This document shows positions 1 through 64,000 of a stretch of 64,000 nt of DNA, in pieces (position 1 is the first letter of the stretch; each line of letters begins with the position of its first letter). The translations under genes and the position numbers were made by a program. The DNA comes from Novosphingobium sp. 9 (lineage in GTDB: Bacteria; Pseudomonadota; Alphaproteobacteria; Sphingomonadales; Sphingomonadaceae), in contig NZ_CP022708.1 of assembly GCF_025340265.1 (NCBI RefSeq), positions 1,268,501 through 1,332,500 on the forward strand. Direction: 5' to 3'. A model generated the notes under the pieces. The model was not told the origin of the DNA. It saw only the letters and a list, made by a program, of their open reading frames with translations, and searched no databases.

Positions 1-2140
<2,140 letters not shown>

Positions 2141-2333
2141 GGAACGAGTTGCCTCCTGATCCCTCAGATATAGTGTTGCATTATTGCCACACAAGAGGCC
2201 GGGTCGCCTCAAATTCGCAAGCACGCCCGGCCCGCCGATCATGTGGGCGCAAGACAAGCGATTTCAATCGCCTCACCGCGAAAATGGCTCGGATGGCCCT
2301 TCCCCAATCCCAAGGCCGTGTTACACATTGCCT

Positions 2334-5276
2334 ATGCGACACACCCCCCTTTCGCGCACGCTCGCGCTAACCGCCGCCCTTGCCCTGCCGCTCGCCGCGC
2401 TGTCATTCGGCGCCCCGGCGCTCGCGAAGGCCAAGCCGCCCGCTCCAAGTGCAGCGGCGCCCAGCGCAAAGGACACCGCACCGGCGGCCAGCCCGGCCCA
2501 ACTCGCCGCCCAAATCGACATTCCCTACCAGACCTTCACCCTGCCCAATGGCCTCACCACCATCGTCCATACCGACCGCAAGGCACCGATCGTCGGCGTG
2601 ACGGTCTACTACCGCGTCGGCTCCAAGAACGAGCCGCGCGGCCACACCGGCTTTGCGCACCTCTACGAGCACCTGTTCTTCGGCGGCTCGGCCAATGTGC
2701 CCAACTTCGATATTCCGCTGGAGGCGGCAGGCTCCACCGCCACCAATGGCTCGACCTGGTACGATCGTACCAACTACGTCGAGACCGTGCCGACCGGCGC
2801 GCTTGATCTTGCCCTGTTCATGGAAAGCGACCGCATGGGCGACCTGCTCCCGGCGGTGACGCAGGACAAGCTCGACAAGCAGCGCGGCGTTGTCCAGAAC
2901 GAAAAACGTCAGGGCGACAACCAGCCCTATGGCCTCGTCCAGTACGCCGAAGCCGAAGGGCTGCTGCCGATCGGCCACCCCTATCGCCACACCACCATCG
3001 GCTCGATGGCCGACCTCGACGCCGCGACGCTGACCGACGTGCGCAAGTGGTTCACCGACCATTATGGCCCCAACAACGTGGTGCTCGTGCTCTCGGGCGA
3101 TATCGACGCGGCGACGGCCAGGCCCAAGGTCGAGAAGTGGTTCGGCTGGATTCCGCGCGGTCCCGCCGTGCAACCGGTGAACGCCGGCCCGGTGACACTG
3201 GCCGCGCCCAAGTCGCTCGACATCACCGATCAGGTGCCCGTGCTGCGCCTGATGCGCGAATGGACCGGGCCGGGCGTCAACGATCCCGAGACGCCGGCGC
3301 TACAGGTGGGCCTCTACATTCTCGGCGGCCTTGGCAGTTCGCGCCTCGACAATGCGCTGGTGCGCGGCTCGCAGCAGGCCGTCAGCGTTTCCGCCTCCGA
3401 TCAGGTGCAGCAGGAACTGAGCTATCTGCAGGCGCAAATGGACGTGAAGCCCGGCGTCGATCGTGCCGCGGCGGAAGCGGCCTTCGACAAGGTGATCGCC
3501 GACTTCATCGCCAAGGGGCCGACCGCAGACGAGGTGCAGCGCGCCGTCGCCAGCATCATGTCGAGCCAGATCGACGGGCTGGAAATGGTCGGCGGCTTCT
3601 CCGGCAAGGGTGCCACACTGGCCGAGGGTGAGGTCTATTCGGGCGATCCGGCCAAGTACAAGAAGGACCTCGAAGCGATGGCCGCGCTGACGCCCGAGGC
3701 GGTGCGTGCAGCGGTCGCCAAGTGGATGGGCCGCCCGGTGTTCAAGCTGGCGATCGTGCCGGGTGAGCGCACGATGAGCGGCGATCAGCTTGGCGGCTGG
3801 GGTGACGAAAAGGACCACCCGGCCCCGCCGAAGGACCCGCACGTCAAGGCACCGGCGCTGCCCGAAGGCCCCAAGCGCACTGCGCCTGCGGTACAGCCTG
3901 TCGAAGCGCTCAAGTTCCCCACGCTGGAACGTGCAACGCTGTCCAACGGCATTCCGGTGGTGCTGGCCCGCCGCACCGCGATCCCCAAGGTGGAGATCGC
4001 CATCGACTTCGACGCCGGTTACGCCGCCGACGCGCTCGACACACCGGGCACGCAGGGACTGATGCTCGGCATGCTCGACGAGGGCACGACTACCCGCAGC
4101 GCCACCCAGATCGCCGAGGAACAGGAGCGTCTGGGCGCGCAGATCCAGACCGGAGCCTCGCTCGACCAGAGCACCATCGGCCTCAGCGCGCTGACCGCCA
4201 ACCTGGCCCCGTCGCTGGCACTGGCCGCCGACGTGCTGCTGCACCCGGCCTTCAAGGCAGAGGACGTGGCGCGCGTGAAGGGGCAGACCGAGGCCAAACT
4301 GGCGCAAGTGCTGTCCTCCCCCAACTACCTTGCCAACCGCACGCTGGCCGCCGAACTCTACGGCAAGCATCCCTACGCCCAGCCTTCGGACGGCCTCGGC
4401 AATGCGGCCTCGCTCGCCGCTCTGACGCCCGCTGACCTCAAGGCCGCACACGACAAGTGGCTGCGCCCCGATCTCGCGAAGATCACCGTAGTCGGCGATA
4501 TCACCATGGCGCAGTTGAAGCCCCTGCTCGAACAGGCGTTCGGTGGCTGGAAGGCACCGGCAGGCGCCAAGCCGGTCAAGCCGATCACCGCCGCCACACC
4601 CGCGCCCACCGCGCGGATCGTGCTGATCGATCGTCCGCACTCGCCGCAGTCGGTCATCATGGCCGGGCGCGTGGAGGCCCTCACCGGCCGCACGCAGGGC
4701 ATGGAGCCGCTGATGCTGGCGAACGATGTGCTCGGGGGCGACTTCCTTTCGCGCCTGAACAGCGACATTCGCGAGGAGAAGGGGTGGAGCTACGGCGTCG
4801 CCTCGGGCGTCACCCAGCCGATGGGGCCACGTGCGCTGACCCTGCGCGCGCCGGTGCAGTCGGACAAGACCGGCGCCTCGATCGCCGCAATGATCGCCGA
4901 CATGAAGGCATTCCCGGCGACCCAGCCCGTCACCCCGGTCGAGCTCCAGCGCGTGACCGACGGCACCATCCGGGGCCTGCCGAACGAGTTCGAGACCAAC
5001 AGCGATGTCCTCTCGGCCATCCGCAAGGACGAGCTGCTGGGCCGCCCGGATGACTATTACGCCAGGCTGCCCGCCACCTTGCGCGCCATCGACGGCAAGG
5101 CGATCGGACAGGCTGCCGCACAATGGTTGCAGCCCGGCGGCATGACCTTCGTTATCGTGGGTGACAAATCGGTGGTCGAACCCCAACTCAAGGGTCTTGG
5201 TCTGCCGGTCGAAGTGCGCGAGGCTCCCAAGGTCGGCGGCGCGAACGCCGATGGGGACGATACAGGAGAGAACTGA
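2334..5276 (+). CDS. M16 family zinc metallopeptidase, two-domain, secreted
   Basis: Predicted 980-residue periplasmic peptidase of the pitrilysin/insulinase family. The start at 2334 gives a signal peptide (MRHTPLSRTLALTAALAL, then an Ala-rich end at ALAKA). The open frame runs further upstream, but those residues are polar and do not resemble a leader. The first M16 half carries the inverted zinc motif HLYEH, and a downstream Glu in the QNEKRQGDNQPYG region is the likely third ligand. The second half (from about residue 520, TLERATLSNGIPVV) has the M16 fold without HxxEH, as in the inactive halves of this family. The natural substrate is unknown. The stop overlaps the start of the next gene, so the two are probably translationally coupled. 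Confidence 0.93.
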   Translation: MRHTPLSRTLALTAALALPLAALSFGAPALAKAKPPAPSAAAPSAKDTAPAASPAQLAAQIDIPYQTFTLPNGLTTIVHTDRKAPIVGVTVYYRVGSKNEPRGHTGFAHLYEHLFFGGSANVPNFDIPLEAAGSTATNGSTWYDRTNYVETVPTGALDLALFMESDRMGDLLPAVTQDKLDKQRGVVQNEKRQGDNQPYGLVQYAEAEGLLPIGHPYRHTTIGSMADLDAATLTDVRKWFTDHYGPNNVVLVLSGDIDAATARPKVEKWFGWIPRGPAVQPVNAGPVTLAAPKSLDITDQVPVLRLMREWTGPGVNDPETPALQVGLYILGGLGSSRLDNALVRGSQQAVSVSASDQVQQELSYLQAQMDVKPGVDRAAAEAAFDKVIADFIAKGPTADEVQRAVASIMSSQIDGLEMVGGFSGKGATLAEGEVYSGDPAKYKKDLEAMAALTPEAVRAAVAKWMGRPVFKLAIVPGERTMSGDQLGGWGDEKDHPAPPKDPHVKAPALPEGPKRTAPAVQPVEALKFPTLERATLSNGIPVVLARRTAIPKVEIAIDFDAGYAADALDTPGTQGLMLGMLDEGTTTRSATQIAEEQERLGAQIQTGASLDQSTIGLSALTANLAPSLALAADVLLHPAFKAEDVARVKGQTEAKLAQVLSSPNYLANRTLAAELYGKHPYAQPSDGLGNAASLAALTPADLKAAHDKWLRPDLAKITVVGDITMAQLKPLLEQAFGGWKAPAGAKPVKPITAATPAPTARIVLIDRPHSPQSVIMAGRVEALTGRTQGMEPLMLANDVLGGDFLSRLNSDIREEKGWSYGVASGVTQPMGPRALTLRAPVQSDKTGASIAAMIADMKAFPATQPVTPVELQRVTDGTIRGLPNEFETNSDVLSAIRKDELLGRPDDYYARLPATLRAIDGKAIGQAAAQWLQPGGMTFVIVGDKSVVEPQLKGLGLPVEVREAPKVGGANADGDDTGEN

Positions 5277-5578
5277 TGGGAATTGCCGGAACCTACGACT
5301 TTGCAGTCGCCACCCCGATGGGTGAACAGAAAGGCACGCTGAGCGTGGTTCCGGACGCCACCGGCGCCTCGTTCACCGGCAAGGTCGCGGGCGCGCTCGG
5401 CGCGCTCTCGATCACCGGGACCGTTTCGGGCGATACGCTCGAATGGACGATGAAGACGCCGGTGCCGATCCCGCTGGAGATCGAATGCTCCGCGACAATT
5501 TCCGGCGACACCCTTTCGGGCACCGCCAAAGCCGGGTTCATGGGCAGCTATCCGATGACGGGCACGCGCACCGGGTGA
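5276..5578 (+). CDS. small conserved-type protein of unknown function, coupled to the M16 peptidase
   Basis: The product has 100 residues, no signal peptide and no membrane segment. It is rich in Gly, Thr and Ser, with repeated short strand-like stretches such as GTVSGDTLEW and ATISGDTLSGTAKAG. This suggests an all-beta fold with an internal near-repeat of a SGDTL motif. Its ATG shares a base with the TGA of the peptidase gene (TGATG), and GGAGAG lies just upstream. That makes it a co-translated partner of the peptidase. I do not recognise a named family. A strong terminator follows within 35 bases. Confidence 0.75.
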   Translation: MGIAGTYDFAVATPMGEQKGTLSVVPDATGASFTGKVAGALGALSITGTVSGDTLEWTMKTPVPIPLEIECSATISGDTLSGTAKAGFMGSYPMTGTRTG

Positions 5579-5609
5579 TTCTGGCAGCCTGACCCAGACT
5601 CCGATCACG

Positions 5610-5648
5610 AAAAAGGCCCGCGCTCCTCACCGGAACGCGGGCCTTTTT
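5610..5648. terminator. bidirectional rho-independent terminator
   Basis: Perfect 13-base inverted arms (AAAAAGGCCCGCG at 5610..5622 and its complement at 5636..5648) form a GC stem flanked by A and T runs. It lies between the convergent small-protein gene and gatB and should stop transcription from both sides. Confidence 0.9.
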
Positions 5649-5668
5649 GTGTCCGTAACGAACCTCGA

Positions 5669-7165
5669 TCAGCCGAGCTTGGTCTTCAGGATCTCGTTGA
5701 CCACCTGCGGGTTGGCCTTGCCCTGCATCGCCTTCATCGTCTGGCCGACGAAGAAGCCGAACAGCGCGACCTTGCCCTCCTTGTACTGGGCAACCTTCTC
5801 GCCATTGGCGGCCAGAATCTCGTCCACCTTCGCCTCGATGGCGCCGGTATCGCTCTCCTGCTTGAGGCCCTCGCGCTCAACGATAGCGGCAGCGCCGTCG
5901 CCGGTTTCGATCATGATCTCCAGCACCTGCTTGGCGATCGAACCCGAGATCGTGCCCTTGCTGACCAGCGCCAGCAGTTCGGCGCCCTTCACCGGCGTGA
6001 TCGAGGACTCGGTCAGCGAGGTGCCCGACTTGTTGAGCGCGCCGAACAGTTCCGAGATCAGCCAGTTCGCCGCCTGCTTGGCAACGTCCGCCGGGCTCTT
6101 GTCCGATGCCGCCGCCGTCTCCGCCAGCAGCACCTCGAACCAGCGCGCGGTATCGACGTCCGCCGTCAGCACCTGCGCGTTGTAGGCCGAAAGGCCCAGC
6201 TCGCCGGTGTAGCGAGCGCGCTTGGCGTCGGGCAGTTCGGGCAGCGAGTTGCGGCAGTCTTCCAGGAACGCGTCGTCCAGTTCCAGCGGCAGTAGGTCGG
6301 GATCGGGGAAGTAGCGATAGTCGTGCGCATCTTCCTTCGAACGCATCGAGCGCGTGGTGCCGGTGGTGGGATCGAACAGACGGGTTTCCTGCACGATCTT
6401 GCCGCCGCTCTCCAGCACGTCGACCTGACGCGAGGCCTCGTGCTCGATCGTCTGCATGACGAAGCGCACGGAGTTGACGTTCTTGGTTTCGGTACGCGTG
6501 CCGAACGGTTCGCCCGCCTTGCGCACCGAGACGTTGACGTCGCAGCGCATCGAGCCCTGATCCATGTTGCCATCGCACGATCCGACATAGCGCAGGATCT
6601 GGCGCAGCTTGGCAACGTATGCCCCGGCCTCGGCAGGCGAGGTCATGTCCGGGCGGCTGACGATTTCCATCAGCGCCACGCCCACGCGGTTGAGATCGAC
6701 GTAGGACATCGTCGGGTGCTGATCGTGCATCAGCTTGCCCGCATCCTGCTCGACGTGGATGCGCTCGATGCCGATGACCTTGTCTTCGGGGATACCGGCC
6801 TTCTCGTCCGCCTCGATGGTCAGCGAGCCTTCGCCCACCAGCGGGTGGTAGAGCTGGCTGATCTGGTAGCCCTGCGGCAGATCGGCGTAGAAGTAGTTCT
6901 TGCGGTCAAAGCGCGACCACTTGTTGATCTGCGCCTCGATCGCCATGCCGGTGCGCACGGCCTGACGGATGCACTCGCGGTTCGGCACCGGCAGCATGCC
7001 CGGCATCGCCGCGTCGATCAGCGAGACCTGCGTGTTCGGCTCGGCCCCGAACGCGGTCGCCGCGCTGGAGAACAGCTTGGAGTTCGAGGCGACCTGCGCG
7101 TGGACTTCGAGGCCGATGACCACCTCCCACTCACCCGTGGCGCCCTGGATACGATAATTGCTCAT
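5669..7165 (-). CDS. gatB: Asp-tRNA(Asn)/Glu-tRNA(Gln) amidotransferase subunit B
   Basis: GatB is the kinase/tRNA-binding subunit of GatCAB, which converts mischarged Glu-tRNA(Gln) (and Asp-tRNA(Asn)) to the correct aminoacyl-tRNA. The product has 498 residues. The ATG at 7163..7165 is preceded by GGTGG; a longer frame adds an Arg/Ser-rich stretch that reads like out-of-gene sequence. Hallmarks are [12 protein letters not shown], the [13 protein letters not shown] active-site segment, [11 protein letters not shown], and a helical YqeY-like C-terminal tail domain ending ILKTKLG. The gatA stop codon ends one base before this start, so they form one operon. Confidence 0.97.
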
Positions 7166-7166
7166 A

Positions 7167-8654
7167 TTACCACCACTTCTCCGGCTTGGCCGCGAACTGC
7201 GCGCGCGCCTCGATGGCGAGGCCGGCGTTGAGGACACCCTGTTCGTCGAAGGCCTTGCCGATCACCTGCAGGCCGAGCGGCAGACCCTCGCGGTTGAGAC
7301 CCGCAGGCACCGACATGGCAGGCAGGCCCGCCAGCGAGGCGGGGACCGCGAACACGTCGTTGAGGTACATCTTGAGCGGATCATCGACATTCTCGCCAAG
7401 GCCGAAGGCGGCGCTGGGCGCGGTCGGCGCGAGGATCACGTCGCAGTGCTCGAAAGCCTTGGCGAAGTCCTGCGCGATCAGCGTGCGGACCTTCTGCGCC
7501 TGCGTGTAGTACGCATCGTAGAAGCCCGCCGAGAGCACATAAGTGCCGATCAGGATGCGGCGCTTCACCTCGGGACCGAACCCGGCGGCGCGGGTGGCAG
7601 CGTACATGTCCTGAAGGTTAGCCCCTTCGGGCAGGTCGCGCAGGCCGTAGCGCACGCCGTCATAGCGCGCGAGGTTCGACGAGGCCTCGGCAGGCGCGAT
7701 GATGTAATAGGTCGGCAGCGCGTACTTGGTATGCGGCAGCGAGATCTCGACGATCTCGGCCCCTGCATCCTTGAGCCAGGCGATGCCGTCGTCCCACGAC
7801 TTGGCCACGTCCTCGTCCAGACCCTCGACGCGGTATTCCTTGGGAATGCCGACCTTCTTGCCCTTGAGGTCGCCCGACAGCGCGGCTTCCCAGTCGGGCA
7901 CCGGCATGTCGAGGCTGGTCGCATCCTTGGGATCGAAACCGGCCATCGCTTCGAGCATGATCGCGCAGTCCTGCACCGAGCGCGCCATCGGCCCCGCCTG
8001 ATCGAGCGAGGAGGCGAACGCGACAACGCCCCAGCGCGAACAGCGGCCATAAGTCGGCTTGATGCCGGTGGTGCCGGTGAAGGCGGCGGGCTGGCGGATC
8101 GAGCCGCCGGTGTCGGTGCCGGTCGCAGCCGGGCACAGGCGTGCGGCGAGCGCGGCGGACGAACCGCCCGAGGAACCGCCCGGTGCCAGCGGGGCATTCC
8201 CGCCATCGTTGCGCTTCCACGGCGAGATCACGTTGCCGAAATAGCTGGTCTCGTTCGACGAGCCCATCGCGAACTGGTCGAGGTTCAGCTTGCCCAGCAT
8301 GCCGCAGCCTGCATCCCACAGCTTCTGCGAGACGGTCGATTCGTACTGCGGCTTGAAGCCTTCCAGCATGTGGCTGGCAGCGGTGGTCTGGACGTCGAAG
8401 GTCGCGAACAGATCCTTCATGCCGATGGGCACGCCGCCCATCTTGCCCAGAGCCTCGCCCTTGGCCCGCTTGGCGTCGATCGCCTGCGCGGACGCTATGG
8501 CAGCTTCGGGCGTGGCGACGATGAAGGCGTTCAGCGCATCCTGCGCTGCGGCGACATTGGCGTTGAACGCCTCTGCCACTTCGACGGCGGTGAAATCGCC
8601 CTTGGCAACGCCGTCGCGGATGTCGGCTACGCCGAGTTCGGTAAGGTCAGTCAT
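7167..8654 (-). CDS. gatA: Asp-tRNA(Asn)/Glu-tRNA(Gln) amidotransferase subunit A
   Basis: GatA is the glutaminase subunit that makes ammonia from glutamine for the GatB transamidation site. The 495-residue product is an amidase-signature enzyme. The catalytic Lys is in PIGMKDLF, the cis-Ser lies in the [12 protein letters not shown] loop, and the nucleophilic Ser is in [13 protein letters not shown]. The length is typical of the family. It sits between gatC (124 bases upstream, separated by a small palindrome) and gatB (one base downstream) in the order gatC-gatA-gatB. Confidence 0.97.
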
Positions 8655-8722
8655 TCTTTCTCACCCATCACCCCTTGCGCAAAACCATCGCGGGTTCGCA
8701 TCGGGGCAGAAGAGGAAGCGGG

Positions 8723-8742
8723 ACCCCTGCATTTGCAGGGGT
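8723..8742. repeat. small perfect palindrome in the gatC-gatA spacer
   Basis: ACCCCTGCA, two T, then TGCAGGGGT is a perfect 9-base-arm palindrome, followed by GACGAA. The arrangement (palindrome then TGACGAA) parallels the ATTCCCGC palindromes near 34.9-35.1 kb, so it is probably another extragenic palindromic repeat. It lacks a T run and lies inside an operon, so it may be a transcript-stability element rather than a full terminator. Confidence 0.5.
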
Positions 8743-8778
8743 GACGAAACAAAGGAGTAAGGCGCGAGGCTCGCGCGC

Positions 8779-9081
8779 TTACTCGATCACCTTGGGCACG
8801 CCGAAGAAGCCATGCTCGGGCGCGGGCGCATTGGCGAGCACCGCGTCGCGGCGGCCACCGGCGGTCAGCGGATCGGCATCGATCACGTCGTCGCGCAGGC
8901 GCAGCGTGTTGGGGATGACAGCGGTCATCGGCTCGACCGCGCTGGTATCCACCTCGCCCAGTTGCTCCACCCAGGCCAGAATGCCGTTGAGTTCGGGCAC
9001 CATCGCGCCCAGTTCGTCCTCACCCAGCTTGATGCGGGCCAGACTGGCGATCTTCGCCACCGTTGCGGTATCGACCGACAT
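8779..9081 (-). CDS. gatC: Asp-tRNA(Asn)/Glu-tRNA(Gln) amidotransferase subunit C
   Basis: GatC is the small subunit that stabilises the GatA-GatB complex. The 100-residue product begins [20 protein letters not shown], the normal GatC amino-terminal helix, and contains the conserved [18 protein letters not shown] linker that wraps round GatA. It ends in the family's usual [10 protein letters not shown]. An upstream-extended frame to 9204 adds 41 basic residues with no family resemblance, so the start at 9081 is preferred. First gene of the gatCAB operon. Confidence 0.95.
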
Positions 9082-9231
9082 GGCTTTGCTTGCTTCCTTC
9101 GGATGGTTCTTGCGTCGGATAAATCGAATGGCCCGGCAAGCGCGCGACACGTCGCGGCCACCAAGCCTCATGCCCGCGCTAGCAGGCACCGGGTGCGGCA
9201 TCAAGCGGGAGCCCCCGCTGGATGCGCGCGA

Positions 9232-9852
9232 TCAGGGTTGTTGGGGTTGCCCTGCTGCTGGCGTCGCAGCGTCAGACGACGTATCGGAAGGGGCGGCCTG
9301 CTGCCCGGCAGCTTGCGCCGCTTCCTTCTCCCGATCCGCCTGAGCAGCCTGCATCTGCGACATCATCGCCTGAAGCTCGGCCTGCGTCTTGAAGTCCAGC
9401 AGCGTGACTTCAAAAGTCAGATCCGTGTTCGGCGGGATCGGCCCACCGCCCTCGGCGCCGTAGCCCAGCTCGGACGGGATCACCATGCGATAGGTGCCGC
9501 CGCGCTGCATCTGCACCAGCCCCTGCGCGAAGCCGGGAACGACCTCTGCCAGCGGCATCACCGCGTTCTCGTTCTGGTCGAACACGGTGCCGTCGGGCAG
9601 CATGCCCTTGTAGTTCACCAGCACGTAGTCATCGACAGCAGGCTTGGCGCCTTCACCCGGCGCCAGCACCGTGACCGTCACGGCACGCGCGGGCTTTGCC
9701 GGAGCCGGGGCCGCTGCGGGAGCCGCTGCTGCCGCAGGTACGGTTTTCGCCACAGGCGCTGTCTTCGCCGCAGGCACAGCCAGAACCGGCGCCGCCACGA
9801 AGGCAGCACCGGCAAGAAGAGCCGCGCCGAGGCCGCGCACGATCGTCGTCAA
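9232..9852 (-). CDS. FKBP-type peptidyl-prolyl isomerase, exported
   Basis: The 206-residue product has an Ala-rich leader (GLGAALLAGAAFVAAPVLA) followed by an Ala/Pro-rich linker. One FKBP domain (about residues 60-155) shows VLVNYKGMLPDGTVFDQ, VVPGFAQGLVQMQRGG and the closing NTDLTFEVTLLDFK. The C-terminal 50 residues are a Gln/Ala-rich helix and tail. It should act as a periplasmic prolyl isomerase/chaperone. The first codon is TTG; a GTG four codons later (MRGLGAALLAG) is an equally plausible start, and neither has a convincing ribosome site. It lies 17 bases downstream of a paralogous FKBP gene, so the pair are tandem duplicates in one transcript. Confidence 0.9.
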   Translation of the reverse strand: MTTIVRGLGAALLAGAAFVAAPVLAVPAAKTAPVAKTVPAAAAAPAAAPAPAKPARAVTVTVLAPGEGAKPAVDDYVLVNYKGMLPDGTVFDQNENAVMPLAEVVPGFAQGLVQMQRGGTYRMVIPSELGYGAEGGGPIPPNTDLTFEVTLLDFKTQAELQAMMSQMQAAQADREKEAAQAAGQQAAPSDTSSDAATPAAGQPQQP

Positions 9853-9869
9853 CGAAAGGCCCGCCGCGA

Positions 9870-10427
9870 TCAGGGCTGGGTCGCCGGCGCGGCGCCTGCC
9901 GCGTCGGGAGCACCGGCCGGAGCACCGGCAGCACCGCCTGCTGCGCCACCCTGCATCTGCATCTGCATTTGCTGCATCTGCTGGATCTGCTGGATTTCAG
10001 CGCGGGTCTTGTAGTCGATCAGGTCGATGTCGAAGGTGAGGTCGGTGTTCGCCGGGATCTTGCCGACGGCCTTGTCGCCATAGGCCAGCGACGAGGGGAT
10101 CTTCACTTCGTACTTGCCGCCGCGCTGCATCTGCACCAGCGCCTTGGCGAAGCCGGGGATCACGCCGTTCAGTTCCATCGGCACCTGATTGGCCTGATCG
10201 AACACCTGACCGTCGGGCAGCATGCCCTTGTAGTTGATCAGCACGACATCATCGACCGTCGGCGAATCGCCCTGGCCCTTGGAAAGCGTGACCACCTTCA
10301 CCGAAGCCGGAACGGTGGCGTAGGCGATTCCCGCCGCGGCAATCGCGAGGACGACAACGCCGCCCCAGATCTTGCCCAGCGAGCCCTTGGCGACAGGCTG
10401 GAGCGGAACGCGGGTGATCTCGGTCAT
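9870..10427 (-). CDS. FKBP-type peptidyl-prolyl isomerase, membrane-anchored
   Basis: The 185-residue paralogue of the adjacent gene starts at an ATG. It has a short cytoplasmic N-terminus, then one membrane segment (IWGGVVVLAIAAAGIAYATV, about residues 20-40) without a cleavage site, and a periplasmic FKBP domain (VLINYKGMLPDGQVFDQ, VIPGFAKALVQMQRGGKYEV, NTDLTFDIDLIDYK). The tail begins with a Gln/Met run (IQQIQQMQQMQMQMQ) and continues into Gly/Ala/Pro. Its partner has a cleavable leader, so the two enzymes probably serve the inner-membrane surface and the soluble periplasm respectively. Confidence 0.9.
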   Translation of the reverse strand: MTEITRVPLQPVAKGSLGKIWGGVVVLAIAAAGIAYATVPASVKVVTLSKGQGDSPTVDDVVLINYKGMLPDGQVFDQANQVPMELNGVIPGFAKALVQMQRGGKYEVKIPSSLAYGDKAVGKIPANTDLTFDIDLIDYKTRAEIQQIQQMQQMQMQMQGGAAGGAAGAPAGAPDAAGAAPATQP

Positions 10428-10529
10428 GGTCAGGGGCCTCGTTGGGATATCGCGTTGATAATGTCGCGGTTGTTATGTCTGCGCCGACCAGCTGCGTGCC
10501 CCGAGGACCGGAGCGCACAAATGCAAGAA

Positions 10530-10552
10530 GGCGCGGATGGTTCGTCCGCGCC
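10530..10552 (-). terminator. stem-loop downstream of rpsU
   Basis: GGCGCGGA and TCCGCGCC pair round a 7-base loop. On the minus strand the stem is followed by TTCTTG, a weak T-rich tail. It lies about 100 bases after the rpsU stop and before the FKBP operon, which fits the end of the rpsU transcript. No long T run, so confidence is moderate. Confidence 0.5.
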
Positions 10553-10653
10553 CTCATGGCTCAAGCAGGTCCGGCGTTCAAGCGTGAACGCCGTATGGCC
10601 TGTCGTTTCCCCGTTCTAAAAATGCATCCGCAGATGCAGCGGGGAACAACGAC

Positions 10654-10860
10654 TTACTTGACGCCGTCGCGCTCCATGCGCTTGCGCTCCAGCTTGCGGG
10701 CGCGGCGAACAGCAGCAGCCTTTTCGCGAGCACGCTTTTCCGAGGGCTTCTCGAAGTGACGGCGCAGCTTCATTTCGCGATAGACGCCTTCGCGCTGCAG
10801 CTTCTTCTTGAGCGCACGAAGGGCCTGGTCAACGTTGTTGTCGCGAACGAGAATCTGCAT
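10654..10860 (-). CDS. rpsU: 30S ribosomal protein S21
   Basis: The 68-residue basic protein begins [20 protein letters not shown], diagnostic of bS21, and ends in Arg/Lys/Glu-rich helices ([20 protein letters not shown]). bS21 sits on the 30S platform near the anti-Shine-Dalgarno and helps initiation. An open frame extends 13 codons further upstream but those residues do not match the family. It is a single-gene unit with its own promoter region upstream and a stem-loop downstream. Confidence 0.96.
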
Positions 10861-11165
10861 AAACTGACACACCTCACTGGTAGGGCCCAAACTCCGCATG
10901 CCGACGCGGCGGACCCTGAAAATGAAAACCGATACCGTGCCCGATTCCCTTACGAGACGGCACGAAGTTGGGCGCCGCTAGCACCGTGCGGCACGAAAGG
11001 CAAGCAATCTTGCCGGGAGAACCGCTTAAATACGCCCGGCAAGGCCCTGCTTCAACCCTCGCGCACCACGGAAATTACCCCGCAGCGAGTCCGAATCGAC
11101 GCTCGCGCCATATAGATCGCCTGCACACGATTGGAAATCCGCCGATTCCCGGCTAAGGGCCTGCA
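10861..11165. other. gene-free gap between divergent rpsU and crcB
   Basis: These 305 bases should contain the promoters for rpsU (leftward) and crcB (rightward). I see no gene, no tRNA cloverleaf and no obvious rho-independent hairpin. I looked for the conserved core of the fluoride (crcB-motif) riboswitch, which precedes many crcB genes, and did not recognise it. Confidence 0.6.
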
Positions 11166-11570
11166 ATGCCCATTCCCAATTTCCTCGGCGCATCGCTGCT
11201 AGTGGCAGCCGGTGGCGCGCTCGGCTCGTGGCTGCGCTTTGTCGTCGGCCTTGGCTGGAGCGCCCTGCTTGGCCCTGCCCGCGCCGGGGCATTCCCGATT
11301 TCGACCCTGACGGTCAACGTGCTCGGCTCGCTCGCCATGGGCGTGATTGCGGGCCTGTTCGCGCGTCACGGCAGCCATGGCGAATCGGCTCGCCTGTTCC
11401 TGATGGTCGGCGTGATGGGCGGTTTCACCACTTTCTCCTCGTTCTCTCTCGACGTGATCTCGCTGGCCCAGCGCGGCCAGCCGGGGCTTGGCATGTTCTA
11501 TGCCGGGCTTTCGGTGCTGACCGGGATCGTCGCGCTGGTAGCGGGACTTTCTGTTGCGAGAGCGATCTGA
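11166..11570 (+). CDS. crcB: fluoride ion channel CrcB/Fluc
   Basis: The 134-residue product has four membrane segments. The Fluc signatures are GGALGSWLRF at the start of TM1, TLTVNVLGSLAMG in TM2 and GFTTFSSFSLD in TM3, whose Phe and Ser/Thr residues line the fluoride pores. Fluc works as an antiparallel dual-topology dimer that expels cytoplasmic fluoride. It is first in a run of five genes whose ends overlap or nearly touch; its TGA overlaps the ATG of the next gene (TGATGA). Confidence 0.95.
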   Translation: MPIPNFLGASLLVAAGGALGSWLRFVVGLGWSALLGPARAGAFPISTLTVNVLGSLAMGVIAGLFARHGSHGESARLFLMVGVMGGFTTFSSFSLDVISLAQRGQPGLGMFYAGLSVLTGIVALVAGLSVARAI

Positions 11571-12904
11571 TGACGTACGATCCCCATACCCCTTCCTCCG
11601 ACAGCGACAGCGTTCGCCAGTTCACCGTCGGCCATGACGACGATGGCGTCCGGCTCGACCGCTGGTTCAAGCGCCACCTGCCACAAGTCGGTTTCGCGAC
11701 CGTCTCGCGCTGGGCGCGCACCGGACAGATTCGCGTCGACGGCAAGCGCGCCGATGTCGACACCCGCCTTGCGCCGGGGCAAGTGCTGCGCGTGCCGCCG
11801 GGCGGCGATCCGCGCACCAATGCCAACGGCGAGCGCGTGCGCCGCGAACTGACCGAGGCCGAGCTGGAACTCGCCGATTCGATGGTCATCACGCAGGACC
11901 GCGCGGCGATCGTGCTCAACAAGCCGCCGGGCCTTGCCACGCAGGGCGGCAGCGGCACGCACCAGCATGTCGATGGCCTGCTCGATGCCTATGCCGACCG
12001 TGGACCGCGCCCGCGTCTGGTCCATCGTCTCGACAAAGACACCTCGGGCGTCCTGCTGATCGCCCGCACGCCGGGCAGCGCCTCGTTCTTCTCGAAGCGC
12101 TTTTCGGGGCGCACCGCCAAGAAGATCTACTGGGCGCTGGTGATCGGCGTGCCGTCGATCTCGGACGGGATGATCGAACTGCCGCTCGCCAAACAGCCGG
12201 GCACCGGCGGCGAGAAGATGCATGTCGACGAGGAAGGCGGCCAGTCGGCGCGCACCCGCTATCGCGTGATCGACCGCGCGGGCAACCGTGCCGCCTGGGT
12301 CGAGCTGCACCCGCTGACCGGACGCACCCACCAGTTGCGCGTCCACATGGCCGCAATCGGCCACCCGATCGTGGGTGACGGCAAGTACGGCGGACAGGAC
12401 GCGTTCCTGTCGGGCACCATCAGCCGCAAGATGCACCTTCATGCCCGTCGCCTGATCATCGATCACCCGGACGGCACCCCACTGGACGTCACCGCCGAGC
12501 TGCCCGAGCATTTCGCCTCCTCGCTGGCTGCGCTCGGCTTCGAGGAAAGCGAGGCGCCCGATCTGCCCGAAGGTCCGGCCGAGTTCACCAAGGAAGACCA
12601 GAAGCGCGCCGCCAAGCAGCACGCCAAGGAATACCGCAAGGAACGCCGCGGCGAGCGTCGCAAGCGCACCGATGGCCAGTCCGGCCAGACCCGCCCCTCG
12701 CGCCCCGGCAGCAAGCCTGCCGGGAAACCGGGCGGGAAGCCCGGTGCCAAGGCCGGTCCGCGCGGTACGGGCAAGCCTGGTGGCAAGCCGGGCGCCCGTT
12801 CAGGCGCGAGCCGTCCGGCGAGCGGCGGACGCCCCTCGGGTAGCGGTCGCCCGGCAGGCGGCAAGCCCTCGGGCCGTCCCTCGGCACCGCGCGGAAAGCG
12901 TTGA
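11570..12904 (+). CDS. RluA-family 23S rRNA pseudouridine synthase with basic C-terminal tail
   Basis: The 444-residue enzyme starts at the ATG that overlaps the crcB stop. An N-terminal S4-like RNA-binding domain (VRLDRWFKRHLP to about residue 80) precedes the catalytic RluA domain with the active-site Asp in HRLDKDTSGVLLIAR and a GRTHQLRVHMAAIGHPI motif. This is the RluC/RluD group; C versus D is not certain from sequence alone. From about residue 335 the protein runs into a roughly 110-residue disordered tail of Lys/Arg-rich, then Gly-Lys-Pro repeats (units like KPGGKPGAKAGPRG). That is much longer than in the E. coli enzymes and likely binds rRNA nonspecifically. Confidence 0.93.
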   Translation: MTYDPHTPSSDSDSVRQFTVGHDDDGVRLDRWFKRHLPQVGFATVSRWARTGQIRVDGKRADVDTRLAPGQVLRVPPGGDPRTNANGERVRRELTEAELELADSMVITQDRAAIVLNKPPGLATQGGSGTHQHVDGLLDAYADRGPRPRLVHRLDKDTSGVLLIARTPGSASFFSKRFSGRTAKKIYWALVIGVPSISDGMIELPLAKQPGTGGEKMHVDEEGGQSARTRYRVIDRAGNRAAWVELHPLTGRTHQLRVHMAAIGHPIVGDGKYGGQDAFLSGTISRKMHLHARRLIIDHPDGTPLDVTAELPEHFASSLAALGFEESEAPDLPEGPAEFTKEDQKRAAKQHAKEYRKERRGERRKRTDGQSGQTRPSRPGSKPAGKPGGKPGAKAGPRGTGKPGGKPGARSGASRPASGGRPSGSGRPAGGKPSGRPSAPRGKR

Positions 12905-12905
12905 G

Positions 12906-13556
12906 ATGAAGCTGGCGGTCTTCGACTGCGACGGCACGCTGGTCGACGGGCAGGCACCGATCTGCGAGGCGATGGAAGGTACCTTCGCGCAGTTCGGCCT
13001 GCCCGCGCCCGACCGTAATCGCATCCGCCGCGCGGTCGGCCTCTCGCTGCCGCAGGCGATGCGACAACTGCTGCCGGACGAAACCGCCGAGATCCACCAC
13101 GGCCTCGCCGATGCCTACAAGCAGTTGTTCCGGCAGGCGCGCACCGAAGGGCGCGTCTCGCAGCCGCTGTTTCCGGGCATTGCCGACCTGCTGCACGCGC
13201 TGGTCGATGCCGGATGGACGCTCGGCGTCGCGACCGGCATGTCCGACCGTGGCCTGACGCACTGTCTGGTCGAGAACGGCGTCGCAGGGCTGTTCCACAC
13301 GCTTCAGACTGCCGACCGGCATCCGTCCAAGCCGCACCCCGCCATGCTGGAAGCCGCGCTGTTCGAAGCCGGAGCACAGCCCCAAGAGGCGGTGATGCTG
13401 GGCGATACCGTCTATGACATGCATATGGCGGTGAACGCGGGCACACGAGCAGTCGGTGTCGACTGGGGCTATCATCAGCCGCAGGAACTGACGGAGGCAG
13501 GCGCCGAATGGGTTGCCCACAGCCCCGAGGCGCTGCGCGCGCATCTGCTGGGATGA
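12906..13556 (+). CDS. HAD-superfamily hydrolase, phosphoglycolate-phosphatase-like
   Basis: The 216-residue cytosolic phosphatase has motif I FDCDGTLVDG with the nucleophilic Asp, a helical cap (about residues 15-85), motif II in LGVATGMSDRG, the motif III Lys in SKPHPAML, and motif IV LGDTVYDMHMAVNAG. The pattern matches the Gph/PgmB-type subfamily I. The substrate cannot be named from sequence. It starts one base after the RluA-type gene's stop and its own TGA overlaps the next ATG (ATGA), so it is co-translated in the crcB operon. Confidence 0.9.
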   Translation: MKLAVFDCDGTLVDGQAPICEAMEGTFAQFGLPAPDRNRIRRAVGLSLPQAMRQLLPDETAEIHHGLADAYKQLFRQARTEGRVSQPLFPGIADLLHALVDAGWTLGVATGMSDRGLTHCLVENGVAGLFHTLQTADRHPSKPHPAMLEAALFEAGAQPQEAVMLGDTVYDMHMAVNAGTRAVGVDWGYHQPQELTEAGAEWVAHSPEALRAHLLG

Positions 13557-13777
13557 GAGCGACCGACCCGGCAAAGGGGCGATTTTTCGCCCTTCAGGCC
13601 TTGCGCCTGGGCGGCGTGGCGCTGGTGATCATCGGCCTGCTGCTGGCCGAGGGCCGTCTCGGCATGGTAACGGGTGACGGCGCACGATACGGCGGCTATG
13701 CGCTGCTCCTTCTCGGGCTGGTGGCGATTTTCCTCCTGCCTGCCCTGCTGATCCGTCGCTGGAAGTCCCCCGAATGA
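13553..13777 (+). CDS. small two-TM membrane protein, unknown function
   Basis: The 74-residue product starts at the ATG overlapping the HAD gene's stop. It has a basic N-terminus (RATDPAKGRFFALQALR) and two hydrophobic helices (LGGVALVIIGLLL and YALLLLGLVAIFLLPALLI), ending RRWKSPE. Both gene junctions are ATGA overlaps, so it is very likely translated. No family recognised. Its position just before the ATP12 chaperone gene suggests, but does not prove, a membrane-linked role. Confidence 0.75.
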   Translation: MRATDPAKGRFFALQALRLGGVALVIIGLLLAEGRLGMVTGDGARYGGYALLLLGLVAIFLLPALLIRRWKSPE

Positions 13778-14469
13778 AGCGCTTCTATACCGCCGCCGCC
13801 ATCGACCAGATTTCCGAAGGCTGGCGCGTCGTGCTCGACGGGCGACCGATCCGCACGGCTGGTGGTCGCGCGCAGGTGGTGCCGAGCGCGGCGCTGGCAC
13901 AAGCGCTGGCCGCCGAATGGAACGCGCAGGGTGAGACGATCCATCCGGCCTCGTTCCGGCTGCGCGATCTCGCCGACTTCGCGCTTGATGTCGTCACCGA
14001 CGACCGCGCCGCGCTCGCCCAAGGTCTGCTGCCTTACGCCGAGACCGACACGCTGTGCTATCGCGCCGATCCCGAGGATGCCCTCTACGCGCGCCAGCAG
14101 GCGGTGTGGGAGCCACTGCTCGCCCGGATCGAGGCCGATCTCGGCGTTCGCTACACGCGCATTTCGGGGATTATCCACCGCCCTCAGCCCGAGGAAACCC
14201 TCGCGACCCTGCGCGCGAAAATCGAGAGCGAAGATGCCTTCACGCTCGCCGCGCTGAACATGCTGGCCAGCCTTGCCGCCTCGCTGTCGATTGCCCTGGC
14301 TGCGATCGCACCGGATGCCGAGGCTGAAAGCCTGTGGAACGCAGCCAATCTGGAAGAGGACTGGCAAGTCGAACTATGGGGTGAGGATCACGAGGCGACA
14401 CAGCGCCGCGCGATCCGCTTCGAGGCGTTCAAGCTGGCAATGGACTTCGCCCGCCTCTCGCGAAGCTGA
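13774..14469 (+). CDS. ATP12-family F1-ATPase assembly chaperone
   Basis: The 231-residue protein matches ATP12, the chaperone that holds the F1 alpha subunit before assembly in mitochondria and alphaproteobacteria. Family features visible are FYTAAAIDQISEGWRVVLDGRPIRT at the N-terminus (shown in part), LAAEWNAQGE, the LPYAETDTLCYRA segment, and a C-terminal helical region ending EAFKLAMDFARL. It is the last gene of the five-gene run and overlaps the preceding gene by four bases. No ATP synthase gene is in the window. Confidence 0.92.
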   Translation: MKRFYTAAAIDQISEGWRVVLDGRPIRTAGGRAQVVPSAALAQALAAEWNAQGETIHPASFRLRDLADFALDVVTDDRAALAQGLLPYAETDTLCYRADPEDALYARQQAVWEPLLARIEADLGVRYTRISGIIHRPQPEETLATLRAKIESEDAFTLAALNMLASLAASLSIALAAIAPDAEAESLWNAANLEEDWQVELWGEDHEATQRRAIRFEAFKLAMDFARLSRS

Positions 14470-14481
14470 ACCCTGACGGAG

Positions 14482-14502
14482 CGGGAGGCGCCGTAACGCC
14501 CC
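14482..14502. terminator. weak stem-loop between convergent genes
   Basis: CGGGAGGCG and a near-complementary CGCCCCCG lie either side of a short loop between the ATP12 and outer-membrane protein genes. The arms are imperfect and no clear T run follows, so this is only a candidate end signal. Confidence 0.3.
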
Positions 14503-14513
14503 CGCCGCAGCGA

Positions 14514-15062
14514 TCAGAAGTTGACGCCGAGCGCGACCACACCCTGGTGGCGCGAAACACCGTACTGGTAGTTCGAATAGCGATACTCGGCCTTCAGGAA
14601 CAGCTTCGAGGTCAGATCGACCTGTCCACCCGCGCCAAGACGGAAGCCATCAAGATCCTTGTGCGCTTCGACATGGGTGCCGTCCACCGAGGCGCTGGCG
14701 ATAGCGCGGGCATTGGTGTAGCCGCCAAGCAGGTAAACCTTCGAGCGCTCGCCCACGGTGGTTCCCAGACGCACCAGTGCCGCAAGATCGCGGCCGGTCT
14801 TGATACAGGCGCGGTCGCCATCGTCCGACACGCAAGCGCGGGTCTCGCTGTCTCCGAACGAACCCATCGCGCCCACGAAGATCCCACCCTGCATCTGGTA
14901 GTCGTACCCACCCGATACGCCATAAGCGATATTCGCGCGGGTCTCGCCCTCGGCATGAACCACGTCCACGCCGGTTTCCGCCTGAACCCATGCCTGTGCG
15001 TTCGCGACATGAGGAACGGCAGCCAGAACCAGAGCGGCACCAGCGGTCAAAATCGACTTCAT
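14514..15062 (-). CDS. outer-membrane beta-barrel protein, small (OmpA/opacity-like)
   Basis: The 182-residue product has a signal peptide (MKSILTAGAALVLAAVPHVANA, cut after NAQA) and a mature part of alternating hydrophobic strands. These include GVSGGYDYQMQGGIFVGAMG, RSKVYLLGGYTNARA and FLKAEYRYSNYQYG, and the chain ends in Phe as barrel proteins recognised by BamA do. Two Cys in a surface-type loop (RACVSDDGDRACIKTG) may form a disulfide. It probably forms an eight-stranded barrel. Function unknown. An AT-rich upstream stretch (about 15120-15180) could hold its promoter. Confidence 0.82.
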   Translation of the reverse strand: MKSILTAGAALVLAAVPHVANAQAWVQAETGVDVVHAEGETRANIAYGVSGGYDYQMQGGIFVGAMGSFGDSETRACVSDDGDRACIKTGRDLAALVRLGTTVGERSKVYLLGGYTNARAIASASVDGTHVEAHKDLDGFRLGAGGQVDLTSKLFLKAEYRYSNYQYGVSRHQGVVALGVNF

Positions 15063-15222
15063 TTCATGACTCCCTGTTTTCCATCGCCCGGATCATGACC
15101 CGGTCGGGGCCGCGCCCTTCGACAGAAAAACAAGCATAGTCAATAAGATGACAGATTTTTAACGGTACTATTACACGCAGCGTTCGATGGTGTTTCCATC
15201 AAAAGGCCGTCAACAGAGCCGA

Positions 15223-15846
15223 TCACCCCTGCGTCTTCATCCAGTCGGCCACCTGCTGGGCGACCTGATTGGCGGCGGTGTTCAACGCCGGGCCGACGGC
15301 AGCGGCCTTGGCCTCGACATTGGGGACGCTCGCCTCGAAACGGCGGGTCACGACCTTGGCGCCGGGCTGGTTGAGGATCGCATCGAACCGCACCACCACG
15401 GTGTGCGTCGCGGCGACATAGCCCATGTCGAGCAGGCGACCGCTGAGCACGGTCTGGCCCGGCTCCTCGAAATCGCTATCGACCACCACCAGCTTGCCGG
15501 AATTGGCCCGGATGGTTTCGGCCAGCAGATCGCGGAACTCGCGCGTCGGCTTCTCCATCCAGCTCGCATCCTTGAGGTAGGCGATGCTGGAATTGTCGAC
15601 ACGCACGGGCACGCGCATCACATCGAGGCTGCGGTCGGCATCGGGTTCGGTGATGACCAGCGCGTCCTTGAGCGAGGCCGAGGCCAGATCGCCGCTGGGC
15701 GCACTGTGCGCAGGCGTCAGCGAGAGCAGCTGGTTGGGCACCTTGGGCGCCAGCGAGATGCAGCCCGACAGCGCGGCGCAGGCCGCGCCCGACAGCAACA
15801 GTCCCTGCGTCAGGCGAGCCATGCGGCTAAGGGAAATGGCGTTCAT
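15223..15846 (-). CDS. ABC transporter auxiliary lipoprotein of the Mla/MCE system (PqiC-like)
   Basis: About 207 residues, with a lipoprotein leader ending LSGC (lipobox) and an ABC_trans_aux-type body (ALVITEPDADRSLDVMRVPVRV, then GRLLDMGYVAATHTVVVRFDAIL). Such lipoproteins tether the MCE ring to the outer membrane. GAGGA lies 8 bases before the ATG at 15846. An alternative ATG at 15861 overlaps the MCE gene's stop but has no ribosome site. Last gene of the minus-strand operon permease - ATPase - MCE protein - lipoprotein. Confidence 0.85.
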   Translation of the reverse strand: MNAISLSRMARLTQGLLLSGAACAALSGCISLAPKVPNQLLSLTPAHSAPSGDLASASLKDALVITEPDADRSLDVMRVPVRVDNSSIAYLKDASWMEKPTREFRDLLAETIRANSGKLVVVDSDFEEPGQTVLSGRLLDMGYVAATHTVVVRFDAILNQPGAKVVTRRFEASVPNVEAKAAAVGPALNTAANQVAQQVADWMKTQG

Positions 15847-15857
15847 CGCTCTGGTCC

Positions 15858-16796
15858 TCATGGCTTGTAGTCGGGCAGCTTCTGCCCCTTGAACAGCGCG
15901 CCCGCGCCCTGCTCGTCGATCTTTTCGGTGACGGAACGCAGCGCCTTGCTGGTCGCGCGCAGGTCGCGGATCGCGGCGTTGGCGGCCGGAAGCGTCTGGT
16001 CAGAGACTTCCTTGAACGCGGGCTGCGCGGTTTGCAGCGTGACGTTCAGCTGGTCCATCGAGGCCTGCGCCGAAGCCAGCGTCTTGCGCAGCTGATCGGC
16101 CAGCGAGTTGCCCTTGCTGCCCAGCAGATCGTCGGCCTTGCCCGCCACGCCCTGGAACGCGGCCAGCGTCTGCGTCGCCTGATTGAGCGTGCCCTGCAGT
16201 TCCACCAGCGTCTTCTGGACCTGCGGCGAGGCATCGGCCAGCTGCTTGGTCATGACATTGGTGTTCTGCAGGATGCCGCCGATCGCCTTGCGGTTATCGG
16301 CAGAGAGCAGCTGGTTGAGGTTCTCGGTCAGCGTGGCGAGGCGCTCCATCAGCAGCGGCGCATTGGCCAGCACTTCGCTGAAAGCGCCCGGCGTCGTCGG
16401 GATCACCGGCACGCCGTCCGGCCCCGGCTCGGTGATCGGGGCCGCGCCCTTCACCGCACCTTCCAGCTGGATGTCGGATACGCCGGTGAAGCTCGACTGG
16501 ATCGTCGCAGTGGTGCCGATGGTGATCGGCACGTTCTCTTCCACCTTGATGCGCACGCGGATGAAGCTGGGGTCCTTGGGCCACAGCTCGATCTGCTTCA
16601 CCTGCCCGACCGGCACGCCCGAATAGGCAACCTCCGATCCTTTCGCGAGGCCATCGACCGACTGCTTGAAGAAAATGTCGTACTGCTTCTGCTCGTGCTG
16701 GTTAAGCCGCGCGATCCACAGGACGAAGACCGCCAGCGCCGCCACCAGCACCAGCGTGACCGCGCCGACCCACAGATTGTTGGACCGAGTTTCCAT
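15858..16796 (-). CDS. mlaD: MCE-domain periplasmic lipid-binding protein (MlaD-like)
   Basis: The 312-residue protein has one N-terminal membrane anchor (LWVGAVTLVLVAALAVFVLW), then the MCE domain (about residues 35-115: VDGLAKGSEVAYSGVPVGQV, TIQSSFTGVSDIQLEG). A long alpha-helical region with repeated amphipathic segments follows (LNQLLSADNRKAIGGIL, TLNQATQTLAAFQG, QLRKTLASAQASMDQLN). This is longer than E. coli MlaD and closer to single-MCE proteins that build a helical tube. It carries phospholipid between inner and outer membranes with the neighbouring permease and ATPase. Confidence 0.93.
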   Translation of the reverse strand: METRSNNLWVGAVTLVLVAALAVFVLWIARLNQHEQKQYDIFFKQSVDGLAKGSEVAYSGVPVGQVKQIELWPKDPSFIRVRIKVEENVPITIGTTATIQSSFTGVSDIQLEGAVKGAAPITEPGPDGVPVIPTTPGAFSEVLANAPLLMERLATLTENLNQLLSADNRKAIGGILQNTNVMTKQLADASPQVQKTLVELQGTLNQATQTLAAFQGVAGKADDLLGSKGNSLADQLRKTLASAQASMDQLNVTLQTAQPAFKEVSDQTLPAANAAIRDLRATSKALRSVTEKIDEQGAGALFKGQKLPDYKP

Positions 16797-16805
16797 GCCG
16801 TGTTC

Positions 16806-17705
16806 CTAGGTTTCCTGCGCTGTAGGTGTGGTGTCGTCGAACGAAAGCGAGGTATCCGGCTCGTCCGTGCCTTCGGCCTCGTTGCGGAGTTCGGTCGCCT
16901 GTGCCGCCCGCCCACGCGGCCCCTTGAAGTATTCCTCGATCCACGGATGGTCGAGCGCCAGCAGTTCCGGGATCGTGCCGACCGCGATCACCTTCTTCTC
17001 CGCCAGCACCGCCACCCGGTCGCAGATCGCATAGAGCGTATCGAGATCGTGGGTGATGAGGAAGACAGTGAGGCCCAGCGTCTCCTTCAGCTCCTTGATG
17101 AGGCTGTCGAACGCCGCCGCGCCGATCGGGTCGAGACCCGCCGTGGGCTCGTCGAGGAACAGCAGTTCGGGATCGAGCGCCAGCGCGCGGGCGAGGCCAG
17201 CGCGCTTCTTCATGCCGCCCGAAAGCTCGCTCGGGTACTTGAAAGAGGCTTCGTCCGGCAGGCCGGAAAGGCGCACCTTGAAGCGGGCGACTTCCTCCAG
17301 CAGTTGGTCCGAAAGCTCGGGGTAGAACTGCTTGAGCGGCACCTGCACGTTCTCACCCACGGTCAGCGTCGAGAACAGCGCACCGCCCTGGAACAGCACG
17401 CCCCAGCGCGAGCGGATGTCGAGGTCTTCCTCCTCGTTCGCCCCGGTCATCGAATGACCCAGCACAGTGATCTCGCCGTGACTGGGATGCTGGAGCCCGA
17501 TGATCGAGCGCATCAGCACCGACTTGCCGGTGCCCGATCCGCCGACGACGCCGAGAATCTCGCCCTTGCGCACCTTGAACGAAAGCTCGTCATGCACGAG
17601 GTGGCTGCCGAAGGCGTTGGTCAGCCCTTCGACGACGATGGGATATTCGCCATAGTCCTCGGACACCGGCACGTCTGCCGCCTCGGTTTCAGGGAGCGTG
17701 CTCAT
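16806..17705 (-). CDS. mlaF: ABC transporter ATP-binding protein of the Mla/MCE system
   Basis: The 299-residue ATPase has Walker A GGSGTGKSVLM, the Q-loop in GVLFQGGALFSTLTV, signature LSGGMKKR and Walker B LLFLDEP followed by TAGLDPIG. The GGMKKR signature is typical of Mla/Ttg2-type ATPases. The last 50 residues are acidic and Thr-rich and extend past the core. The ATG overlaps the permease stop (ATGA) and the stop is nine bases before mlaD, so all are in one operon. Confidence 0.93.
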   Translation of the reverse strand: MSTLPETEAADVPVSEDYGEYPIVVEGLTNAFGSHLVHDELSFKVRKGEILGVVGGSGTGKSVLMRSIIGLQHPSHGEITVLGHSMTGANEEEDLDIRSRWGVLFQGGALFSTLTVGENVQVPLKQFYPELSDQLLEEVARFKVRLSGLPDEASFKYPSELSGGMKKRAGLARALALDPELLFLDEPTAGLDPIGAAAFDSLIKELKETLGLTVFLITHDLDTLYAICDRVAVLAEKKVIAVGTIPELLALDHPWIEEYFKGPRGRAAQATELRNEAEGTDEPDTSLSFDDTTPTAQET

Positions 17706-18820
17706 TTCCAGCCGATCTTGGTGAAGAACACCGCGAAGAACGCGTCGAGCACGATCACCGTGAAGATCGCGGTGACGACCGCCTGCGTGGTGCGCGCGCC
17801 GACTTCCTCGGCGTTGGTGTCCACCTGCATGCCCTGATAGCAGCCCGCCAGCGCGATGATCAGCGCGAAGAACGGCGCCTTGATCAGACTGATCCATACG
17901 TCGCTGATCGGCACCACTTCCTGCGTGCGCTGGAGGAAGGTCAGGAAGGGAATGTCGAGTGCGAAGTTCGAGATGAAGGCGCCGCCGATGATCGCCAGTA
18001 CTGAGGAATAGAAGCCCAGCAGCGGCATCATGATCATCGCCGCCAACACGCGTGGCACGACCAGCGATTCCATCGGATCGACGCCGATGGTGCGCATTGC
18101 GTCGACCTCCTCGGTCAGCTTCATCGTGCCGATCTGCGCCGCGAAGGCCGAGCCCGAGCGGCCCGCGACCATGATCGCGGTCATCAGCACACCCAGTTCG
18201 CGCAGCGAGAGGCGCCCCGTCAGGTTGATCGTGTAGATCTCGGCACCGAACTGCTGCAACTGCACCGCGCCCTGCTGGGCGATGACGATGCCGATCAGGA
18301 AGCTCATCAGCCCCACGATCCACAGCGAGTTCACCCCCACATGCTGCATGTGGTGAACCAGCGCCGTCCCGCGAAGGCGCGAAGGGCGGCGGATCGTGCG
18401 ACCGAATGCGCTGACCAGCGCACCGAAGAACGCTACCGAGCGCAGGAAACCATGGCCCCAGTTGATGACCACTTCGCCCAGTTCGGCAATGCTGCGGATG
18501 ATGATGTTCGAGCGCGGGAGCGGCTCGGCCTTTTCGGTGTGATCCTCGATCCGGCCGATCGCCGTGAACAGGCGCTTGGCCATGTCGCTTTCGCCGACGA
18601 TCTCCAGCCCGTGCTCGCGCGCATGGCTCATCACGATCCAGGCACCGCTGGTGTCGATGTCAGTGACGCCCGACATGTCGATTCGGGTAAACTGCCCGCG
18701 CCGTTGGGAAATCCGGCGATCGAGATCGCCAAGCGCGTGGACGCGCAGCGATCCCTTTAGCGCCAGCGTGGTGGCGCCATCGTCGTTTTCCGACAGAGAG
18801 AAGTCAGCCCAGTCCCGCAT
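17702..18820 (-). CDS. mlaE: MlaE-type permease with N-terminal STAS domain
   Basis: The 372-residue protein fuses an MlaB-like STAS domain (about residues 10-100, with the [18 protein letters not shown] core) to an MlaE permease of five or six membrane helices. Permease hallmarks are [43 protein letters not shown] and [21 protein letters not shown]. In E. coli the STAS part is a separate protein, MlaB; this fused form is common in alphaproteobacteria. It forms the inner-membrane core of the lipid transporter and is first in its operon. It is divergent from valS with a 150-bp spacer. Confidence 0.94.
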
Positions 18821-18970
18821 GTGCGCTCGTATTGGGCGAAAATGCGTGCACCGGCAAGAGGTTCCCGAGCGTCGACGAAATGCCGGGCGAATTACACAAG
18901 CCCGTTGCCGCCGGCCTCAGCGTTGCTTCGCGCTTGCACGCATGCGCCCGCGCTGGCAAAGCCCCGCGCC

Positions 18971-21832
18971 ATGACCGAAAACTCTGGTGAAATGCTCGAC
19001 AAGACCTTCGATCCGGCGGGGATCGAGACCCGCTGGTATGCCCATTGGGAAGCGAACGGCCTGTTCCGGCCCGAACGCCCCGATGCCGCGCCCTTCACCA
19101 TCGTGAACCCGCCGCCGAACGTCACCGGCTCGCTCCACATCGGCCACGCGCTCGACAACACCTTGCAGGACATCGTGATCCGTCACGAGCGTCTCAAGGG
19201 CAAGGACGCGCTGTGGGTGGTCGGCACCGACCATGCGGGCATCGCCACGCAGATGGTGGTCGAGCGCCAGATGGAAGCCGCAGGCGACAAGCGCACGAAC
19301 TACACGCGCGAAGGCTTCATCGACAAGGTGTGGGACTGGAAGCGCGAGAGCGGCGGCACCATCACCGGCCAGCTGCGTCGCCTCGGCTGCTCGATGGACT
19401 GGTCGCGCGAGCAGTTCACCATGGACCCGCACTTCACCAGGGCCGTGGTCAAGGTCTTCGTCGACCTGCACAAGCAGGGCCTCATCTATCGCGACAAGCG
19501 TCTGGTGAACTGGGACCCGAAGCTGAAGACCGCGATTTCCGACCTTGAGGTCGAGACGCGCGAGATCAACGGCTCGTTCTGGCACCTGAAATACCCGCTC
19601 TCGGACGGTTCGGGCTATATCCACGTCGCCACCACCCGTCCCGAGACGATGCTGGCCGACATGGCCGTGGCCGTGAACCCCGAGGACGCGCGCTACAAGG
19701 ATCTCGTCGCGCGCGGTGCCACCGTGACGCTGCCGATCACTGGGCGCGAGATTCCCATCGTCGCCGACGAGCACGCCGACCCGGAACTGGGCTCGGGCGC
19801 GGTGAAGATCACGCCGGGGCATGACTTCAACGACTTCGAAGTCGGCCGCCGCGCCGGAATCGAGGCGCGCGACATGCTCAACATGCTCGATGCCGAGGCG
19901 AAGGTCTGCCAGACCGCCGACGGCCTCGTACCGTCCGAATTCATCGGCATGGACCGCTTCGACGCGCGCAAGCTGGTGGTCGAGATGCTCGACGCCGATG
20001 GCCTGCTCGAAAAGGTCGAGGACCGCGTGATCCAGACGCCTTACGGCGATCGCGGCGGCGTGGTCATCGAGCCGTGGCTGACCGACCAGTGGTACGTCGA
20101 TGCGGCCACGCTCGCCGGGCCGCCGATGGAAGCGGTGCGCTCGGGCGCGATCGAGATCGTCCCCAAGTCGTGGGAGAAGACCTTCTTCAACTGGATGGAG
20201 AACATCCAGCCCTGGTGCGTCTCGCGCCAGCTGTGGTGGGGCCACCGCATCCCGGCGTGGTATGGGCCGAAAAAGGTTTCAGACTCTGCGCTCAGCTACT
20301 CAACACACGAAAAACCGGATGGGCAGATTGAGTTCTCTGGCGTCGAAATATTTGTAGCAGAGACTGAAGAAGAGGCGCTGCGCCTAGCTAACGAATTTTA
20401 CGGTCCTGAATATCAAGCATACATTGCCGATGGCCCCCTCGATGAGAGGGATGATCTTACTTTACCGATTTGGCGCGACAACGACGTGCTCGACACCTGG
20501 TTCTCCTCGGCGCTATGGCCTTTCGCCACGCTCGGCTGGCCGGAAGTCGATGCAACCCCCTCCCCGTTCGCATCGAGCGAAGTCGAGATGCCGCGCGATG
20601 GTGTCTCGACTGCGCTCGACACGAACGGCCGTCAGAGCCTGCTCGCCAAGCACTACCCCAACGATCTGCTCATCTCGGGCTTCGACATCCTGTTCTTCTG
20701 GGATGCGCGCATGGCCATGCAGGGCATCCACTTCATGAAGGAAGTGCCGTGGAAGCGGCTCTATCTCCATGGGCTGGTGCGCGCGGCGGACGGCGCCAAG
20801 ATGTCGAAGTCGAAGGGCAACGTCGTCGATCCGCTCGGCCTCATCGACCAGTACGGCGCCGACGCGCTGCGCTTCTTCATGGCCGCCATGGAGAGCCAGG
20901 GCCGCGACGTGAAGATGGACGAGAAACGGGTCGAGGGATACCGCAACTTCGCCACCAAGCTGTGGAACGCCGCGCGCTTCTGCCAGTCCAACGGCATCAC
21001 CGCGAGCACCTCGGTCAAGGCCCCGGCCGCGACCACAGCGGTCAACCGCTGGATCATCGGCGAAGTGGTCGAAACCGTCGCCGCGCTCGACAAGGCCATG
21101 GCCGACCTGCGCTTCGATGCCGCCGCCAACGCGATCTACCACTTCGTATGGAACCAGTTCTGCGACTGGTACATCGAGCTTATCAAGGGATCGTTCGACG
21201 ACGAGACCAAGGCCGTCGCCGGTTGGGTGCTCGACCAGATCCTCGTCATGCTGCACCCGTTCATGCCCTTCGTCACCGAAGAGCTGTGGAGCAAGATGGG
21301 CACGCGCGAGAGCGAACTGATCGTCGCGAAGTGGCCCGCGCCGGAAGCCGAAGTCGATGCTGCCGCCAAGGCCGAAGTCGAATGGCTGATCGCGCTCGTC
21401 GGCAACCTGCGCGGTGCGAAAGCAGAACTCGGCATTGCACCGGGCGCGCGTCTTACCGCCTATCTCGGCAATCCCTCGGAGGCGACCCGCGCGATCATCG
21501 AGCGCAACGGTAGCGCCATCGACCGCCTTGCCCGTCTCGAAGCGATCCGCTTCGAGGCTGCGCCTGCCGGTCCTGCCATGCAGATCGGCGCAGGCGATGC
21601 GACGCTCGTTCTCCCGCTCGAAGGCGTGATCGACATCGCGGCGGAGAAGGCCCGTCTGGAGAAGGCGCTCGCCGCCTCGCAGAAGGAAGCCAAGTCGCTC
21701 GAAGGCCGCCTGTCGAACCCCAAGTTCGTCGAGAAGGCCAAGCCGGAAGCCATCGAAAAGGCTCGCGCCGACCACGCGCACCATGCCGCCGAGGCCGAAC
21801 GCCTCGTCGCCGCCCTCGCCCGCCTGGGCTGA
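18971..21832 (+). CDS. valS: valyl-tRNA synthetase, with in-frame repeat insertion
   Basis: The 953-residue class I synthetase has HIGH motif HIGHALDNT and KMSKS motif [13 protein letters not shown]. The editing domain lies between, then an anticodon-binding domain and a C-terminal coiled coil ([20 protein letters not shown]). The start at 18971 ([15 protein letters not shown]) fits the family; MLDKTFDP seven codons later is an alternative. Two oddities are adjacent. Codons for roughly residues 435-500 (20271..20470) are much poorer in GC than the rest (about 49% over 20281..20460). Then, between GWPE and [12 protein letters not shown], there are 35 residues where I recall about 8 in E. coli ValRS. 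The excess is encoded by a 65-bp imperfect palindrome related to an intergenic repeat in this window. Confidence 0.96.
20564..20628. repeat. 65-bp palindromic element inside valS coding sequence
   Basis: Left arm 20564..20592 and right arm 20600..20628 are imperfect inverted repeats (24 of 29 positions pair) round a 7-base spacer. The right arm contains ACTGCGCTCGACACGAACGG, which occurs identically at 57439..57458 in an intergenic palindrome of the same design. It is read in frame, encoding about 22 residues including [19 protein letters not shown], between the editing domain and the KMSKS loop. It resembles, in principle, the protein-coding palindromic elements known from Rickettsia. Confidence 0.8.
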
Positions 21833-21845
21833 GGATAGACCTTAC

Positions 21846-21884
21846 AAAAAGGCCCCGCTCTCCACCGAGAGCGGGGCCTTTTTT
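21846..21884 (+). terminator. rho-independent terminator of valS
   Basis: GGCCCCGCTCTC (21851..21862) and GAGAGCGGGGCC (21867..21878) form a 12-bp perfect stem with a CACC loop. An A run precedes it and six T follow, 14 bases after the valS stop. Confidence 0.92.
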
Positions 21885-21889
21885 GTGTG

Positions 21890-21996
21890 CGAACGAGCAA
21901 AGGCTCGTTCGAGCGCGGCATCGGCCCACGCCCCCACCCACCACCCGACGGAAGTATGCTCAACGGGTGGTGGGTGGGGGCGTGGGCCGGTGCCGC
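21890..21996. repeat. nested palindromes including a 33-bp-arm hairpin, valS-recN gap
   Basis: A short palindrome (CGAACGAGC at 21890..21898 and its exact complement at 21903..21911) is followed by a large hairpin. Arm 21915..21947 pairs with 21964..21996 at 32 of 33 positions round a 16-base loop. The arms are C-rich on one strand and G-rich on the other, built on CCCCCACCCACCACCCG. It sits between the ends of two convergent genes. It is probably an extragenic repeat; it may also isolate the two transcripts. Confidence 0.75.
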
Positions 21997-21998
21997 AT

Positions 21999-22024
21999 GT
22001 AAAATGCCCTTCAGGGCATTTTAC
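21999..22024 (-). terminator. palindromic terminator of recN
   Basis: GTAAAATGCCCT and its exact complement pair round a two-base centre, giving a hairpin whose outer part is AAAA/TTTT. It lies ten bases after the recN stop and could act in both directions. Confidence 0.65.
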
Positions 22025-22034
22025 AAACGAACCC

Positions 22035-23699
22035 TCAAAGCTTCTCCAGAAGCCGATCCGCCTGCGCGCGGGCCTCGTCGGTCACTTCGGCGCCCGACAG
22101 CATGCGCGCGATCTCTTCCTTGCGCTCGGCATCGCTGAGCGGCGTGACAGAGGTGCGCGTGACCGTCCCCTGCGAGGACTTGGCGATCATGTAGTGGCGA
22201 TCGCCGCGCGCGGCGACCTGCGGGCTGTGCGTCACCGCCAGCAACTGTCCGGTCGAGGCGAGGCGCGAAAGCCGCTCGCCGATGGCATCCGCCACGGCAC
22301 CGCCGACGCCGCGATCGATTTCGTCGAAGATCACCGTCGCCGCGCCGCCCTCTTCGGCCAGAGCGACTTTCAGCGCGAGGATGAAGCGCGACAGTTCGCC
22401 GCCCGAGGCGATCTTCGCAAGCGGGGCGAAATCGGTGCCGGGGTTGGTCGAAATCAGGAATTCCACCGCGTCCATGCCGCTCGCGCTCCAGCGCTCTTCG
22501 GGCAGGCGGACGACCGAGGTCTGGAACCGCGCGGCATCGAGCTTGAGCGGCGCCAGTTCGCTCGCCACCGCCACATCGAGGCGTTTTGCGGCCGCGCGAC
22601 GCAGGTCATGCAGCGCGCCTGCCTTCTCGCGATAGTCGAGCGCCGCCTTCTGCGCCACTTTCTCCAGCGCCGCGAGATGCTCCTCGCCGCCCTCGATCAC
22701 CGCCAGTGCCTCGCGAAATTCGGCGAGCTTGGCGGGCAGATCGTCGACCTGACAGCCGTGCTTGCGGGCAGCCGCGCGCAAATCGAACAGACGGGTTTCC
22801 ACCCGGTCCAGTTCGGCAGGATCGAAGGCCAATGCCTCGACCGCCGCGTCGATCTTCTCCTCGGCCTCGCCCGCCTCGATCAGCGCGCGGTCGAGCGCGG
22901 CGAGCGCTTCCTCCAGCAGCGGATGCTCTCCGGCAATGCGGTCCAGCCGCCGCGACGCACCGCGCAGGTTCGCCACCGCCGAATCGGAGCCGGTCCAGAC
23001 GTGCGCCAGCGCCGCGAGGTCGTCGGCCAGACGTTCGCCCTTCTGCATGTCGGCGCGGGCATGGGCGAGTTGCTCTTCCTCGCCCTCGTCGGGCGCCAGC
23101 ACTTCCAGTTCGGCAAGGTAGGAGGCGATCAGGTCCTGCTCTTCGGCGGCGCGCGAAACCCGCTCGCGCGCCTCGTCGAGCAGCCCTTGCGCGGCGCGCC
23201 ACGCCCGCCACGCGGCACCGACCTCGGAGACGTCCCCGCCTGCGAAGCGATCGAGCAGCACGCGATGGCCACGCGCATTGACGAGGCCGCGATCATCGTG
23301 CTGGCCGTGAATCTCCACCAGCGCAGGCGCGATGTCGCGCAGCAGCGCCACGCCGACAGGCTGGTCGTTGAGCCAGGCCTTGCTGCCACCATCCGCCTTC
23401 AGCTGGCGGCGTAGGATCAGCGGTTCTCCGGGTTCGATCTCGATCCCGGCGTCCTCGATCCCCGTCGTGACGACGGGCGGCAACTGCGCGAAATCGAAGC
23501 TGGCGATAACGCTGGCGCGATCCTCTCCGGCCCGCACCAGCCCGCTGTCGGCGCGGTTGCCGATAACGAGGCCGAGGGCATCGAGCAGGATCGACTTGCC
23601 CGCGCCGGTCTCACCGGTGAGCACACCGAGGCCGCCGGCGAAATCGAGATCGAGCGCCTCGATCAGGACGATGTTGCGAATGGAAAGCCGGGTCAACAT
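22035..23699 (-). CDS. recN: DNA repair protein RecN
   Basis: The 554-residue SMC-like ATPase has Walker A LTGETGAGKSILLDAL near the start, a HGQHDDRGL motif, two long Glu/Ala/Arg-rich coiled-coil arms, the signature KIASGGELSRFILALK, and Walker B ATVIFDEIDRGVGG. RecN acts early in double-strand break repair and tethers DNA ends. The start MLTRLSIRNIVLIEAL is the family start; eight extra upstream codons were left out. The order bamD, then recN is common in proteobacteria; here an Rrf2-type regulator gene lies between them. Confidence 0.95.
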   Translation of the reverse strand: MLTRLSIRNIVLIEALDLDFAGGLGVLTGETGAGKSILLDALGLVIGNRADSGLVRAGEDRASVIASFDFAQLPPVVTTGIEDAGIEIEPGEPLILRRQLKADGGSKAWLNDQPVGVALLRDIAPALVEIHGQHDDRGLVNARGHRVLLDRFAGGDVSEVGAAWRAWRAAQGLLDEARERVSRAAEEQDLIASYLAELEVLAPDEGEEEQLAHARADMQKGERLADDLAALAHVWTGSDSAVANLRGASRRLDRIAGEHPLLEEALAALDRALIEAGEAEEKIDAAVEALAFDPAELDRVETRLFDLRAAARKHGCQVDDLPAKLAEFREALAVIEGGEEHLAALEKVAQKAALDYREKAGALHDLRRAAAKRLDVAVASELAPLKLDAARFQTSVVRLPEERWSASGMDAVEFLISTNPGTDFAPLAKIASGGELSRFILALKVALAEEGGAATVIFDEIDRGVGGAVADAIGERLSRLASTGQLLAVTHSPQVAARGDRHYMIAKSSQGTVTRTSVTPLSDAERKEEIARMLSGAEVTDEARAQADRLLEKL

Positions 23700-23760
23700 G
23701 TTCGCGAAGCGTTCTATCGACAATCGGAACGCGCGTCACCCGGAAATGCGCGCCGAAACG

Positions 23761-24230
23761 TCAGGCCGCGTTCGGTCGCGCGACGTCTTCCCGAGCCTCA
23801 TCGACCGGAAACGCATCTTCCAGCGCGATCGGATCGGCCAGCGTCAGCCGGTCGAGCACCGCCGCCGTCTCGTCACGCAGCATGAGCATCAGCGCGCGCA
23901 GGCGGCATTCGGATTCGGGCAGGCAGTTCGCGCAGGTCTCGTGCGCGTTGCGACTGGCGCAAGGCACCAACGCCAGACTGCCGCGCGTAATGCGGATGAT
24001 GTCGCCATAGCGCACGTCGATAGGCGGCAGCGCCAGTTCGTATCCCCGGCACGCCCGCGATGCGAGCGCACGATACCATCGCGCGAAAGTTCGGAGAGAA
24101 TGACCGTCAGGAACTTGCGCGGAATGTTCTGCGCAGAGGCAATCGCCTCCAGACGCACCGGCCCCTGCTGGTATTCGTCCGCCAGATGTTGAAGCGCACG
24201 GATGGTATATCGGGTTTTCTGCGAGAGCAT
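23761..24230 (-). pseudogene. Rrf2-family Fe-S transcriptional regulator, frameshifted as sequenced
   Basis: The first frame encodes the Rrf2 winged-helix domain: MLSQKTRYTIRALQHLADEY, then IPRKFLTVILSELSRDGIVR and SHRGR. The second frame continues it (expected GGYELALPPIDV, then RYGDIIRITRGSLALVPCAS) and holds four Cys in the pattern C-x8-C-x2-C-x5-C, three of which could ligate an Fe-S cluster as in IscR, NsrR and RirA. The frames join at a C run on the plus strand (24044..24047); one extra base there gives GGY and a single 156-residue protein of normal family length. A homopolymer undercall is more likely than a real loss. The target (iron, nitric oxide or redox) is not inferable. A perfect inverted repeat at 24251..24279, just upstream of its ATG, could be its own operator. 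Confidence 0.82.
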
Positions 24231-24250
24231 GGCGCGGTCATGACAACGCT

Positions 24251-24279
24251 ACCCTGCCGGAAAAGTCAACCGGCAGGGT
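24251..24279. promoter_or_regulatory. inverted repeat upstream of the Rrf2 gene
   Basis: ACCCTGCCGG (24251..24260) and CCGGCAGGGT (24270..24279) are exact complements round a 9-base loop. They lie between the bamD stop and the Rrf2 start on the minus strand. There is no T run in that direction. It may be the end of bamD, an mRNA-processing hairpin, or an operator for the regulator. Confidence 0.45.
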
Positions 24280-24327
24280 GGACTAAGCTGTGCTCCGGCC
24301 CGGAAATAGTCCGACCGAAGGTCCAGC

Positions 24328-25128
24328 TCAGCTCTTCTGAAGTTCTTTCGGCTGGTACTTGGCGATCAGCTTGTAGGCACGCGCGTACCACACGCTGTCG
24401 GGATAGTTGCGCTGCAGCACGGCGGCCGCCTTGCGCGCCTCGTCCGGAGTGCCGAGCGAGAGATAGCCCTCGACCAGACGATACAGCGCCTCGGGCGCGT
24501 GGCTGGTAGTGGCGTAATTGTCGACGACGTTGCGGAAACGCAGGGTTGCAGCCAGCCAGCGACCGCTCTTCTCGTAGAAACGACCGATCGTCATGTCCTT
24601 GCCCGCAAGGTGATCGTTCACCAGATCGAGCTTGAGCTTGGCATCGGTGGCATAGGTCGTCGTCGGGTAACGACGGATGATGTCGGTCAGCGCATCCTTG
24701 GCCTGCTGCGTGGTCTTCTGATCGCGCGTCACATCGCTGATCTGCTCGTAATAGCACACCGCGATCAGATAATAGGCATAAGGCGCGTCCTTGTTGCCCG
24801 GATGGATCGACAGGAAGCGCTGCGCGGACTGCACGGCCTTGTTGTAATCACGCGCCACATAATAGCTGAATGCGCTCATCAGTTCGGCGCGTCGGGCCCA
24901 GGGCGAATAAGGGTGCTGGCGCTCAACTTCGTCGAACAGCGCTGCCGCCTGCAGGGTGCGCCCGTCGTTGAGGCGCTGCTGTGCAGCCGTGTAAAGCGTG
25001 TCGACGTCGCGCGCGACATAGGCCGTGTCCTTGGTCTTGCCCCCGCGACCGGCGCAACCGGCAGTGAGAACAGTGGCCCCAGCGGCTACGGCAAGCAGGG
25101 CGGTCTTCAATCGCGAGCGTTCGAACAT
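24328..25128 (-). CDS. bamD: outer-membrane protein assembly lipoprotein BamD
   Basis: The 266-residue lipoprotein has a lipobox LTAGC with Cys25, followed by five TPR-like helical repeats: TLYTAAQQRLNDGRTLQAA, VERQHPYSPWARRAELM, AVQSAQRFLSIHPGN, DIIRRYPTTTYATDAK. BamD is the essential partner of BamA in folding outer-membrane beta-barrels and sits on the periplasmic face of the outer membrane. The HPYSPWA motif in repeat one, where substrate signals bind, is conserved. It precedes the Rrf2 gene and recN on the same strand. Confidence 0.96.
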   Translation of the reverse strand: MFERSRLKTALLAVAAGATVLTAGCAGRGGKTKDTAYVARDVDTLYTAAQQRLNDGRTLQAAALFDEVERQHPYSPWARRAELMSAFSYYVARDYNKAVQSAQRFLSIHPGNKDAPYAYYLIAVCYYEQISDVTRDQKTTQQAKDALTDIIRRYPTTTYATDAKLKLDLVNDHLAGKDMTIGRFYEKSGRWLAATLRFRNVVDNYATTSHAPEALYRLVEGYLSLGTPDEARKAAAVLQRNYPDSVWYARAYKLIAKYQPKELQKS

Positions 25129-25305
25129 GGTGTGGGTCTATAGCCAGCACATCGCCGAACGCAAAGTGAAGTTGCGTGGGGGACTCGGGAAATCGGCAAA
25201 CTGTGCAAGTCTCGCCTCATATTTCCATACTTTTGCAGGCCTTCACCAGAGACATGAGAAGTCTTCGCACATGACAAGCGGCGGGCCGTTGCGCATAACA
25301 ATGCC

Positions 25306-27090
25306 ATGGCGGCAGAAACCCATCTCTACTCCCCCTTCCTTTCCGATGCGCTGGTGATCCTGGGCGCGGCAGGCGCGGTGATTCCCGTGTTCTCCCGCTT
25401 TCGCATCACCCCGGTCATCGGGTTCATCCTGATCGGCGTGCTGGTCGGACCGTTCGGCCTGGGCCGCCACGTGTTCGACCACCCATGGCTGGGCTACGTC
25501 ACGATCACCGATCCCGACGGGCTGGAGGTCTTCGCCGAGTTCGGCATCATCCTGCTGCTGTTCTCGATCGGGCTGGAGCTGTCGTTCGGGCGCCTGTGGC
25601 AGATGCGCCGCATGGTCTTCGGGCTTGGCGCGATGGAACTGCTGGTGACGGGCGCGGCCTTCACCTTCATCCTCTCGACGATGGGGCAGTCAACGGCGGG
25701 ATCGCTGGCCCTCGGCCTCGCGCTCGCGCTGTCCTCGACCGCGCTGGTGCTCAAGATCACCAGCACCTCTACCCCGGTAGGCCGCGCCGCGCTGGCGATG
25801 CTGCTGTTCGAGGATATCGCCCTCGTCCCGATCATCTTCCTGCTGGGCGCGCTGGCCCCGCATGCCGATGCGGACGGGATGAAGGGGCTCCTTTCCACGC
25901 TGATGTGGGGCGGCGCGGTCGTTGCGGGCCTGCTGATCTTCGGGCGCTTCCTGCTGCCGCCGCTGTTCGCACAGGCCGCGCGGACCAAGAGCCCGGAGCT
26001 GTTCCTGGCCGCCAGCCTGCTCGTCGTCATCCTCGCCTCACTGGCGACGGCGGCGACTGGTCTTTCGCCCATCGTCGGCGCGCTCGTGGCCGGACTGCTG
26101 ATCGCCGAGACCGAGTACCACGCCGAGGTCGAGGAGATCACCGAGCCGTTCAAGGGCCTCGCGCTCGGCGTGTTCCTCATCACCATCGGCATGAGCATTG
26201 ACCTCTCGGTGGTCTGGAAGAACCTCGTGCCGATCCTGCTGGCGACGCTGGGGGTGATGGTGGTCAAGTCCATCGTCACCGGGCTGCTGCTGCGGCTGAT
26301 GGGCGCGCGGCGCGGCACCGCGACCGAGACCGGGATCCTGATGTCCAGCCCCTCCGAAACCACGCTGATCGTGCTGTCGGCGGCGACGTCCGCCGGGCTG
26401 ATCCAGAGCGGCACCGCACAGTTCTGGCAGATCGTCACCGCGCTCGGCCTCACCGTCACGCCGCTGCTCTCGCTGTTCGGGCGGCTGATGGCCAAGCGGG
26501 TGGACGGCGTGGAGGACACGCACCACCCGATAATGGACGACCGGACGCCGCCCACGCTGATCATCGGCTTCGGGCGCGTCGGCATGCTGGTGGCAGACCT
26601 GCTGACCACCCACAAACGCCCGTACTACGCGGTCGATTCGGACGCCGATCTGGTCTCGCAGGGCAAGCGGCAGGGCTATGCGGTGACGTTCGGCAATGCC
26701 GGGCGCGGCGATGCGATGCGCAGGCTCGGTGTCGCCCATGCCAAGGCGGTGATCCTGACGATGGACGAGCCGGTCACGGCGCAGCGCCTCGTGCGCAAGC
26801 TGCGCGGCGAATTCCCCGACCTGCCGATCATCGCCCGCGCCCGCGACGTGGACCACGCCGCTGCGCTCTATCGCGCCGGGGCCACCCATGCGGTGCCAGA
26901 GACGCTGGAAAGTTCGCTGCAACTCTCCGAAGCCGCACTGGTCGAGACCGGCGTCGCAATGGGGCCGATCATCGCCTCGATCCACGAAAAGCGCGACGAA
27001 TACCGCGAGCAGATCATGAACGAGGGCGGCCTCAGCGCCAAACCCGCGCTGCGGTCAGGGTCGCTGCGTGAGAAACCAGCTCAATCGTAA
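25306..27090 (+). CDS. CPA2-family cation:proton antiporter with RCK/TrkA-N domain (Kef/YbaL-like)
   Basis: The 594-residue membrane protein has about 12 helices in the first 400 residues. These include ITPVIGFILIGVLVGPFGLG, FGIILLLFSIGLELSF and LFEDIALVPIIF, which has the Asp conserved in CPA2 exchangers. From about residue 415 there is a TrkA-N nucleotide-binding domain (LIIGFGRVGMLVADLL, then YYAVDSDADLV and VTFGNAGRGDAMRRLG), then a short charged tail. It should exchange K+ or Na+ for H+ under nucleotide or redox control. No KefF/KefG-type ancillary gene is adjacent. Its last ten bases overlap the end of the convergent gene. Confidence 0.9.
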   Translation: MAAETHLYSPFLSDALVILGAAGAVIPVFSRFRITPVIGFILIGVLVGPFGLGRHVFDHPWLGYVTITDPDGLEVFAEFGIILLLFSIGLELSFGRLWQMRRMVFGLGAMELLVTGAAFTFILSTMGQSTAGSLALGLALALSSTALVLKITSTSTPVGRAALAMLLFEDIALVPIIFLLGALAPHADADGMKGLLSTLMWGGAVVAGLLIFGRFLLPPLFAQAARTKSPELFLAASLLVVILASLATAATGLSPIVGALVAGLLIAETEYHAEVEEITEPFKGLALGVFLITIGMSIDLSVVWKNLVPILLATLGVMVVKSIVTGLLLRLMGARRGTATETGILMSSPSETTLIVLSAATSAGLIQSGTAQFWQIVTALGLTVTPLLSLFGRLMAKRVDGVEDTHHPIMDDRTPPTLIIGFGRVGMLVADLLTTHKRPYYAVDSDADLVSQGKRQGYAVTFGNAGRGDAMRRLGVAHAKAVILTMDEPVTAQRLVRKLRGEFPDLPIIARARDVDHAAALYRAGATHAVPETLESSLQLSEAALVETGVAMGPIIASIHEKRDEYREQIMNEGGLSAKPALRSGSLREKPAQS

Positions 27091-27296
27091 CACGCCACCC
27101 AGTCGAACAGCGTCACGCCCGCGAGCGGGGCGAGGAACAGCATCAGCATATTGAAGCCGAGGATCGCCAGCACGATCTTCTCCCGGCGCGGGCCGAGCGG
27201 GGGGCGCTGCGGTTCATCGCCGGGCTCTTGCGGCGTCTCGGGCGGCGGAGGACTATCCGCCCCTATGAGAAAATCTTCGCGAAAGTCCCTGAACAT
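27081..27296 (-). CDS. small single-TM protein of unknown function
   Basis: The 71-residue product starts at an ATG with AGGAGA 9 bases upstream. It has an acidic, Pro-rich cytoplasmic half (DSPPPPETPQEPGDEPQRPP) and one C-terminal helix (IVLAILGFNMLMLFLAPLAG), ending WVACYD. It lies 81 bases downstream of the glutaminase gene on the same strand, so probably in one transcript, and overlaps the antiporter gene tail-to-tail by ten bases. No family recognised. Confidence 0.65.
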   Translation of the reverse strand: MFRDFREDFLIGADSPPPPETPQEPGDEPQRPPLGPRREKIVLAILGFNMLMLFLAPLAGVTLFDWVACYD

Positions 27297-27377
27297 GGTC
27301 GGGTTCTCCTGCGCGATGGCATGGGATTTCTCCCGCAACGCCGCCGCCACCCGATCCGTTCCAGCGACAGTGCCTGC

Positions 27378-28319
27378 TCAGCGCGGCTCGAACACCGACC
27401 ATCCAGTGCGCTGGACAAGGCGCTCAAGCGCCATCTGGCCAAGTTGCGAGTTGCCGCTGGGATTGAGGCCGGGAGACCATACCGCGATGCTGGCGATCCC
27501 CGGTGCCACCGCAAGAATACCACCGCCCACGCCCGACTTGCCGGGCAGACCGATGCGATAGGCGAAGTCGCCTGAATTGTCGTACTGCCCGCAGGACATC
27601 ATCACCGCGTTGATACGCCGCGCGCGCTTGTCGGTGATGACGCGGTGCCCGTCCGAGATGCCGCCCGCCATCAGATAGCGCCCGGCCATGGCCAGCTGAC
27701 GGCAGCTCATCGCCAAGGCGCAGAAGTGGAAGTAGGTGCCCAGCACCAGTTCCACCTCACCATGGATATTGCCGAAGGCGCGCATGTAGTTGGCCAGCGC
27801 GCGGTTGGTAAAGCCGGTGTCCTGCTCGGCCCGCGCCACGCTCTCATCGATGGCGATGGTGTCGTCACCCGCCAGTTCGCGCACGAAGCGCAGCAGTTGC
27901 CCGATCGCCTCGCGCGGCTGGAGACGCCCCAGCAGCACATCGCACACCACAATGGCGCCTGCGTTGATGAAGGGATTGCGCGGGATGCCGTGCTCGGTCT
28001 CCAGCTGGACGATCGAATTGAAGGCGCTGCCCGAAGGTTCGCGCCCTACCCGGTTCCACAACTGATCGCCCACCGCCCCCAGCGCCAGCGTCAGCGCGAA
28101 GACCTTCGAGATCGACTGGATCGAGAACGCCTCGTCCGCATCGCCTGCGACGTGTACCTCGCCAGTGCCGAGCACCACCGCGATGCCGAACCTGCTGTCG
28201 GGCACGGCAGCGAGCGGGGGAATGTAGTTGGCCACCCGCCCCCGCTCGGTCGCAGCGCGCATCTCTGCCGTGATCTCGTCAAGCGTCGCCTGCAACGCGG
28301 CACCGGATATCGCGCGCAT
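27378..28319 (-). CDS. glsA: glutaminase
   Basis: The 313-residue serine-dependent beta-lactamase-like glutaminase hydrolyses L-glutamine to glutamate and ammonia. The catalytic Ser-x-x-Lys pair is in SIQSISKVF (Ser69 and Lys72). Other family segments are [22 protein letters not shown], and [28 protein letters not shown] near the C-terminus (shown in parts). The start is the ATG at 28317..28319; a GTG one codon earlier is also open. The gene follows a secreted unknown protein by seven bases and is the second in that short operon. Confidence 0.95.
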
Positions 28320-28326
28320 CACCGTT

Positions 28327-28809
28327 TCAGCCCGCCAGACATTGCGAGAGATGCGCCGAGACCGGATTCCAGTGCGCGGCCTCGGCGGCGGGATAGCGCA
28401 GCTCGAACGTCACCTGCTTCTCCTTGCCGATCAGAGACTTGAGATAGACGATCCCATGTGTCCCGGTGCCCGAAAGAACGTACCAGCCCGGCTTCATGAC
28501 ATTATAGGTCACCTCGTATCCCGATTGCCGCAACCGCGCGAGATCGACCGCTCTTGCCTCTTTGGCGGACGAGGACAGCACGTTCCAGTTCCCCCAAACC
28601 GCCAGCTTCGCCCCCTGCGCCCCCGTGAAAGTGCGCCCGTCGCCATTATCGGATTCCGGCGCGGGTTCGAGCAGGCCTGCCGGATAGCAGATCGAATAAC
28701 CGAAACGCGCATTGGCATAGCTGTTCCAGCCTGTCCCGGCACTGGCGGGAAGCGCTGCAGCGCTCAGGAAACACGCCATCAGAACACAGACCGTTGTCCA
28801 GCGAGACAT
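28327..28809 (-). CDS. secreted protein of unknown function
   Basis: The 160-residue product has a signal peptide ([19 protein letters not shown]) and a mature domain with the pattern [20 protein letters not shown], then [20 protein letters not shown] and [22 protein letters not shown]. The N-terminal '[11 protein letters not shown]' and a later RYPxxE pattern occur in small periplasmic proteins of proteobacteria that I cannot name. Two or more Cys may form a disulfide (SICYP and SQCLAG). The longer open frame upstream to 28911 has no leader character. It is co-transcribed with glsA. Confidence 0.7.
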
Positions 28810-28913
28810 CCCGGATTCTCCAACTTGCGCAAGGCGCTGGCCGTCGCTGCGCAGTGTCTTGCCCGCAACTTCCGCGCGTGTCGAGCCGCGCCGGGAGCCG
28901 AGCCCAGCCACGA

Positions 28914-28946
28914 AAAAGGGGAGGAAGCCAAAGCCCCTCCCCTTTT
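28914..28946 (-). terminator. rho-independent terminator of alaS
   Basis: AAAAGGGGAGG and CCTCCCCTTTT are exact complementary 11-base arms round an 11-base loop, 26 bases after the alaS stop, with T-rich ends in both directions. Confidence 0.88.
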
Positions 28947-28971
28947 CTGACCCTGATCCGGCGAAAGTCGA

Positions 28972-31620
28972 TCAGCCCGCCAGCACGGCCTTGACCGCCG
29001 CAATGGCATCGGCGGCCTTGTCGCCATCAGGGCCGCCGCCCTGCGCCATGTCGGCGCGGCCGCCGCCGCCCTTGCCGCCCAGCGCGGCAACGCCTGCACG
29101 CACCAGATCGACCGCACTGATCTTGCCGGTCAGGTCCTCGGTGACGGCAGCGGCGATGCTCGCCTTGCCCTCGTTCACCGCGACGATGGCGGCGACGCCC
29201 GAACCCAGACGCTGCTTGGCCTGATCCAGCAACCCGCGCAGGTCCTTGGGGTCGAGGCCTTCGAGCACCTGACCTGCGAACTTCACGCCGTTGATCTCTT
29301 CGTCAGCCGCTTCGGCCTTGGCCGCACCGCCCGACAGCGCGAGAGCCTTCTTCGCCTCGGCGAGTTCACGCTCCAGCTTGCGACGCTCCTCGACCAGCGC
29401 GGTCACGCGGGCCTCGACCTCCTCGGGCGTGGTGCGCAACACGCTGGCCGCGCTCTTGAGCGCTTCCTCGCGACCGACCAGCCACTGGCGCGCGCCTTCG
29501 CCGGTCATCGCCTCGACACGGCGAACGCCGGAAGAGACCGCGCTTTCCGAGACGATGCGGAACACGCCGATGTCACCGGTGGCGCGCACGTGAGTCCCGC
29601 CGCACAGCTCGACCGAATACGTGCGATCCCCGGCGTGACGGCCCATCGACAGCACGCGCACTTCGTCGCCGTACTTCTCGCCAAACAGCGCCATGGCGCC
29701 GGCCTCGATGGCATCGTCCGGCGTCATCAGGCGGGTCAGCACCGCCTCGTTCGCGCGGACCTCGGCGTTCACTTCGGCCTCGATGGCAGCAATGTCGTCC
29801 GCCGTCAGCGCGGTCGGGTGCGAGAAGTCGAAGCGCAGACGCTCGGCAGCGACCAGCGAGCCCTTCTGGGTGACGTGATCGCCCAGACGATTGCGCAGCG
29901 CGGCGTGCAGCAGGTGCGTCGCCGAGTGGTTGGCGCGCACCGCATCACGACGCTCGACATCGACGACGAGGTTCACCGCATCGCCCACCTTGATCGCACC
30001 GGCCTCGACCGTACCGCTCATCGCATGCAGGCGGCCGAGCGGCTTGGCCGTGTCGGTGATCGTGATCTTCAGACCGTTCGCGCCCGTGATGGTGCCGCGA
30101 TCGCCTTCCTGACCGCCCGATTCGCCGTAGAACGGCGTCTGGTTGGTCAGCACGACAACCTCGTCACCCGCGTTCGCGGACGCGACTTCCTTGCCGTCCT
30201 TAACCAGTGCGACGACCTGACCTTCGCCGGTGGTCGAGGTGTAGCCGGTGAACTCGCTGGCGCCTTCGCGCTCGGCGATGTCGAACCACACTTCGCTGTC
30301 GGCGGCCTGACCTGAACCCTTCCAAGCGGCGCGCGCGGCGGCCTTCTGCTGCGCCATGGCGGCATCGAAACCCGCCTTGTCGACCGCGATGCCGCGCGAA
30401 CGCAGCGCGTCCTCGGTCAGATCGTAGGGGAAGCCATAGGTATCGTAGAGCTTGAACGCGGTCTCGCCCGGAAGCTCGCCGCCCTCGCCCATCCCGGCAG
30501 TCGCCTCGTCGAGCAGCTTGATGCCGTTCGACAGGGTACGGCGGAACTGCACTTCCTCGCGCTCCAGCGTCTCTTCGATCAACGGCTGTGCGCGGCCCAG
30601 CTCGGGATAGGCCTGGCCCATCTCGGCGATCAGCGCAGGCACCAGACGGTGCATCAAGGGGTCCCTGGCGCCCAGCAGGTGCGCGTGGCGCATCGCGCGG
30701 CGCATAATGCGACGCAGGACGTAACCACGGCCCTCGTTCGAGGGCAGCACGCCGTCAGCCAGCAGGAAGCTGGTCGAGCGCAAGTGATCGGCGATCACGC
30801 GGTGGCTGGCGCGGCTGTCACCCTCTGCGGCAACGCCGGTCAGGCTTTCCGACGCGGCGATCAGCGCCTTGAAGGTGTCGATATCGTAGTTGTCATGCAC
30901 GCCCTGCATCACGGCGGAGATACGCTCCAGCCCCATGCCGGTGTCGATCGAGGGCTTGGGCAGGTTGCCGACGATCTCGCCAGCCGACTGCTCGAACTGC
31001 ATGAACACGAGGTTCCAGATCTCGATGAACCGGTCACCGTCCTCATCGGGCGATCCCGGAGGGCCGCCCCAGATGTGATCGCCATGGTCGAAGAAAATTT
31101 CCGAGCACGGGCCGCACGGGCCTTCGTCGCCCATCGCCCAGAAGTTGTCCTTCGTGGGGATGCGGATGATCTTGTGATCGGGAAGCCCGGCGACCTTCTT
31201 CCACAGGTCGAACGCCTCGTCGTCCGTATGATAGACAGTGACCAGCAGCTTCTCGACCGGCAGGCCCCACTCCTTGGTCAGCAGCGTCCACGCATGGGTG
31301 ATCGCCTGCTCCTTGAAGTAGTCGCCGAAGGAGAAATTCCCCAGCATCTCGAAGAAGGTGTGGTGACGGGCGGTGTAGCCCACGTTGTCGAGATCGTTGT
31401 GCTTGCCGCCCGCGCGCACGCACTTCTGCGACGAAGTCGCGCGCGGCGTGGCGCGCGTCTCCAGCCCGGTGAACACGTTCTTGAACGGGACCATCCCGGC
31501 GTTCACGAACATCAGCGTCGGATCGTTATAGGGAACGAGCGGCGCGGAAGGGACAGCCTCGTGCCCCTGGCTGGCGAAATAGTCGAGGAAGGACCGGCGG
31601 ATTTCGTTGGTCGTGTGCAT
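28972..31620 (-). CDS. alaS: alanyl-tRNA synthetase
   Basis: The 882-residue class II synthetase has the N-terminal catalytic domain ([54 protein letters not shown]) and an editing domain with the zinc ligands HSATHLLH and [14 protein letters not shown] coiled coil ([19 protein letters not shown]) precedes the C-terminal Gly-rich domain ([18 protein letters not shown]), which aids tRNA binding. Length and motif order are normal. It ends in a strong terminator. In many bacteria recA is next to alaS; here recA is about 32 kb away. Confidence 0.97.
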
Positions 31621-31944
31621 GATTTGCGCCGATAAGCCACGCGCGCGAGGTCGGCAAGCGCTTGGTTGCGGTCAGACTGTTCGGATTTCGCGATGATTGC
31701 GACGGCGATGCGCGAAAGCGACACCTCTCATCTTGGCGACCGGTGCCACCTGTCGTGCGATCAATGCAAGTGTGCGCCCGCAGGGTGCTGTTTCCAAACA
31801 CGCAACTCCGTCTATATGAAGAGTGACGACTCCGGCGCATGAGAGAAAACCCGGTCCCGAACCGGATTGAGGGCGCCGCCCCCCACTCTCGTCCCCGGAA
31901 AGCAGACCGATCATGACCCCGCCCGCCCTTCCCCCGGTGCTTCC
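31621..31944. other. gene-free divergent gap between alaS and the MFS gene
   Basis: These 324 bases should carry promoters for alaS and the exporter. A TTTCCA and TATATG pair with 16 bases between, at about 31790..31817, could be a rightward sigma-70 type promoter. No ORF here has gene-like features. Part of the right end (from 31867) is open in the MFS frame but reads as Pro/Arg-rich, non-leader sequence. Confidence 0.4.
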
Positions 31945-33483
31945 ATGCTGAAGCCCAGACGGCGTGGCATCGCCTCGGTCAATGCCGAGATCCGCGACGG
32001 TATCGTTCCTGCCGCAGGCGCGCTGACCCCGGCCCGCGACCCCGGAGGTCCGGAAACCTCCGGCCCGAACTACCGCGTCGTCGCGCTGATCGTGGCCTCG
32101 GCGCTGTTCATGGAATTCGTCGATGCGACCGTGCTCGCCACCGCGCTGCCGACGATGGCGCGCGACTTCGGCGTGCGCGCGCAGGACATGAGCATCGCCC
32201 TGACGTCCTACCTACTGGCGCTGGCGATCTTCATTCCGGCCTCGGGCCTGCTGGCCGACCGTTTCGGCTCACGCACGGTGTTTCGCACCGCGATCGCCCT
32301 GTTCATGATCGGAAGTCTCGCCTGCGGACAGGCTCCGACCCTCGAACTGATCGTGCTCGCCCGCTTCGTGCAGGGGATGGGCGGCGCTATGATGATCCCG
32401 GTCGGGCGCCTTGTGCTGCTGCGCTCGGTTGCCAAGCACGATATGGTGAACGCGATGTCGTGGCTGCTGGTGCCCGCGCTGATCGGCCCGATCGTCGGCC
32501 CGCCACTGGGTGGTTTCATCGTGACTTTCCTCGACTGGCGCTGGATCTTCTACATCAACCTGCCGATCGGCCTTGTCGGCCTGTGGCTGGTCACGCGCTA
32601 TATCGCCAATTTCAAGGAGGAAGAGGTCGCCCCGTTCGACCTCTCCGGCTTCATGCTGAGCGGCGTGTCGCTCGGCTGCCTGCTGTTCGGCTTCGAGATG
32701 GCAAGCCGCGCAGGTGAAGGCCTGCTCGCGCTGGCCCTGATCATCATCGGCACTATCGCAGGCGTGCTCTATATCCGCCATGCGAAAGGCCGCGAGGGCG
32801 CGATCCTCGACCTGACGCTGCTCAAGGACAAGACCTTCCGCCTCTCGGTGATCGCCGGGTCAGTGACGCGCATCACGCAAGGCGCGCAGCCGTTCCTGCT
32901 GCCGCTGATGATGCAGGTGGGCTTCGGTTTCACCGCCGCGCGCAGCGGCACGATCACCGTCGCCACTGCCGTCGGCTCGCTGGCGATGAAGGCCGCTGCC
33001 CCGCGCGTGCTGCGCCGCTTCGGGTTCCGCCGCACGCTGATCTGGAACGGCGTGATCGCGACGGCGGGCTATGCCACCTGCGGCCTGTTCAGTCCGAGCT
33101 GGCCGACTTGGGCGATGTTCGGCATCCTCGCCTTCTCGGGCTTTTTCATGTCGTTGCAATTCACGGCCTACAACACCATCGCCTACGACGGGATCGAGCA
33201 GCGCCAGATGAGCAGCGCGACGGCGTTCTACTCGACCTTCCAGCAACTGATGCTCTCGCTCGGCATCTGCGTCGCTGCGGTGGCGCTGCACCTGGCCATG
33301 CTGATTCACGGCAGCGGGCATGCGACATTGGGAGACTTCTCCGCCGCGTTCTGGGTGGTGACGGCGATCTCGCTGGCCGCCACGATCTGGAACATGCGCT
33401 TCGCCCATGACGCCGGAGCCGAGATCAGCGGCCACAGCGCGTCGCATGAAGATGCCGGGGAAGCGGAAGCAGCAAAGGGCTGA
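31945..33483 (+). CDS. MFS transporter, DHA2 (14-TM drug:H+ antiporter) family
   Basis: The 512-residue protein has about 14 hydrophobic helices. The first is VVALIVASALFMEFVDATVLATALP, with the DHA2 motif ending in ALPTMARDFG. The motif A loop is LLADRFGSRTVFR and motif C is in ALIGPIVGPPLGGFIV. The D1-type motif with Asp in TM1 is typical of EmrB/HsrA-type exporters. No EmrA-like membrane-fusion gene is adjacent, so it may work alone. The start is not certain: MLKPRRRG at 31945 lacks a clear ribosome site, and the frame is open back to 31867. Confidence 0.88.
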   Translation: MLKPRRRGIASVNAEIRDGIVPAAGALTPARDPGGPETSGPNYRVVALIVASALFMEFVDATVLATALPTMARDFGVRAQDMSIALTSYLLALAIFIPASGLLADRFGSRTVFRTAIALFMIGSLACGQAPTLELIVLARFVQGMGGAMMIPVGRLVLLRSVAKHDMVNAMSWLLVPALIGPIVGPPLGGFIVTFLDWRWIFYINLPIGLVGLWLVTRYIANFKEEEVAPFDLSGFMLSGVSLGCLLFGFEMASRAGEGLLALALIIIGTIAGVLYIRHAKGREGAILDLTLLKDKTFRLSVIAGSVTRITQGAQPFLLPLMMQVGFGFTAARSGTITVATAVGSLAMKAAAPRVLRRFGFRRTLIWNGVIATAGYATCGLFSPSWPTWAMFGILAFSGFFMSLQFTAYNTIAYDGIEQRQMSSATAFYSTFQQLMLSLGICVAAVALHLAMLIHGSGHATLGDFSAAFWVVTAISLAATIWNMRFAHDAGAEISGHSASHEDAGEAEAAKG

Positions 33484-33559
33484 GACTAGAGCGACCGCAG
33501 CAAGCGCCTCATTGCGGACGCCTTAATTTGATGCGATCGGCACGCACGATGTTGATGGA

Positions 33560-33868
33560 ATGGCTGAAGCGATGATGCCTGAACGAAATGTGATTCGCGA
33601 TTTCTGGCACGTTTCTGCCCTTTTCATCTATGGCTTTTTAATTATTCTCAGCGTCATTGTATCAACGTGCATTCTTGCAGGCTTCAACCCGGACATAATT
33701 TTCGGGAAATTCTCCGCATTCAGAAAGATGATAATCATCGCCGCAATAGCTCTTCCCATTCTTCATTTTCTAAACCGGAGATTCTCTTGGAAGAGCATAC
33801 CTATTGCGCTGACTATAGTGTTTTCACAAATTGGCTTTATCGCCAGTTTGGGCTGGCTTTACCCATAG
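33560..33868 (+). CDS. small membrane protein of unknown function, low GC
   Basis: The 102-residue product has three hydrophobic helices (FIYGFLIILSVIVSTCIL, MIIIAAIALPILHFL, IPIALTIVFSQIGFIASLGW). GC content is about 42% over 33601..33780, against roughly 65% for neighbours, and codons are AT-ending, which suggests recent acquisition. Starts at 33560, 33572 or 33575 are all possible. No family recognised. It stands alone between the MFS gene and a twin-TM gene. Confidence 0.5.
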   Translation: MAEAMMPERNVIRDFWHVSALFIYGFLIILSVIVSTCILAGFNPDIIFGKFSAFRKMIIIAAIALPILHFLNRRFSWKSIPIALTIVFSQIGFIASLGWLYP

Positions 33869-33965
33869 TTCAACGTCCGCCACCCAACCATCTCCGCTAC
33901 CCAATGGTCGTCAATTTTGTCCGCACTGCCTAGCCATCCCCTGCCCACAGGCGTACACTCCGGCC

Positions 33966-34199
33966 ATGCGTATGCTGCTCGTGCCCGTGCTGATCGTTCT
34001 GGTCGTGCTGACGGTGGTCAGTCTGGTGCGCGGTATCGTGGCGTTCCTGCGCGCCTCGCGCGAGGAGCTGGAGCATCCCACACCTGCCGGGCAGCCTTCT
34101 CCCAACCAGTTGCATCAGAACCGCATGATGTTCGCGCGGATCAAGTATCAGGCGGCGGCGGTTGTCGTCGTTGCGCTGCTGCTGGCGATGGCGCGCTGA
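33966..34199 (+). CDS. twin-TM small protein, HIG1-domain type
   Basis: The 77-residue protein has two membrane helices (LLVPVLIVLVVLTVVSLVRG and AAAVVVVALLLAMAR) joined by a polar loop, FLRASREELEHPTPAG then NQLHQNRMMFARIKYQA. The QNRMMFARIKYQ stretch before the second helix fits the bacterial HIG1/twin-TM family, linked to respiratory complexes. Starts MRM at 33966 or ML at 33972 are both possible. In sphingomonads such a gene often precedes the cobalamin adenosyltransferase, as it does here (34-base gap). That last point is from memory. Confidence 0.75.
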   Translation: MRMLLVPVLIVLVVLTVVSLVRGIVAFLRASREELEHPTPAGQPSPNQLHQNRMMFARIKYQAAAVVVVALLLAMAR

Positions 34200-34233
34200 C
34201 CGCTCCTTTCCTCCCCAGGTATCGGGATTTCTC

Positions 34234-34821
34234 TTGGTCCGACTGAACCGCATCTACACCCGCACCGGCGATACCGGCACCACCGGCCTTGTCGACGGAT
34301 CGCGCCTGCCCAAGCATCACCCGCGCATGGACGTCATCGGCCGGGTGGACGAGGCGAACTGCGCGATCGGCATGGCGGTGCGCGAACTCGACGCCGAGGA
34401 TGTTGCAGGTGGGGCCGAACTCCTCACCCGCGTCCAGAACGACATGTTCGATCTTGGCGCCGACCTTGCCACGCCTGCTTCTCCCGGCGACGATTTCGCC
34501 CCCTCCGAAATGGTTCTGCGCGTGACCATGACGCAAGTCGCATGGCTGGAGGCGCAGATCGACGCGCTGAACGAGGCGCTCGAACCGCTGCGCAGCTTCG
34601 TGCTGCCGGGCGGGAGCGAGGCTGCCGCGCGCGTCCACGTCGCCCGCGCCAGCGTGCGCGCCGCCGAACGCAGCGCCACCGCGCTGGCCGAGGAACTGGC
34701 GGTCAATCCCGCCGCGATCGCCTATCTCAACCGCCTGTCGGACCTGCTCTTCGTGCTCGCCCGCGTCGCCAACGATCAGGGTCGCGCCGACGTGCTCTGG
34801 GTGCCCGGCGCGAACAGATAG
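34234..34821 (+). CDS. cob(I)yrinic acid a,c-diamide adenosyltransferase, PduO type
   Basis: The 195-residue trimeric enzyme transfers adenosyl from ATP to cob(I)alamin to make adenosylcobalamin. Motifs: the ATP-binding N-terminus RIYTRTGDTGTTGLVDGSR, the central GRVDEANCAIGMAV, and FVLPGGSEAAARVHVARASVRAAER (shown in parts), all of PduO/MmaB. The start is taken as TTG at 34234 (MVRLNRIYTRTGD) because upstream codons have no family match; no clear ribosome site was seen. The product would supply cofactor to a B12-dependent mutase elsewhere. Confidence 0.92.
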   Translation: MVRLNRIYTRTGDTGTTGLVDGSRLPKHHPRMDVIGRVDEANCAIGMAVRELDAEDVAGGAELLTRVQNDMFDLGADLATPASPGDDFAPSEMVLRVTMTQVAWLEAQIDALNEALEPLRSFVLPGGSEAAARVHVARASVRAAERSATALAEELAVNPAAIAYLNRLSDLLFVLARVANDQGRADVLWVPGANR

Positions 34822-34905
34822 AAGCCACGCGCGGCACGGACAAATTTGACGTCCGCTGTGTGGCTACTTTGGGTGGTTAGATTCCACACCATCATATACC
34901 CAATT

Positions 34906-35065
34906 CTTCGTCATTCCCGCGAAGGCGGGAATCCAGTAGCGGCCTTGCGATGAAGTACACCTTCGCGCCCGCCGCCTCCATCCTCACATCGGCGCGATCT
35001 CGCCTGTGATCTTGGGTCCGACACGTTGCGCTGACTGGATTCCCGCCTTCGCGGGAATGACGAAG
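34906..35065. repeat. REPIN-like pair of inverted 32-bp palindromic repeats
   Basis: The units at 34906..34937 and 35034..35065 are exact reverse complements over all 32 bases. Each contains its own palindrome ATTCCCGCGAAGGCGGGAAT, flanked by CTTCGTC on one side and CCAGT on the other. The 96 bases between them are not repeated. This is the usual form of REP doublets, small non-autonomous elements spread by a RAYT transposase. None is encoded in this window. Confidence 0.85.
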
Positions 35066-35086
35066 AGGGGTGGTTAGCGGTCATAG

Positions 35087-35204
35087 CCCTCTCCCCTTCA
35101 GGGGAGAGGGTTGGGAGAGGGGAGCGCGCGACCTAACCCCTCTCAACTACGGCTAGGCAGCAAGCTGCCAAGCCTTCGTATCTCTCCCCTGAAGAGGAGA
35201 GAGG
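35087..35204. repeat. second hairpin-forming repeat cluster
   Basis: CCCTCTCCCC, TTCA, GGGGAGAGGG is a palindrome at 35087..35110. A related copy in opposite orientation lies at 35181..35204. Inside are GGGAGAGGGG and CCCCTCTC, which can also pair, and a near-palindrome GGCTAGGCAGCAAGCTGCC at 35151..35169 whose last bases extend to AAGCC. The whole could fold as one long hairpin of about 118 bases. Confidence 0.65.
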
Positions 35205-35367
35205 AAGCGTCCGCAAAGGGGTGATTTCGGACCATCCGAATTTCTCCGCGCGGTCTGGTCATTGTCTATCGTTCATGCTCTCAAGACCTTGTACGGTTTG
35301 ACATCGGCGCGCTCCGGCGTGCGACGGGATCGTCAGCAAGCCGGAGCGCCAGCAAGAGGGTACTTAC

Positions 35368-36237
35368 ATGCGCAAGGTCGGAATCATCGGTGCCGGGATC
35401 ATGGGCTCGGGCATTGCCCAGACGGTGGCGGGCAAGGGGATCGAGGTGGTGCTCGCCGACGTTTCGGCAGAGCGCGCGCAAGCGGGCAAGGCGGGGATCG
35501 CCAAAGCGCTCGGCAAGCTGGTGGCGAAGGAGAAGATCGCGCAGGCCGACGCCGATGCCCTGCTCGCGAAGATTTCCCCCGTGGGCGATACCGCCGCGAT
35601 GGCCGATTGCGATCTCGTGATCGAAGCCGCGACCGAGCGCGAGGACATCAAGGCGCGCATTTTCGAAAGCGTGGGCAAGGTGCTGGCGGCAGACGCGATC
35701 CTCGCCTCGAACACCTCCTCGATCCCGATCACCCGCATGGCCGCCGTCTCGCCCGATCCGGCGCGCTTCTGCGGGCTGCACTTCTTCAACCCGGTGCCGC
35801 TGATGGGGCTGGTCGAAGTGATCCCCGGCCTTGCCACCAGCGAAGAGACCGTCGCGCGGATGAAGGCCTTCGGCGAAGCGCTGGGCAAGACGGTGGTGCT
35901 GTGCGGCGACGAGGCAGGCTTCGTGGTCAACCGCGTGCTGTGCCCGATGCTGAACGAGGCGATCGGCGTGCTGGGCGCGGGCACCGCCTCTATCGCGGAT
36001 ATCGACGCGGCGATGAAGCTGGGCGCCAACCACCCGATGGGGCCGCTGACGCTGGCGGACTTCATCGGCCTCGACACGTTGCTGGAGATCATGAACGTGC
36101 TGGTCGAAAGCACCGGCGATCCCAAGTACCGCCCCGCCCCGCTGCTGCGCAAATATGTCGAAGCCGGATGGCTGGGCCGCAAGAGCGGACGCGGGTTCTA
36201 CGACTATGCGGGCGAGGTGCCGGTTCCCACGCGGTAA
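35368..36237 (+). CDS. 3-hydroxybutyryl-CoA dehydrogenase
   Basis: The 289-residue NAD(P)-dependent enzyme of fatty-acid/polyhydroxybutyrate-type metabolism interconverts acetoacetyl-CoA and 3-hydroxybutyryl-CoA. The dinucleotide-binding motif [14 protein letters not shown] is at the N-terminus. The catalytic segment [12 protein letters not shown] then [15 protein letters not shown] carries the catalytic His, and the C-terminal helical domain has [26 protein letters not shown] and [11 protein letters not shown]. Its size is that of the stand-alone Hbd/PaaH type, without a fused hydratase. It is preceded by AAGAGGGTACTTAC. Confidence 0.93.
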
Positions 36238-36292
36238 AGGATCGGAACTCCCCGGCGGGACCAGCCGTTGTCTCTTCTGAAGGAGATATTCG

Positions 36293-36622
36293 ATGGCCAA
36301 CCTGAACGACGATCTCGCGCACGAGAACACCCATACCGAACAGGACGAGCAGGACACGCAGGCGCAAGCCATGTCCGAAGAGGCGCGCGGTCGCGAACCG
36401 ACCAACGCCGCGCTCGACGAGGACAGCGAGAAAGGCCCCTCCAATCGCGGCGCGGTGGTTGACGAGGACGAGGAGGATCTGGTCGACCACATGATCCAGA
36501 TGGACCGCAGCGGCACCGTCGATATGAGCGCCTATCGCGGCGAGGAGACGATGGACGATCTCGAAAACCGCTATGGCCGCGCGCAAGTGGCGGACGAGGA
36601 TTTCTCGGACGACGACAGCTAG
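36293..36622 (+). CDS. small, highly acidic protein of unknown function
   Basis: The 109-residue soluble protein is dominated by Asp and Glu (for example DEDSEKGPSNRGAVVDEDEE and a DEDFSDDDS terminus), with no membrane segment and little hydrophobic core; it is likely disordered. A strong ribosome site (GAAGGAGATATTCG) precedes the ATG. It follows the dehydrogenase gene by 55 bases on the same strand. No family recognised. Confidence 0.7.
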   Translation: MANLNDDLAHENTHTEQDEQDTQAQAMSEEARGREPTNAALDEDSEKGPSNRGAVVDEDEEDLVDHMIQMDRSGTVDMSAYRGEETMDDLENRYGRAQVADEDFSDDDS

Positions 36623-36694
36623 GCGCGTAATGCCGCGAGATCGGGTTAGCCTGTGTCTAGCCCGTCTCTAGCCCCCGTTGAGCCTGTTTCAGCC

Positions 36695-36979
36695 TTACTC
36701 GCCCTGAACCTTTACCGGTGGGGGCTTGTCGGTGCTGATGGCCCAGGGATTGGTGTTGTCGGAACCTGATTTCGCATCCGAATCCGGCCCGGCATCGAAG
36801 GTCGTGCCCTGCACTGCTGCGGCGACCTTCCGGGCGTCCGCCGCAGTGGATTTCGCCGACGAATCAGAAGTCTGGTCAGGCGAGGGAATCGAACAATAAG
36901 CGGTCAGCAGCACGCTGGCCGACCAGAACAGCGCGTTCCAGCGGCTGCGAAAGACGGTTCTGATCTTCGGGCCGAACAT
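36695..36979 (-). CDS. small membrane-anchored protein of unknown function
   Basis: The 94-residue product has a basic N-terminus, one hydrophobic stretch (WNALFWSASVLLTAYC) and a polar Ser/Asp/Pro-rich remainder. LTAYC resembles a lipobox but has Tyr where Gly or Ala is expected before Cys, so lipidation is doubtful. It lies 23 bases upstream of the end of mutS's neighbour gap and is convergent with the acidic protein gene. No family recognised; could be spurious. Confidence 0.45.
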   Translation of the reverse strand: MFGPKIRTVFRSRWNALFWSASVLLTAYCSIPSPDQTSDSSAKSTAADARKVAAAVQGTTFDAGPDSDAKSGSDNTNPWAISTDKPPPVKVQGE

Positions 36980-37002
36980 GGCCTCCTGCTACGCCTCAAT
37001 CC

Positions 37003-39639
37003 TTAATTATCCGTACCCGCCTCACGCTGGAGATCGTAGAGCACTTCCAGCGCATCGCGCGGGCTCATCGCGTCGATATCCATCGTGCGCAAGGTGTCGC
37101 GAAGGGTGTCCTTCGGCGCTTCCGCATCCGCCTCGACGGCAGCGAAAAGCGGCAGTTCTCCGAGGCCTGCGGCCAACCCTCCGGTCTCCGCGCGGCCCTT
37201 CTCCAGCTTGTCGAGCACCGACTTCGCGCGGCTGATGACCTTGGGCGAAACCCCCGCCAGCCGCGCCACGGCCAGACCATAGCTGCGATCGGCAGGCCCG
37301 GTCGCCAGTTCGTGCAGCAGCACCAGATCGCCCTTCCACTCGCGCGCGCGAACGTGATGGAGCGACAGCGCCTCGCAGGTCTCGGCCAAGCGCGAAAGCT
37401 CGTGGTAGTGCGTGGCGAACAGGCAGCGGCAGCGGTTGGTTTCATGCACCGCCTCGGCCACCGCCCAGGCGAGTGCAAGGCCGTCGTAGGTCGAGGTGCC
37501 GCGCCCCACTTCGTCGAGAATCACGAAGCTGCGCTCGGTCGCCTGACTGAGAATTGCAGCGGTTTCCACCATCTCGACCATGAAGGTCGAACGTCCGCGC
37601 GCAAGGTTGTCAGACGCGCCGACGCGGCTGAACAGGCGATCGACCATGCCGATCCGCGCCGCCTTGGCGGGCACGAAACCACCCGCTTGGGCGAGCAGCA
37701 CGATCAGCGCATTCTGCCGCAGGAACGTGGACTTACCGCCCATGTTCGGGCCGCCGATCAGCCACAGCCGGTCATGGCTGGCCAGCTGGCAATCGTTGGC
37801 GACAAAGCGCTCGCCGCGCGTCGCCAGCGCTGCCTCGACCACCGGGTGGCGACCCTGCTCGATATCGAGTGAGAGGCCCTCGACCACTTCGGGACGGCTC
37901 CAGCCGCCTTCCGCCGCACGCTCGGCCTGTCCGGCGGAAACGTCGATCCGGGCCAGCGCCGCAGCGGTCGCAGCGATCTTGCGACGGGCAGCGACAGCCT
38001 CGGCCACCAGCCCCTCGAAATGCGCCTCCTCGGCAGCGAGGGCGTGGGCGCCCGCCTCGGTGATCCGGCTCGCCTCCTCGTGCAGCGCCAGCGCATTGAA
38101 GCGCATCGCGCCTGCCATCGTCTGGCGATGGGTGAAGCCGCTCTCGGGCTCCAGCAGCCGGTCGGCATGGCGCTGGGGCACCTCGATGAAATAGCCGAGC
38201 ACGTTGTTGTGCTTGATCTTGAGCGCGGAAACACCGGTTTCCTCGCGGTACTTCGCCTCCAGCGCAGCAATCGCGCGGCGGGCATTGCCCGAGGTCACGC
38301 GCAGTTCGTCGAGCGCGGCATCGTAGCCCGACGCAATGTAGCCGCCCTGCCCGCGCTCGGTCGGCGGCGTGGCGACCAGCGCCTGCGCGAAATGGTCGAC
38401 CAGCGCCGCATGACCCGAGAGCAGCGGCAGCAGGCCCGCCAGCAGACCCGGCACCTCGCGCGCGGTGAACCGCTCGGACAGGGTACGCGCCCCTGCCAGA
38501 CCGTCGCGGATCTGGCCGAGGTCGCGCGGACTGCCGCGTCCGGCGACGACGCGCCCCAGCGCGCGGCCGATGTCCGGCAACTGGCGCAGCGCCGCGCGCA
38601 GATCCTCGCGCAGCAGCGCATCCTCGTGAAGCCAGCCGACCAGTTCGAGCCGCTCGGCAATCGCCATACGGTCGGTCAGCGGGGCGGAGAGGTCTTCGGC
38701 CAGCTGGCGCGCCCCGGCCCCGGTCACGCAGCGATCCACCGCGTCGATCAGGCTGCCCTTGCGGGTGCCCTGACTGGATTCGAGGATTTCGAGACTGGCC
38801 CGCGTCGCCTCGTCCATCGCCAGCGCGGCATTGCCCGCGCGCGCCTCGGGCGGAAGCAGCAGCGGCAGCGCGCCCCGGCCCACATGGTCGAGATAGGCGA
38901 TCAGGCCCGAGGCCGCCGCCAGCATCGCGAGGGTGAACGCGCCAAAGCCGTCGAGCGTGGAAACGGCATGGATACCCTTCAGCCGTGCCTCGCCGCCTTC
39001 GGACGAGAACTCGTGCCCCGAACGCCCGATCGCGCCTTCAGGCGCCAATTCCCAGCCATCGGGCACCACCAGCTCGCTGGCGCCAAGCCGGGCGAGCGCG
39101 GCGGGAAGGCCGTCCGCCGGGCATTCCTCCAGCACCATGCGCCCGGTGGAAATGTCGCAGGCGGCCAGCCCGATCGTGCCGCGAAGGTCGCAGGCGGCGG
39201 CGAGCACGTTGGCGCGGCGCGGCTCCAGCAGCGCTTCCTCGGTCAGCGTGCCTGCCGTCACGAAGCGCACGATGCCACGCGCGACAAGGGATTTGGAGGC
39301 CCGGCCTTCCCGGCGCGCGCGCTCCTTGGCCTCGGCAGGCGTCTCGGTCTGCTCGGCGATGGCAACGCGACAGCCTGCCTTGATCAGCCGTGCGAGATAC
39401 GCCTCGGACGAATGCACCGGCACGCCGCACATCGGGATCGGCTGGCCCAGATGCTCGCCGCGCGTGGTCAGCGCGATATCGAGAATGCTGCTCGCGGTCT
39501 TCGCGTCCTCGAAGAACAGCTCGAAGAAATCGCCCATGCGATAGAACAGCAGGCAGTCGCCCGCCTCCTCGCGCAAAGTGAGGTACTGCGCCATCATCGG
39601 CGTGGGCGCGGAAGAACCGGAAGCAGTCGCGGAAGCCAT
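37003..39639 (-). CDS. mutS: DNA mismatch repair protein MutS
   Basis: The 878-residue mismatch sensor has an N-terminal recognition domain with the Phe-x-Glu wedge in FYRMGDFFELF (Phe38/Phe39 and Glu40), then connector, lever and clamp domains (NVLGYFIEVPQRHAD). The ATPase has Walker A GGPNMGGKSTF near residue 630, Walker B VILDEVGRGTST, and the FATHYHEL switch. The C-terminal helix-turn-helix ends LYDLQREAGTDN. The start MASATASGSSAP was chosen because the upstream part of the open frame is shared with the maeB promoter and has no family match. Confidence 0.97.
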   Translation of the reverse strand: MASATASGSSAPTPMMAQYLTLREEAGDCLLFYRMGDFFELFFEDAKTASSILDIALTTRGEHLGQPIPMCGVPVHSSEAYLARLIKAGCRVAIAEQTETPAEAKERARREGRASKSLVARGIVRFVTAGTLTEEALLEPRRANVLAAACDLRGTIGLAACDISTGRMVLEECPADGLPAALARLGASELVVPDGWELAPEGAIGRSGHEFSSEGGEARLKGIHAVSTLDGFGAFTLAMLAAASGLIAYLDHVGRGALPLLLPPEARAGNAALAMDEATRASLEILESSQGTRKGSLIDAVDRCVTGAGARQLAEDLSAPLTDRMAIAERLELVGWLHEDALLREDLRAALRQLPDIGRALGRVVAGRGSPRDLGQIRDGLAGARTLSERFTAREVPGLLAGLLPLLSGHAALVDHFAQALVATPPTERGQGGYIASGYDAALDELRVTSGNARRAIAALEAKYREETGVSALKIKHNNVLGYFIEVPQRHADRLLEPESGFTHRQTMAGAMRFNALALHEEASRITEAGAHALAAEEAHFEGLVAEAVAARRKIAATAAALARIDVSAGQAERAAEGGWSRPEVVEGLSLDIEQGRHPVVEAALATRGERFVANDCQLASHDRLWLIGGPNMGGKSTFLRQNALIVLLAQAGGFVPAKAARIGMVDRLFSRVGASDNLARGRSTFMVEMVETAAILSQATERSFVILDEVGRGTSTYDGLALAWAVAEAVHETNRCRCLFATHYHELSRLAETCEALSLHHVRAREWKGDLVLLHELATGPADRSYGLAVARLAGVSPKVISRAKSVLDKLEKGRAETGGLAAGLGELPLFAAVEADAEAPKDTLRDTLRTMDIDAMSPRDALEVLYDLQREAGTDN

Positions 39640-39754
39640 GGGGCAAGGCGATAGCGGCGTACCGGCCACAGGAAAAGCGCAAGGCCGCACGCTTTCCCCT
39701 ACCATGCGACGGCCATATTGGTTAGGCCGAGCCGCGACAGCCGGGAGATTACGC

Positions 39755-42019
39755 TTGTCCGATAAACCCAAGATCCAGTTCACCGAGCGCGAGGCGCTTT
39801 TCTATCACAACACGGGCCGCCCCGGTAAGATCGAGATCATCGCCTCCAAGCCGATGGCGACGCAGCGCGATCTCAGCCTCGCCTACTCGCCTGGCGTCGC
39901 GGTGCCGGTGCAGGCCATCGCCGACGATCCGCAGGCCGCCTACGACTATACCGCCAAGGGCAACCTCGTCGCGGTGATCTCGAACGGCACCGCGATCCTG
40001 GGCATGGGGAACCTGGGTGCGCTGGCCTCCAAGCCGGTGATGGAAGGCAAGTCCGTGCTGTTCAAGCGCTTCGCCGACGTGGACTCGATCGATATCGAAC
40101 TGGCCAGCGAAGATACCGACGCGCTGATCGAGGCGATCGCGATGATGGAGCCGAGCTTCGGCGGCATCAACCTTGAGGATATCAAGGCGCCCGAGTGCTT
40201 CATCATCGAGCAGGCCCTGCGCGAGCGCATGAACATCCCGGTGATGCATGACGACCAGCACGGCACCGCGATCATCGCCGCCGCCGGCCTCATCAACGCC
40301 TGCCACCTGACCGGGCGCAAGCTGGACGAGATCAAGGTGGTGGTGAACGGCGCCGGTGCCTCGGCACTGGCCTGCACAGCGCTGATCAAGTCGCTGGGCG
40401 TGCGCCACGAAAACGTGCTGGTGTGCGATACGCGCGGCGTGATCTATCCCGGTCGCGAGCGCGTGGACCAGTTCAAGTCGGCCCATGCTGTCACCACCGA
40501 CAAGCGCACGCTCACCGAAGCGCTGGTGGGCGCAGACGTGTTCCTCGGCCTCTCAGCCAAGGGCGCGCTGACGCCCGAGATGGTCAAGGCCATGGCGCCC
40601 GAACCGATCATCTTCGCGATGGCCAACCCCGATCCGGAAATCACCCCGGACGAGGCCAAGGCCGTGCGCCCGGACGCGATCATCGCTACCGGCCGCTCGG
40701 ACTATCCGAACCAGGTCAACAACGTGCTCGGCTTCCCCTTCATCTTCCGCGGCGCGCTCGACGTATCGGCCACCGCGATCACCGAAGAGATGAAGATCGC
40801 CGCCGCACAGGCCATCGCCGAACTGGCGCGCGAGCAGGTGCCCGAGGAAGTCGCGGCGGCCTATGGCGCCACGCAGACCTTCGGACGTGAGTACATCATC
40901 CCCGCGCCGTTCGATCCGCGTCTGATGGAAGTCGTCTCTTCCGCCGTTGCCAAGGCGGCGATGGATTCGGGCGTCGCCCAGCGCCCGATCGAGGATTTCG
41001 ACGCCTATCGCCACCAGTTGAAGGCCCGCCTCAACCCGACCACCTCGGCGCTGACCAAGGTCTATGCCGAAGTGAAGGCCAACCCGCAGCGGATGATCTT
41101 CGCCGAGGCGGAGGACGAGGTCGTGCTGCGCGCCGCGATCCAGTATCGCGAGTTCGGCTATGGCGAGCCGGTTCTCGTCGGCCGTACCCAGGCGATCCAC
41201 GAGACGATGGCGAACCTGGGCGTCCACGACCCGGAAAGCTACCAGATCGAGAATTCCGCCGTCTCGCCGCATGTCGGCCCGATGGTGGAAATGCTCTACA
41301 AGCGTCTGGAGCGCCGGGGCTTCCTGCAGCGCGACGTGGTGCGCATGGTCAACACCGATCGCAACGTCTTTGCCTCGGGCCTGCTCAAGCTCGGCGTCGG
41401 CGATGCGATGGTGACGGGCGTGACCCGGCCCTTCGCGCAGTCGATGAAGGAAATCCGCCGCGTGCTCGATCCGGCGAGCGGCAAGCTGCCGTTCGGCATC
41501 CACATGATGGTGGGCAAGAACCACACGGTCTTCATGGCCGACACCACCATCAACGAGCGCCCGAGCGCCGAGGAACTGGTGGTCATCGCACAGGAGACCG
41601 CCGCTGTCGCCCGCCGTCTGGGCCATGAGCCGCGCGTCGCGTTCCTGAGCTATGCGACCTTCGGCAACCCTTCGGGCAAGTGGCTCGATGCCACGCGCGA
41701 TGCCGTCCACCTGCTCGACGGGATGGGCGATGTCGGCTTCGAGTACGAAGGCGAGATGGCCCCCGATGCCGCGCTCAACCCCAAGGTCATGGCGCAGTAC
41801 CCGTTCTGCCGCCTGAGCGGCCCGGCCAACGTGCTGATCATGCCGGGGCTGCAATCGGCCAACATCTCGGCCAAGCTGCTGCGCGAGATCGGCGGGACCA
41901 CCACCATCGGCCCGATGCTGATCGGCATGGAAAAGCCGGTACAGGTGCTGCCGATGACCGCCGCCGTGCCCGACGTGCTGACCAGCGCGGTGCTGGCTGC
42001 GGCAGGCGTGCTGGGCTGA
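39755..42019 (+). CDS. maeB: NADP-dependent malic enzyme with C-terminal phosphotransacetylase-like domain
   Basis: The 754-residue protein oxidatively decarboxylates malate to pyruvate, making NADPH. The start is TTG at 39755 (MSDKPKIQFTEREAL), with GGGAG 8 bases upstream. The N-terminal malic domain shows SLAYSPGVAVPV, NLEDIKAPECF and VMHDDQHGTAI. The NAD-binding domain has VVNGAGASALACTAL. From about residue 430 a phosphotransacetylase-type domain follows (NPQRMIFAEAEDEVVLRAA, LPMTAAVPDVL), which is regulatory and catalytically inactive in MaeB-type enzymes. It is divergent from mutS with a 115-bp gap. Confidence 0.95.
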   Translation: MSDKPKIQFTEREALFYHNTGRPGKIEIIASKPMATQRDLSLAYSPGVAVPVQAIADDPQAAYDYTAKGNLVAVISNGTAILGMGNLGALASKPVMEGKSVLFKRFADVDSIDIELASEDTDALIEAIAMMEPSFGGINLEDIKAPECFIIEQALRERMNIPVMHDDQHGTAIIAAAGLINACHLTGRKLDEIKVVVNGAGASALACTALIKSLGVRHENVLVCDTRGVIYPGRERVDQFKSAHAVTTDKRTLTEALVGADVFLGLSAKGALTPEMVKAMAPEPIIFAMANPDPEITPDEAKAVRPDAIIATGRSDYPNQVNNVLGFPFIFRGALDVSATAITEEMKIAAAQAIAELAREQVPEEVAAAYGATQTFGREYIIPAPFDPRLMEVVSSAVAKAAMDSGVAQRPIEDFDAYRHQLKARLNPTTSALTKVYAEVKANPQRMIFAEAEDEVVLRAAIQYREFGYGEPVLVGRTQAIHETMANLGVHDPESYQIENSAVSPHVGPMVEMLYKRLERRGFLQRDVVRMVNTDRNVFASGLLKLGVGDAMVTGVTRPFAQSMKEIRRVLDPASGKLPFGIHMMVGKNHTVFMADTTINERPSAEELVVIAQETAAVARRLGHEPRVAFLSYATFGNPSGKWLDATRDAVHLLDGMGDVGFEYEGEMAPDAALNPKVMAQYPFCRLSGPANVLIMPGLQSANISAKLLREIGGTTTIGPMLIGMEKPVQVLPMTAAVPDVLTSAVLAAAGVLG

Positions 42020-42051
42020 TCGTCGGAACTCAGCTTGCTTGATACAAGACG

Positions 42052-42081
42052 AAAGGCCCGTGCGACGCGCGGGCCTTTTTT
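42052..42081 (+). terminator. rho-independent terminator of maeB
   Basis: AAAGGCCCG (42052..42060) and CGGGCCTTT (42070..42078) pair round a 9-base loop and run into six T in total. It lies 32 bases after the maeB stop. Confidence 0.9.
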
Positions 42082-42202
42082 CGTTTGCGGGCAAGAAACT
42101 GGCTCGCCGACGGTGACAATCTGTTCACGCTCAGCGCACTCGACAATCGCGTGCGCATGCAGCAATATCCGGGCGGGCGGGATTTTATCGGGGACAGTCT
42201 TC

Positions 42203-42888
42203 ATGCGTCTGTACCATCCTGTTTCGCTGCTCGCCCTGCTCGCCGCCAGCCCTGTCCTCGCGCAGGATACGCGCCCCTCGGCCACTACGGATTCACATCA
42301 GGGGCCTGATATCGTCGTCCAGGGAGCACGCCCCACGGCACCGCTGGAAGGGGCGAATGGACCCTGACGCTGTCGCGCGCGCATCATTTTGGCGACGATA
42401 TCACCGGGAGCGCCTCGGGTACTTCCGGAAAGGATCGCATCTATCGCTTCTGCCTGCACGACACCGATGTCGCAGCGCTCGTCCGGGTTCTCGTCGGCCA
42501 GGGCCAGACGAAAGTCGCCGGCACGACATCGTGCGGCAGGATGAAAATGGAGCTGGCAGACGAAAAGCTGCGGGGCACGCAGATCTGCGAAGGCGGCAGC
42601 GTACCGGAAGATCCGGTTGCCCCGCTCGAACTCGGGACGAAGAACGCCAGCATTCCGGACAAACCCCGGATGGTGCCCTCCAAGATCACGCTGACGGTAA
42701 CTGGCGAATATACGACGGAGCGGCTGGCGCTGCGTTTCGAAAGCAAGCTGGAGAAGGTTCCCCCGCCGCTTCTGCTGGAGGAATTCGGAAAGCAGACCCC
42801 TCCCGCCCGCCCCGATCTGACCGACTGGACGATCACTGCCGTACGCGATGGCAGTTGCCCGGCCACCTCCACCAACGGCGCGCCTTGA
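42203..42888 (+). pseudogene. secreted DUF3617-like protein, frameshifted as sequenced
   Basis: The first frame begins with a signal peptide (MRLYHPVSLLALLAASPVLA) and DIVVQGARPTAPLEG, then stops. The frame one base away continues with GEWTLTLSRAHHFGDD and ends ...SCPATSTNGAP, with Cys-containing blocks (CGRMKMELADEKLRGTQIC) in the style of sphingomonad DUF3617-like proteins. The two join at a GGGG run (42350..42353): one extra G gives LEGGEWTLTLS and one 228-residue protein. DUF3617 kinship is by pattern only. It is followed 59 bases later by another secreted protein gene that starts with a similar DIVVTGG motif. Confidence 0.65.
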
Positions 42889-42947
42889 TAGCGTCAAACA
42901 CCTGCCTGACACGCCCGTCATCGCGTGTCGCCGAAAGGGGAACCGAC

Positions 42948-43841
42948 ATGTCCAGCATCAGATTTCGGCTTTCGCGCATGGTCCTGCTCGCCACCGGCTT
43001 TTGTTCGGCAATGGCCCACGCCGCAGCGCCCCCGGCCATATCTGACAGCGATATCGTCGTGACCGGCGGCGCCTATCCCGATCGTGACCGGATCGTCAGC
43101 CTGTCGCATGCGGTGACGGCCAAGGCAGACTACCGCGACCCGCTGGCGCGCTTTGCCGATCCGGTGTGCTTCCTCTCGGCAGGGCTCCCGCAGGACATGC
43201 TCGTCACCATCGCCAACCGCATGGTCGACGATGCCGGGGACGCCGGGATCGCGCTGGCGGGGAAGGACTGCCAGCCGAACGTTGCCGTGCTGTTCGTCGA
43301 TCACGGGGCGATTGATCTGCAGGGCCTGCGCCTTCATGACAATCGCCTGTTCGGCAATCTCAAGCCTGAAGACATCCGCGCGATCATCCGCGAGCCCGGC
43401 CCGGTTCATACCTGGTGGATCACGCAGGTGCGCAGCAGCGATGGCAAGCCGCTTCAGCCCGGCTCCGCCACCGGTCCGGCGATGCTCTCGATCCAGACCA
43501 ATTCGCGCCTGCGGGCCGAAACCAAGCGCGAGGTGCAGTACGCCGTGATCCTGATCGACCGCGAGGCGCTGGTGGGGCTGGGCACCGACCAGATCGCCGA
43601 CTATGCCGCGATGCGCGTGCTGGGCGGGGCCAGACCGCCGATATCCGCGCAGGACGGCACGATCCTGACGCTGTTCCAGCCGGGCGCAACGCCGCCCGGC
43701 GCGATGACCGCGTTCGACCGCAGCTATCTGAAAGCCTTCTACAGCGGCGCTGCCGACCTCAAGGCCGCCAGCAAGACCAACCAGATCGCCACCTCGATAG
43801 AGCGCGACGCCCGCAAGAGCGACCGCGCCAAGACCGACTGA
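42948..43841 (+). CDS. secreted protein of unknown function
   Basis: The 297-residue product has a signal peptide (MVLLATGFCSAMAHAAAPP) and AAGGGGAACC as ribosome site before the ATG at 42948. The mature chain has SDSDIVVTGGAYPDRDR near the start, like the preceding secreted protein's DIVVQG, and two Cys (DPVCFLSAG, GKDCQPNV) that could form a disulfide. It ends in a Lys/Asp/Arg-rich tail. The extended open frame upstream to 42357 is Arg-rich shadow sequence. No family recognised. It runs tail-to-tail with trmB, with three bases between. Confidence 0.7.
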   Translation: MSSIRFRLSRMVLLATGFCSAMAHAAAPPAISDSDIVVTGGAYPDRDRIVSLSHAVTAKADYRDPLARFADPVCFLSAGLPQDMLVTIANRMVDDAGDAGIALAGKDCQPNVAVLFVDHGAIDLQGLRLHDNRLFGNLKPEDIRAIIREPGPVHTWWITQVRSSDGKPLQPGSATGPAMLSIQTNSRLRAETKREVQYAVILIDREALVGLGTDQIADYAAMRVLGGARPPISAQDGTILTLFQPGATPPGAMTAFDRSYLKAFYSGAADLKAASKTNQIATSIERDARKSDRAKTD

Positions 43842-43844
43842 GCC

Positions 43845-44567
43845 TCAGTCCGCCTTGCGGCGATAGCGGAAGTACCAGACCTCGTGCCCGTAGACGGTGC
43901 GGGCCTTGTGCTCGTAGCGCGTTTCCGGCCAGCCGCCGGGACGGACCTGGAAATCGCCGGGCTTCTCGCAGAGCCAGTCGAACTGGTGGGTGTGGCGCTG
44001 CATCACCATCAGCGCGTGGCGCACGTAGATCGCGTGATCGGTGCCGAAGCGGAATTCGCCGCCGGGCTTGAGCTTGGCCGCGATCATGTCGACCGGGCCG
44101 TCGTTCATCATCCGGCGCTTGGCGTGGCGGGCCTTGGGCCAGGGGTCGGGGTGCAGCAGGTACACGAACGAGAGCGAGCCGTCGGGAATGCGCGCCAGCA
44201 CTTCCAGCGCATCGCCGTGATGGATGCGCACGTTGGGAATCGGCGCGTGCTCGCCGTTATCTCCGGAGACATGCAGCAGCGCCTGCGCCACGCCGTTGAC
44301 GAAGGGCTCGGCACCGATGAAGCCGTGATCGGGCAGCATGTCGGCGCGGTAGGCCATGTGCTCGCCGCCGCCGAAGCCGATCTCGAAATGGAGCGGGCGA
44401 TCGTCGCCGAACAACCCCGCCGACGTCACCTCGCCTTCGAGCGGAACCGCGATCTGCGGCAGGAGATTGTCGACCAGCCCCTGCTGGCCCGCGCGCAAGG
44501 GCTTGCCCTTGGAGCGGCCGTAGAGGCGGTTGAGAGTCGTGGGATCGCCGGATTTATGTGCCGTCAT
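43845..44567 (-). CDS. trmB: tRNA (guanine-N7-)-methyltransferase
   Basis: The 240-residue SAM-dependent enzyme makes m7G46 in tRNAs. The SAM-binding motif is HFEIGFGGGEHMAYRA, and the catalytic and tRNA-binding segment is VYLLHPDPWPKARHAKRRM, with Asp in the TrmB HPDPWPK motif; the C-terminus has TRYEHKARTVYGHEVWYF. The start MTAHKSGDPTTLNRLYG at 44567 is preferred; seven more codons upstream are also open. The end of the ctrA transcript, with its stem-loop, lies 50-90 bases upstream. Confidence 0.95.
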   Translation of the reverse strand: MTAHKSGDPTTLNRLYGRSKGKPLRAGQQGLVDNLLPQIAVPLEGEVTSAGLFGDDRPLHFEIGFGGGEHMAYRADMLPDHGFIGAEPFVNGVAQALLHVSGDNGEHAPIPNVRIHHGDALEVLARIPDGSLSFVYLLHPDPWPKARHAKRRMMNDGPVDMIAAKLKPGGEFRFGTDHAIYVRHALMVMQRHTHQFDWLCEKPGDFQVRPGGWPETRYEHKARTVYGHEVWYFRYRRKAD

Positions 44568-44615
44568 GGCGCGCGCCCCTGACAGCAAGCCGCCGCGCGG
44601 TCAATCTTCCAGATA

Positions 44616-44656
44616 CGAAAACGGCCCGCCTGCAAGGCGAGCCGCGTTTCGTTTTC
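44616..44656 (-). terminator. imperfect rho-independent terminator of ctrA
   Basis: CGAAAACGGCCCGCC and GGCGAGCCGCGTTTCG pair imperfectly round TGCAA. On the minus strand the stem is followed by GTTTTCG. It lies about 20 bases after the ctrA stop. Confidence 0.6.
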
Positions 44657-44674
44657 GGACAGAGAGCGCGCAGA

Positions 44675-45370
44675 TCAGGCTGCTTCGACCACTTCCTCAG
44701 GGTCACGCAGCACATAACCGCGGCCCCATACGGTCTCGATATAGTTCGATCCGCCACAGGCATGCGCCAGCTTTTTGCGCAGCTTGCAGATGAACACGTC
44801 GATGATCTTGAGTTCAGGCTCGTCCATGCCGCCATAGAGGTGGTTGAGGAACATTTCCTTGGTCAGCGTGGTGCCCTTGCGCAGCGAGAGCAGCTCCAGC
44901 ATCGCGTATTCCTTGCCGGTCAGGTGCACGCGGGCGGTATCGACCTCGACCGTCTTGGCGTCGAGGTTGACGATCAGCTTGCCGGTACGGATGACCGACT
45001 GCGAATGCCCCTTCGAGCGGCGCACGACGGCGTGGATGCGGGCGATCAGTTCCTCGCGGTGGAACGGCTTGGTCACGTAATCGTCGGCACCGAAGCCGAA
45101 CGAGCGCACCTTGCTGTCCATTTCCGAAATGCCGCTAAGGATCAGCACCGGGGTCTGCACCTTGGCGACGCGCAATTTCTTGAGCACGTCGTAACCATGC
45201 ATGTCGGGCAGGTTCAGGTCGAGCAGAATGATGTCGTAATCATACAGCTTACCCAGATCGAGGCCTTCCTCGCCCAGATCCGTCGAATAGACATTGAATC
45301 CTTCCGCCGTCAGCATGAGCTCGATCGCCCGTGCGGTGGTCGGTTCGTCCTCGATCAACAGCACTCGCAT
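44675..45370 (-). CDS. ctrA: cell-cycle response regulator CtrA
   Basis: The 231-residue OmpR-family regulator begins [20 protein letters not shown] and has the phosphoacceptor Asp51 in [13 protein letters not shown] and the usual Lys in [13 protein letters not shown]. The C-terminal winged helix has [17 protein letters not shown] and [13 protein letters not shown], nearly diagnostic of CtrA. CtrA is phosphorylated through CckA-ChpT and controls division, motility and, in some species, replication. A TTAA-N7-TAAA box about 100 bases upstream could allow autoregulation. The neighbours on both sides are unrelated. Confidence 0.97.
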
Positions 45371-45467
45371 TTGGGTCGTCCCCTTCTTCGCCCTTTGGCC
45401 GCACGGCGCCGATGGCGCACATCGCTTCGTGCCAAGTATTAACCATAGGAGGAATGAACGATAAAGG

Positions 45468-45482
45468 TTAATTTGCCGTAAA
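45468..45482. promoter_or_regulatory. CtrA-box-like sequence upstream of ctrA
   Basis: TTAATTTGCCGTAAA fits the CtrA consensus TTAA-N7-TTAA except for one base in the second half. It lies about 98 bases upstream of the ctrA start and 33 bases from the end of the O-ligase gene. Other TTAA half-sites nearby (45439, 45509) are not spaced by seven bases. By analogy with Caulobacter, it may serve autoregulation. Inference only. Confidence 0.4.
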
Positions 45483-45515
45483 CGCGAGGAGCCGAACGCC
45501 TCCCGGCGTTAACCT

Positions 45516-46916
45516 TTAGGGGGTTTCCCGTGCGACTTTCATCGATGCGAGAGCCGCCGGGCGGCTTGCAAGCCCCGGATTCCCGCGATTCGCGTGGATT
45601 TGCCGGGCGGGAAGGCCGATCCGCTTGAGATAGCTCCACAAACCGCACTGGATGCCGATCAGCATCAGGATAAAGGGCTGGAACGCGATTCCCACGAAGA
45701 GCGAACCGATCATATAGACCACATGCGCCAGCTGGAGCGACACCGCCAGCGGCGCCACCCACGAGTCGTCCGGGCCGCCATGCTTCGTCCAGCGGCGGCG
45801 AATCATCTCCATCTGAACGATGCCCGACAGCTGAAGGAGTATCCACAGCGCGAAACCGGGGAAGCCCTGTTCGCCCAGCATCTCGAAGTAGCTGGAATGG
45901 AACGCGCGGCCCTGCTCGACCACCGGGGTATAGACCATCGTGGTCATGCCCGCAGACGTATCGGCAACGACGGTGTCGTAGGATACCTTGCTGGACAGGT
46001 AGACCTCGAAACCGCCGCCCATCGGGTGCTGCTTCACATAGCCCCAGGTCCACTTCCACACACCAAGGCGCGTACTGGCGGACTGGTCAGCCTGATGGTC
46101 CTCGATCGTGTTCATGCGGGCGAGATAGGATTGCGGCAGGAACGGCACCGCGATCATGCAGGCCAGCGCCATGCCGGCGCCGATCACCACGCGATGCTTG
46201 GCCGTGCGCAGATAGAAGACGCACAGGATGCCCAGACAGACAAGGCCGGTGCGCGCCTGCGTGCCCACCGGGATCAGCGCACAGGCAAAGATCAGCCCCG
46301 CCACATAGACCCAGACCAGCGGGGTCTTCGGCATGATCGTGCCGTGCTTCGCCAGCCAGATCACCAGCGGAATGATCGCCACCGCCACGCACGAGAGGAT
46401 CGAGCCCTCGAACAGGCCGGTGTTGCTCTCGATGAAGATATGCAGTTCGCCATAGCCGCCGCCGCCGCCCACGGTCTTGAGGCCGCCGTCGACGATCAGC
46501 GCGCTGGCCGCCAGCACCATCGTCAGGGCCGCAGCCTCGATTCGCAGCCGCGTGCGCAGCGTCAGCGGCAGGAAGATCGCGAAGACCAGCGCCTTCCACA
46601 CCCAGGCCCACTTCTCCAGCGCTTCTGCCGGATAGTCCGCCCGCAGCGTGCTGACCGCGCAATAGGCCAGCAGCAGCACCATTAGCCCCTGCCGGAAGGT
46701 AAAGCGCGAATCGCGCTTGTCGTCGAACGCCAGCCAGCCGCCGAACGCCGCGACGAACGTCAGCAGCGAGATCGGGATATGGCTGAGGAATCCCCAGGTC
46801 AGCAGTTGCGGCTGGACGATATCGACATAGAGATAGCACAGCACCCACAGGAACGGGCGCTGGAAGCCGACGATCAGGAAGCAGGCGAGAAACCCGGTGA
46901 GCGCGAGGTTAAGCAT
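45516..46916 (-). CDS. putative O-glycosylation ligase, exosortase A-associated (Wzy/WaaL-like)
   Basis: The 466-residue polytopic membrane protein has about ten helices and starts MLNLALTGFLACFLIVGFQRP. A central large loop carries SASTRLGVWKWTWGYVKQHPMGGGFEVY, shown here in part as TWGYVKQHPMGGGFEVY, with a downstream AFHSSYFEMLGEQGF stretch. These His/Arg-rich periplasmic motifs are typical of O-antigen ligases/polymerases, and the protein matches the DUF5935-type ligases of XrtA/PEP-CTERM exopolysaccharide loci. It shares eight bases with the small gene just upstream. No exosortase gene is in the window. Confidence 0.82.
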   Translation of the reverse strand: MLNLALTGFLACFLIVGFQRPFLWVLCYLYVDIVQPQLLTWGFLSHIPISLLTFVAAFGGWLAFDDKRDSRFTFRQGLMVLLLAYCAVSTLRADYPAEALEKWAWVWKALVFAIFLPLTLRTRLRIEAAALTMVLAASALIVDGGLKTVGGGGGYGELHIFIESNTGLFEGSILSCVAVAIIPLVIWLAKHGTIMPKTPLVWVYVAGLIFACALIPVGTQARTGLVCLGILCVFYLRTAKHRVVIGAGMALACMIAVPFLPQSYLARMNTIEDHQADQSASTRLGVWKWTWGYVKQHPMGGGFEVYLSSKVSYDTVVADTSAGMTTMVYTPVVEQGRAFHSSYFEMLGEQGFPGFALWILLQLSGIVQMEMIRRRWTKHGGPDDSWVAPLAVSLQLAHVVYMIGSLFVGIAFQPFILMLIGIQCGLWSYLKRIGLPARQIHANRGNPGLASRPAALASMKVARETP

Positions 46917-47127
46917 CCTGTTCGGCAGCTCCGCTCTCGCCCTGAGCACCGGGCCAGACCACGCCGCGACGCACGGGCTGACGGCCTGAAACCGGCGTTC
47001 CGGCCTCCACATCATCGCGCTCCGTGCGATCGGTCGATTCCACATCGAGATCGCCCCGGCGCAGCAGTTGCCACACGGCAAAGGCCAGCAGCGCGTGGCT
47101 GAGGGAAAGTGCGAGGAGATCGACCAT
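46909..47127 (-). CDS. small membrane-anchored protein preceding the O-ligase
   Basis: The 72-residue product has an N-terminal helix (MVDLLALSLSHALLAFAVWQLL) and a charged cytoplasmic tail. AGGAGA lies 8 bases before the ATG, and its TAA overlaps the start of the ligase gene, so translation of both is probably coupled. No family recognised. It is the first gene of the leftward exosortase-associated unit, divergent from the glycosyltransferase gene with 64 bases between. Confidence 0.65.
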   Translation of the reverse strand: MVDLLALSLSHALLAFAVWQLLRRGDLDVESTDRTERDDVEAGTPVSGRQPVRRGVVWPGAQGESGAAEQDA

Positions 47128-47191
47128 GGCTGTTTCTCCTAATAGCCATGGGTTGATCGGGCGTTAAGCGTTCTGCGATAGGTGTGTCCTC

Positions 47192-48460
47192 ATGACCCGC
47201 ATCCTGCACGTCCTCGACCACTCGCTGCCGATCCACAGCGGCTACACCTTTCGCACCCGCTCGATCCTGAAAGCGCAGCAGGGCCTGGGCTACGAGGTGC
47301 GCGGCGTCACCGGGCCGCGCCAGAGCGCCTCGGGCGCGGACTTCAAGGTGAACAACGAAGCCGATGGCGAGCTTCAGGAAGGGCTGATCTTCCATCGCAC
47401 GCCCGGCACCGTGTCCGGACCGCCCGGCCTTCGCGAATGGCGCGAGATCGCCCTGTTCGCGCAAGGCATCGAGGCGGCAGTGGCCCAGTGGAAGCCCGAT
47501 ATCCTTCACGCCCACTCGCCTGCGCTGTGCGGCCACGCCGCCCTGAAGGTGGCCCGCCGCCACAGCATCCCGCTGGTCTACGAGATCCGCGCCTTCTGGG
47601 AAGATGCCGCCGTCGGCAACGGCACGGGCCGCGAAGGCTCGCTCAAGTACCGCCTCACCCGCTGGCTGGAGGATCGCGTCGTGCGGCAGGCCGATGCCGT
47701 CGTCACCATCTGCGCGGGGCTGCGCGACGATCTGATCGCGCGTGGCAACGATCCGGCGCGAATCAGCATCTCGCCCAACGGCGTCGACCTCTCGCTGTTC
47801 GGCGAACCGGCACCTCGCGACGAGGTGTTGGCGCGTGACCTCGGCTTCGTGAAGGCGGACGGCACGCCTTGTCCGGTGATCGGCTTTATCGGCAGCTTCT
47901 ACGATTACGAGGGCCTCGACGACCTGATCGCGGCGATGCCCGCATTGCTCGCCCGCCAGCCCGATGCGCGGCTGCTGATGGTCGGCGGCGGCCCGCGTGC
48001 CGAAGCCTTGCGCGCGCAGGCCGAAGCCTCCAGCGCGGCCCATGCGATCCGCTTCATCGGCCGGGTGCCGCATCACGAGGTGGAGCGCTATTATGCGCTG
48101 TGCGACGTGATGGCCTATCCGCGCAAACGCAGCCGCCTGACCGATCTCGTCACCCCGCTCAAGCCACTGGAAGCCATGGCGCAGGACAAGATCGTCGCGG
48201 CCAGCAATGTCGGCGGCCATCGCGAACTCGTGACCGACGGCGTGACCGGCGCGCTGTTCGCCGCCGACGATCCTGCGGCCACGGCAGCCACGTTAGCTGA
48301 CCTGCTCGAACAGCGCGACCGCTGGCCCGCCTTGCGCGCCGCCGGGCACCGGCATGTTGCCGAAGCGCACGACTGGGCGCGCAACGTTCGGCGTTATCAA
48401 ACAGTTTACCAAAACATTCTTACAAGCGATGCTCATGCAGAGCCGAATGTGACCGTCTGA
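47192..48460 (+). CDS. glycosyltransferase, exosortase A system-associated (GT4 type)
   Basis: The 422-residue GT-B enzyme begins MTRILHVLDHSLPIHSGYTF, the start peculiar to the exosortase-A-associated glycosyltransferase family (TIGR04063 type). The acceptor half has DILHAHSPALCGHAALKVAR. The donor half has FIGSFYDYEGLDDLI, LMVGGGPRAEALR and a C-terminal VTPLKPLEAMAQDKIVAASN, in place of the GT4 E-x7-E. It should add a sugar during assembly of the exopolysaccharide made by XrtA loci. The next gene follows closely on the same strand. Confidence 0.88.
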   Translation: MTRILHVLDHSLPIHSGYTFRTRSILKAQQGLGYEVRGVTGPRQSASGADFKVNNEADGELQEGLIFHRTPGTVSGPPGLREWREIALFAQGIEAAVAQWKPDILHAHSPALCGHAALKVARRHSIPLVYEIRAFWEDAAVGNGTGREGSLKYRLTRWLEDRVVRQADAVVTICAGLRDDLIARGNDPARISISPNGVDLSLFGEPAPRDEVLARDLGFVKADGTPCPVIGFIGSFYDYEGLDDLIAAMPALLARQPDARLLMVGGGPRAEALRAQAEASSAAHAIRFIGRVPHHEVERYYALCDVMAYPRKRSRLTDLVTPLKPLEAMAQDKIVAASNVGGHRELVTDGVTGALFAADDPAATAATLADLLEQRDRWPALRAAGHRHVAEAHDWARNVRRYQTVYQNILTSDAHAEPNVTV

Positions 48461-48502
48461 CGGGTGCATCCGATTCGCGACCACTGGACGGGAAACATCA
48501 TC

Positions 48503-50962
48503 GTGGCGGATTCCACAGGCAATTCCTCGGGGCGCAATTCCTCGGGCACGAGCCAGCCCAACGGCCAGCCCATCACCCGGCACCCGCTGTTTCCGGCGAT
48601 CGTCGCCCTGTGGTGTGCAGCCGCCTTCGGGATGGGCAGTCTGGTGCTGCCGGTCACGATGGTGGAGCATGCAGTCTCGGCGACCCATCTCGACACGGTG
48701 ATCCCGAAGGCTGCACCGCCGCTCGGCGCCACTGCCCGCATTCTGGTGGCCTTGGGGCTGACCTGCCTCGGCGGCCTGATCGGGTTCGTGCTGGCACGTC
48801 GGATCGTGCCACCGGTCGTTGCCACGCCGGGCCGCCGTCCCTTGTCCCGTCGCGGGCAGGCGACTGCCGCCGCCAACGAGGTTCTGCCCGAATCGTTCTT
48901 CGACGAGCCCGCGATCGAGGGGGATTTCTCGGAAGCCGCTGCCGATGAGATCAGCCGCCCCGCCTTCGCGCCGCCGCTAGACATGCCGGTCCAGCGCCGC
49001 CGCCGCGCCCTTGCGCTGAGCGATATCGAACCTGTGTCAGAGTCGATGCAGGACGAGGACGTACCTGCCACGCCTTTCTTCCAGCATGAAACCGACAGCG
49101 CGGTTGAATCCGCGCCGTTCGAAGCGCTTGAAGAAACTGCGCCGCATATGGAAGAGATCGAAGCCGAATCCCACTTCGTCTCGGTCCATGACGATCACAT
49201 CATCGTCAACGACGACTTCCAGAGCGAGGCCCATGCGCTGACCGCTTTCGATGCCCACCATCCCGAAGACCTGCCCACGCCGATCACCATCGGCCGCGAG
49301 GATGCGGCTTTCGACGATGACATGCTGGGCGAACATCGCGTCGATACTTCCGGCGCCAATCCGTTCCAGATCTTCACCGCCAGCGCCACGGCAACGCCGA
49401 TCGAAGCGTTCGAGGCCCCCGGCGCACCCCTGCATGCCGATTTCTCGCACGCCGAACCCGAAGTCGAAGCAGAACCCACACCGGAACAGGCGACGGTCAA
49501 CCACGCGCCGACAGCACCCGAGATGACCGAACATCGCGAGACCAACCGCCTGTTCGCCAGCTTCGTCACCGCCGGGGCTCCCCCCGCGATGGAAAGCGTT
49601 GCCCTGCCGTCCGAACCGGAAACCGGCTTCTCGCTGCTGCCCGGCGCAGACGAGGATGCCGACCGCTTCGTCGTTCCCCCGTTCACGCTGCCGACCGAAG
49701 AACTGGCAACCGAGGAACCAGCAGACGAAAGCCGCGTGGAGGAGAGTGCGCACGCAGAGGCCAACCTGTCGGAGCGCCATGATGGCGCGCCTGTCGATCC
49801 GTTTGCCGCCGATATCGTGCCTGCCCCTGCTTTTGCGAGCCCCACTGCAGCAGGCAGCGCAGCCGCGCGCATCGCCGCCAGCGATCTCGATGACCTTTCG
49901 CCGGTGGAACTGCTCGAACGCCTCGCCATGGCGATGGATGAGCAGCGCAAGGCGCAGGCCGAAGCGCAGACCCGCGCGGCGGATGCCGCCGCTGCCGCCC
50001 GGCTTGCAGCGGCGCAGCCCGCACCGCAGCCGGTGATGCAGATCGTGACCGCGTTTTCCCCGCCGCCCGTCGCAGCCCCCCTTCCGCAGGGTGAGCCGAC
50101 GCCGCCCGAGACCGAGTTCCATGTCAGCGTGCAGCGCACGGAACCGGCCCCCGCCAGCGACTTCACGCGTCCCGGCTTCGTCAGCTATCCGTCGAGCACG
50201 TCGGCATGGCATGTCGAGGAAGAGGCGCCCGCCGAAGCGATCGCGCCCGCCTGGCACGCCGCCGAAGTCACGGAAACGGACACGCCTCCCACGGATTTTC
50301 AGGACAGCGACGCACAGGCACCGATCTTTGCCGGTGACGCACCGATGCCGATCACTCGCATCCCCACCGCGCTGCGACCGGTCACGCTCGCGCCTATCGA
50401 GGAGACGGGGCAAGACGACGAAACCGCGTCGCTCGCCAGCTTCCCGCCGCTCCATGCGGTGCCGTCGAACTGGGGCGAGGCCACCTCCATTGTTGGCGAT
50501 ACCGTCGGCGCAAGCATCGACGAAAATGCCATTCCCGCACCGTTCGGTGCTCCGCATTCGCTTCATGCCGCCGAACCGGAGGCAGAGGACGCCGAGGACC
50601 GTGCTCTCGAAGACGGCTATTCCTCGCTGCTCAACCTCTCGCGCCCTGCCCGTGCCCCTCGCGCCTTCGTGCGGATCGAGGACAGCGAGGCCGATGCTCC
50701 GGCGGATCTCGCCGAGCCGCTGCCTGCCGTCGTCTTCCCCGGCCACGAAGCGCAGGCCGTTCAGGCTCCCTTCGAGGCGCCGTATGGCACGCCACAGGCC
50801 ATGGAACCGACCGAGGCTCCCGTGGAACCTTCGCCATCGGCCTCCCGCCCGTTCGATGCCCCGCGCACGCTCGGCGCCGGTGGCCATGCCGACCCGGAAG
50901 AGACCGAACGCGCCCTGCGCGCCGCGCTCGCCACGCTCCAGCGGATGAGCGGCACGGCCTGA
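48503..50962 (+). CDS. large two-TM protein with long acidic, low-complexity region; unknown function
   Basis: About 819 residues from the GTG at 48503 (GACGGGAAA upstream); a GTG at 48464, three bases after the glycosyltransferase stop, is the alternative start. Two N-terminal helices (PLFPAIVALWCAAAFGMGSL and ILVALGLTCLGGLIGFVLAR) are followed by some 700 residues rich in Ala, Pro, Glu, Asp and Thr with little predicted structure. There are two short amphipathic helices, LSPVELLERLAMAMDEQRKA and EETERALRAALATLQRM. It is probably an inner-membrane protein with a long disordered cytoplasmic tail. Close linkage to the glycosyltransferase hints at polysaccharide assembly or polar organisation. 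No family recognised. Confidence 0.75.
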   Translation: MADSTGNSSGRNSSGTSQPNGQPITRHPLFPAIVALWCAAAFGMGSLVLPVTMVEHAVSATHLDTVIPKAAPPLGATARILVALGLTCLGGLIGFVLARRIVPPVVATPGRRPLSRRGQATAAANEVLPESFFDEPAIEGDFSEAAADEISRPAFAPPLDMPVQRRRRALALSDIEPVSESMQDEDVPATPFFQHETDSAVESAPFEALEETAPHMEEIEAESHFVSVHDDHIIVNDDFQSEAHALTAFDAHHPEDLPTPITIGREDAAFDDDMLGEHRVDTSGANPFQIFTASATATPIEAFEAPGAPLHADFSHAEPEVEAEPTPEQATVNHAPTAPEMTEHRETNRLFASFVTAGAPPAMESVALPSEPETGFSLLPGADEDADRFVVPPFTLPTEELATEEPADESRVEESAHAEANLSERHDGAPVDPFAADIVPAPAFASPTAAGSAAARIAASDLDDLSPVELLERLAMAMDEQRKAQAEAQTRAADAAAAARLAAAQPAPQPVMQIVTAFSPPPVAAPLPQGEPTPPETEFHVSVQRTEPAPASDFTRPGFVSYPSSTSAWHVEEEAPAEAIAPAWHAAEVTETDTPPTDFQDSDAQAPIFAGDAPMPITRIPTALRPVTLAPIEETGQDDETASLASFPPLHAVPSNWGEATSIVGDTVGASIDENAIPAPFGAPHSLHAAEPEAEDAEDRALEDGYSSLLNLSRPARAPRAFVRIEDSEADAPADLAEPLPAVVFPGHEAQAVQAPFEAPYGTPQAMEPTEAPVEPSPSASRPFDAPRTLGAGGHADPEETERALRAALATLQRMSGTA

Positions 50963-51149
50963 TGCCCCCGCTTGGCCGCCTGTCACCGACAGACAATGAC
51001 GGCGGCCCTTAAACGCGCATCACTCGCAACAAAATGACTTCTTGAAGTCCGAATAGCAAATTTTCTGACGCGACATTTGCCTTCCTAGTTGCAAATTCGC
51101 CCGTCTGTCGTCATGGGGGCCGCAGGACCCACCTCTTCGCAGATCGCAG

Positions 51150-51166
51150 ATGCACGATTCGTGCAT
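51150..51166. promoter_or_regulatory. palindrome upstream of gltB
   Basis: ATGCACGA, T, TCGTGCAT is a perfect 8-base-arm palindrome ending 56 bases before the gltB ATG, in the 259-bp promoter gap (50963..51221). It has the size of a dimeric regulator's operator. Which protein binds it is unknown. The rest of the gap is AT-richer than average and shows no gene. Confidence 0.35.
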
Positions 51167-51221
51167 ATCGATGCGATGAGCGGTGGTCCCCCGACAAAAC
51201 TTGACAGGACGGATACTATCG

Positions 51222-55859
<4,638 letters not shown>

Positions 55860-55878
55860 GATTTAGGAAGACAAGACT

Positions 55879-57311
<1,433 letters not shown>

Positions 57312-57334
57312 TCCCTGTCAGCTTAGCCGACACG

Positions 57335-57366
57335 AAAAGGGCGCCGTCATCGCGGCGCCCTTTTTT
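57335..57366 (+). terminator. rho-independent terminator of gltBD
   Basis: AAAAGGGCGCCG (57335..57346) and CGGCGCCCTTTT (57353..57364) are exact complements round a 6-base loop and end in six T. It lies 24 bases after the gltD stop. Confidence 0.93.
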
Positions 57367-57390
57367 CGTCGTAGTCTACCGATTTCCCGA

Positions 57391-57459
57391 TCCGCTCATG
57401 TCGAGCAAAGTCGAGACATCCCGCGCTACCGTGCCTCAACTGCGCTCGACACGAACGGA
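57391..57459. repeat. intergenic palindromic element related to the valS insertion
   Basis: Arms 57391..57419 and 57431..57459 pair at 22 of 29 positions. It carries ACTGCGCTCGACACGAACGG, identical to the right arm of the valS element, and TGTCGAGCAAAGTCGAGAC, near-identical to its left arm. It is therefore a diverged second copy of the same repeat family. Confidence 0.8.
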
Positions 57460-57462
57460 TGA

Positions 57463-57630
57463 ATGGATGAGACCACGCCTGATCCGATTAGCCCGCATGA
57501 ACAAATGCGGACTTTCGATCAATGGAGAGCGCAGCCCGAAAGCTGCTATAAAATTGGCGCATCGGTCGAATTAATCGACAACAAAGATCACGCGATCTTC
57601 TGCCTCTTCTCCACTGGTGCCGTGAATTGA
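57463..57630 (+). CDS. possible small protein (55 aa), unknown
   Basis: This short frame starts right after the palindromic repeat and reads MDETTPDPISPHEQMRTFDQ, later ELIDNKDHAIFCLFSTGAVN. The composition is balanced and protein-like, unlike most shadow frames here. The region is lower in GC (about 49% over 57481..57660). It overlaps an equally short frame on the other strand. No ribosome site or family recognised. It could be a fragment of a decayed gene. Confidence 0.3.
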   Translation: MDETTPDPISPHEQMRTFDQWRAQPESCYKIGASVELIDNKDHAIFCLFSTGAVN

Positions 57631-57735
57631 GATGATCTCGACTAGCCAGTCAAACACGGTCAGACCAGCGCCTCGGCGAGCATCGGACAAATCACGTTGC
57701 ACGGCATCACGATTGGAAGGATGAGCACCGCTCAA
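57571..57735 (-). CDS. possible small protein or gene remnant (54 aa)
   Basis: A short frame from a TTG reads NRDAVQRDLSDARRGAGL then TVFDWLVEIISIHG and ends DRVIFVVD. It overlaps the end of the opposite small frame by 60 bases, so at most one of the two is likely to be used. No ribosome site or family recognised. Confidence 0.22.
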   Translation of the reverse strand: MSGAHPSNRDAVQRDLSDARRGAGLTVFDWLVEIISIHGTSGEEAEDRVIFVVD

Positions 57736-57799
57736 GCCGCAATTCTAACTGCCTGACAGTTTCAGGATATCCCAGCGATGCACTCGCGAGTTCTGAATT

Positions 57800-58075
57800 A
57801 TGCCATCGAAAAACGAACCCTTCGACGGCGTTCCGAAGCCCCCTAAGAACGCGTTGAATGCGTCAAGATTCTGGCTCCATCACGCCTCCAAGAACCCTAC
57901 ATCGCTAAATTGCTTGAAGAAGCTTTCTAGCGAGGGCGTGCGTGCGCCATCGAAAACATATTCGCTTGCCATGGCGGATCAGATAATGGGTGATTTTCCC
58001 GTTCGCTACCGCAGCATTTTTATCCAGCCTGACCAGAAAGCGGATCGTCCGCTCACCACCCATAACAGACCTTAA
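57800..58075 (+). CDS. possible small protein (91 aa), unknown
   Basis: The frame reads MPSKNEPFDGVPKPPKNALN then ASRFWLHHASKNPTSLNCLK and ends DRPLTTHNRP. It is basic and soluble, with AT-richer codons than neighbours. No clear ribosome site or family. It ends 16 bases before the end of the convergent membrane-protein gene. It may be a real acquired gene or chance. Confidence 0.3.
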   Translation: MPSKNEPFDGVPKPPKNALNASRFWLHHASKNPTSLNCLKKLSSEGVRAPSKTYSLAMADQIMGDFPVRYRSIFIQPDQKADRPLTTHNRP

Positions 58076-58091
58076 ATCTCGACGCAGAGCT

Positions 58092-58844
58092 TCAACTCAG
58101 GCCCGTCATGTGCCGTGCGAGGTCGACCCACCACACAGGTTTGGCGAACCACAGCACCATCGAGGTGAACTCCACGCCGACGATCAGCGGTACGCCCCAG
58201 CGGTAGACTGCATGTACGCGACCCGTCGTCACCTTGTCGTGGATCATCCCGGCGGCATAGAGCGGCAGGTTGGAGAGGTAGAAGTAGGTTCCCGCGCCGG
58301 GGATCGGAATGCGGCCGAAGCCTGCCTCGGCGATGGCGGCGGTGGCGAGATACATCAGGCGGCGGTGATAGTCGGGCCGCTTGCGCAGCGCGATGCCAAG
58401 CCAGGCGCAAGGCGTGAAGATCACCATGTCTGCCAGCGGCGTCGCCACAAAGGCCAGGTCGTTGGCCACCTGTGTCGAATGAAACGCCAGAATGTCGAAC
58501 CGGCGCATGACCAGCGCGGTCGCCACGCCCAGCGGCGGCATCACCAAGGCCAGTGCCGCGCCCAGCCAGCCCAGCGTCATATGCAGACGTCGCTTGCGGA
58601 CCTGAATCAGCAGCACCTGCGCGCAATAGACCACGAACCAGCTGACAAACACCGCCGAGTGCACTGCCAGCAGTACCGGGCGATGCACCTTGGGGTGGAT
58701 CACATAGGCCGGAAATTCATACCCGAAGCCGAGCACCATGCCACCGGCGATGATAATCGCCATGGCCGTATGAAAACGAATCCAGCGCCCACGCAAAAGC
58801 GCACGCCAGTTCCATCGCCCAGCCGTTGTCGCCTGTGTCGCCAT
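58092..58844 (-). CDS. integral membrane protein of unknown function
   Basis: The 250-residue product has six or seven hydrophobic helices, including FHTAMAIIIAGGMVLGFGYE, VFVSWFVVYCAQVLLIQV and LGWLGAALALVMPPLGVATA. Basic loops (RKRRLHMTLGW, RKRPDYHRRLMYL) hold conserved-looking His and Arg, and other His occur near membrane edges (FHSTQVAND, VIHPKVHRP). This recalls heme- or quinone-linked membrane proteins but is not proof. The start MATQATTAG at 58844 is preferred to a frame 20 codons longer. It stands alone. Confidence 0.75.
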   Translation of the reverse strand: MATQATTAGRWNWRALLRGRWIRFHTAMAIIIAGGMVLGFGYEFPAYVIHPKVHRPVLLAVHSAVFVSWFVVYCAQVLLIQVRKRRLHMTLGWLGAALALVMPPLGVATALVMRRFDILAFHSTQVANDLAFVATPLADMVIFTPCAWLGIALRKRPDYHRRLMYLATAAIAEAGFGRIPIPGAGTYFYLSNLPLYAAGMIHDKVTTGRVHAVYRWGVPLIVGVEFTSMVLWFAKPVWWVDLARHMTGLS

Positions 58845-59315
58845 TCCCGCCTTGCTCCATGAAGAAGCACCCACAAGCGGCCTTATACCATCAAGCCTAA
58901 GCACACGTTAATCCTGATGGAGGCGGCAAGTCCTGCACGTTCAGGACACCTTTGCGACATCACGATAAGTCTGACATTTTATCTCGACCAGCAGATCGGG
59001 AGACCATCTCCTGCGAGACCTGAACAAACGGTCGGGTAGCACGCTCCATCGCATGCGATTGCGCACAGCGGCGGCAGCACATCGCCCCTTACGTTGAAAT
59101 TTTATTGCCATAAAATACGCGACATTGCGATTTTTCTGCTCACGATGTACTCCGACAAGAAAGGCGCAACAGAATATGGTGCTGCCGCCGGGAGAGTATA
59201 CCTTGAACACCAGACAATCACGCTGGGCCACACATCGCTTTTCACCTCCTTTCACAGCGATTTTTCAGGGCTGCAAGCGAGCGCCGTCCCCATTCCTTTT
59301 GCCTGACAATAATCC
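58845..59315. other. gene-poor AT-richer gap upstream of the GH43 genes
   Basis: I see no convincing gene in 471 bases. The right part is AT-rich and holds a perfect small palindrome, ATTTTAT, TGCC, ATAAAAT (59099..59116), which could be an operator for the glycosidase genes that follow. A 104-codon leftward frame in the middle has no leader, ribosome site or family resemblance. Confidence 0.5.
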
Positions 59316-61055
59316 ATGAAGCCTTGCCCCATCCCGATGAGCATCCCCGAAAAGAGCCATGCCTCTGTCCATCCGCGTGCAGGCCTTCTGGCACTGACCA
59401 TGTTCGGTACTCTCATGGCACCGATCCATGCCAAGGCCGCTTCTGCCCCATCTTCGCCAGCCGAGAGACAACCGACAGCGACAGCGGCTCTCGCCCTCCG
59501 GGTTGCCGATGCGATCCGCAACGATCCTGCGCTGTCGGCGCCGATCCGCGGCAGTATCACGCTCTACGATACGGGGGCCGCAATCCCCTCGCTCGCAGAC
59601 GTTGAAGGCGCCGGAGCGGCACGGATCACATGGCGATCCTCCGCCCCGGCGATCCTCAGCGATACCGACCGCAGGAACGGCGCCGACGTCGTCCGGAAAG
59701 GCGTCGTCACGCGGGGTTCGCGCGATCGCGCCGTCACCCTCACCGCGACGATAACGGTGCCGGGCAGCAAGCCGATCCGCGTTCCCCTGAAACTGAGCGT
59801 GCTTCACCGCGCCACGCTGTCCGCGATGAACGCCTACATGTTCGTCTATTTCACCGGCAACAGCGAGGACGGCGAGAAGCTGCGCTTCGCCACATCCGAT
59901 GGCAACAACGCCCTCGAATGGAAGCTTCTCAACGATGGGCAGCCGGTCCTTACATCGTCCAAGGGCACGCGAGGCCTGCGCGACCCCTTCATCATGCGTT
60001 CGGTCGAAGGAGACCGCTTCTTCCTGCTGGCCACCGATCTGTCGGCGGCCCGCACCGGGTGGACACACGCAACCGATCAGGGAAGTCACTATCTGGAAAT
60101 CTGGGAATCGACCGATCTGGTCCACTGGGGCAAACAGCGCCACGTAAAGGTTTCGCAGCCCACTGCCGGCATGACCTGGGCTCCGGAAGCCTCTTACGAC
60201 CCGACAATCGGGGCCTATGTCGTGTACTGGACATCCACGCTGTTCGCCGATGCCGCCCACACCCGCCCGGACGGAAACGGCCCGCAGATCCTGACCTCGA
60301 TCACGCGCGATTTTCGCAGCTTCACGCCGCCCCGGCCCTGGTTCAAGGCGGCAGACCTGCCGGAACTGGTCAAGGATCGCGGCATGATCGACACCACGGT
60401 CATGCGGGTCGACAACGCCTTCTACCGCTTCACGAAAGCGACGCAGGCTCAGGGGTGTCCATCGGCGGACATCATCGGCCAGCGCTCCACTTCGCTTCGC
60501 GCCTCGATGGCATCGGGCGCCTGGTCGATGGTGAGCCGGTGTATCGGTCGCCATGCCGGAACACCGGAAGTGGAAGGCCCAAGTGCCTTTCCCGCCAATC
60601 CTGGCGACACCAGTGGTTTCAGATACTTCCTGTGGGTCGATAACTATGGCGGCATCGGATACATCCCGCTGGCGACAAGCTCGCTGGCAGGAGACGTGCA
60701 CTGGACCTACCCGCAGACGTTCCACCTGCCGCCTTCGCCGCGCCACGGCACCGTGATGTCGATCACCGCCGCCGAACGCGACCGCCTTGCTGCACAGTGG
60801 AATCCGGCGCTCCTCGTCACTTCGGTCACGCCGGTCGCCCTGTCGGCCCCGTCTGCCTCGCATATTCCCCCGTTGCTGCAAACCGTCACCGCACAGTTCA
60901 AGGACGGACACAGCGAACAGGTCGCCGTCCGCTGGCATCTGCCCAATGCGTCGCAGCTTGCCCGTGCCCGTAGCCCGATCCGGATCGAGGGGCAGCTTGC
61001 GAACTCGGCTGCGACACCGGCCACGGCGACGATCGCCATTCGGGCGCCGCAATGA
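59316..61055 (+). CDS. secreted glycoside hydrolase family 43-like protein
   Basis: The 579-residue product has a leader (AGLLALTMFGTLMAPIHAKA) after a 20-residue N-terminus; starts at 59316 and 59337 are possible and neither has a clear ribosome site. Domains in order: an Ig-like beta domain (about residues 45-165, ITWRSSAPAILSDTDRR), a five-bladed-propeller GH43 domain (GLRDPFIMRSVEGDRFFLLA with the RDP motif, YLEIWESTDLVHWG, WAPEASYDPTIGAYVVYWTS), and a C-terminal Ig-like domain (AQFKDGHSEQVAVRWHLPN). It is likely an arabinan- or xylan-side-chain-acting enzyme. Substrate not assignable. It is in tandem with a second such gene. Confidence 0.8.
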   Translation: MKPCPIPMSIPEKSHASVHPRAGLLALTMFGTLMAPIHAKAASAPSSPAERQPTATAALALRVADAIRNDPALSAPIRGSITLYDTGAAIPSLADVEGAGAARITWRSSAPAILSDTDRRNGADVVRKGVVTRGSRDRAVTLTATITVPGSKPIRVPLKLSVLHRATLSAMNAYMFVYFTGNSEDGEKLRFATSDGNNALEWKLLNDGQPVLTSSKGTRGLRDPFIMRSVEGDRFFLLATDLSAARTGWTHATDQGSHYLEIWESTDLVHWGKQRHVKVSQPTAGMTWAPEASYDPTIGAYVVYWTSTLFADAAHTRPDGNGPQILTSITRDFRSFTPPRPWFKAADLPELVKDRGMIDTTVMRVDNAFYRFTKATQAQGCPSADIIGQRSTSLRASMASGAWSMVSRCIGRHAGTPEVEGPSAFPANPGDTSGFRYFLWVDNYGGIGYIPLATSSLAGDVHWTYPQTFHLPPSPRHGTVMSITAAERDRLAAQWNPALLVTSVTPVALSAPSASHIPPLLQTVTAQFKDGHSEQVAVRWHLPNASQLARARSPIRIEGQLANSAATPATATIAIRAPQ

Positions 61056-61141
61056 TGTTTCTTGGGACGCTTCCAGATCGGCAAGCCCCCCTTCCGGCTG
61101 CCTGGCCCACGTGTCGCCGCCACGATCGAAAGTTCCGAAAA

Positions 61142-63450
61142 ATGTCCGATACCCGCAGTACCATAGCCGCCCTTGCACTGGCCTGTCTGGGATCGTCGCT
61201 GCCGGCAACGCCCGCTCATGCCGAGCATGCGCCTTCCACGACCCCAACCGCGACCACACTCCGTCTTGCCCCCGCCCGGCTGGCCAGCGAGACATGGATC
61301 GTGCCGCCGGTCGTCATGCCGGGTACGCGTCTCCCCACACCGCCGGGTTATTCCGTTTCCTGGATGCTGGACGGCCAGCGCCTGCGAACCTCCGTGCTGC
61401 AGAACGCCAGCAGCAAGGCAAAGGCCGTACAACTCACCGGCACCATGACCTTGCCAACCGGCGAAGCGATCACCAAGCGCTTCAAGGTGCTGCTGCTTGG
61501 CAACGACGCGCATCGGCTGATCGCCTACGCCCGTATCCCGACGGGGGCGCAACAGGCCAACCAGCCGCTGATCGCACGCAGCGTGCATCTGGCACTCGGC
61601 ATTCCGGGAAAGAAACCACAACCGCTCAATGGCAACTACGGCGTACTGTTCGCCAGCGGTGACTATGTCGGCATCGACCGCGTCGACCAGCGCGGTATCG
61701 CCAACCCAGCGCTGTTCTATTTTGCCGACGGCAGTCTGGGCATCATCGCCACCCGCGTGACCATGGCAGGTACGCCCGTGCCATCGCAATCGTCCAGCGC
61801 CCTGATCTACAAGGCGGATCCGCACCACCATGCGAACTTCACCGAACTGGGTCTGCTCCATCTGGATGCCGCTGGCGAGGTTCGGTATCCGCAAGCCGTA
61901 TGGGATTCATCCGCCGGGCACTACGTGGTATCCTGGAAGGACCAGTCCGGCGCCCCACACTGGGCGACAGTGGAGGATCTGGCCCGAACGGAGATGGTCC
62001 CAACGCCGTACTTCCCTTTCGCCCACGGGATGCGTTCGCAGATTGCCGTGCGGGGAAATCTCAGCGCAACTCATGAGGGACCGCTCGCAAGTGTCGACAC
62101 AAGGTCAGGCGATACGGGTCTGGGGGCATTGCCGATGCCGGGGTGGCCAGCAGCCTGGCGATCAGCGGTAGCGTCGCCAAGGCGCTGACCAACCGCTTCG
62201 GCCGCATCGTGAACACGAAATCCTGGGTCGATCCGCGAACCATCGTGGCAGGAGACGTCGCCGCCTTGGGCACCGCCCGCGTCCATCTGCTCTATTCGGA
62301 TGGCTCCACTGCAACGCGCGCCATCGACTGGAACAAGGCCGATCTCCGCCGCCTCGCGGCAGCGCGGACCGGGACTTTCACGATCAGGGGACAGGTTCGG
62401 CAACGCGCCTATCCGGAGATTTTCGCCTACAACCGCGCCGATCCGGTGATCTACCGCTACGATCATGCCGGCACCACCAAATACCTGTTCGTCGCCACCG
62501 ATGACACAGGCAATCATAACGTGGCCTCGCCCCATCTGGCGATCCGCGTCGCCGACAGCATCAGCGAACTCGCCGACGCCAATGGCGGCCTTGCCCGCGA
62601 GGTCGACTTGCTCAATCGCCGCACGCGCCATGATCGAACCGTTGAAGGCAAAGTGATCGCGGGGTGTTACTGGGCTCCCGAACTGCACGAAATCGGCGGT
62701 CGGCTCTCCCTTCTTTTCGCGCCCTGCTTCAATCCTGACGACAACCAGAAGAACGAAGGTGGACTCTGGTCCACCGTCGAATCGCACATCATGCAACTGC
62801 GCGAAGGCGGCGATCCGGCAAACCCGGCGGACTGGTCGAAACCGGCGGCCGTGCTCAAGGCCGACGGCAACCCGCTGGGGCGCGAGGGCTTCGCGCACAA
62901 CATCAGCCTCGACATGTCCTATTTCGAAGTGCGCGGGCAGGGATACTATATCTGGTCGCAACGCTATCTTCCGGGCGCCACACCGATGGGCGATCCCCTG
63001 ACATGGATCGCCAAAGTGGATCCGGCCCAGCCGACCCGGCTGACATCGCCTCCCGCCCCGATCATCGCCCCCGATCTCTCGGTCGAGGAAAACCTCGCAG
63101 AAGGCGGGTTTGCGCTGGTTCATGATGGCCGTGTAACGATCATCTATTCAAGTTCGAGCGTGAGTCCGACATATGTCGTCAGCGGGCAATGGGCCAACGC
63201 GGATGCCGACCTGACGAATATCGACAACTGGCACAAGTGGGGTGCCCCGCTTCAGAAGAGCGCGCCGATGCCGGCAGGTATCACGGACTATCAGCATTAT
63301 CAGCAGGGGCCCGGCCACGGCGCCTTCACCACCGACGAAGACGGCAACACGCTCTACATCTACCATACCTGGGGCAATGGCGTGGGGGGGACGGACGCGA
63401 TGCCCGAGTTCGACGCGTCCATTGGGTTGCCGATCAGCGCCCGATCCTAG
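61142..63450 (+). pseudogene. secreted GH43-like protein with Ig-like domain, frameshifted as sequenced
   Basis: The first frame starts with a signal peptide (STIAALALACLGSSLPATPA) and a lectin/LamG-like or propeller-type region (VLFASGDYVGIDRVDQRGIA, VSWKDQSGAPHWATVEDL). It runs to SGDTGLG. The next frame begins GIADAGVASSLAISGSVAKA, an Ig-like domain (VHLLYSDGSTATRAIDWNKA), and then a GH43-type domain (CYWAPELHEIGGRLSLLFAP, EENLAEGGFALVHDGRVTII). They join at a GGGGG run (62122..62126); one extra G restores a 769-residue protein. The pair with the previous gene suggests one saccharide-degradation unit. It may be intact in the organism. Confidence 0.75.
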
Positions 63451-63619
63451 ACATGAGTTCCGATGAGGAGGTCGCACCCGCCAATCGCACCGTAACGATG
63501 CGCGTTACGATCAAGCCGCGGTCTTGATGCACAAGCCGTGCCTGCCGGCAAAAGTGCACAGGGCAGGCGCGTCATAAACAGCGGTCATGCAAGACCGATC
63601 AGGTGCACTACCTGCAAGA

Positions 63620-63652
63620 CAAAGGCCGACGGAACGGATCCGCCGGCCTTTG
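63620..63652 (-). terminator. rho-independent terminator of recA
   Basis: CAAAGGCCG (63620..63628) and CGGCCTTTG (63644..63652) are exact complements; the stem extends inward with one mismatch. On the minus strand it is 34 bases after the recA stop. The T run is interrupted. Confidence 0.7.
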
Positions 63653-63685
63653 TTGTTTATCCTGCGACCTGCCGGTTGAGAGGCC

Positions 63686-64000
63686 TTATTCGTCTTCCGC
63701 CGAGGGGCCGACCATCATCTCTTCGGCAAGACCTTCGGTCTTCGTGCGGATCGCCTTTTCGATGCGATCGCAAATCTCGGAATTTTCCTTCAGGTAGGTC
63801 TTCGCGTTCTCGCGGCCCTGACCGATGCGGATCGAATCGTAGCTGAACCACGAACCCGACTTTTCGACGATGCCGGCCTTCACGCCAAGGTCGAGGATCT
63901 CGCCGATCTTCGAGATACCCTCACCATACATGATGTCGAACTCGACCTGCTTGAACGGCGGGGCGACCTTGTTCTTGACCACTTTCACGCGGGTGGCGTT
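63686..64000 (-). CDS. recA: recombinase RecA (5' part outside window)
   Basis: The last 104 residues of RecA are visible, in a frame open to the window edge. Hallmarks: [59 protein letters not shown], and an acidic C-terminal tail ending GPSAEDE. RecA forms the strand-exchange filament and triggers the SOS response. The nucleotide-binding core is beyond base 64000. It is convergent with the GH43 genes. Confidence 0.97.

Follow-up and report, generated by a model that had tools for sequence, protein, structure and literature searches.

How does a palindromic repeat come to be read through as protein inside an essential gene? This question is raised by valS, the gene of valyl-tRNA synthetase (ValRS), in Novosphingobium sp. 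9. Our analysis started from a stretch of 64,000 nucleotides of this genome (hereafter the window), in which valS is an open reading frame of 953 aa on the forward strand (18971..21832, ATG at 18971). The frame aligns to the T. thermophilus ValRS 1gax in three stretches, and it is the one full-length valS of the source genome (G000) among the matches listed. An earlier note on this DNA had described a 65-bp palindrome at 20564-20628, and we found this palindrome to be real: it consists of 29-nt arms, complementary at 24 of 29 positions, around a 7-nt spacer, and it lies wholly inside the valS open frame and in frame with it. The insert is more palindromic than all 200 codon shuffles of itself, and its RNA is predicted to fold at -45.3 kcal/mol, compared with -26.1 +/- 3.3 kcal/mol for 200 dinucleotide shuffles, none of which folded as well (z = -5.8). 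A repeat search with a seed of 9 missed the palindrome, whose exact runs are probably too short for that seed. From its place in the open frame of an essential gene it follows that the insert is, as far as can be judged from the DNA, translated.

The element has a clear internal structure. Its left unit (20564..20592, forward strand) is formed by the tag CCGTTC, the stem GCATC/GATGC and the loop GAGCGAAGTCGA, and is read as PFASSEVEM. It is followed on the same strand by the 7-nt spacer (20593..20599) and by an inverted right unit (20600..20628, reverse strand) with the stem GTGTC/GACAC and the loop GAGCGCAGTCGA, which is translated on the forward strand. Each arm is a hairpin on its own, and four of the five mismatches between the arms correspond to two compensatory changes. 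In the valS element, two REP hairpins are thus joined in inverted orientation as a dimer, the form known as REPIN. Comparison with empty alleles places it among the codons between GWPE and LLAKHYPND (20546..20638, forward strand; hereafter site 2), a position that lies, by sequence, between residues 472 and 477 of 1gax. The palindrome itself encodes about 22 residues, as had been stated, but the net gain relative to insert-free relatives is larger, at about 27 codons.

We searched the 4.39-Mb genome for the arm, a step that the earlier note had proposed, and found its 23-nt core at 17 sites with at most three mismatches; the reversed control pattern had no site in the same genome. Fourteen of these 17 sites are paired as seven inverted doublets. 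A second dimer of the same family, F1, is located within the window at 57392..57458, in DNA that is intergenic by the earlier account. The final 20 bases of the right valS arm are identical to 57439-57458, as reported, and the copy at 57392-57458 is itself a two-arm palindrome. In each F1 unit, a 5-bp stem is combined with the tag CCGTTC and the loop GAGCGNAGTCGA. Across the loci that we fetched, all five stem pairs are formed in 41 of 45 units, against 19 of 45 when the 3' stems are shuffled, and 14 distinct stems with four or five pairs occur. The loop of a second family, F2, is GAGCYTGTCGA, and full stem pairing is observed in 44 of 76 of its units compared with 8 of 76 after shuffling. F1 and F2 look like sister families.

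REPINs have been described as hairpin units made of two inverted REPs that show compensatory changes, and have been related to RAYT transposases (PMC3116915, in the portion of the text available). The F1 dimer shares with them an inverted REP doublet able to form one hairpin and a dispersed distribution, mostly as doublets. RAYTs are unsupported as the general movers of these repeats: the Y1_Tnp domain (PF01797) is absent in 21 of 31 genus genomes, including the insert-bearing G006, G011, G015, G018, G022 and G023. The insert-bearing G000, G010 and G028 each have a Y1_Tnp match, and the single match in G000 contains an internal stop. Unlike in the REPIN/RAYT system, the enzymes linked to the repeats here are GIY-YIG and DUF559 proteins. 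We also considered whether F1 could be a CGTC REP, a class defined by an unpaired CGTC (or TGTC/CCTC) end tag, a stem of 8-9 bp and a CCA-like tail (PMC3733652, same restriction). This assignment was rejected: the F1 tag is GTTC in 36 of the 43 units having four or five pairs, and the covarying stem is 5 bp long.

We then read site 2 in the valS loci of named genomes and of samples of the genus, the order and the class. The genus sample comprised 90 loci from 99 genomes, nine partial or unlisted ones being left out. The order and class samples were obtained with positions 20635-20979 of the window as query; they comprised, for the order, the best 90 of 126 matching genomes (strongest first with few exceptions) and, for the class, 30 loci of 40, and every fetched locus was re-read by its ValRS motifs. 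From GW to the LISGFDI motif there are usually 15 or 16 residues. An insert was scored when the spacing reached at least 33 residues in total, and five genomes with short extra residues (21-30 in all) were scored as insert-free. Three loci (L289, L336 and L350) were unreadable at site 2, and two that missed the motif (L130 and L301) were added as empty. With these definitions, inserts were found in 22 of the 90 genomes of the genus and in 11 of 60 others from the family, a set that includes three of the same genus (G208, G241 and G242), hence in 33 of 150; none was found in the 52 genomes read from other families. Roughly three in four of the family genomes read have no insert. All 33 inserts are more palindromic than all 200 of their codon shuffles.

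The valS palindrome is thus no accident of a single strain, since the same ValRS position holds several palindrome families in 33 of the 150 family genomes read. The relatives do not carry a universally conserved insert, and further copies of the arm exist in the genome, both of which leave this part of the earlier interpretation standing: with 17 arm sites and with empty alleles in relatives, a dispersed extragenic repeat has entered an essential gene in frame. At least five insert families can be distinguished by motif at site 2, where two groups are clearly unrelated; these labels rest on motifs and those of the C-rich types overlap. F1 inserts encode the peptide motifs SSEVE...STSLDTNG and F2 inserts RPELVEG...STSSART. 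The C-rich types are CCCTCTCCC, CCTCCCC with GGTGGAGGGG, CCCCTCCC and CCTCCTCT, and a TPAKAG/PASAGMT form is also present among the 120 proteins listed (P0077). One locus (L266) presents two dimers in tandem, and partly deleted remnants were observed in three others (L160, L173 and L276). Close relatives include both filled and empty alleles, and the best such pair is 97% identical over the following 420 nt. As an example of how the repeats are distributed, the insert of G095 is matched 40 times in its own genome (both strands counted), 55 times in G006, 44 times in G028, 11 times in G061, once each in G005 and G011, and not at all in G000 and G057.

Because unrelated palindromes are among them, the inserts at site 2 cannot be one insertion. 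On a tree of 160 distinct sequences, each 800 aa or longer, from which the insert and the stretch s1 (see below) were left out and for which a rougher labelling was used, the presence of an insert changes 28 times, 26 of these changes being forced by starred branches, and the insert family changes 30 times; gain and loss are indistinguishable in these counts. Across one bacterial family, different palindromes have thus been gained or lost repeatedly at one codon position. F1 units keep to one reading frame in each orientation (11 of 11 forward and 12 of 12 reverse units). F2 uses one frame in 5 of 5 forward units and two frames in its reverse units (two and one). These are not independent events, since some units are related by descent. 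The frame used by F1 yields hydrophilic peptides, and the other frames of the valS and ileS copies of the source genome are also open across the repeat. A target-site duplication is not readable, as the loop sequence varies.

A second variable stretch, s1, is found upstream of site 2, before the motif DVLDTWFSS, and is present in the window in its long form of 74 aa (20261..20482, forward strand). It is hypervariable in the family, measuring 29-30 aa in some genomes and 55-99 aa in others, and it changes 35 times on the tree. Inserts at site 2 accompany 20 of 47 long forms versus 13 of 102 short forms (Fisher p = 1e-4), and the association has a median p of 0.012 over independent pairs (range 0.0001-0.12). 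Near-identical site-2 inserts occur alongside either form of s1 (L152 and P0003). A purely neutral loop does not account for this link of inserts with the long form.

Site 2 is not the only position that has received palindromes. Scanning 161 valS genes, we found eight cases elsewhere in the gene, seven of them repeat-like and one (L125) apparently conserved sequence; the same scan at its threshold recovered 26 site-2 palindromes in 34 insert-bearing genes. The gene ileS, which had been chosen as a control, turned out positive. The ileS of the source genome (L005:3-2981) carries an F1 dimer in frame after QWFVPMD, and the same loop contains F1 in G050 and G037, the CCTCCCC type in G028 and a further C-rich type in G016. 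The sequence in this loop of G004 resembles a CGTC-type remnant. The scan was positive in 4 of 30 ileS loci, which were the best-scoring 30 of 59 genomes, a choice that may favour insert-free genes; the ileS of the source genome lies outside these 30. No palindromic insert was detected in 30 leuS loci (four frames partial) or in 23 rpoB loci, the other 7 of 30 having no usable frame. Around codon 95 of leuS in the source genome (L502, C1:723607-726092), the matches fall in two adjacent frames, and this essential gene looks frameshifted, possibly by an assembly error. In the same genome, an F1 dimer is located in an 817-aa open frame (L003:573-3023), directly upstream of the MurB domains, where its translation is putative.

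What could move such repeats? Two ValRS proteins, P0067 and P0060, contain 188 residues at site 2, in which palindrome-encoded arms surround a DUF559 (Vsr-like) domain. P0067 is of metagenomic origin, and a Pfam scan of it returned the synthetase families, DUF559 and MTES_1575 only. Inverted flanks at both sides of the nuclease gene (score of at least 16) were found at 15 of 26 DUF559 loci of the genus and at 15 of 17 stand-alone GIY-YIG loci, versus none of 8 UvrC loci; class-wide, they were found at 10 of 23 stand-alone GIY-YIG loci and at neither of 2 UvrC loci. UvrC has a GIY-YIG domain too, and the stand-alone proteins were split from it by frame length and score only. Among the DUF559 loci, 11 of 26 lacked such flanks, as did 13 of 23 GIY-YIG loci in the class-wide set. 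Between-locus controls also reach the score of 16, because genomes share repeat families: this was the case for 6 of 52 (DUF559), 12 of 75 (genus GIY-YIG) and 21 of 600 (class-wide) comparisons. Loci too short for the flank test numbered, in the genus, 4 of 30 for DUF559, 3 of 20 for stand-alone GIY-YIG and 2 of 10 for UvrC and, class-wide, 3 of 26 for stand-alone GIY-YIG and 1 of 3 for UvrC.

Many of the repeats that flank nucleases belong to the palindrome families of valS and ileS or resemble CGTC-type REPs. Among GIY-YIG loci, F2 units were identified at 8 of 24 in the genus and at 4 of 26 class-wide; they also occur at 1 of 30 DUF559 loci and at none of 10 UvrC loci. Two GIY-YIG units of the source genome (L398:1494-1952 and L399:1423-1882) are 92% identical over 461 bp and are bounded by 32-bp perfect inverted ends of CGTC-REP look; they occupy different contexts, with no further shared flank in 3.5 kb. 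Together they have the look of a mobile unit, and several other flanks likewise resemble CGTC-type ends. None of the fetched loci presents F1 units on both sides of a nuclease; the GIY-YIG gene at C1:2400492 of the source genome presents them on one side only. We compared the valS insert with the palindromes of the genome's own nuclease loci in nine genomes, covering part of each genome's nuclease loci. It is well matched in two of nine (G000 at 28, at the one-sided locus, and G006 at 28), more weakly in G003 (22.5) and G028 (19), and without a match in the other five, the best match often being found in another genome. In G028 (L406:1410-2750), a palindrome-bounded DUF559 unit reads in frame into what may, by its motif, be the start of IspE.

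We consider it very probable that an F1 dimer, a MITE-like element of about 65 bp, inserted in valS and is read as about 22 hydrophilic residues in a tolerant loop, with the nuclease units as putative movers. Nucleases carried in larger units with matching ends would copy the palindromic repeats around the genome; the TCGA-rich and the CGTC-like repeats would be copied by stand-alone GIY-YIG proteins, and the C-rich types by DUF559 (Vsr-like) proteins. Insertions in valS would persist only where a tolerant loop, a stop-free frame and mild residues coincide, and the valS and ileS loops would act as traps for in-frame palindromes. The insert would have no conserved function and would decay or be replaced. 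For F1 itself, we infer the nuclease step from likeness to F2 and from one neighbouring GIY-YIG gene. A wider proposal, which we find plausible yet hold only tentatively, is that stand-alone GIY-YIG and DUF559 nucleases are the missing mobilisers of alphaproteobacterial palindromic repeats, including the CGTC repeats, which count some rickettsial palindromic elements among them, and that their units and short derivatives drive the repeated in-frame rebuilding of tRNA-synthetase loops.

Alternatively, the nucleases might recognise the sequence of valS (and ileS) and carry palindromes there, in the manner of homing endonuclease elements, with which P0067 shares a nuclease domain within a conserved essential gene. 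Such targeting would account for the clustering of inserts at one valS codon position (33 of 150) and in one ileS loop, with none in 23 rpoB and 30 leuS loci, and for the one ValRS with a nuclease unit at site 2 (P0067). Unlike in homing elements, however, palindrome and nuclease are read through in frame in one protein, and the site is shared by several palindrome families, whose linked nucleases belong to two unrelated folds. Palindromic inserts are also found elsewhere in valS (seven genes), and a permissive loop is the simpler account of both the family mix and these other inserts. Strict site specificity of one nuclease is disfavoured by the same mix and by the inserts elsewhere in valS and in ileS, and we regard targeting of valS as unlikely.

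A retained function appears somewhat more doubtful still. The insert could act as an mRNA hairpin that times translation or folding, or as an added surface peptide, and the very stable RNA hairpin (z = -5.8), the palindromic nature of 33 of 33 site-2 inserts and their association with the long form of s1 (Fisher p = 1e-4; median p = 0.012 over pairs) agree with this possibility. Yet about three quarters of the family genomes read do without an insert, partly deleted remnants persist (L160, L173 and L276), and neither the sequence nor the length of the insert is conserved. Finally, insertions are common in aminoacyl-tRNA synthetases, and an ordinary lineage-specific ValRS insertion could be self-complementary by chance, or the palindrome could be an assembly artefact. 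Either is hardly credible given the arm at 17 genomic sites, the compensatory stems and the occurrence of different families at one position in different species; the window, moreover, is part of a 1.385-Mb contig in a genome of two contigs.

Palindromes that encode protein are known above all from rickettsial parasites, and the earlier note drew an apt parallel with the Rickettsia palindromic elements (RPEs), with an in-frame palindromic repeat in a protein gene. RPEs are elements of about 150 bp inserted in frame in protein genes (PMC10969869), and RPE-6 and RPE-4 have been identified with CGTC REPs (PMC3733652), in the parts of these papers available. The two cases have in common palindromic repeats of several families that stand in frame in protein genes. 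They differ in that the F1 unit is without the CGTC tag, that several families here hit one position of one essential gene, and that some of these families have nuclease-bearing units. We liken the F1 element of valS to an RPE in the way it works, without assigning it to a described RPE family.

Repeats of related kinds are known closer to Novosphingobium: S. wittichii and S. chlorophenolicum are sphingomonads, as are, in the wide sense, E. litoralis and S. alaskensis. The former two have CGTC REPs, according to the accessible part of PMC3733652, which finds no association of such repeats with transposase genes and states that they "seem lacking a dedicated transposase". Intragenic REP dimers encode 20-30 residues, their hosts include tRNA synthetases of E. 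litoralis and S. alaskensis, and one same-site case has been described, in recB of two Xanthomonas species (PMC3733652). The valS element shares with these intragenic GTAG/CGTC REPs the dimers of 20-30 residues inside genes, tRNA synthetases included, and the earlier statement that no such case was known for sphingomonad valS has been overtaken in kind by the E. litoralis and S. alaskensis examples (PMC3733652). Among the open-access papers listed by our searches, judged by the openings of their abstracts, we found none that links GIY-YIG or DUF559 genes to REPs and none that names a palindrome in sphingomonad valS, although the supplementary gene list of PMC3733652 may name valS. In the literature found, we saw no account of mixed-family hotspots in valS and ileS or of nuclease-bounded units.

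With 33 of 150 family genomes presenting a palindrome of one of several families at a single position of an essential enzyme, the process can be observed in several states: empty, full, decayed and double. With the nuclease units there is a testable candidate mover for palindromic repeats without a known transposase, a question left open in the part of PMC3733652 available. Our results further suggest that, in these bacteria, many genes annotated as "GIY-YIG" or "DUF559" belong to small mobile elements.
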